This document shows positions 1 to 28,988 of a stretch of DNA of 28,988 nucleotides, in pieces (the stretch's first letter is position 1; each line of letters opens with the position of its first letter). A program made the translations under genes and the position numbers. The stretch is taken from the IMG/VR virus record IMGVR_UViG_3300042907_000762, positions 1 through 28,988 of that record; one strand, written 5' to 3'. This stretch comes from a virus. Under the pieces are notes generated by a model. That model searched no databases. It was not told the DNA's origin and saw nothing but the letters and a program-made list of their open reading frames with translations.

Positions 1-2
1 AC

Positions 3-2936
3 AAGACCCAAGTGGGTGCATTGTCTGCTCTGGCTCGTTCAACTCCAAAGGATCGCCTGACAGAGATTGAGAAGATGCAGGAGATCATCGATGATCCTAG
101 GGCCAATCAGAAAGCCAAGGACAACGCTCAATCCCGCATCACTTACTTGACCACTAGGCCATCATCGGCACCTAAGGCCACTGAGGTTGAAAAACTCATT
201 GACAAGATCAATGATCCAAATACACCAGCCTCTTCTAAGGCAATCTTAAAACAGCGACTGAACAAGCTCAACTACATAGCTCCTGAAGCCAAGGCTGATC
301 GAGACAAAGACAAGCCTATGTCTCCTGCCGGCAAGATGGCAGCAGACGAAGGCCTGATTCCAGGAACCCCTGAGTTCCAAGCTCGCGTCAAGAAACTGGC
401 TGGCGAAGGCAAGGGTGTCACTCTTAGTGCTACGGAGCAGAAAGAATTGTTTGAGGCTGAAGACCAAGTCAATGCCGGCAAGACCGTCATCATAAACTTG
501 TCAAAAGCCAAAGAGTTGAACAGCAAGGCCTATTCAGGTTTTGGTGCAGGGGCTCGTCGCACAATGGCTCGCAATATTCCAGGCGTTGGCGGTTCTGAGG
601 GAGTTACTTCAACCACCGAACTTGAGAACCTGGTATTGACCAACGGCCTTGAACAATTGAAAGCAACCTTTGGTGGTAACCCAACCGAAGGCGAACGTAA
701 CATCTTGCTGCAGATTCAAGGCTCACTCAGCATGGGAGTCGAGGAACGTGCGGCTCTATGGGATCGCGCCATGAAGATGGCTGCTCGCCGAGTTAAGACT
801 GGCCAGGACAAGATGAAGAAGCTTCAATCAGGAGCCTACAGTCGTGTTCAACCAGATGAAGAAAAAGCAGCTGGTGGCCCTGTTGGTCACTATGCCGACG
901 GTGGTCCTGTTCAGATGGCTGATGGTGGCGAGATGTCCATGGCTAATATTGGCCGCGCTGTTGGTCAAGGCCTGGGTCTTGGCTTTGGCGATGAGGCAGT
1001 GGCCAGGGTTCGTGCCAAGATGGAAAATCGCCCCTACGAAGACGTGGTCAAAGAAGAGCGCGAAGCTTACCAGCGCTTTCAAGAAAAAAATCCTTTTACT
1101 GCCTTAGGTACCGAACTGGTCTCGGGTTTAATCCCGACCATTGGTATGGCCATGATCCCAGGAGCCGGCACCCCAGGAGCCGTGCTTGGTGGTACACGTA
1201 CTGCAATGGCAGCACAACGCTTGGCCTCGGCACTTCCTAAGTTTATGACGGGCACGACTGCCAAGGCAGCAGGTGCCGGAGCAACAACGGGCGCAATTGC
1301 AGGAGCCGGTTCCGAGACCGAAGGCAACCGCACAAGCGGCGCAGTCTCAGGTGGTGCAACAGGCTTGGTCCTTGGCCCGACAGTGGCTAAGAGCATTGAG
1401 ATGGGCGGCAAAGGAGTTCGTGCCGTCAAGAATGCCATCAAACCTTCTCCTGGCGCCGTGGAGCAACGAGCGACCAATAAAGTCCTTGAGGCCATGGCGC
1501 GTGATGACATGGATGCAAAAGGCTTGACAGACAAGCTAAACAAGGACATCAACCTAGGCGTCAAGTCCACCATCATGGATGCGAGTCCGTCTTTGTCAAG
1601 CCTTGGCGAAGCCGTGGTGACACGTCCAGGACCAGGTCGCAAGATTCTTGGCACCGGCTTAGAGGAGCGCCTGGAAGGTGGTCGCGAAGCTGCCGCCGCA
1701 CGTGCCCTGAAAGACATCGGCAAGAACGTAGACTACGTGGCTCAAGAAGACACCTTGATGGGCAAGCTTCGTGCCAATGCAAATACCCTCTACGATCAGG
1801 CCTATGCTCATGGTTCAGTAGATGATACACGCATCCTGAAAGTCTTGGAGGATGATACCTTCAAGAAGGCATTCAAGGAAGCTCAAGCAATTGCAGGCAA
1901 AGAAGCACGTGCAGCAGAACTTCGTGGAGAAGATGCTAGCCGCTTCAAGCTGAACGACATCTACGGCGCAGACAAAGACGGCAACCTGACTACGGTCGGC
2001 AAGATCCCTGACGTCCGCACACTTGACTACATCAAGCGCGGCATCGATGCCTTGATTGACAAGGGCTACCGTGGTGAAGGTATGTCTAAGGCAGAAGCCA
2101 ATGCGCTCAAAGATCTTAAGAAGGCTTACGTTCAGGTCATTGACGAGAACGTCCCAGAGTATGCCGCAGCGCGCGCAAAGTATGCAGGCGATATGGAGGT
2201 ATTGGATGCGCTCAGACTTGGCCGTACGGATTATCTGTCGCCTAAGATGCTGCCAGCAGAAGCCAAGAAGGTGGTCGATGCTATGTCAGACGGCGAACGT
2301 GATGCCTTGCGTGCTGGCGTAGCCCAGTCACTCTTGACTAAGGTCATGGATGCTCCTCAACAGGTCAATGCAGCTCAACGAATCATTGGTGCCCCAGCAA
2401 CCCGTAAGCGTCTGGAGGCCTTGTTCCAAGACCCCAACGAGTACAAGGTATTTGAGGCAGCCATGCAGCGCGAGTCTGAGTTGTTCCGTAATGCCCAGAA
2501 CATCATTCGCGGCAGCCGGACAGCCAACAAGCAAGAAGCCATTGCAGACTTGAAGTCAGGTTCTGGTATCTTCGACATTGCAGGTGAAGCTGTTGACGTA
2601 GCTGTAGGATCCCCAGGCTCCGTGATCGGTCGCGTCTTGAAATACTTGCAGGCACGCACGACCTTGGATGAAAAGAGCGCTGGCGAGATAGCTACGATGC
2701 TTAAGTCAGGTACGGTTCAAGAGATGCAAGACGTCTTGAATCGCTTGGAAGCTAGCAGCGCCAAGTTTATCGAGGGCCGTGAAAAGTCAGCCAGTCGCCT
2801 CAAGACCATCTCAGGCACAGTTGGAGCCGCTGCCCCAACAACACCGAAGGCTGTTGCAGAAGTAGATGCTGCGCCGGAAGACGAGACGGACGACGAGAAA
2901 ATTGAACGCATCATGCGGAGCCTCAACAATGAGTGA
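3..2936 (+). CDS. Large virion/ejection-type protein, 5'-truncated
   Basis: The reading frame is open to the window edge. The first possible start (GTG at 12) has no Shine-Dalgarno site, so the gene very probably begins upstream. About 975 residues are visible, numbered from the GTG. The order is: a charged helical region; a Gly-rich linker near residues 286-307 with the repeats HYADGG and QMADGG; a segment reading GFGDEAVARVRAKM; a long Ala/Gly-rich hydrophobic stretch (about 362-462) that could insert in a membrane; then helical segments to the end. This architecture, next to another giant gene at the end of a late module, is what internal virion or DNA-ejection proteins of podovirus-like phages look like, but no catalytic motif was found. 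The 3' end overlaps the next start by 8 bp (ATGAGTGA). A minor structural or tape-measure-like role is the alternative. Confidence 0.75.
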   Translation, partial: KTQVGALSALARSTPKDRLTEIEKMQEIIDDPRANQKAKDNAQSRITYLTTRPSSAPKATEVEKLIDKINDPNTPASSKAILKQRLNKLNYIAPEAKADRDKDKPMSPAGKMAADEGLIPGTPEFQARVKKLAGEGKGVTLSATEQKELFEAEDQVNAGKTVIINLSKAKELNSKAYSGFGAGARRTMARNIPGVGGSEGVTSTTELENLVLTNGLEQLKATFGGNPTEGERNILLQIQGSLSMGVEERAALWDRAMKMAARRVKTGQDKMKKLQSGAYSRVQPDEEKAAGGPVGHYADGGPVQMADGGEMSMANIGRAVGQGLGLGFGDEAVARVRAKMENRPYEDVVKEEREAYQRFQEKNPFTALGTELVSGLIPTIGMAMIPGAGTPGAVLGGTRTAMAAQRLASALPKFMTGTTAKAAGAGATTGAIAGAGSETEGNRTSGAVSGGATGLVLGPTVAKSIEMGGKGVRAVKNAIKPSPGAVEQRATNKVLEAMARDDMDAKGLTDKLNKDINLGVKSTIMDASPSLSSLGEAVVTRPGPGRKILGTGLEERLEGGREAAAARALKDIGKNVDYVAQEDTLMGKLRANANTLYDQAYAHGSVDDTRILKVLEDDTFKKAFKEAQAIAGKEARAAELRGEDASRFKLNDIYGADKDGNLTTVGKIPDVRTLDYIKRGIDALIDKGYRGEGMSKAEANALKDLKKAYVQVIDENVPEYAAARAKYAGDMEVLDALRLGRTDYLSPKMLPAEAKKVVDAMSDGERDALRAGVAQSLLTKVMDAPQQVNAAQRIIGAPATRKRLEALFQDPNEYKVFEAAMQRESELFRNAQNIIRGSRTANKQEAIADLKSGSGIFDIAGEAVDVAVGSPGSVIGRVLKYLQARTTLDEKSAGEIATMLKSGTVQEMQDVLNRLEASSAKFIEGREKSASRLKTISGTVGAAAPTTPKAVAEVDAAPEDETDDEKIERIMRSLNNE

Positions 2937-5900
2937 TCTTGACAAACTTGAAAAAAAGTATGAAAAAGGTAGCAAGGCCAAGGAGATTCGCAACCTAGCT
3001 GAACAGCTAAGGACGCATGATGGGCTTCCTGCTAGAAAAAATGCTGATGGTAGTTATTCCACTGAGCTAAGCATTACGGTCACCGACCCCAGGCTTAACA
3101 GGGGAAGACCCACTAACATCCCATCACTTTGGGGCGGCAAAGAAGTTGATGAAGATGCCGCCGTAAGTAACGCCCTTAAGTCAAACAAAAAATATCGATC
3201 ATTTGCTTCGATAGCAGAGGCAGAGACAGCTGCAAAAGCCAGGTCTAATGCTGGTGGCGCAAGTGCAGACGCGGAAATTCCGTTTAATCCAGACACCAAG
3301 CGAGCTTTTGAAAGCCGCAAGGAGACTCTTGAATCCATAATCAGGTCTGCCAAGCAGGCAACAGCTGGTTTTAGGAGCCAGTGGTCTGGTCTTGACGATG
3401 AGGGCAAGGTTGGTATGGGCAAGGGAACTCCTGGCATCTACTACAACACCGTGGCCCTTCCTGCTTTGGCTGGAGTTGTTGACGAAAAATACGCTCCGGA
3501 CTTTGCAGTAGAAGCCGATAAAAAGGCCGGCAAGATTAAGGAAGCAGTTCGCAAGGACATGGGCATCAATGAGCCCAGAGGTCCTCTCGAACATTTTTCC
3601 TATGCTGGTGGCGAGATGATCGGTCAAATACCAGTGCCTGGCGCCTGGATGAACAAGATAGTTGGTGGAGTCAAAAAGCTGGGAACAACTGGCAAGATTG
3701 CAGCTGCTCCTGTTGAGTACCTGACTCCAACTGTTGATCCAAGAGCCCTCAACTACGGCATTGGCACCACGTTTGGAGGAACCTTGGGAACTGTGCTTGA
3801 AGAAGAGCCAACCAAAAAAGCCTTGGGTGGCTTAATTCAGAAGTACGAGAATGGCGGCAAGGTTGGCAGGGTTAAGTCGTTCTTCTCCGCTGTTGACCAA
3901 GCTATTGATACCCTGAAGCAAAAGAAGGGAACTGGCGAGCAGATCCTTAAGCAGCTTGAGGCAACTCCTGGTGTGAAAAAAGAAGAACTTGAAGCCAGGG
4001 GCATCAAGCAAAAACTCCAAGCTTCTCCTAAGATTACTCAGGAAGAACTGCAAAAAGTTGCTAAACAGAACAAGCCGTCAATTCCAAAACGAATTAAGTT
4101 AGGCCAAGGCATTGATCCTGATTGGCAGCCCAGGCTTGAAAAACATCTTCAAGAAGCCTTTGATGAACTTAACATTCAACCAGTAGTTGATCCAAATACT
4201 GGTCAAAATTTTGGCTTTATGCATCCTGAGACGGGAGAGATCCTTGATCGCAAGGCTGTCCGTGCTTTAACTCCAGAAGAGCTAGGACTTCCGGTTAATC
4301 CTGAGACAGGCAAAATTCCACTAGACGACAAAGAATCTAGTCGACTTTATCTGAATGTGAGGCAAGCTGTAGATGAGGCTGACCAGCAGTTTAACTTGGC
4401 ACTAAATGAAACAAAGACCAAGTTTGGCAACTTTAGTAAGAGTGGCGGCAAAGACAATTACCGCGAGATATTGCTACAGAATCAGGACGAACAGGTTCCC
4501 GGTGCTCCTGCAATAAGTCAACGGATCGATGAACTACTAAAAAGTAATCCTGAGACAGAAGAGCAAGCGAAAGCAATCAATGAAGAGCTTGACTCGCTGC
4601 TTGACAAAATAAGTTCCAAGCGCCAAAATTTTACTGCAGGACACTGGAACCAACCAAACGTCATGGCGCACTATCGCGTATCAGACATGACTGGACCTAA
4701 CGGCGAGAAGGTCTTGTACGTTGACGAGATTCAATCTGACTGGCACCAAAAGGCCAGGGATTCTCGCAAGCGCGAGATCAAAAGACTGGTCAATCAGGAG
4801 AGTGACAGCATTCGTAATCAGGCGATGGAGGAGCTTACTAACGCGAATGATCCTGCTTTGAAATATACTTATGACACTTGGCACAATCATTTCTTAGATA
4901 GTGGAACAAGCCCAGAAGTAGCTGCCTCTGTTGCAAAGCAAAGAGCCGCCGACACATACTTCAAGATGCCTGAAAATGCCGCAAAATTAAAGGCCGCCCA
5001 ACTTAGGATAAAGAAGGAACGGACGGCGCAGCTTGAAAAAGAAGTTGACGAGAACTTTGGCTACAAGACGCCAGAAGACGATGAAAAGCTCTATCAGTTG
5101 AATTCTCAAATTGAACGCATTCGCAATACTGGTTTGACCACTGAAGAATTAAAAGATTACTTCCAACCAGGAAAAATTGTTCCCAGCTACGGCGGTAAAG
5201 ACAAGGTGCTGTCATTTAATTCAGGCGAAAATTCGGAAGCCTTTAAACAATCCTATGAGCGCAAGCTGGCTCAGGCTAGAAGCGCTGGAGTTGATGAAGC
5301 AGCTGCTGAGGGATGGGCCAGACGAAGAGCTCTTGCAGATGCCGGAGACGGTTGGTCTGTGACTGTTATTGAAGTTGATCCGGCAACGGGCCAGCCTCGT
5401 AGGGGAGCTGGTCAACGCACCCACAACACGTCTCCTGGAAGCCATGTAGTTGAGGAGCTTAGACAACAAACTGCTGCTCTTGAGAGCAAAGTGCCTGATG
5501 CTCCATTCAAGAAGAACTGGCACGAGCTTGCCGTTAGAGACATCTTAGACCTTGCTGCCAAGGAAGGTTACGACAAGGTAGCATTTTCTCCTGGCGTTGA
5601 ACAGGTCAAGCGATATGCTTCTGGCTTGCGTCAGGCTGTGGACGAGATCCAGTTTGGCGTGCATGAAGACGGCTCTCTTTTCATAACTGGAACCAAGGGA
5701 AGTAATCCGGTCTTTAACGGCAGGGTGATTGGAGACACGTTTATTGATGGTCAGGCCGAGGGCAAGTCGTTGTCTGAAGTGTTTGGCAGCAATATTGCAA
5801 AGCAAATTGAAGACCAGGCTCCTGATCTCCAAGAGCAGATGAAGTCGTTCAGGGGCATAGAGATGCCTGATGACAAGGATGCCGGCGATCTTCTTTGGCA

Positions 5901-7959
5901 GTACGGTGACAAGATGACCGATGACCAAAGAGCTTGGCTGCGCGACTTTTCGGAACGTTGGGAGCTTGACGTTGATGACACACCGGCCGGTGAAAGTATG
6001 GCTGGCACAATGACCGAAGAATACACCAACTGGTTAAGAAATAATCGTCTCAAGATCAGCCCTAGTGATAAACCCCCAATATCAAGGATCTCAGGCGAGA
6101 ACTTGACGATTGGTGGCGAAGGCATGAAGTCGTTCTACGACAAGCGCTTGCCTGACTACGTCAAAGAATACGGCAAGAAAGAATTTAAGGCGCCTACTAG
6201 CTACTTAGAGTTCAAGGGTACAGAAAGTCCAAAGAACTGGTCAGCTCGCGACGTTCAGGCAGAAATGGACCGAATTGATGACATGGATCGAATGGACTTG
6301 ATGGAGCGGGCGCAAGACATTACTCAAACTAGGGCAACGGAAGCTTTAGCTCGTAGAGGGATCACGCCAGATACCCCAAACATTGATTGGCAAGACGTGT
6401 TGTGGGACGAGATGGACAACCACATGGATGAAGCCCATGGTATTGCACTTCGGGAGCTAGCCGTACAAAACTTGACTGAAAATGCAGGAAAGACGCCTGG
6501 ACTGCGCACTTTCTCAATTGATGTCACTCCTGAGATGAAGGAGAAGATCAACACTCAGGGTCAAAGACTGCACGGTTTTGTGGCTCCCCAGATACTTCCG
6601 CCGTTGGCAGCAGGAGCAGCTGGTGCCGAATACGTCAGGCAATCTGTGCAGCAACCTCCTGCAGAGCCTCAGGAACCTCCTCAAGAGCAGGCGCAGGAAC
6701 CACCAGAAGAGCCCCAGGCCTTCCAAAAAGGTGGGAAGGTAGGCAGCATGAAGGATGCAGCTGAATCACTTCTAAGGGTCCTCCATGGAAGTCCTACCAA
6801 GGTCAGGTTAGACAAAGAGAAAAACCTTGACGTCACGACTGACGAAAGCTACGCGATGAAGCGGGCTCGCGACAAGATGGAGATGTTTGGCCAATCAGGT
6901 CCTCCCATGTTGAACAAGTTTGACGTGCCAGCAGCCAAGATGCTAAGGTTTCAAGAGACCTATAGCCCTGAGGACGTTGCTTTGATGCGCCGGTTCTTCA
7001 ACAGGCTGCCAGAAGGCAAGTCTATGACAGGCGAAGAGATCTACGACACAGCAGGCGGAAAAGACTTCGTGATGGAAGGCATTGCAAAGGCTGGCGGTAT
7101 GGCTGGCTATGAGCGCCCAGCAGGAGGATCTGGCGGCGTTGGCAACTGGTATCGCGTGACAGACCAAGAAGCATTGACCAGGAAAGCGCGTGGTGGCTTA
7201 ATCCAGGGATACGCAGATGGCGGAGCCAAGGGCGGTAAGGTTGACTTGGCCAGACGTGGCATCTTGGGCCTTAGCCGTTTGTTTGAAGAGCCTGCTCAAA
7301 CTGCAAACTTGCCTGCAGTCATTCCGACCGCACCTGCGGCCAAGGTCCCAGAAGCTACCTCTCCTCTTTCACAGCTTGTTCAGAAGACGGCTGAGACGCC
7401 AATGTCCCGCAGAGACGTGTTGAAGAAAGCCGGAAACGTGGCAATTTCGCAGGCGGCAAAGGGAGTTGTGCCTATGGCGCTTAAAGAAGCCGTTCTCGAG
7501 GCCATTCCAATTAAAGTATCTCCTGTGGGCAATGTTGAAAATGCCGTCAAGAATCTCTACATCAACCAAATGTTTGATAATTTTTACGATGACGCTGCAG
7601 GACACGGTGGAACACTGTTTGAGGCTTATGAGTCATTCCTCCCGTTTATTTCTCAAAGCTTGTCTAAGTCTGAGAAAAAGGCAATTGAAAAAGCGCGTGA
7701 TTTGTTTTACGAATACGGTGAGGACGAGATCCCAAGCAGGATCTATGACAGGATCTCTAAGGGAGTAGACATTCTTCAAGAAAAGATCTCAGAAAAGGGT
7801 AACGATATTCCAATCAAGGATGTGCTCTCACCAGACATGTACAAGATGTCATTGGAAGATATGAAGGACTATGGCGTTGAGATCACGCCTGACATGGTTG
7901 AGCAGCTTAGAAAGACTGAATGGGCCCCTGATGTCTTCCACGAATTTGATACCCCTTAA
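2929..7959 (+). CDS. Giant polyvalent multidomain phage protein (1676 aa)
   Basis: The start is ATG 2929, which overlaps the upstream stop; an in-frame ATG at 2866 lies deep inside the previous gene. Visible blocks: an N-terminal DPRLNRGRPTNIPSLW segment (residues ~50-70); a Gly-rich linker GGLIQKYENGG (~299); GTGEQILKQLEATPGVKKEE (~332), which resembles a motif common in large phage polyvalent proteins; VLYVDEIQSDWH (~597); WHELAVRDILDLAAKEGYDKV (~865) with SPGVEQVKRY; an ITP/VTPEMKEKI-like end of domain near 1195; a Pro/Gln/Glu-rich spacer (~1240-1265); an ART-like start LLRVLHGSPTKVR (~1280); a second linker GGLIQGYADGG (~1423); and an internal twin-arginine-like MSRRDVLKKAG (1492). The family resemblance to large polyvalent proteins delivered with phage DNA is from memory. 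The enzymatic assignments are inference. Confidence 0.8.
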   Translation: MSDLDKLEKKYEKGSKAKEIRNLAEQLRTHDGLPARKNADGSYSTELSITVTDPRLNRGRPTNIPSLWGGKEVDEDAAVSNALKSNKKYRSFASIAEAETAAKARSNAGGASADAEIPFNPDTKRAFESRKETLESIIRSAKQATAGFRSQWSGLDDEGKVGMGKGTPGIYYNTVALPALAGVVDEKYAPDFAVEADKKAGKIKEAVRKDMGINEPRGPLEHFSYAGGEMIGQIPVPGAWMNKIVGGVKKLGTTGKIAAAPVEYLTPTVDPRALNYGIGTTFGGTLGTVLEEEPTKKALGGLIQKYENGGKVGRVKSFFSAVDQAIDTLKQKKGTGEQILKQLEATPGVKKEELEARGIKQKLQASPKITQEELQKVAKQNKPSIPKRIKLGQGIDPDWQPRLEKHLQEAFDELNIQPVVDPNTGQNFGFMHPETGEILDRKAVRALTPEELGLPVNPETGKIPLDDKESSRLYLNVRQAVDEADQQFNLALNETKTKFGNFSKSGGKDNYREILLQNQDEQVPGAPAISQRIDELLKSNPETEEQAKAINEELDSLLDKISSKRQNFTAGHWNQPNVMAHYRVSDMTGPNGEKVLYVDEIQSDWHQKARDSRKREIKRLVNQESDSIRNQAMEELTNANDPALKYTYDTWHNHFLDSGTSPEVAASVAKQRAADTYFKMPENAAKLKAAQLRIKKERTAQLEKEVDENFGYKTPEDDEKLYQLNSQIERIRNTGLTTEELKDYFQPGKIVPSYGGKDKVLSFNSGENSEAFKQSYERKLAQARSAGVDEAAAEGWARRRALADAGDGWSVTVIEVDPATGQPRRGAGQRTHNTSPGSHVVEELRQQTAALESKVPDAPFKKNWHELAVRDILDLAAKEGYDKVAFSPGVEQVKRYASGLRQAVDEIQFGVHEDGSLFITGTKGSNPVFNGRVIGDTFIDGQAEGKSLSEVFGSNIAKQIEDQAPDLQEQMKSFRGIEMPDDKDAGDLLWQYGDKMTDDQRAWLRDFSERWELDVDDTPAGESMAGTMTEEYTNWLRNNRLKISPSDKPPISRISGENLTIGGEGMKSFYDKRLPDYVKEYGKKEFKAPTSYLEFKGTESPKNWSARDVQAEMDRIDDMDRMDLMERAQDITQTRATEALARRGITPDTPNIDWQDVLWDEMDNHMDEAHGIALRELAVQNLTENAGKTPGLRTFSIDVTPEMKEKINTQGQRLHGFVAPQILPPLAAGAAGAEYVRQSVQQPPAEPQEPPQEQAQEPPEEPQAFQKGGKVGSMKDAAESLLRVLHGSPTKVRLDKEKNLDVTTDESYAMKRARDKMEMFGQSGPPMLNKFDVPAAKMLRFQETYSPEDVALMRRFFNRLPEGKSMTGEEIYDTAGGKDFVMEGIAKAGGMAGYERPAGGSGGVGNWYRVTDQEALTRKARGGLIQGYADGGAKGGKVDLARRGILGLSRLFEEPAQTANLPAVIPTAPAAKVPEATSPLSQLVQKTAETPMSRRDVLKKAGNVAISQAAKGVVPMALKEAVLEAIPIKVSPVGNVENAVKNLYINQMFDNFYDDAAGHGGTLFEAYESFLPFISQSLSKSEKKAIEKARDLFYEYGEDEIPSRIYDRISKGVDILQEKISEKGNDIPIKDVLSPDMYKMSLEDMKDYGVEITPDMVEQLRKTEWAPDVFHEFDTP

Positions 7960-8131
7960 TTCAAATTCCCTATAGATGATATTTTTAGCCAATACAAAGA
8001 GGATCAGAACTACCTATTTTGATCTCGCGCGATCTAGAGAGAAAGACGAGCGAACGAGTCTATTTTAAGAAACAGGATGTACTGATCCTCTTTGTATAGC
8101 CTCTAAAAAATACACTATAGGATTTTGATTC
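7960..8131. repeat. Inverted-repeat element A at the late/early boundary
   Basis: The element begins directly after the giant gene's stop codon. The perfect core is ATACAAAGAGGATCAG (7992-8007), whose reverse complement is at 8082-8097. The symmetry continues imperfectly outwards through CTAAAAA/TTTTTAG and CTATAGG/CCTATAG, giving two arms of about 36-44 bp around an 82-nt spacer. Read outwards, each arm is TCCTCTTTGTAT, then an A-rich run, then TATAGG. A reverse-oriented copy lies at 25690-25870. Nothing in the spacer codes for protein. It could be a pair of divergent phage-polymerase promoters, a structured terminator, or a protein-binding or origin site. Confidence 0.85.
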
Positions 8132-8147
8132 TGGCTAGCTAGTAAAA

Positions 8148-8258
8148 GTCCTAGCAATTATTTTAATAAAACTGCGCGCTACGTGGTTTTACGCACTAGA
8201 ATCAATCCCATGCACAGCGATCCTGCTGGCATAAACAGAAAGAAGAAAGGTATTTATC
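8148..8258 (+). promoter_or_regulatory. Early promoter/leader, duplicated at 22502-22606
   Basis: This leader aligns over its whole length with the one before the gene at 22607. A 25-bp block is identical (8194-8218 and 22548-22572). It contains a -10-like TAGAAT, preceded 17 bp upstream in both copies by GCGCGC rather than a normal -35, and an AGTGCGTA half-site (minus strand, 8190-8197). Downstream are a short AGC/GCT hairpin and the ribosome-binding run AAGAAGAAAGG. The missing -35 suggests an activator or a non-standard holoenzyme. Confidence 0.6.
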
Positions 8259-9245
8259 ATGTCACACGAAGTTGAAACGATGGCTTACGCCAATGAGACC
8301 CCTTGGCACGGCCTTGGTACCCCTGTCGCTGACAACTTGACGCCCGCCCAGATGTTAAACGCAGCTGGACTCAATTGGCAAGTCAAGAAGAAGGCGTTGG
8401 TAGTTGATGAGTTGGACCACACTCTGACCAGTCACTACGCTTTGGTTCGCGATACAGACAACAAGATCCTTGGCGTCTGCGGCAGCGACTACACACCTAC
8501 GCAAAATCAAGATGTCTTTGAGTTCTTTGACAAGTTCTGCAAAGCCGGCGACATGAAGATGGAGACTGCTGGTTCACTTCATGGCGGCAAACGCGTTTGG
8601 GGCCTTGCAAAGATCAACGGCGGCTTTATGTTGGGGGGCAAAGATGAAGTCGAAGGCTACATCCTCCTTGACAACCCACACATTTGGGGACGCAGCTTGC
8701 AGATTCTCTTCACGCCAATCCGCGTAGTTTGCAACAACACCTTGACTGCCGCACTTCGCGACAACAAAGGCAAGGAAAACACCTTCCGCATGTCTCATGA
8801 TCGCGCCTTTGACGACGAGATCAAGCAGACAGCCGCAGAAAAAGTTGGTCTTGCCATGAAGTCCTTAGACGTGTTCAAGAAGCAAGCTGAGTTCTTATCT
8901 AAGAAACGTGCTTCTGACCAACAAGTCATGGAGTTCTTCAGCAAGTTGGTAAACCCTGACCAATACCAAGCCGCTCTGATTGCTTCAGAAGATGGCGAAG
9001 TTAGTCGCGCAGATCTTGGCCGTACGGTCAACCGTCTGATCGACATCGTGCATACCCAACCAGGAGCTGATCTGAAGACTTCAGCCGGTACTTGGTGGGG
9101 AGCATTCAACGCCGTGACGTACTACTACGACCACGTCGCTGGAACTGACCAAGACAAGCGTCTGACAAGCGCGTGGTTTGGTTCAGCAGCAACTCGTAAA
9201 CGCCAAGCACTTGACCTCGCCGTCGAGTTAGCTGAAGCAGTCTAA
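8259..9245 (+). CDS. DUF932 / phage-plasmid-like protein (TIGR03299 type)
   Basis: This 328-residue protein carries the characteristic N-terminus of the DUF932 family: MSHEVETMAYA, then ETPWHGLG at residues 13-20. Length and overall composition agree with the family (about 300-370 aa). The family is widespread in phages and plasmids; its molecular function is not established. The start has a strong site (AAGAAGAAAGG). As first gene after the element A/leader region it is likely one of the first and most strongly expressed early genes. It is followed by a UUCG hairpin that may reduce read-through. Confidence 0.88.
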   Translation: MSHEVETMAYANETPWHGLGTPVADNLTPAQMLNAAGLNWQVKKKALVVDELDHTLTSHYALVRDTDNKILGVCGSDYTPTQNQDVFEFFDKFCKAGDMKMETAGSLHGGKRVWGLAKINGGFMLGGKDEVEGYILLDNPHIWGRSLQILFTPIRVVCNNTLTAALRDNKGKENTFRMSHDRAFDDEIKQTAAEKVGLAMKSLDVFKKQAEFLSKKRASDQQVMEFFSKLVNPDQYQAALIASEDGEVSRADLGRTVNRLIDIVHTQPGADLKTSAGTWWGAFNAVTYYYDHVAGTDQDKRLTSAWFGSAATRKRQALDLAVELAEAV

Positions 9246-9249
9246 AACC

Positions 9250-9267
9250 TAGGGGCTTCGGCCCCTA
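9250..9267 (+). terminator. UUCG tetraloop hairpin, weak terminator or mRNA-stabilising stem
   Basis: TAGGGGC-TTCG-GCCCCTA forms a 7-bp perfect stem with the very stable UUCG loop, between the DUF932 gene and the methyltransferase gene. No U-tract follows, so full intrinsic termination is doubtful. It may attenuate transcription or protect the 3' end of the DUF932 message. Confidence 0.5.
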
Positions 9268-9289
9268 CCTTCCCACCCTAGGAGAATTT

Positions 9290-10144
9290 ATGGCAAACGC
9301 CAGAGGAAAGTCCATTGACAATACCCACCTGAGCATCGATCAGGCGGAAGAGCGCGGTTTTATCCATCGCGACTACATAGCTCACTGTCTTCGTTGGACC
9401 CACGTGGCCAAGTGGATGGGCAGACCTGCACACCGCAAGGATTGCAACCTGCTTGACATTGGCTGCGGCAAAGACGTGCCGTTGGCCAAGATGCTGATGA
9501 CCAGCCGTATGGCATCAGATGGCCTGAACTACATCGGTATTGACTACAACAAGCTTGAGATGCCCAAGGCTTTTGAGAACACGAAGTTTAAGCCAACTTT
9601 GATTGGCAATGTTGCCTTCCCAGACGTTCAGCTGCCAGTTGACAAGTTCAACGTCATCACCTGCTTTGAGGTCCTTGAGCACGTTGAGCCGCTGCATGCC
9701 TACAAGATGCTTGAAGGTATCCGCGACCGCTTGGCTGATGACGGCGTGGCATTTGTAAGCACACCGGTCTATGACGCTCACGTTGGCGCAGCAGACAACC
9801 ACGTCAACGAGATGACCTATGAGGTCATGCAGGTCATGCTGCACAAGGTGGGCTTGGAAGTTGACGACCACTTTGGCACTTTTGCCTCAATCAGAGACTA
9901 CAAGCAAGTGGTCGAAAAGGAAGACATCGATGGAGTGTTCAATCGCTTGCGTGATTACTACGACAGCAATTACCTGGCGACTATCTTTGCCCCGCTTTAC
10001 CCACGCCATTCACGCAACGTGCTCTGGCGAGTCAAACTGCCGAAAAATACGGTCATGTTTGAACCACCAAAGTTTGCAGACCTTACAAAGCCACTCTCAA
10101 GCAGCGAAGCCTGGCAGCCCTTGTTTGACCACCTAGGGGAATAA
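9290..10144 (+). CDS. Class I SAM-dependent methyltransferase
   Basis: This 284-residue protein has a Rossmann-type methyltransferase core: motif I LLDIGCG (54-60), the acidic second strand GIDYN (83-87), and CFEVLEHV (125-132) at the post-motif II position, followed by a helix and AFVSTPV strand. It resembles the Methyltransf_11/23 group, whose members act on small molecules, lipids, proteins or nucleotides; no target-recognition region of a DNA methylase is seen. The start has AGGAGA 6 nt upstream. The next gene begins 2 nt after its stop, so it belongs to the nucleotide-metabolism operon. Substrate unknown; a role in nucleotide or DNA modification is only suggested by position. Confidence 0.85.
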   Translation: MANARGKSIDNTHLSIDQAEERGFIHRDYIAHCLRWTHVAKWMGRPAHRKDCNLLDIGCGKDVPLAKMLMTSRMASDGLNYIGIDYNKLEMPKAFENTKFKPTLIGNVAFPDVQLPVDKFNVITCFEVLEHVEPLHAYKMLEGIRDRLADDGVAFVSTPVYDAHVGAADNHVNEMTYEVMQVMLHKVGLEVDDHFGTFASIRDYKQVVEKEDIDGVFNRLRDYYDSNYLATIFAPLYPRHSRNVLWRVKLPKNTVMFEPPKFADLTKPLSSSEAWQPLFDHLGE

Positions 10145-10146
10145 GG

Positions 10147-10536
10147 ATGGACTTATTTCAAATGGTAGCCGACTTCCACAAGAAGTTTGGATTAGAGCCA
10201 ACTAAGCAACCCGACTTTCCAGTGGACGAGATCTGGATCCTTAAGAACGCGCACATGCAAGAAGAGCTTGATGAGATACGTGCTGCTGCCTTAAACGGCA
10301 ACCTTGAGGAGTATTTTGACGGCCTGATTGACCTGATCTATGTCGCACTTGGCGCTGCTTACCTGGCAGGACTTCCCTTTGAACAAGGGTTCCTCCGGGT
10401 GCACCTTGCAAACATGACAAAGATTCGCGCTTTAAGGCAACAAGATAGCAAAAGAGGATCCACTTATGATATAGTGAAACCTCCAGAGTTTGTGGCTCCA
10501 ACGCTTGCAGACCTGATCAGAAAGGAGAAAGAATGA
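10147..10536 (+). CDS. MazG-like all-alpha nucleoside triphosphate pyrophosphohydrolase
   Basis: This 129-residue, mostly helical protein has the MazG-type metal-binding pattern: EELDE (39-43, EExxE) followed by EYFD (55-58, ExxD) and a second Asp at 62. Enzymes of this superfamily hydrolyse (d)NTPs to monophosphate and pyrophosphate. Here the product would feed the kinase and thymidylate-synthase-family enzyme encoded next. In T4-type modified-base pathways the equivalent step is dCTP/dUTP removal by gp56, an analogous but not necessarily homologous role. The start overlaps nothing; the stop overlaps the next start by 4 bp. Substrate preference cannot be read from the sequence. Confidence 0.8.
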   Translation: MDLFQMVADFHKKFGLEPTKQPDFPVDEIWILKNAHMQEELDEIRAAALNGNLEEYFDGLIDLIYVALGAAYLAGLPFEQGFLRVHLANMTKIRALRQQDSKRGSTYDIVKPPEFVAPTLADLIRKEKE

Positions 10537-11525
10537 AAGGCATTATTGTCATTGATGGTTGCGATGGAACAGGCAAGACCACACTTGCTAAAGCTATTTG
10601 TGACAAGCATGATGGCGTCTACATTCACAACACGTATCGCTGGCCAACCAAGATGCCGCTGTATCACACAGCAGCCTTGCATCGTGCATTAAAGCTTGCA
10701 CGCGCGCGTCTGGTAGTCATCGATCGTCTTTGGATGAGTGAAGCTGTATATGCAGCAGTCTACCGTAATGGTAGCCCTTGGCCTCACATGGGTCGCATGA
10801 TGGATCGCATCATTCGCAAACATGGTGGCGTCTACATACTTGCTCAATCACCACAAGGTCATAAGGAAAAGTTTGACCAGTTGAAGACTGAGCGCGAAGA
10901 GATGTACGACAACGTTGAGGAAGTACGGATCCGCTTTGATCAACTCTTTGATGGTGGTCTTGCTACTCACGACAAGGACTACGTACAGCAACTCTCTGTC
11001 TTTGGTATGAAGGTTCGTGATGACGTCTTGCCTTACCGCTATGACGTTGAAGGTCGTGACCTTGATGTCTACATCGATATGGTCATGCACGTACTCATGT
11101 CACGTCAGGCTAAGCAATATGAGCCAGCATTAAACTTAGCTGCAAACAACTTTGCAGGCCACTTGCATGAGGCTTCAATCATCTTTGTAGGTGATAAAGC
11201 TAACAGCAAGATGCGTGCAGTCAGCTGGCCCTTCTATGACTTTGGCAACTCCAGCGAGTTCTTTGCCTCTGTGCTGCATGACTTATCTTTTGATGAGACA
11301 CGCGCAGTCTATGTGAATGCGCACGATGGCAATGGTCCGCTGTTTGTGAATGATTGCATCAGAGCTAAGCCCTTCATCAAGGTCATCTGTCTTGGCAATG
11401 ACAGCTTCAACACGATGGGTTCTTTTACTCGTCGAGCCGTTAAGGTCATGCATCCATCTTTTGCCAAGCGTTTTGGCAAGCGTCAGGAATTTTTACTAGA
11501 ACTTGAGGAGGCCATCAATGGTTAA
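10533..11525 (+). CDS. dNMP/thymidylate-kinase-like protein fused to a UDG-like C-terminal domain
   Basis: The N-terminal part (1 to ~190) is a P-loop kinase: GCDGTGKTT (9-17), a DR pair in VVIDRLWMSE (62-70) as in thymidylate kinases, and a basic lid-like stretch KEKFDQLKTEREE (111-123). The C-terminal ~120 residues (211-330) look different: IIFVGDKAN, WPFYDFGNSSEFF, VYVNAHDG, VICLGND and MHPSFAKRF. That order (a GD/G-P-like loop, an NSS-FF helix, a VN strand, a LG strand and a final HPS motif) recalls the uracil-DNA-glycosylase-like fold. The kinase call is strong; the UDG-like call is a pattern match from memory. Probable role: phosphorylating a normal or modified dNMP. Confidence 0.8.
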   Translation: MKGIIVIDGCDGTGKTTLAKAICDKHDGVYIHNTYRWPTKMPLYHTAALHRALKLARARLVVIDRLWMSEAVYAAVYRNGSPWPHMGRMMDRIIRKHGGVYILAQSPQGHKEKFDQLKTEREEMYDNVEEVRIRFDQLFDGGLATHDKDYVQQLSVFGMKVRDDVLPYRYDVEGRDLDVYIDMVMHVLMSRQAKQYEPALNLAANNFAGHLHEASIIFVGDKANSKMRAVSWPFYDFGNSSEFFASVLHDLSFDETRAVYVNAHDGNGPLFVNDCIRAKPFIKVICLGNDSFNTMGSFTRRAVKVMHPSFAKRFGKRQEFLLELEEAING

Positions 11526-12312
11526 TACTACAAACATGAATTGGCAAGGTCTGCTTGATGTCATCATGACTCATGGAGAACAGACAAGCCCAAGGGGTAA
11601 GAAGACAAAAGAGCTGCTTGGCTATAAGTCGATGATTGACATGAACCAGCCTGTCATCACCATCAAAGAGCGTAAGCTTGGCTATAAGTTCATGGCAGCA
11701 GAAGCTGCATGGATCATGTCAGGCGACAACCGTGTCAGCACGATTGCGCCTTATAGCAAAGCCATCAGTTCATTCAGTGATGACGGCATCTTGTTCTTTG
11801 GAGCTTACGGTCCACAGATCAGAGATCAGCTTAGCCATGTGATACAAACTTTGGCTGACGACACTGATTCACGTCAGGCAGTCATGACCATCTGGAGACC
11901 TAATCCAAGAGCCAGTAAGGACATTCCTTGCACCATTAGCTGCCAGTTTGTCATTCGCAAAGACTACCTGTATTGCTTCATGAACATGCGTTCCTCTGAT
12001 GCTTGGCTTGGCGTTCCTTACGACTGGTTTAATTTCAGCATGCTGTCAGCTGGTGTTGCCTTAATGCTGCGCCAAAAAGGCATTCACGTCAAGCTTGGTG
12101 CGTTGCACTTCTACGCAGCCAGCCAGCACTTGTATGAAGAGAATTGGTACAAGGTTGATGCCTGCTTGAATGGCGAGATCCTTGGCGACTATGCGCCTTT
12201 TAACCTTGACTACTTCAACGACTACGACCACCTCGTCAATCACTTGTGGGCTTTGGCATCTGGCCATGTTCACAACGGATTCTTGAAGGAAATCTCATCA
12301 TGGAAAGAATAA
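11518..12312 (+). CDS. Thymidylate-synthase-family enzyme, predicted dCMP (hydroxy)methylase
   Basis: The start is ATG 11518, chosen for GAGGAGG 7 nt upstream; it gives 264 aa and overlaps the kinase stop. ThyA landmarks: R26 (phosphate loop), SRQ (118-120), catalytic C138 in DIPCT, RSSD (158-161), and S202-x-H204-x-Y206. Aligning RSSDAWLGVPYDW with E. coli RSCDVFLGLPFNI without gaps puts D169 at the position of Asn177. That Asn reads the uracil ring in thymidylate synthases; Asp there is known from dCMP hydroxymethylases, and the Asn-to-Asp mutant of the L. casei enzyme acts on dCMP. The product could be 5-hydroxymethyl- or 5-methyl-dCMP. Neighbouring MazG-like, kinase and deaminase genes fit a modified-cytosine pathway. 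Ordinary thymidylate synthase remains possible. Confidence 0.85.
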   Translation: MVNTTNMNWQGLLDVIMTHGEQTSPRGKKTKELLGYKSMIDMNQPVITIKERKLGYKFMAAEAAWIMSGDNRVSTIAPYSKAISSFSDDGILFFGAYGPQIRDQLSHVIQTLADDTDSRQAVMTIWRPNPRASKDIPCTISCQFVIRKDYLYCFMNMRSSDAWLGVPYDWFNFSMLSAGVALMLRQKGIHVKLGALHFYAASQHLYEENWYKVDACLNGEILGDYAPFNLDYFNDYDHLVNHLWALASGHVHNGFLKEISSWKE

Positions 12313-12806
12313 GCAAAGATGAATACTTTTCGCAACTGGCTCTACTGGTCAGCAGAAGAGGTACATGCGCAAGGCGGCTTGTGGGCTGCGTGCTTGTATG
12401 TAGTCGTGGGCACGTTCTTGCTACTGGCTACAACGGGGTGCCTGCTGGTCATATTCATTGCATTGATACCAACTGTCCCGGCGCTGGTCTTCCTTCGGGG
12501 ACTGGTCTGGATCTATGTGAAGCTATTCACGCGGAACAAAACGCGCTCCTCCAATGTCGAGATGTAAACCAGATCGATACGGCTTACGTGACTGCCATGC
12601 CATGCATGACTTGCACTAAGCTGCTGCTCAACACAAGCTGCAAACGCATCATCTACACCGAACCTTATCCGCACGAAGAAGCAAAACAACTCTGGACAAA
12701 AAATGGACGCATCATCTTATCAGCCGCCGAAGCACTTTCCAAACCTATTGCTGGCGAAGCGTATCGCTATAGATTGCGAGACGCGCGACCCGAACTTAAT
12801 GACTAA
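12300..12806 (+). CDS. dCMP deaminase-like zinc cytidine/deoxycytidylate deaminase
   Basis: The start is ATG 12300 (AAGGAAA upstream), giving 168 aa; the longer frame from 12246 lies inside the previous gene. The zinc site is clear: H77-A78-E79 in AIHAEQ, and P101-C102-x-x-C105. ATGYNGVPAG (41-50) is typical of deoxycytidylate deaminases, which convert dCMP to dUMP and so feed thymidylate synthesis. It overlaps the synthase-family gene by 13 bp upstream and the DNA polymerase gene by 104 bp downstream. Its C-terminal 34 codons share DNA with the polymerase N-terminus, so its tail may be dispensable. With a possible dCMP modifying enzyme next door, it would compete for the same substrate. Confidence 0.9.
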   Translation: MERISKDEYFSQLALLVSRRGTCARRLVGCVLVCSRGHVLATGYNGVPAGHIHCIDTNCPGAGLPSGTGLDLCEAIHAEQNALLQCRDVNQIDTAYVTAMPCMTCTKLLLNTSCKRIIYTEPYPHEEAKQLWTKNGRIILSAAEALSKPIAGEAYRYRLRDARPELND

Positions 12807-14565
12807 GGGACCAGGTGGAGTACGCGGAGATGGTTACATTGTTGGATTTTCAGTTGCTACGGATGACGGCTTTGCTGAGTACTATCCAGTGCGCCATGCA
12901 GCAGGCGGGAATCTTAACCCTGATAACGCATTTGCTTGGTTACGTGACATGCTGAAGACAGACATCCCAAAGATTGGAGCCAACATCCCATACGACCTGG
13001 AATGGCTGCTGACGGAAGGTGTCGTCGTTGGTGGTCCTAAGTACGACGTACAGATTGCAGAGCCGCTTCTGGACGAGGACCGCATCACGTACAAGCTTGA
13101 CGCGCTTGCTCAGGCCTACCTTGGCGAAAGCAAAGACGAGACTGAATTGATTGCAGCTGCTGTCAGGCGCGGCATCCATCCAAGCAAGGTCAAGGAAAAC
13201 CTCTGGCAGTTTCACGCTGGCGAAGTTGCCCCTTACGGACGCAAGGACGCAGACTTGCCTATCCGCATCTTTGCTCAACAAGAAGTCTTGCTGCACGACG
13301 AAAAGCTATGGGAAGTCTTTGAGATGGAGACGCAGCTAGTTGACGTCATTGTGGCCATGCGCCAGAAGGGCGTGCCCGTCGACTTAGACCGCGCCCACAA
13401 GGTCAAGGCGCAACTACTTGATGAGCAAGGCAAGCTGACGGAGCAGCTCAAGAAGGTTGCAGAGCGGGATGTAGACATCTGGTCTGGTGACGATATACAG
13501 GCAGCCAGTGACGCATTGAAGCTGGATTACCCAAAGACTGAAAAGGGGAATGCTAGTTTTCCCAGTGAGTTTCTTGAAGCTAGTGAACATGAATTTTTCT
13601 CCTTAATTTCGAAGGTCCGGAAGCTTGACCGGGCCGGTGGAGTATTTATCGACAGCAAGATCATTCAGATGGAAAAAGATGGCAAAATTTACCCAACCTT
13701 CAGACAAGTCCGCGACGACCGCGGAGGCACAAAGTCCGGACGCTTTGCGTCGGCTAATCCGAACATGCAACAGGTTCCAGCTAGGGATCCAGTTCTGGCT
13801 CCTCTCATCAGAAGCATCTTTGTACCTGAAGCGGGCTGCCAATGGGGCGTCTTTGACTACTCGCAGCAAGAGCCTCGTGTCACGGTGCACTACAGCTATT
13901 TGCGCAACTTTCCTGGTGCTGAGACTGCGCGCAACCGGTACCTTGATGATCCCGATACTGACTACCATCAACTTGTCGCTGATATGGCTGGAATCACGCG
14001 TAAGAACGCGAAGACGTTGAATTTGGGACTGGCTTACGGTATGGGGGCTGCCAAGGCTGCTACACAACTGGGCCTGCCGCCAGCAGAAGCTAAGCGGGTC
14101 TACGAGCAGTACCACGAGAACGTGCCATTCATCAAGGCACTTGGCGAGGAATGCACGCGGATTGCTACGAACCGGGGTTACGTTAAGACCTTCTTGGGCA
14201 GACGCAGACGGTTCCAGTTGTTTGGACCACCTAAGTACACGCCTGGTCTGATCCCATTGAAGAAGGACTTGGCAGAAGAAAAGTACGGGCTGCCACTTAA
14301 GCGGTACTTTGCACACAAGGCCATGAACGCGGTCATCCAGGGGTCGTCAGCAGACATGATCAAGATGGCCATGATCAACTTGTTCAAAAAAGGCGAAGTT
14401 CCTCATCTGACTATTCACGATGAGTTGGACTTCAGTGTACGTGACATGGATCATGCCCGCATGATTCGACAGGAGATGCTTACATGCGTGGACTTGGTAG
14501 TGCCATTAAAAGTAGACTGCGAGCTTGGGCCCAGCTGGGGAGAGGCAGTCGAGGTGAAGCTATGA
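12703..14565 (+). CDS. Family A DNA polymerase with 3'-5' exonuclease
   Basis: This 620-aa protein has exonuclease motifs I (D24, E26 in AIDCET), II (N94...D98 in GANIPYD) and III (Y178...D182 in YGRKD). Polymerase motifs follow: T-x-SGRFAS (343-350) with PNMQQVP, motif A D385 in FDYSQQEPR, motif B R433...K437...L441...Y445 in RKNAKTLNLGLAYG, and motif C H572-D573-E574. The residue equivalent to E. coli Phe762 is Leu441, one of the natural variants of viral PolA. There is no 5'-3' nuclease domain. The only usable start is ATG 12703, since an in-frame stop lies at 12607-12609 with no ATG, GTG or TTG between. It lies 104 bp inside the deaminase gene with only a weak GGA upstream, so translation may be coupled. 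Confidence 0.95.
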   Translation: MDASSYQPPKHFPNLLLAKRIAIDCETRDPNLMTKGPGGVRGDGYIVGFSVATDDGFAEYYPVRHAAGGNLNPDNAFAWLRDMLKTDIPKIGANIPYDLEWLLTEGVVVGGPKYDVQIAEPLLDEDRITYKLDALAQAYLGESKDETELIAAAVRRGIHPSKVKENLWQFHAGEVAPYGRKDADLPIRIFAQQEVLLHDEKLWEVFEMETQLVDVIVAMRQKGVPVDLDRAHKVKAQLLDEQGKLTEQLKKVAERDVDIWSGDDIQAASDALKLDYPKTEKGNASFPSEFLEASEHEFFSLISKVRKLDRAGGVFIDSKIIQMEKDGKIYPTFRQVRDDRGGTKSGRFASANPNMQQVPARDPVLAPLIRSIFVPEAGCQWGVFDYSQQEPRVTVHYSYLRNFPGAETARNRYLDDPDTDYHQLVADMAGITRKNAKTLNLGLAYGMGAAKAATQLGLPPAEAKRVYEQYHENVPFIKALGEECTRIATNRGYVKTFLGRRRRFQLFGPPKYTPGLIPLKKDLAEEKYGLPLKRYFAHKAMNAVIQGSSADMIKMAMINLFKKGEVPHLTIHDELDFSVRDMDHARMIRQEMLTCVDLVVPLKVDCELGPSWGEAVEVKL

Positions 14566-14969
14566 AAGAAAGCCAATTTTGGGCGCTTGTCAAGGGCAAG
14601 CTGCCAGGTCACGTGGAACGTGTGGAGAACGCCTTAACCAGGGGAACGCCTGACGTAAACATGTGCCACGAAGCCACAGAGCTATGGCTAGAGCTCAAGA
14701 TTTTAGATGCCAAGGGTAGCTGTCAGCTTAGGCCTGAACAGGTCCTCTGGCATCGTAAGAGGCAAGAGCACGCAGGGCGCGTGTTTGTGCTGGCTAGGAA
14801 TGAAGAGACGCTCAAGATTCTCCAAGTCCAGCGTGACATGGAGCTGTTTGAGATTTGGGCTTGTACTAAGCCTTTTGACTGGAATAACATGAATGATTTG
14901 CTTTTTAATGTGCCACCTTTTTGCACGGAATACACAGTCCGTCATTTGCAGTATGGAGGAAAACAATGA
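14562..14969 (+). CDS. VRR-NUC/Holliday-resolvase-like nuclease
   Basis: The start is ATG 14562, preceded by GAGGTGA and overlapping the polymerase stop as ATGA; it gives 135 aa. It has a PD-(D/E)xK layout typical of VRR-NUC phage nucleases: RGTPD with D31, then WLELK with E44 and K46, then LRPEQ with Q60, followed by the AGRVFVLAR strand. Such proteins are structure-specific or junction-cleaving nucleases used in phage replication and recombination. The location directly behind the polymerase supports that role. Residues after ~90 (Trp, Phe and Asn rich) are not recognised. Confidence 0.82.
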   Translation: MKESQFWALVKGKLPGHVERVENALTRGTPDVNMCHEATELWLELKILDAKGSCQLRPEQVLWHRKRQEHAGRVFVLARNEETLKILQVQRDMELFEIWACTKPFDWNNMNDLLFNVPPFCTEYTVRHLQYGGKQ

Positions 14970-15283
14970 CAGTCTATGTCGTACAAGATTCACCGAAGTT
15001 TAACCTGCTGCCAGCTGCAGAGTATGGTGACCTTCAAACGTTGCTGCCACCGGGTCAAGTGATGCTGGCTACTACGCCAACCATCCGCGTCTTGCGTGAG
15101 AAGCTTCGTAGTTTTTCGGACAGCGATTTTCTATTGGCTATTGGCGACCCCATTGCCATTGGTATGTCCGTCGCAATTGCTGCTGGCTTCAACAGCGGCA
15201 AGATCAAGATGCTGAAATGGGATCGCCAGGAGCATCGTTACTACGCCTTAGAGGCAGACCTTACAGGAGCAAAAAATGCTTGA
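14966..15283 (+). CDS. Conserved phage protein of unknown function (105 aa)
   Basis: The start is ATG 14966 with GGAGG 7 nt upstream, overlapping the previous stop as ATGA. The protein has an alternating strand/helix pattern with LLAIGDPIAIGMSVAIAA near residues 71-88 and LKWDRQEHRYY near the end. Small proteins with the 'GDP-ai-g' and 'LKWDR' signatures are common between polymerase and SSB-like genes in many tailed phages, but I know no function for them. No catalytic motif, signal peptide or membrane segment is evident. Confidence 0.8.
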   Translation: MTVYVVQDSPKFNLLPAAEYGDLQTLLPPGQVMLATTPTIRVLREKLRSFSDSDFLLAIGDPIAIGMSVAIAAGFNSGKIKMLKWDRQEHRYYALEADLTGAKNA

Positions 15284-15824
15284 AGAAGACATGATGGCTG
15301 ATAGTCAGATGCCAACTGACCAAGGCCTAGGCAAGATCAGTACCCTTGCAGAAGAGTACACAGAACTTGATGAAGAGATTAAGGATGCGGAAACGCGTCT
15401 GAAGCTCTTAAAAGAAAGAGTCAGGAACATTGCTGAGAAGCAATTGCCTGAGGCTATGGCGGAAATTGGTGTAGCTAAGTTCACCCTGACAGACGGAAGT
15501 GAAGTGACTGTCAAACCTTACTACAGCGCCAAGATCAGTGACGAGAAACGCGAGGAGTGCTTTGGCTGGTTGGAAGACCATGGCCACGAGGCGCTGATAA
15601 AAGACGAAGTCGTCCTGACATTTAATCGCGGTGAGCACGAGAAAGCCGAAGAATTCAAAGCCAAGCTGGATGAGCAAGGACTTGATTATTCTGGCAAGAT
15701 GGGTGTTCATCCTCAGACTTTGACAGCATTCGTCAAAGAGCAAGTGGAAAGCGGTGCCGAATTTCCTCTTGAACTTTTCAACGTGTACATCGGCCAAATT
15801 GCTAAAGTTAAAAGGAGCAAATGA
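15276..15824 (+). CDS. Conserved coiled-coil phage protein (182 aa)
   Basis: The start is ATG 15276 with AGGAG 7 nt upstream; it overlaps the previous stop by 8 bp. Residues ~24-60 form a charged heptad-like helix (EEYTELDEEIKDAETRLKLL then KERV) ending in LPEAMAEIGV. A small beta-rich region with FTLTDGSEVTVKPYYSA and a helical C-terminal half follow. It sits between the nuclease block and an SSB-like gene, so a replication or recombination accessory role is plausible. The function is unknown. Two further Met codons near the start (residues 6-7) are alternatives with weaker ribosome-binding sites. Confidence 0.8.
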   Translation: MLEEDMMADSQMPTDQGLGKISTLAEEYTELDEEIKDAETRLKLLKERVRNIAEKQLPEAMAEIGVAKFTLTDGSEVTVKPYYSAKISDEKREECFGWLEDHGHEALIKDEVVLTFNRGEHEKAEEFKAKLDEQGLDYSGKMGVHPQTLTAFVKEQVESGAEFPLELFNVYIGQIAKVKRSK

Positions 15825-16591
15825 TGGTAAAGAAAACTGAAGTGGCTGTAGTCCAGCCAAGCGCCGTAGTGGCATTCGCAGACGACATGATGGCTGATGC
15901 CGGTCTCGGTTTCGAGAACGTCTCGGCAAACGATGTCGCTATCCCGTACCTCAAGGTGCTGCAAGCTTTATCACCTGAACTTCGTGGAGTAACCAAGGTT
16001 GCTGGTGCTGAAGAGGGTCTGATCATCAATACCGTCACAGGTATCTTGATGAAAGAAGTCCGCGTCATCCCTTGCGCATTCAAGAAGAGCTACGTTGAGT
16101 GGACTCCTCGTGAAGCTGGCGGCGGCTTAGTTAAAGAGCACATTGAGGAGAAGATCCTCGAGAAGACTAAGAAGAACGAGCGCAATCAAGACGTGTTGGC
16201 CAACGGCAACCTGATCGTCACGACGGCTTATCACTACGTGTTGGTGTTATCTGAAGGCGGTTTTGAGCGCGCATTGATTGCCATGTCATCGACGCAGCTG
16301 AAGAAGTCACGCCGCTGGCTCGGTCAGATGATGGCGCTGCAAGTCAAGGTTGGTGACAAGTCATTCACACCTCCACCGTTTAGCCATAGCTACCACTTGG
16401 GTACTGGCATGGAGACTAAGGATGCAAACAGCTGGTATGGTTGGTTGATCAACGATCCGTCGATGGTGCAAGACAAAGGCGTCTACGAGGCAGCTAAGAA
16501 GTTTGGTGCAGATGTAACTGCTGGCTTGGTGAAGGTTGCTGAGCCGCCTGCTGAGGGTGTTCCTGCTGGAGAAGACGATGTCCCTTATTAA
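15821..16591 (+). CDS. Candidate SSB-like phage replication protein (256 aa)
   Basis: The start is ATG 15821 or the adjacent ATG 15824, with AAAGGAG upstream. The body carries IPYLKVLQALSPELRG (~42-57), NTVTG, VRVIPCAFKKSYVEW and later aromatic-rich strands (SYHLGTGMETKDANSWYGW). The protein ends in a flexible Pro/Glu-rich tail closing with GEDDVPY. An acidic tip ending Asp-Asp-hydrophobic-Pro-aromatic is the hallmark of bacterial SSB tails (DDDIPF), which recruit partner enzymes. Its position inside the replication block agrees. The core does not show a fold I can assign by eye, so the SSB-like label is inference. Confidence 0.7.
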   Translation: MMVKKTEVAVVQPSAVVAFADDMMADAGLGFENVSANDVAIPYLKVLQALSPELRGVTKVAGAEEGLIINTVTGILMKEVRVIPCAFKKSYVEWTPREAGGGLVKEHIEEKILEKTKKNERNQDVLANGNLIVTTAYHYVLVLSEGGFERALIAMSSTQLKKSRRWLGQMMALQVKVGDKSFTPPPFSHSYHLGTGMETKDANSWYGWLINDPSMVQDKGVYEAAKKFGADVTAGLVKVAEPPAEGVPAGEDDVPY

Positions 16592-16808
16592 GGACATCTT
16601 TCCAATGCTGGGTGCTGACATGGGTAGGTCTGATGGGCGCAACCCGTCAGCCACCAAGAAGGGACCTGGACGCAAGCCTGTTGCTGGACATGTGAAAGGC
16701 AAAGCTAAACGCAGCGCCTTCCAGAAGGCACAGGCCAAAGTCAAGGTAGCACCGCAGACAGCCAACGTGACTAACACTCCGTTGAAGGCAGCCGCCAGAG
16801 GCAGTTAA
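16578..16808 (+). CDS. Small very basic protein with AT-hook-like core (76 aa)
   Basis: The start is ATG 16578 (GGAG 8 nt upstream), overlapping the previous stop by 14 bp. After a short amphipathic N-terminus (MSLIKDIFPMLGADMG) the rest is Lys/Arg/Ala/Pro rich: KKGPGRKPVAGH, KGKAKRSAFQKAQAKVKV. GPGRKP is close to the AT-hook core (GRP flanked by basic residues), so binding to nucleic acid is plausible. No known family is recognised. It is the last gene before the UUCG hairpin and primase gene. Confidence 0.65.
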   Translation: MSLIKDIFPMLGADMGRSDGRNPSATKKGPGRKPVAGHVKGKAKRSAFQKAQAKVKVAPQTANVTNTPLKAAARGS

Positions 16809-16814
16809 GTGTAT

Positions 16815-16834
16815 GGGGCGGCTTCGGCCGCTCC
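16815..16834 (+). terminator. UUCG tetraloop hairpin upstream of the primase gene
   Basis: GGGGCGGC-TTCG-GCCGCTCC forms an 8-bp stem with one G-T wobble. It lies 6 nt after the stop of the basic-protein gene and 26 nt before the primase start. As with the hairpin at 9250, no U-tract follows, so it is either a weak terminator or a processing/stability element. Confidence 0.5.
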
Positions 16835-16860
16835 CTCTATCAACCAAACGAGAAAGAATT

Positions 16861-18384
16861 ATGCTTGCACAAAGATTCATGGAGCTATTCTCCGGGCACA
16901 CGAGTGCTTACGGGACCTATGACATCGATGGCAAGAATACCGGCCTTAAGGTGCAGGGGACAGCCGTCACGAAACGAGCAGCAGTCATAGAGCCGCTCTG
17001 GGATGGTCACCTTGCAGGATCAAAGGGGATCGGTATTGTGCCAATCAGAGAGGACAACACATGCCTCTTTGGTGCGATTGACATTGACGAATACAAGAAT
17101 TTTGACTTGAAGGAAGCCGTTGAAGCTTGCGCCAAGGCTAAGGCACCAGTCGCCGTATGCCGCAGCAAGTCAGGAGGCGCACACATCTACATGTTCTTCA
17201 GCGAGCCGATACCAGCTGCTGATGTGAAACGAAAACTAGGTGAACTGGCCAGCGTGATTGGTCATCCTAATTGCGAGATATTCCCTAAGCAAGATCAAGT
17301 GTTGTCTGAACGCGGTGACGTCGGCAACTGGATCAACATGCCGTACTTTGAGGGCGATCAAACCAGTAGATACGGGGTTGCTGAAAACGGCAGCCCGATG
17401 AAGATCGAAGACTTCCTCACCTTTGCCGAAGGGCTAAAGCTTACAAGGGCTAACTTTGTGCGGCTTAAGTTTGCAGAAGCCAAGAGCAAGAAGCGAGCAT
17501 ACAAGGACGCACCGCCATGTATCGAGAAGCTGGCACAGACTGGCTTTCCTGAGGGTACACGCAACAACGGCTTGTTTAACCTATGCGTCTTGGCTCGCAA
17601 GATGAAGCCAGACGACTGGCAGCCATTGGTCATGCAGATGAACATTGACATCATGGACCCACCGCTGCCTGAATCAGAGGCCCACGGCGTCATCCAATCG
17701 ATGCAGAACAGCGACTATCAGTACACGTGCAGCAGGCCGCCACTACGACCCAACTGCAACGCAGGCATGTGCCGCATGCGGAAGTATGGCGTGGGGCAAC
17801 AGTCAGGAGCCCCGCGTCTATCATCCCTCAGCAAGTACAACACAGAACCTCCCATCTGGTTCCTTGACATGGACAACGGCATGCGCCTGTCGCTGTCCAC
17901 TGAGGACCTGCAGAATCAGGCAGGCTTCCAAAAGAGATGCATGGAGGCCATGAACTACATGCCGCCAAAGATGAACCAGACGCAGTGGAACCAGATGATC
18001 CAGGCACTGCTGCAAGATGTGGTGGTCATTGAGGCACCTGAAGATGCTAGCCCCAAGGGCCAGTTCATTGACCTGTTAGAACGTTATTGCACCGGCAAGG
18101 CGCAAGCCAAGCACCTTGATGAGATCCTCCTTGGCAAGCCATTCCATGACCGTGATGACAATCGTCACCTGTTCAGGCTGGCAGACTTCATCAACTTCCT
18201 TGACAAGCAGAAGTTCAAGGAGTTCAAGCTGAATCAGATCAGTTCAGCCATCAGGGATTATGGTGGTGAGACTCACACCTACAAGCTCAACGGCAAGCGA
18301 GCCACTGTCTGGTCTGTCCCAGCATTCTCGTTCCAGGACAAAGGCCATCAAACACCGGACTTTAGCAATGGGAGCTTGATATGA
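16861..18384 (+). CDS. Archaeo-eukaryotic-type primase (TOTE/AEP-like)
   Basis: The start is ATG 16861, the first after the hairpin, with a purine-rich GAGAAAGA upstream; it gives 507 aa. An AEP core is visible: catalytic AIDIDEY with D74 and D76, SKSGGAHIYMFF (103-113), then EIFPKQ (139-144) and GNWINMPY (155-162). The GTRNNGLFNLCVLARK segment (232-247) matches the helical region that follows the primase core in phage and TOTE-element primases. C290, C299 and C304 with nearby C220 may bind a metal. The C-terminal ~200 residues are unassigned. The role is probably RNA/DNA primer synthesis for the family A polymerase. No fused helicase is present; two separate helicase genes follow. Confidence 0.85.
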   Translation: MLAQRFMELFSGHTSAYGTYDIDGKNTGLKVQGTAVTKRAAVIEPLWDGHLAGSKGIGIVPIREDNTCLFGAIDIDEYKNFDLKEAVEACAKAKAPVAVCRSKSGGAHIYMFFSEPIPAADVKRKLGELASVIGHPNCEIFPKQDQVLSERGDVGNWINMPYFEGDQTSRYGVAENGSPMKIEDFLTFAEGLKLTRANFVRLKFAEAKSKKRAYKDAPPCIEKLAQTGFPEGTRNNGLFNLCVLARKMKPDDWQPLVMQMNIDIMDPPLPESEAHGVIQSMQNSDYQYTCSRPPLRPNCNAGMCRMRKYGVGQQSGAPRLSSLSKYNTEPPIWFLDMDNGMRLSLSTEDLQNQAGFQKRCMEAMNYMPPKMNQTQWNQMIQALLQDVVVIEAPEDASPKGQFIDLLERYCTGKAQAKHLDEILLGKPFHDRDDNRHLFRLADFINFLDKQKFKEFKLNQISSAIRDYGGETHTYKLNGKRATVWSVPAFSFQDKGHQTPDFSNGSLI

Positions 18385-18617
18385 AATTCAGAAAGAAACC
18401 TGTGGTCATTGAGGCTACACAGTGGTTCAAAGATGGTGACCATTTGTCCGTCATTAAGCACACAAGTCAAGACCCTCGCTTGCAAGGGTGCGGTCGAATC
18501 AGGACTCTGGAAGGTTGGCATATTGTGACCCCCGGCGACTGGATCATCACGGGCGTGAAGGGTGAGCACTACCCGTGCAAGCCAGACATCTTTGAGATGA
18601 CCTATGAGCCGGCCTAA
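18381..18617 (+). CDS. Conserved small phage protein (MKFRKKP family, 78 aa)
   Basis: The protein begins MKFRKKPVVIEATQW and ends GDWIITGVKGEHYPCKPDIF plus a few residues. This pattern is extremely common in tailed phages. The function is unknown; it looks like a single small beta-rich domain. The start overlaps the primase stop (ATGA), and the UvrD-like gene starts 14 bp before its end, so the three are translationally linked. Confidence 0.88.
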   Translation: MKFRKKPVVIEATQWFKDGDHLSVIKHTSQDPRLQGCGRIRTLEGWHIVTPGDWIITGVKGEHYPCKPDIFEMTYEPA

Positions 18618-20103
18618 CATCATCTTGGGGCCTCCGGGAACCGGCAAGACCACGACGCTCATGAACATCGTCGAGTCTTTGCTGGCGAAGGGTGTCAAGC
18701 CTGATGAGATTGGTTTCATCAGCTTCACCAAGAAGGCCACGACAGAAGCCAGGGACAAGGCTCGTGCCAGGTTTGGCTTTGAGGCTGATGCCATGCCGTT
18801 CTTCCGCACGATCCATAGTCTGGCGTTCAGGCAGCTAGGACTTAGTAGGCAGCAGGTCATGCAATACAACCACTATCAAGAACTTTGCAATGAGCTGGGT
18901 GTTGAGATCACTGGCACGGGCACCGGTGAAGATGGCACCTTGCTTGGCATGTCGCAAGGAGACAAGCTGCGGTTTGTTGAGGGCATGGCCAGGATCAGGT
19001 GCATACCACTCAAGCAGCAGTGGGAAGAATTAAATGACGATGAGCTTAGCTGGTTTGAACTTGAACAATACTCCAAGGCTCTAAAAGAATACAAAGAGAA
19101 CTCAGGCCTGATCGACTACACAGACATGCTTGAGTTGATGCGGTCAGAAGGCTTTGTACCTAAATTAAAGGCGCTGCTGGTGGATGAAGCACAGGATCTT
19201 TCTAAGCTGCAATGGCAAGTTGTTGAACGAATGATGGAGAAGGCTGATGAAGTTTATATTGCTGGAGATGATGATCAAGCAATCTTTCGCTGGGCAGGAG
19301 CTGACATCGATCATTTCATATCCTTGGATGGGAATGTGCGGGTACTTGACCAGTCGTACAGAATACCAGCGGTTGTGCACGACCTCAGCTTTGACATCAT
19401 TAGATCAGTCACTAGGCGGCGGGAGAAGATTTTCAAACCTGCTGGGCACCAAGGATCCATTAACTACCACAACGACATAGAACACGTTGACATGAGCCAA
19501 GGGACATGGCTCTTGCTTGCTAGGAATGTCTACATGCTCAGGGAATTGGTTGACTTATGCCATCGTGAGGGCTATGCCTACGAGTGTCAAGGATTCTCAC
19601 CTCGTAAGTCTGAGGCACTGCTAGCCATAAGAGCCTGGGAGAAGCTGCGCAAGGGTGAATACGTTGCTGCCAGCCAGTTGAAGCTGGTCTATGCGCACAT
19701 GTCAAAGCGGATGGTAGACCATGGCCACTTGTCATTGAAGACCCTGACGGAGAACATGATCAACATGGACATGCTGCATGAGAAGTATGGGCTGCAGACC
19801 AAGGCCATCTGGCACGTGGCTTTGGACCGCATCAGCGATGAGGAGAAGGAATATTTTCTGTCAGCCCTCAGGCAAGGGGAAGCTTTGAGTGGCGAACCCC
19901 GCATCATGATCAGCACGATCCATGGCAGCAAGGGTGGCGAGGCAGACAACGTGCTGCTGATCACGGACCTCAGCCCCAAGACCTACAACGGATACCAAGA
20001 GAATCAAGACGACGAACTGCGCGTGTTTTACGTAGCAGCCACCAGGACCAAGAAGAATCTACACATCATCACACCACGAACCCAAAGGTACTTTGACTTA
20101 TGA
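18604..20103 (+). CDS. UvrD/Rep-like SF1 DNA helicase
   Basis: This 499-aa protein has the complete set of SF1A motifs: GPPGTGKT (9-16), GFISFTKKA (37-45), TIHSLAFR (69-76), LVDEAQD (192-198), GDDDQAIFRWAGA (221-233), QSYRIP with R254, TIHGSKGGEAD (~437) and VFYVAATRTKKNL (~474). It is shorter than bacterial UvrD (about 720 aa), and the 1B/2B insertions are small. It is probably a 3'-5' helicase for replication or recombination, partnering the separate AEP primase. ATG 18604 overlaps the previous gene by 14 bp. Confidence 0.93.
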   Translation: MSRPNIILGPPGTGKTTTLMNIVESLLAKGVKPDEIGFISFTKKATTEARDKARARFGFEADAMPFFRTIHSLAFRQLGLSRQQVMQYNHYQELCNELGVEITGTGTGEDGTLLGMSQGDKLRFVEGMARIRCIPLKQQWEELNDDELSWFELEQYSKALKEYKENSGLIDYTDMLELMRSEGFVPKLKALLVDEAQDLSKLQWQVVERMMEKADEVYIAGDDDQAIFRWAGADIDHFISLDGNVRVLDQSYRIPAVVHDLSFDIIRSVTRRREKIFKPAGHQGSINYHNDIEHVDMSQGTWLLLARNVYMLRELVDLCHREGYAYECQGFSPRKSEALLAIRAWEKLRKGEYVAASQLKLVYAHMSKRMVDHGHLSLKTLTENMINMDMLHEKYGLQTKAIWHVALDRISDEEKEYFLSALRQGEALSGEPRIMISTIHGSKGGEADNVLLITDLSPKTYNGYQENQDDELRVFYVAATRTKKNLHIITPRTQRYFDL

Positions 20104-20738
20104 GCTTTCTAGTTGCAAACATACCTCCCGTAAAATGCTTTGTCCGCAGAGAATTTTTGTACAACCAAGAGTCCGGACACGGGGAACTTGAACCTTGCGT
20201 ATGGATGACGGCCAAGGCCATCAAGGGTCAGGCATTCCGAATCGAGTGCATGCTGACAAACTATGGCGCCTTGTACGACAAGCTGCCGATCAACGCTTAC
20301 GTATGGAAGCCCGTGGACAATCCGCTGCCGCTAGACTTCTTGCAGATCTGGGACTGTCTCTCATACGACATGGCAGTCATTGAGAAGTCCAACTTGCGAG
20401 GTCTCAAGGTCAAGTTCTTCGGCAAGGACAAGCAGTTCCACTTTGGCAACTACCTGTTCACCATTGACTTTGCTGCTCCCGATACAAACCGCATCGATAC
20501 CAGCTTCAGCGAAGGCGTGCAGGAGCATAAGAGTTACAACTTCATCCAACTCGACAATGGCCAGTTCGCTTGCCAGCCCAACAATAGGTGCCTGTGGTAC
20601 GACGTGTCATTGGTGCCAGCGGTCCTTAAGACACCAGACTTCAAGATACCAACAGAGGTCCACAGCGTTGAGAACCACGCGAAGTGGAGTGCCAAGGATG
20701 AGTGGTTCTATGGCTTTGAGGAGCTAAAGCATGATTGA
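20100..20738 (+). CDS. Conserved phage protein between two helicase genes (212 aa)
   Basis: The start overlaps the UvrD-like stop as ATGA; the end overlaps the SNF2-like start by 8 bp. It is a beta-rich protein with many aromatic residues: CVWMTAKAIKGQAFRIECML (~33-52), IWDCLSYDMAVIE (~83-95) and FHFGNYLFTIDF. I recall similar proteins in phages at this helicase-adjacent position, without known function. No nuclease or ATPase motif is visible. Confidence 0.8.
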   Translation: MSFLVANIPPVKCFVRREFLYNQESGHGELEPCVWMTAKAIKGQAFRIECMLTNYGALYDKLPINAYVWKPVDNPLPLDFLQIWDCLSYDMAVIEKSNLRGLKVKFFGKDKQFHFGNYLFTIDFAAPDTNRIDTSFSEGVQEHKSYNFIQLDNGQFACQPNNRCLWYDVSLVPAVLKTPDFKIPTEVHSVENHAKWSAKDEWFYGFEELKHD

Positions 20739-22167
20739 CTATAAATACAAGACCAAGCCGTTCGACCATCAAGACGCTGACTTCATGCTCAGCCGGGACA
20801 TGGACGAGTACGCCTTGTTTTGGGAGATGGGCCTGGGCAAGTCTAAGACCACGGTCGACACGGCTGCATGGTTGTATGCGACAGGCAAGATCAACGCCGT
20901 GTTCATCCTAGGCAACAAGGGTTCGTACCGCAACTGGGTGACCAAGGAGCTACCAGAACACATGCCAGACTACATCGATTGGGTCGGTACGTATTGGGAC
21001 TCATCGGCCAACACGGAACTCAAGAAGAGCTACGACTTGCTGCTGACACCCATGGAGCCGTTGAAGATCTTTGTCATGAACATCGAGGCACTGGCCTTTG
21101 ACCGCAGCTTTAAGATAGCCGATTCATTTGTCAACTGCCACAATACGCTGATGGTGATTGACGAATCCACGACCATCAAGAACAGGGACGCCAAGCGCAC
21201 AAAGGCGGCAGTGAAGATTGGACGCAAGGCCACGTACAGAAGGATCCTGACGGGATCCCCGGTGACTAATAATCCGTTGGACCTGTTCAGTCAGGCCTGG
21301 TTCCTCAACCCGCACTTGTTGGGCTGCACCAGCTACTACACATTCAGGGCAAAGTATGCAGAGATGGTCAAGATCACCGCAGGCAACAGGGCGTTCACTA
21401 AGGTCAAGGGCTTCAAGAACCTTGATGAACTCACCAAGTCTATTCAAAGCTGGTCGTCACGCCGCACCAAACTTGAGTGTCTGGACTTACCCGAGAAGAT
21501 CTACCAATACTACGAGGTGGAGCTTACGGACGACCAGAAGAAACACTACAAGTCACTTCGCGAGAAGGCTATGGCTGAACTGGAAGGCCAACTGGTCTCG
21601 GCACCGATCGTTCTTACAAAGCTGCTTCGGCTCCATCAGCTGGTGTGCGGCCATCTCACAACGGACGATGGCACTGTTATTCCGGTCGACAACAATAGGA
21701 TGAAGGCACTGATGGAGGTACTTGACGAGGCATCAGGCAAGGTCATCATCTGGGCAACTTACCGCGCAGACATCAAGGACATAGCGGCAGCCCTACAAGA
21801 AGAGTATGGCAAGCATGCAGCAGTGTCTTACTTTGGCGACACGACAGGTGAGGACAGACAGGAGGCCGTGCGCCGGTTTCAGACAGACCCCGATTGCCGA
21901 TTCTTTGTGGGCAACCCCCAGACCGGCGGCTTTGGTATCACGCTGACAGCTGCAACCAACGTGGTCTACTACAGCAACAGCTACAACCTGGAGCATCGGC
22001 TGCAATCAGAGGATCGTGCTCATAGGATTGGTCAGAAGAACGCAGTGACTTACGTGGACTTGATCTGCCGGAAGTCGGTGGACGAGAAGATCGTCAAGGC
22101 GCTGCGTGAGAAGAAGATGCTGTCGTCTAAGGTACTTGGCGACGAATGGAAAGAATGGCTTAGTTAA
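20731..22167 (+). CDS. SNF2-like SF2 DNA helicase/translocase
   Basis: This 478-aa protein has Walker A EMGLGKSKT (32-40), a DEAH-box variant VIDEST (142-147), motif III LTGSPVTN (173-180), and the C-terminal RecA lobe with GGFGITLTAATNVVYYS (~400) and SEDRAHRIGQ (~425-434). The HRIGQ motif is diagnostic for SNF2-type proteins. Phage members probably remodel replication or recombination intermediates. It ends the main early operon; 77 nt separate it from the convergent small minus-strand gene, with an 11-bp inverted repeat in between. Confidence 0.92.
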   Translation: MIDYKYKTKPFDHQDADFMLSRDMDEYALFWEMGLGKSKTTVDTAAWLYATGKINAVFILGNKGSYRNWVTKELPEHMPDYIDWVGTYWDSSANTELKKSYDLLLTPMEPLKIFVMNIEALAFDRSFKIADSFVNCHNTLMVIDESTTIKNRDAKRTKAAVKIGRKATYRRILTGSPVTNNPLDLFSQAWFLNPHLLGCTSYYTFRAKYAEMVKITAGNRAFTKVKGFKNLDELTKSIQSWSSRRTKLECLDLPEKIYQYYEVELTDDQKKHYKSLREKAMAELEGQLVSAPIVLTKLLRLHQLVCGHLTTDDGTVIPVDNNRMKALMEVLDEASGKVIIWATYRADIKDIAAALQEEYGKHAAVSYFGDTTGEDRQEAVRRFQTDPDCRFFVGNPQTGGFGITLTAATNVVYYSNSYNLEHRLQSEDRAHRIGQKNAVTYVDLICRKSVDEKIVKALREKKMLSSKVLGDEWKEWLS

Positions 22168-22173
22168 GGGGGT

Positions 22174-22239
22174 GGGGATGGTAGGGCTTAACGCGCTTCA
22201 CTTCGTCTTGCAAGAGCTAACCTACAAACTACCATCCCC
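22174..22239. terminator. Inverted repeat between convergent genes, probable bidirectional terminator
   Basis: GGGGATGGTAG (22174-22184) pairs perfectly with CTACCATCCCC (22229-22239) around a 44-nt loop. It lies exactly between the SNF2-like gene (+) and the small minus-strand gene, whose stop is at 22245. The stem is strong but lacks a clear U-tract on either side, so it may block or process transcripts rather than act as a textbook terminator. Confidence 0.5.
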
Positions 22240-22244
22240 AAAAC

Positions 22245-22433
22245 TTAGTCCTTGATTCGCAGGAAGAACTGCATGAATACGTCATTGGCCATTGTACGCA
22301 GCGCACTGCCAGGAAAGAACTGGTCTGGCCAGCCTTGTTCCTTATCCTTGAGGATATATAGACGCATGCTGTTGTCGTACTCGAGGCTCATGCCGTTCTC
22401 TCCGGCGATCTTTTTTGCTATAGCTACACGCAT
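22245..22433 (-). CDS. Small minus-strand protein of unknown function (62 aa)
   Basis: It begins MRVAIAKKIAGENGMSLEYD and ends MQFFLRIKD. AAAGGAG stands 7 nt before the ATG, a strong ribosome-binding site, and the gene is bounded by a hairpin on one side and a divergent promoter region on the other. It is one of only two minus-strand genes supported here. Size, basic N-terminus and divergent position suggest a small regulator or host-takeover protein, but no domain is recognisable. Confidence 0.72.
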   Translation of the reverse strand: MRVAIAKKIAGENGMSLEYDNSMRLYILKDKEQGWPDQFFPGSALRTMANDVFMQFFLRIKD

Positions 22434-22461
22434 GGGTAACTCCTTTCAAGCCACATTTTAC

Positions 22462-22482
22462 TACGTACTGCAGCAGTGCGTA
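22462..22482. promoter_or_regulatory. Operator-like palindrome
   Basis: TACGTACTGC-A-GCAGTGCGTA is an inverted repeat with 9 of 10 positions matching. A third half-site, GCAGTGCGTA, lies at 22532-22541, and AGTGCGTA recurs on the minus strand of the leader at 8190-8197. It falls downstream of the predicted minus-strand promoter, where a bound repressor would block the gene at 22245-22433. Confidence 0.45.
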
Positions 22483-22494
22483 CAATTAAGTACT

Positions 22495-22523
22495 AGTATA
22501 TGTCCTAGTAAATATTTTATAAA
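22495..22523 (-). promoter_or_regulatory. Predicted sigma-70-like promoter for the 22245-22433 gene
   Basis: On the minus strand TTTATA (22518-22523) and TATACT (22495-22500) are separated by 17 bp. The spacing is optimal and the -10 is close to consensus. It directs transcription towards the small minus-strand gene about 60 bp away and overlaps the upstream part of the plus-strand leader. Confidence 0.4.
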
Positions 22524-22606
22524 GAATGCGCGCAGTGCGTAGTTTCACACTAGAATCAATCCCATGCACAGCAATAACGCGGTGCTAAGAAAGAAGAAAG
22601 GTTATC
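22502..22606 (+). promoter_or_regulatory. Second copy of the early promoter/leader
   Basis: It matches 8148-8258 from GTCCTAG to the ribosome-binding site, including the 25-bp identical block (22548-22572), the TAGAAT -10 with GCGCGC 17 bp upstream, an AGCA/TGCT mini-hairpin and AAGAAGAAAGG. It drives the second gene cluster from 22607, so the two early operons should be co-regulated. Confidence 0.6.
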
Positions 22607-22774
22607 ATGAACACTTACATCAAGCTCATCATCAAGACCATCGGTTGCACAGAACCACGCGCCATGGAGATCTTCAATGAACTTTGCGGCATGGACATTC
22701 GCTTGGGTGCATCTAGCACAGCGAAGATCGTTCGCGCTATCAAAGAAGCCAACATCAACTCTGGCTGCCGCTAA
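22607..22774 (+). CDS. Small protein after the duplicated leader (55 aa)
   Basis: It encodes MNTYIKLIIKTIGCTEPRAM to ANINSGCR and is preceded by AAGAAGAAAGG. It is helical with a pattern (TEPRAMEIFNEL, SSTAKIVRAIKEA) that could form a small three-helix or HTH-like unit. No family is recognised. It is the first gene of the second early operon, so it should be made early and abundantly. Confidence 0.75.
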   Translation: MNTYIKLIIKTIGCTEPRAMEIFNELCGMDIRLGASSTAKIVRAIKEANINSGCR

Positions 22775-22784
22775 GGAGACGACC

Positions 22785-22958
22785 ATGGAAATTACTGTGC
22801 GCGTCACATCTGTCTATGGCCAAAAGACCATCTATCCAGTCTGCGAGACTGCCATGATCTTTGCCGACATCGCTGGCACCAAGACACTCAAGCCAACCAC
22901 CATCAACGCGATCAAGTCACTTGGCTACAAGATCGTCGTACAACAAGAGGAGATCTGA
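22785..22958 (+). CDS. Conserved small phage protein (57 aa)
   Basis: ATG 22785 is preceded by AAGGAG (22774-22779). The sequence has VRVTSVYGQKTIYPVCETA and AGTKTL followed by a helix and a strand (INAIKSLGYKIVVQ). Small proteins with the VYG..IYPVCE..  and AGTKTL pattern are frequent in phage early regions; their function is unknown. Confidence 0.8.
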   Translation: MEITVRVTSVYGQKTIYPVCETAMIFADIAGTKTLKPTTINAIKSLGYKIVVQQEEI

Positions 22959-22960
22959 TC

Positions 22961-23341
22961 ATGAGTGAACTTACAAGTTGGGAAGACATGACTCCCTTGG
23001 AGCAGGCGCAGTGCACCTACTGGGACATGTACAAAGATGCCTATGGCCACCGTCCGCGCGGCATCGATACAAGCAGCTGGACCTTGGCTGCCTTTGATGC
23101 AGAGTTTGCTGTTCTTGGCAAGATCATTGAAGAAGAGAATCAGCAGCGCAAGCAAGCAGAAGCAGCGGCTGTCGTTCGATTCGAAGAGCAAGTCAAGTCT
23201 TTCATCAAGATGGGCGCCAATGATCGCGAGACAGCGCTTCGTTGGTTCCATGAGGCTGAGCAAACCAACGGAGATGACGAATACCTCTGCTTCTGCCTTG
23301 GCCTTCCCTACCACTACTTTAAAAAATTGGAGACAGCATGA
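22961..23341 (+). CDS. Conserved phage protein of unknown function (126 aa)
   Basis: GAGGAGA precedes ATG 22961. The YWDMYKDAYGHRPRGI segment (~20-35) is a signature I associate with a common phage hypothetical family. The middle is a charged helix (KIIEEENQQRKQAEAAAVVR), and the C-terminus contains a CFCLGLPYHYF motif. It overlaps the next gene by 4 bp. No enzymatic motif is visible. Confidence 0.8.
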   Translation: MSELTSWEDMTPLEQAQCTYWDMYKDAYGHRPRGIDTSSWTLAAFDAEFAVLGKIIEEENQQRKQAEAAAVVRFEEQVKSFIKMGANDRETALRWFHEAEQTNGDDEYLCFCLGLPYHYFKKLETA

Positions 23342-24081
23342 GAATCGTATGGACAAAGGACGAGAAGCGCGCGCTGCGCGACTGCATGATCGACATCTGC
23401 TACGTGACTCCCACGATGAGCAACAAGGGTCTGCTGCGACACGCGCAGGAGGAGGTGATACCCTACGAACGCCGGCACATCATCACAGACCAACGTGTCT
23501 TCAACTACAAGGCCTTGATCGCCGAAGCACGTAAGGCAGCAGATGACCATCGCAACAAGGTCAATGCTCCGCCACCTAAGAAGATAGAGATCGTCGTGCC
23601 AGTGGCTCCTGAGCCGCCACCCCTTAAGATAGACACGCTCGGCAACCTGTTTGAGTTGCTTGTCGACGCCATCACGGATAGAGTGCTTGAGAAGCTTAAG
23701 GCACCTGTAGAGACTCCTGAACCTGAACCTGCTGCTGAGCAAGGCTTTGGCACTGGATGGCTAGATGAGCTGGAAAAGCTGACCATCAGACGCAAGGAGG
23801 CCAGGGTCAAACGATCTACAGTCCTGGTCGTCGGCCTGAATGGCAGCCAAGTTGATACAGTCAAGACACATCGGCCAGACCTTGACTTCACCTTTGTCAC
23901 GGCAGAACAAGCCCTGAGTCACTATACATTTCACAAGGACCATACGATCCTCATGACCAAGTTCATCAACCATTCCGTTCAGGCGAAGTATCGCAAGCAC
24001 GGCAACCTGCACTACTGCAATGGCGGCGTCAGTGACTTGAAGCACATACTGCAGGTCATCTTTCACAAGGAGGCAGCATGA
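23338..24081 (+). CDS. Modular protein: helical N-domain, Pro-rich linker, Rossmann-like C-domain
   Basis: This 247-aa protein has a basic helical N-terminal unit (~1-70; WTKDEKRALRDCM, DQRVFNYKALIAEARKA) that could bind nucleic acid. A Pro/Glu-rich linker follows (PPPKK, APEPPP, ETPEPEPAAE; ~75-140). The C-terminal domain (~160-247) has STVLVVGLNGSQVD, HTILMTKFINHS and NLHYCNGGVSDLKHIL. The last pattern (VVGL, later F-I-H-S, then GG) is reminiscent of DUF2325-like Rossmann folds; that comparison is tentative. The start overlaps the previous stop (ATGA), with GGAGA upstream. Confidence 0.75.
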   Translation: MRIVWTKDEKRALRDCMIDICYVTPTMSNKGLLRHAQEEVIPYERRHIITDQRVFNYKALIAEARKAADDHRNKVNAPPPKKIEIVVPVAPEPPPLKIDTLGNLFELLVDAITDRVLEKLKAPVETPEPEPAAEQGFGTGWLDELEKLTIRRKEARVKRSTVLVVGLNGSQVDTVKTHRPDLDFTFVTAEQALSHYTFHKDHTILMTKFINHSVQAKYRKHGNLHYCNGGVSDLKHILQVIFHKEAA

Positions 24082-24227
24082 AGATATTGGCAGACGTACT
24101 GATAGCCACGGTGTTTGGAGTATTTTTGGCGGTCTTATTTGCAGAGTGGATGGTCGGCTGCGGCGAGACCTATGTAGACGCTAAGGGGATCAGGCACCAG
24201 AACGAGTGCCTGTTCGTCAAGCGATGA
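24078..24227 (+). CDS. Small single-pass membrane protein (49 aa)
   Basis: AAGGAGG precedes ATG 24078. The protein begins MKILADVLIATVFGVFLAVL with a hydrophobic segment at ~4-25, followed by a soluble tail CGETYVDAKGIRHQNECLF containing two Cys. An inner-membrane anchor with a periplasmic, possibly disulfide-bonded tail is likely. It is flanked by overlapping genes on both sides (ATGA junctions). The function is unknown; a lysis role is not supported by the early location. Confidence 0.7.
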   Translation: MKILADVLIATVFGVFLAVLFAEWMVGCGETYVDAKGIRHQNECLFVKR

Positions 24228-24382
24228 ACATACACCAATATGGAGTACTTCACGGGCTAGGTTGGGTCGTCGTCTTGACCGATGGCTGGATCCTCCACTG
24301 GCACTGGCCATCGATGATAGGCCTGCTGCTCTTTATATGGAGCCTGTGGGGTATGTACAAGGAGACCAAAGATGGCTTTTAA
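24224..24382 (+). CDS. Small Trp-rich membrane protein (52 aa)
   Basis: It starts within the previous stop (ATGA). It is very hydrophobic and rich in Trp and His (LGWVVVLTDGWILHWHW, then MIGLLLFIWSLWGMY), consistent with one or two membrane passes and a short charged C-terminus. No family is recognised. The support is the start-stop coupling and the uninterrupted tiling of this cluster; the ribosome-binding site is poor, so expression depends on coupling. Confidence 0.55.
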   Translation: MNIHQYGVLHGLGWVVVLTDGWILHWHWPSMIGLLLFIWSLWGMYKETKDGF

Positions 24383-24629
24383 CGGCACAACAGCGGAAGA
24401 CATTTGTATGGCAGCAACAGGATGGAGGAAACGACAGATCATGGAAAAATATTGCTCATTTTGCAAACAAGAATGCGACGTCGACGAGATCGACGAAGGC
24501 ATTGGAGCCTATGAATACTGGGGAGCCACTGGCGTAGACGTGAAGATGGTCGAGGTCAGTAGCTGCTGCGGTGAAGAAGTACTTAACGAACCACCTGAGG
24601 AGGACGACAATGAAGAACTGGATAAGTAA
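24372..24629 (+). CDS. Small Cys-rich, possibly zinc-binding phage protein
   Basis: ATG 24372 has GGAGA 7 nt upstream (85 aa). ATG 24441, giving a 62-aa product starting MEKYCSFCKQEC, has GGAGG upstream at a longer distance and may be the true start. CSFC and C35 in the first half and a SSCC pair near 64-65 resemble a zinc ribbon. The AYEYWGATGVD segment is common in phage Cys-rich small proteins. Function unknown. Confidence 0.65.
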   Translation: MAFNGTTAEDICMAATGWRKRQIMEKYCSFCKQECDVDEIDEGIGAYEYWGATGVDVKMVEVSSCCGEEVLNEPPEEDDNEELDK

Positions 24630-24852
24630 ACTGCTTGGCGTACAGACCGTAGAGCCGCCGCCACTGAGTGCGGTCGATGACTACGTGATCGTGAACCGCA
24701 GCGAGCTAAACAAGCTCATTGGTGAATTGAACAACCACTACGAGCGCAACGCAGTCATTGAGGAGGTCGTGCAGCATGTGGCAAAGATGAAGGTCTTTGG
24801 CCAAGACACCCTTGACAGCCTGGCCATCTACATCAGGGAGCTGAAGCGGTGA
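24610..24852 (+). CDS. Small phage protein of unknown function (80 aa)
   Basis: GAGGAGGA stands directly before ATG 24610, which lies 20 bp inside the preceding gene. It encodes MKNWISKLLGVQTVE, a short Pro-rich stretch, and then a helical region (SELNKLIGELNNHYE, IEEVVQHVAKMKVFG). No family is recognised; the helical part could dimerise. Confidence 0.7.
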   Translation: MKNWISKLLGVQTVEPPPLSAVDDYVIVNRSELNKLIGELNNHYERNAVIEEVVQHVAKMKVFGQDTLDSLAIYIRELKR

Positions 24853-25055
24853 TGGACCGGCTGGTCCTTGGGGTCATCTTCAGCGTGGTTGGGATCAGTG
24901 GCCTGCTCCCGCCAGATCCGCCAAAGCCCCTCACGGCGCAACAGCTACGGATAAAGGCCAGGGACAGCTCAATCAGCGAGATGTGCGACCGCAAGAATAA
25001 AAAGAGCAAGGAAGCCAAAGAGATCTGCCGCCGATGGAAGAAACGACAGGCCTGA
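24852..25055 (+). CDS. Small exported or membrane-anchored protein (67 aa)
   Basis: ATG 24852 shares one base with the previous stop; GTG 24849 is an alternative start. A hydrophobic N-terminus (LVLGVIFSVVGISGLL) is followed by PPDPPKP and a basic tail with two Cys and KKSKEAKEICRRWKKRQ. It looks like a signal peptide or anchor plus a positively charged domain. The Pro-rich segment recalls Rz1-type spanins, but there is no lipobox Cys, so a spanin call is not justified. It is the last gene before the intrinsic terminator. Confidence 0.65.
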   Translation: MDRLVLGVIFSVVGISGLLPPDPPKPLTAQQLRIKARDSSISEMCDRKNKKSKEAKEICRRWKKRQA

Positions 25056-25107
25056 TGCAGTAGAATGGAACCACCGACAATAGCAGTTGCCGGTTGATCA
25101 GTTTTTT

Positions 25108-25132
25108 AGGGCCCTTGTGGCCCTATTTTTTT
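25108..25132 (+). terminator. Strong intrinsic terminator of the early + strand cluster
   Basis: AGGGCC-CTTGT-GGCCCT (25108-25124) is followed by A and seven T. This is a classic rho-independent terminator for the + strand genes ending at 25055. The opposite strand lacks the U-tract, so it would not stop the minus-strand regulator gene that ends at 25131. Confidence 0.92.
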
Positions 25133-25571
25133 ATGCCTCGTCGTCACGCACCTTGCAGCCAAGGTCTGCCGGATCCATCTTGAGGTAGGCAAAGACGGCC
25201 TTCCGACGCTTCTCAGACTTGGCAGTTCCGCAATTGCTGCAAGCATGACCGCATGCTGAACAATTGGTCCATGGCCTATTGAAGGCCTGAATGACCCGCT
25301 TCTTGTGCTCTTCACGCAGGTGTTCAGTCCACTTGGCTATCCAACCGCGAATGGCGATCAACTCGTCGATCTTGGCAGCAGTCTCCTTGGTAACCTTCCT
25401 GCCCTTGATGGCACTGTAAAAGGTACCGCGACCGATGTCCAAGCCATCAGTTACTTCCTTGTCGTAGAGGCGACCGACGTTCGGCTGCCCAGTTCCATAC
25501 TCGCTGACCCACAGCAAAAGCTGCACGGTATCAACGTCCAGAGGTGAAGTTGGTTCGATAGGACGACCCAT
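25131..25571 (-). CDS. HTH plus four-Cys DNA-binding regulator candidate (146 aa)
   Basis: The start MGRPIEPTSP is chosen because AAGGAG precedes it by 7 nt; the 13-codon upstream extension has no site. A helix-turn-helix-like segment is TDGLDIGRGTFYSAIKGRKV (41-60) with ETAAKIDELI, resembling XRE/Cro-type domains. C104, C107, C111 and C114 (CxxC-x3-CxxC) could hold a zinc. It is divergent from terS, across element B, so it is well placed to control the switch to late genes and its own transcription. Function by analogy with phage regulators only; a recombination or packaging role is not excluded. Confidence 0.75.
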   Translation of the reverse strand: MGRPIEPTSPLDVDTVQLLLWVSEYGTGQPNVGRLYDKEVTDGLDIGRGTFYSAIKGRKVTKETAAKIDELIAIRGWIAKWTEHLREEHKKRVIQAFNRPWTNCSACGHACSNCGTAKSEKRRKAVFAYLKMDPADLGCKVRDDEA

Positions 25572-25689
25572 GTGCTCGCTCCTTGAAATTACAAAATGCA
25601 ATTTTATCATAAATTTATTCAGGTTGTACCAGTTAATTGCAAAATAATCATGGTCAGATAGATCAAAAGTGATACTGCAGGGCCTGGCG
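25572..25689 (-). promoter_or_regulatory. AT-rich leader of the minus-strand regulator
   Basis: This is the part of the 365-bp non-coding gap next to the regulator start. It is AT-rich, and two similar stretches (ATGCAATTTTATCAT at 25597-25611 and TTGCAAAATAATCAT at 25637-25651) could be operator half-sites. They match imperfectly and no definite promoter is assigned. Confidence 0.3.
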
Positions 25690-25870
25690 AGCCAAAAATA
25701 CTATATATGTTTTTTCTTCCTTATACAAAGAGGACTAGTTCAAGTTAGTTATTTTCTAAAATAGGTTCGTTCACTCGTATCAAAACAGGAGATGCCGCGA
25801 AGACAATAACAGAAAGTTATATTCCTCTTTGTATAGCCTAAAAATATCATATATAGGGAATTTGAAGGTC
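25690..25870. repeat. Inverted-repeat element B, reverse-oriented copy of element A
   Basis: The perfect core TATACAAAGAGGA (25722-25734) pairs with TCCTCTTTGTATA (25823-25835) across an 88-nt spacer. Outer symmetry runs through CTATATA and TATAGGG. Read on the minus strand, arm and spacer segments match element A: the TTCAAATTCCCTATA boundary, CTATTTTA, and ACGAGYGAACGA in the spacer. That fixes its orientation as inverted relative to A. It sits between the minus-strand regulator and terS, so its outward arms face both genes. Confidence 0.85.
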
Positions 25871-25876
25871 TCCCTA

Positions 25877-25905
25877 TTTACGCGGTTCGTGATTTAATCT
25901 AAAAT
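25877..25905 (+). promoter_or_regulatory. Predicted sigma-70 promoter for the late module
   Basis: TTTACG (25877-25882) and TAAAAT (25900-25905) are separated by 17 bp, just downstream of element B and about 30 bp before the terS start. It may provide host-polymerase expression of the packaging genes, in addition to any transcription from the right arm of element B. Confidence 0.5.
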
Positions 25906-25936
25906 AGAAAAAATATAGAAACATTGGAGCACTTCA

Positions 25937-26263
25937 ATGCCATTTCAAAAAGGTGTTAAACCCGCCGGATCCGGCCGCAAGCCAGGCAGCCTCAACAAGC
26001 GCGACGTCAAGCGACAAGAGATCTTCGAACGCATCGTCGACAAGCACGGTGATCCACTCGAGGCCTTGGCAGAGATGGCCTTTGACCCTAACCATGACCT
26101 CTTGGTCCGCAAGGACTGCATGAAGGAACTGGTTCAGTACGGTCACGCCAAGAAGCGGTCGGTCGAGATCTCCGGACCTGATGGAGGTCCCATCGAAGCA
26201 AGGCTTGAGCTTGTCGGTCAGATCACCGACCTCATCAGCAAGCTGAATGCTGGCGGCAAATGA
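25937..26263 (+). CDS. terS: Terminase small subunit (probable)
   Basis: This 108-residue basic protein has MPFQKGVKPAGSGRKPGSLN, a Gly/Lys/Arg-rich N-terminus typical of one group of phage small terminases and related DNA-binding proteins. It is followed by helices (VKRQEIFERIVDKHG, ALAEMAFDPNHDLLVRKDC). ATG 25937 has TTGGAG 8 nt upstream. The stop overlaps the terL start as ATGA. Assignment rests mainly on position directly before terL plus the N-terminal pattern; the packaging site it would recognise is not identified. Confidence 0.78.
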   Translation: MPFQKGVKPAGSGRKPGSLNKRDVKRQEIFERIVDKHGDPLEALAEMAFDPNHDLLVRKDCMKELVQYGHAKKRSVEISGPDGGPIEARLELVGQITDLISKLNAGGK

Positions 26264-27735
26264 TCCTGTCCAAGACAGAGCTAACCACAATCCAATCTAG
26301 CCTTGCTAGCCTGGAACTAGAGGACCTGGCCCACATAGCCTGGAAACTCAAGTGGAAAGCCACGGCTCGTGAGCAGCAGATGACGCCGCCAGGAGACTGG
26401 GGCATTTGGTTGATCTTGGCAGGACGAGGCTTCGGCAAGACCCGAACCGGAGCAGAAGACATCGGAAGCTACGCTGCGGACAACCCTGGGGTTCGCTGTG
26501 GAGTTATTGCACCAACGTCAGGGGATATTAGGGGCGTGTGCTTTGAGGGCGACTCAGGCATCATGGGGGTCATCCCGCATTACCTGATTGAGAACTACAA
26601 CCGGTCCATCGGCGAGATCACCCTGAAGAATGGATCATCGATCCGTGGCTTCTCAGCCGAGGAACCTAGCCGACTGCGCGGTCCTCAGTTCCACCGAGTC
26701 TGGTGCGATGAGCTGGCAGCATGGCAGTACGTTGACGAGACCTGGGACATGATGCGGTTCGGTCTCCGCTTGGGCGAAGATCCACGGGCCATCATCACCA
26801 CGACTCCAAAGCCCATTGAGCTGGTCCGCAAGCTTATCAAGGATGCAGCTAAGAAGGGCAGCCGTGTCCATGTTACCAGGGGATCCACGTATGACAATGC
26901 AGCTAACCTTGCCAAGTCCTTCCTTGCTGAGATCACACAGTACGAGGGAACCCAGCTCGGTCGCCAAGAGATCCATGCCGAGGTTATTGACCCCGAAGAG
27001 ACCGGCATCATCAAGCGAAGCTGGTTCAAGCTCTGGCCAGCCGACAAAGCCCTGCCTGCCCTCGACTACATCGTCATGAGCCTGGATACGGCGTTCACTG
27101 AGAAGTCCATTGACCGCAAGAGCCATGACCCCGACCCCACGGCCTGCTCGGTCTGGGGCGTCTTCAGGCACGAAAAGAAGCCAGCCTTCTTGCTGCTTGA
27201 CTGCTGGCAAGATCACCTGGGTCTGCCTGCCCTGATCGAACGGGTCAAGAAGGAATGGGTGGTCAGGTATGGTGACGAAGACTTCAAGCCAATGATCAAG
27301 CCCTTGATTGGGCCAAAGCAGTCCATGTTCGGTGGCAAGTCACCTGACCTGATGATCATCGAGGACAAAGGATCAGGCATCAGCCTGCGCCAGATGCTGG
27401 CTCGTGAGGACATCCTCGCTTATCCCTACAATCCTGGCCGCGCAGATAAGCTTCAGCGGCTTCACGCGGTCTCACATTTATTTGCACATGGATTCATTTG
27501 GGTTGTAGAATCTGATAAACGGCCTGGGAACCCACGTTCTTGGGCTGATCCTTTAATCTCGCAGCTATGTAGTTTCCACGGTGAGGGCTCAATCAAGCAT
27601 GATGACTTTGTGGATTCAACAACACAAGCACTTAGGTTGCTGGCCGACCGCAATAGCTTGTCAGTCACCAGGAAAGTTGAAGACAAGGTTGAGCGGGACA
27701 TTCGGGCCCGGCCTGTGAACCCATACGCGATCTAA
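26260..27735 (+). CDS. terL: Terminase large subunit (ATPase and nuclease)
   Basis: This 491-aa protein has Walker A AGRGFGKT (54-61), Walker B RVWCDE (146-151), and the coupling motif TTTPKP (180-185). The RNase H-like nuclease carries D276 (VMSLDTAF), E368-D369 (MIIEDKGSG) and D448/D449/D452 (HDDFVDS). It drives ATP-powered genome packaging at the portal and cuts the concatemer. ATG 26260 overlaps the terS stop by 4 bp. Length and motif order match phage large terminases. Confidence 0.97.
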   Translation: MILSKTELTTIQSSLASLELEDLAHIAWKLKWKATAREQQMTPPGDWGIWLILAGRGFGKTRTGAEDIGSYAADNPGVRCGVIAPTSGDIRGVCFEGDSGIMGVIPHYLIENYNRSIGEITLKNGSSIRGFSAEEPSRLRGPQFHRVWCDELAAWQYVDETWDMMRFGLRLGEDPRAIITTTPKPIELVRKLIKDAAKKGSRVHVTRGSTYDNAANLAKSFLAEITQYEGTQLGRQEIHAEVIDPEETGIIKRSWFKLWPADKALPALDYIVMSLDTAFTEKSIDRKSHDPDPTACSVWGVFRHEKKPAFLLLDCWQDHLGLPALIERVKKEWVVRYGDEDFKPMIKPLIGPKQSMFGGKSPDLMIIEDKGSGISLRQMLAREDILAYPYNPGRADKLQRLHAVSHLFAHGFIWVVESDKRPGNPRSWADPLISQLCSFHGEGSIKHDDFVDSTTQALRLLADRNSLSVTRKVEDKVERDIRARPVNPYAI

Positions 27736-27747
27736 CCGGAGCATTGA

Positions 27748-28988
27748 ATGGCTGAAAACGAACAAGAATACGGCGAGATGTACGAGGTTGAGGATGACTC
27801 CAAGGTCCGTGATACCGATGACGGTGGAGCAATGGTCACGCTTGATGACTCACCAACACCTGCCGAATCAGAGTTCTATGCAAACCTGGCCGAGACTATG
27901 CCAAGCTGGGAGCTGGCAAACCTTGGCTCTGAGCTTTGCGACATCTTAGAAAAAGACAAAGAAGCCCGCAAGAAGCGCGATGAACAGTATGAAGAAGGTC
28001 TGCGTCGTACAGGCCTTGGTGATGATGCCCCAGGCGGCGCATCGTTCACTGGAGCCAGCAAGGTCGTGCACCCAATGTTGACTCAAGCTTGTGTGGACTT
28101 CTCCGCACGGGCCATGAAAGAGATCTTCCCACCTGACGGTCCAGCTAAAGACAAGATCATTGGTGAAGTAACGCTTGACAAGCAGCAAAAGGCAGATCGC
28201 GTTACCAAGTACATGAACTTCCAGATGACCAAGCAGATGTCCGAGTTCCGGTCTGAGCTTGAGCAGCTGTCAACGCAGCTTCCATTGGGTGGCGGCCAGT
28301 ATCTGAAGTTGAACTGGGACACCAACAAGAAGCGTCCCATCTCCCAGTTCGTTGCAATCGATGACGTCTACTTGCCGTTTGCAGCCACTAACTTCTACTC
28401 AGCCGAACGCAAGACTCATGTGCAGTACATCACTCGCATTGAGTATCAGAAGCGCATTCAGTCTGGCATGTACATGGACGTTGACATCATTGTCAGCCCA
28501 CAGACACCAGACGAATCTAAGTCTGAAAAGGCAAACAACAAGATTGAAGGTCGTCAGGCCGACAGCTACAACGTTGACGGTCTGCGCACCGTGTTCGAGT
28601 GCTACATCATCCACGACCTCGGCGACGACTACGGCCTGGCTCCGTACATCATCAGCATTGACAAGGGCACTCAGAATATCTTGTCCATCTATCGCAACTG
28701 GGAAGAAGACGACGATACCAAGCAGGAAATGGTTTGGATCGTTGAGTTCCCGTTTGTGCCATGGCGTGGTGCTTATCCAATCGGCCTGACACACATGATT
28801 GGTGGTTTGTCCGCTGGTGCAACAGGCGCATTGAGAGCCTTGCTTGACTCAGCCCACATCAACAACTTCCCTGGACTCTTGAAGCTTAAGTCAGGAACCG
28901 GCGGTCAGACAGACCGTGTGGATCCAACCGAGGTCAAGGAGATCGAAGGATCATTTGGCCAGGACGACATCCGCAAGATGCTGATGCC
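27748..28988 (+). CDS. Portal (head-tail connector) protein, 3'-truncated
   Basis: The gene runs off the window after 413 complete codons. ATG 27748 is preceded by CGGAG. An acidic, disordered N-terminus (to ~55) leads into helices and the signature KVVHPMLTQACVDFSARAMK and EIFPPDGP, followed by long alternating segments (QLPLGGGQYLKLNWDTNKK, DDVYLPFAATNFYSAER). This resembles the large portal proteins (about 650-750 aa) seen after terL in many podovirus-like phages, and the position agrees. The portal forms the dodecameric entry ring used by the terminase. Family placement is from memory and moderately certain. Confidence 0.82.
   Translation, partial: MAENEQEYGEMYEVEDDSKVRDTDDGGAMVTLDDSPTPAESEFYANLAETMPSWELANLGSELCDILEKDKEARKKRDEQYEEGLRRTGLGDDAPGGASFTGASKVVHPMLTQACVDFSARAMKEIFPPDGPAKDKIIGEVTLDKQQKADRVTKYMNFQMTKQMSEFRSELEQLSTQLPLGGGQYLKLNWDTNKKRPISQFVAIDDVYLPFAATNFYSAERKTHVQYITRIEYQKRIQSGMYMDVDIIVSPQTPDESKSEKANNKIEGRQADSYNVDGLRTVFECYIIHDLGDDYGLAPYIISIDKGTQNILSIYRNWEEDDDTKQEMVWIVEFPFVPWRGAYPIGLTHMIGGLSAGATGALRALLDSAHINNFPGLLKLKSGTGGQTDRVDPTEVKEIEGSFGQDDIRKMLM

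Follow-up and report, generated by a model that had tools for sequence, protein, structure and literature searches.

The stretch of DNA analyzed here (the window) is an IMG/VR virus record of 28,988 bases that opens with two overlapping giant genes, P0001 and P0002. The P0002 coding sequence starts at the ATG at 2929 (MSDLDKLEKKYE), an assignment that is supported by the proteins of two relatives, L003 and L216, which begin with the same MSDL peptide. The relatives with L handles are all metagenomic assemblies. The features of the two genes are:

3–2936, + strand: giant gene P0001, 5′ end open at the contig end, overlapping P0002
3–866, + strand: P0001 N-terminal block, homologous to RHph_I1_23 gene 14 and to the C-terminal part of Pam5 gp12
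867–941, + strand: P0001 linker region AAGGPVGHYADGGPVQMADGGEM, with two motifs; extra blocks lie here in L003, L004 and L005
942–2936, + strand: P0001 C-terminal block, homologous to RHph_I1_23 gene 15; phrog_5880
2929 (ATG)–7959, + strand: giant gene P0002, overlapping P0001
2929–3816, + strand: P0002 N-terminal block
3817–3870, + strand: P0002 linker 1, KALGGLIQKYENGGKVGR, duplicated around an inserted ART-PolyVal domain in L002
3853–6180, + strand: P0002 central module, a GNAT-like predicted fold with large insertions
6721–6744, + strand: P0002 linker 2, FQKGGKVG, duplicated around an inserted block in L216
6784–7185, + strand: P0002 HGSP block, the putative "ART-like" block of an earlier note
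7186–7242, + strand: P0002 linker 3, ARGGLIQGYADGGAKGGKV, the protein end in L003–L006 and L128
7243–7959, + strand: P0002 C-terminal block, present in L002, a gene of its own in L216 and absent from the L003–L006 proteins

In the cultured Rhizobium phage RHph_I1_23, the counterparts of P0001 are two adjacent genes within the virion gene cluster: gene 14 matches residues 113–284 of P0001 (E = 8e-13) and gene 15 matches residues 315–864 (E = 6e-27). The P0001 linker, at residues 289–313, coincides with the boundary between these genes. The Pam5 homologue, gp12, is encoded between the head completion and tail fibre genes; this is the usual position of podovirus ejection-protein genes. The window itself encodes terminase and head–tail adaptor/portal-type genes, and therefore has the portal–terminase packaging expected where polyvalent proteins are encoded. 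The virion gene region of a related phage, G002, also holds a β-ketoacyl synthase-like protein and a GroES-like Cpn10 (L219:1529–2710 and L220:1648–2085, both on the − strand).

The earlier note, made from the sequence alone, had named three glycine-rich linkers and an HGSPTKVR segment, and all four are present: HYADGG near nucleotide 888 in P0001, GGLIQKYENGG at 3826–3858 and GGLIQGYADGG at 7192–7224 in P0002, and HGSPTKVR starting near 6784 in P0002. A fourth linker, FQKGGKVG in P0002, had been overlooked, and a second motif, MADGG, adjoins HYADGG in P0001. The motif takes the form [FYM]xxGGx[VI], with a long form GGLIQx[FY]xxGG; relative to the first glycine, the position-specific signal consists of Met, Phe or Tyr at −3, Ala or Lys at −2 and Val or Ile at +3. 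A strict version, [FYM][AKDEQNRST]xGG, occurs five times in the two giant proteins compared with 0.95 expected by shuffling (P = 0.0034), and is found zero times in the other genes of the window (5764 aa).

Homology to relatives now backs the claim that the linkers separate recognizable blocks, which had been made by inspection. The closest relative, L002, has two copies of linker 1 with an ART-PolyVal domain between them, and L216 has one copy of linker 2 on each side of an inserted block. L128 carries a different block at the same place, also between GG motifs, and a relative of the L128 block is found in another protein, in L075, again flanked by GG motifs. The P0002 homologue terminates at linker 3 (KARGGL...) in L003–L006 and likewise in L128, whereas in L216 a gene boundary falls inside linker 3 and the C-terminal block follows as a separate gene with 41% identity. 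In L003, L004 and L005, the P0001 homologues are enlarged by further blocks set between linkers of the YADGG type. In a set of 141 non-redundant long proteins, breakpoints of homology are moderately enriched around the motif: they fall within 15 aa of it 2.4-fold more often than expected for random positions, compared with 1.3-fold for other GG pairs. We conclude with high confidence that the GG linkers are block boundaries and that P0001 and P0002 are modular at these points.

The C-terminal block of P0002 contains a twin-arginine-like segment, PMSRRDVLKKAG (window 7399–7434), which is kept as PMTRRNVLKQAG in L216 and is followed by no clear hydrophobic stretch. A widespread Tat signal was considered for the string MSRRDVLKKAG and rejected: giant proteins are not enriched in motifs of this type (3 versus 1.85 by shuffling), and this particular one occurs only in close relatives.

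The central module of P0002 (∼775 residues) is found in many environmental phages, with 224 candidate stretches confirmed; 45 of 50 aligned members match phrog_7348. Its predicted structure (pLDDT 83.9, pTM 0.71) resembles the GNAT fold: nearly all matches listed by VIA are GNAT-fold proteins (best Z 9.2 over 104 aa, 3.5 Å), and Foldseek matches are weak (E of 0.17 or worse). Among the 50 members QSDWHQ and PFKKNWHE are invariant and GGEGMKxFYDK is conserved, but the canonical acetyl-CoA loop, [RQ]xxGx[GA], is not among the invariant columns. We therefore describe the module as GNAT-like in predicted fold rather than as a GNAT enzyme. In many loci (for example L013, L015 and L019), giant proteins carry a conserved ALKYEG(D/E)TMGHCVGGYCPDV segment, and L013 and L017 match the Pfam PcfJ family.

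The suggestion that the block starting with HGSPTKVR is ADP-ribosyltransferase-like gains no statistical backing, and the assignment stays putative. The block has no Pfam match at E ≤ 10, ART-PolyVal (PF18760) included, and neither a PHROG match nor a credible match among PDB sequences. Alignment with ART cassettes by hhalign gives a probability of 0.6%, from a very shallow profile (Neff 1.5), and an AlphaFold model built from seven sequences (pLDDT 46) is unusable for fold. The histidine in VLHGSP is invariant, and the position where the tyrosine of an H–Y–D triad would be expected reads LDVTT by eye. Nor did anything credible emerge when PDB sequences were searched with profiles of A3 and A1. 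The block inserted in L002, on the other hand, does match PF18760 (E = 1.3e-7, 32.9 bits against a cut-off of 31.2), a match that a genome-level search with a loose first look did not recover. IMG/VR searches with the putative ART block and the L002 insert returned close relatives only. The strict linker motif lies upstream of seven of nine ART domains and downstream of seven of nine, which is not independent evidence because it partly reflects shared descent. Blocks in L216 and L186 that resemble ARTs by eye were rejected as such, since Pfam gives nothing for them.

The motif extends well beyond these relatives. At least 119 IMG/VR stretches contain GGLIQx[YF]xxGG, compared with 10 for GGQILx[YF]xxGG, a permuted, equally degenerate and composition-matched pattern; the motif is short and glycine-rich, and matches from such a broad scan include chance ones or ones specific to tape measure proteins. 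Long-form matches are mainly in long giant proteins, many of them tape-measure-like with a TDTVPAMLTPGEFV segment after the motif, and a query of the motif plus this segment matches annotated tape measure proteins of cultured phages. In the collection of papers searched, neither the motif strings nor cleavage of tape measures or polyproteins led to any account of this peptide. It is apparently a new junction or tail peptide within a known class of proteins. Its recurrence in internal proteins of many phages suggests a shared tag or joint, more than a flexible spacer.

This bears on what the linkers are for. The earlier note's picture of a modular polyvalent architecture with linkers at the block joints stands. 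Of the two roles it offered for them, flexible joints or cleavage sites, the first is too weak for a conserved peptide. A simple hinge for unfolding and refolding through the portal, with the exact sequence irrelevant, would account for glycine-rich segments placed between blocks. However, the two linker copies in L002 differ by five synonymous and no non-synonymous changes over 18 codons, linker 1 ranks at the 95th percentile for conservation within the protein and linker 2 at the 79th, and the excess of the long form over its permuted counterpart depends on residue order; we regard a plain hinge as improbable. The linkers might instead be retained as DNA, as homology arms driving cassette exchange. 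The L002 copies do share a 74-nt repeat that is 85% identical, and GG repeats within a contig share codons above the prediction from codon usage (pooled, 0.71 versus 0.41). Because all changes in the L002 linker core are synonymous, selection acts on the peptide, and some repeats in L013 and L049 encode similar peptides while sharing codons at about the expected rate or less. Homology arms are thus a still more remote explanation than a hinge.

The distribution of the motif at protein ends is informative for the remaining readings. A GG lies within the last 30 aa in 54 of 95 motif-bearing proteins versus 25.6% of random windows, and in genome G002 the motif occurs 13 times per 3676 aa in the P0001 and P0002 homologues, a tail-like protein and a small K/G-rich protein, compared with 3 times per 13,363 aa elsewhere; both enrichments are partly circular because some of the proteins compared were chosen for carrying the motif. 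A GG..NPDTM-type cassette is C-terminal in 21 cases and internal in 46. Since related peptides also form the C-terminal tails of single proteins, the internal copies are best read as tails retained at gene fusion or cassette insertion. This evidence favors a recognized peptide, whether for docking or for processing, over a plain hinge. Processing would mean cleavage at or past GG by a protease of the host, of the phage or of the protein itself, either within the virion or once injected, with the blocks released as effectors. Peptide-level conservation fits such sites; relatives encode blocks as separate genes split at the linkers, so that separate polypeptides are workable; and metallopeptidase processing of polyvalent proteins has been proposed (PMC5512222). 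The C-terminal copies argue mildly against cleavage, because the tails have conserved residues past GG and a cut there would free almost nothing, and the small proteins that hold 5–10 motifs in 200–270 aa count against it too. Six sister records showed no Peptidase_S78, and these plus the window no ClpP-type protease, although the records may be fragments and host proteases could serve. Overall we consider protease sites unlikely, if less so than a hinge.

The small motif-packed proteins are K/G/M-rich, lie in the same gene clusters (L066:16394–17200 and L219:14836–15432) and have no match in a PHROG search. Separately, in L012, L014, L033, L049, L066 and others, the gene immediately upstream of that for the central module encodes a giant protein whose C-terminal tail is nearly invariant, GG(A/E)I(T/N/R)(A/G)DDLI(L/I)EERPL.

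Docking is our leading guess for the function of the linkers, a tentative one that we hold at somewhat less than even chance. P0001 and P0002 would be built from exchangeable blocks, with the internal linkers as tails left by gene fusion or cassette insertion, and each block would keep its tail because a partner inside the virion recognizes it, for docking or cargo packaging. Encapsulin cargo-loading peptides, which are short, conserved and often C-terminal, load cargo into HK97-fold shells by a comparable logic; the likeness is one of logic only, and we claim none in sequence. The blocks may refold separately after passage through the portal channel, and the cassettes, among them ART in relatives and the GNAT-like module, would serve as early effectors once inside the host.

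The closest known proteins are the phage polyvalent proteins (Iyer et al. 2017, PMC5512222), which are giant, multidomain and encoded by phages and prophages, and are predicted to be packaged and injected; ART and GNAT domains have already been described as neighbors among them, in many cases within a single polypeptide. In the window, the module of GNAT-like predicted fold and the further blocks may correspond to this pattern, and relatives carry ART-PolyVal and, in L067, LPD23. The window differs in that its ART block is only putative and that the canonical loop is missing from its GNAT-like module, and the main text of PMC5512222 contains neither "linker" nor "glycine". Podovirus ejection proteins (T7 gp15/gp16, P22; PMC8954989) are likewise modular and mosaic and share the gene position of the Pam5 and RHph_I1_23 homologues, and a giant protein of the relative L190 combines an SLT transglycosylase domain with an ART; the window proteins, however, are much larger and carry effector-type cassettes. 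Tape measure proteins with FAxGG...TDTVPAMLTPGEFV have the GGLIQ[KR]FAxGG peptide in common with the window and are also inside the virion, but they are different proteins, in which the motif precedes the GEFV segment. The two giant proteins are probably injected into bacteria with the viral DNA. We give roughly an even chance to the fuller reading, in which P0001 and P0002 are podovirus-type ejection proteins of the polyvalent class, with a conserved tail or junction peptide linking their cassettes and docking as its leading, still tentative role.

A broader and more doubtful extension is that the motif serves tailed phages in general as a cargo tag, a short peptide code placed at the C-terminus or between domains, by which internal and ejected proteins would be loaded into virions. 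Such a tag would cover polyvalent effectors, tape measures and ejection proteins alike, and phages would be able to add new effectors by simply adding a tagged cassette. More generally, the conserved linkers would allow module boundaries and cargo to be located by a simple sequence rule in the very large, unannotated proteins that environmental phages encode. They would also offer a testable way into how phages select the proteins that they deliver with their DNA.
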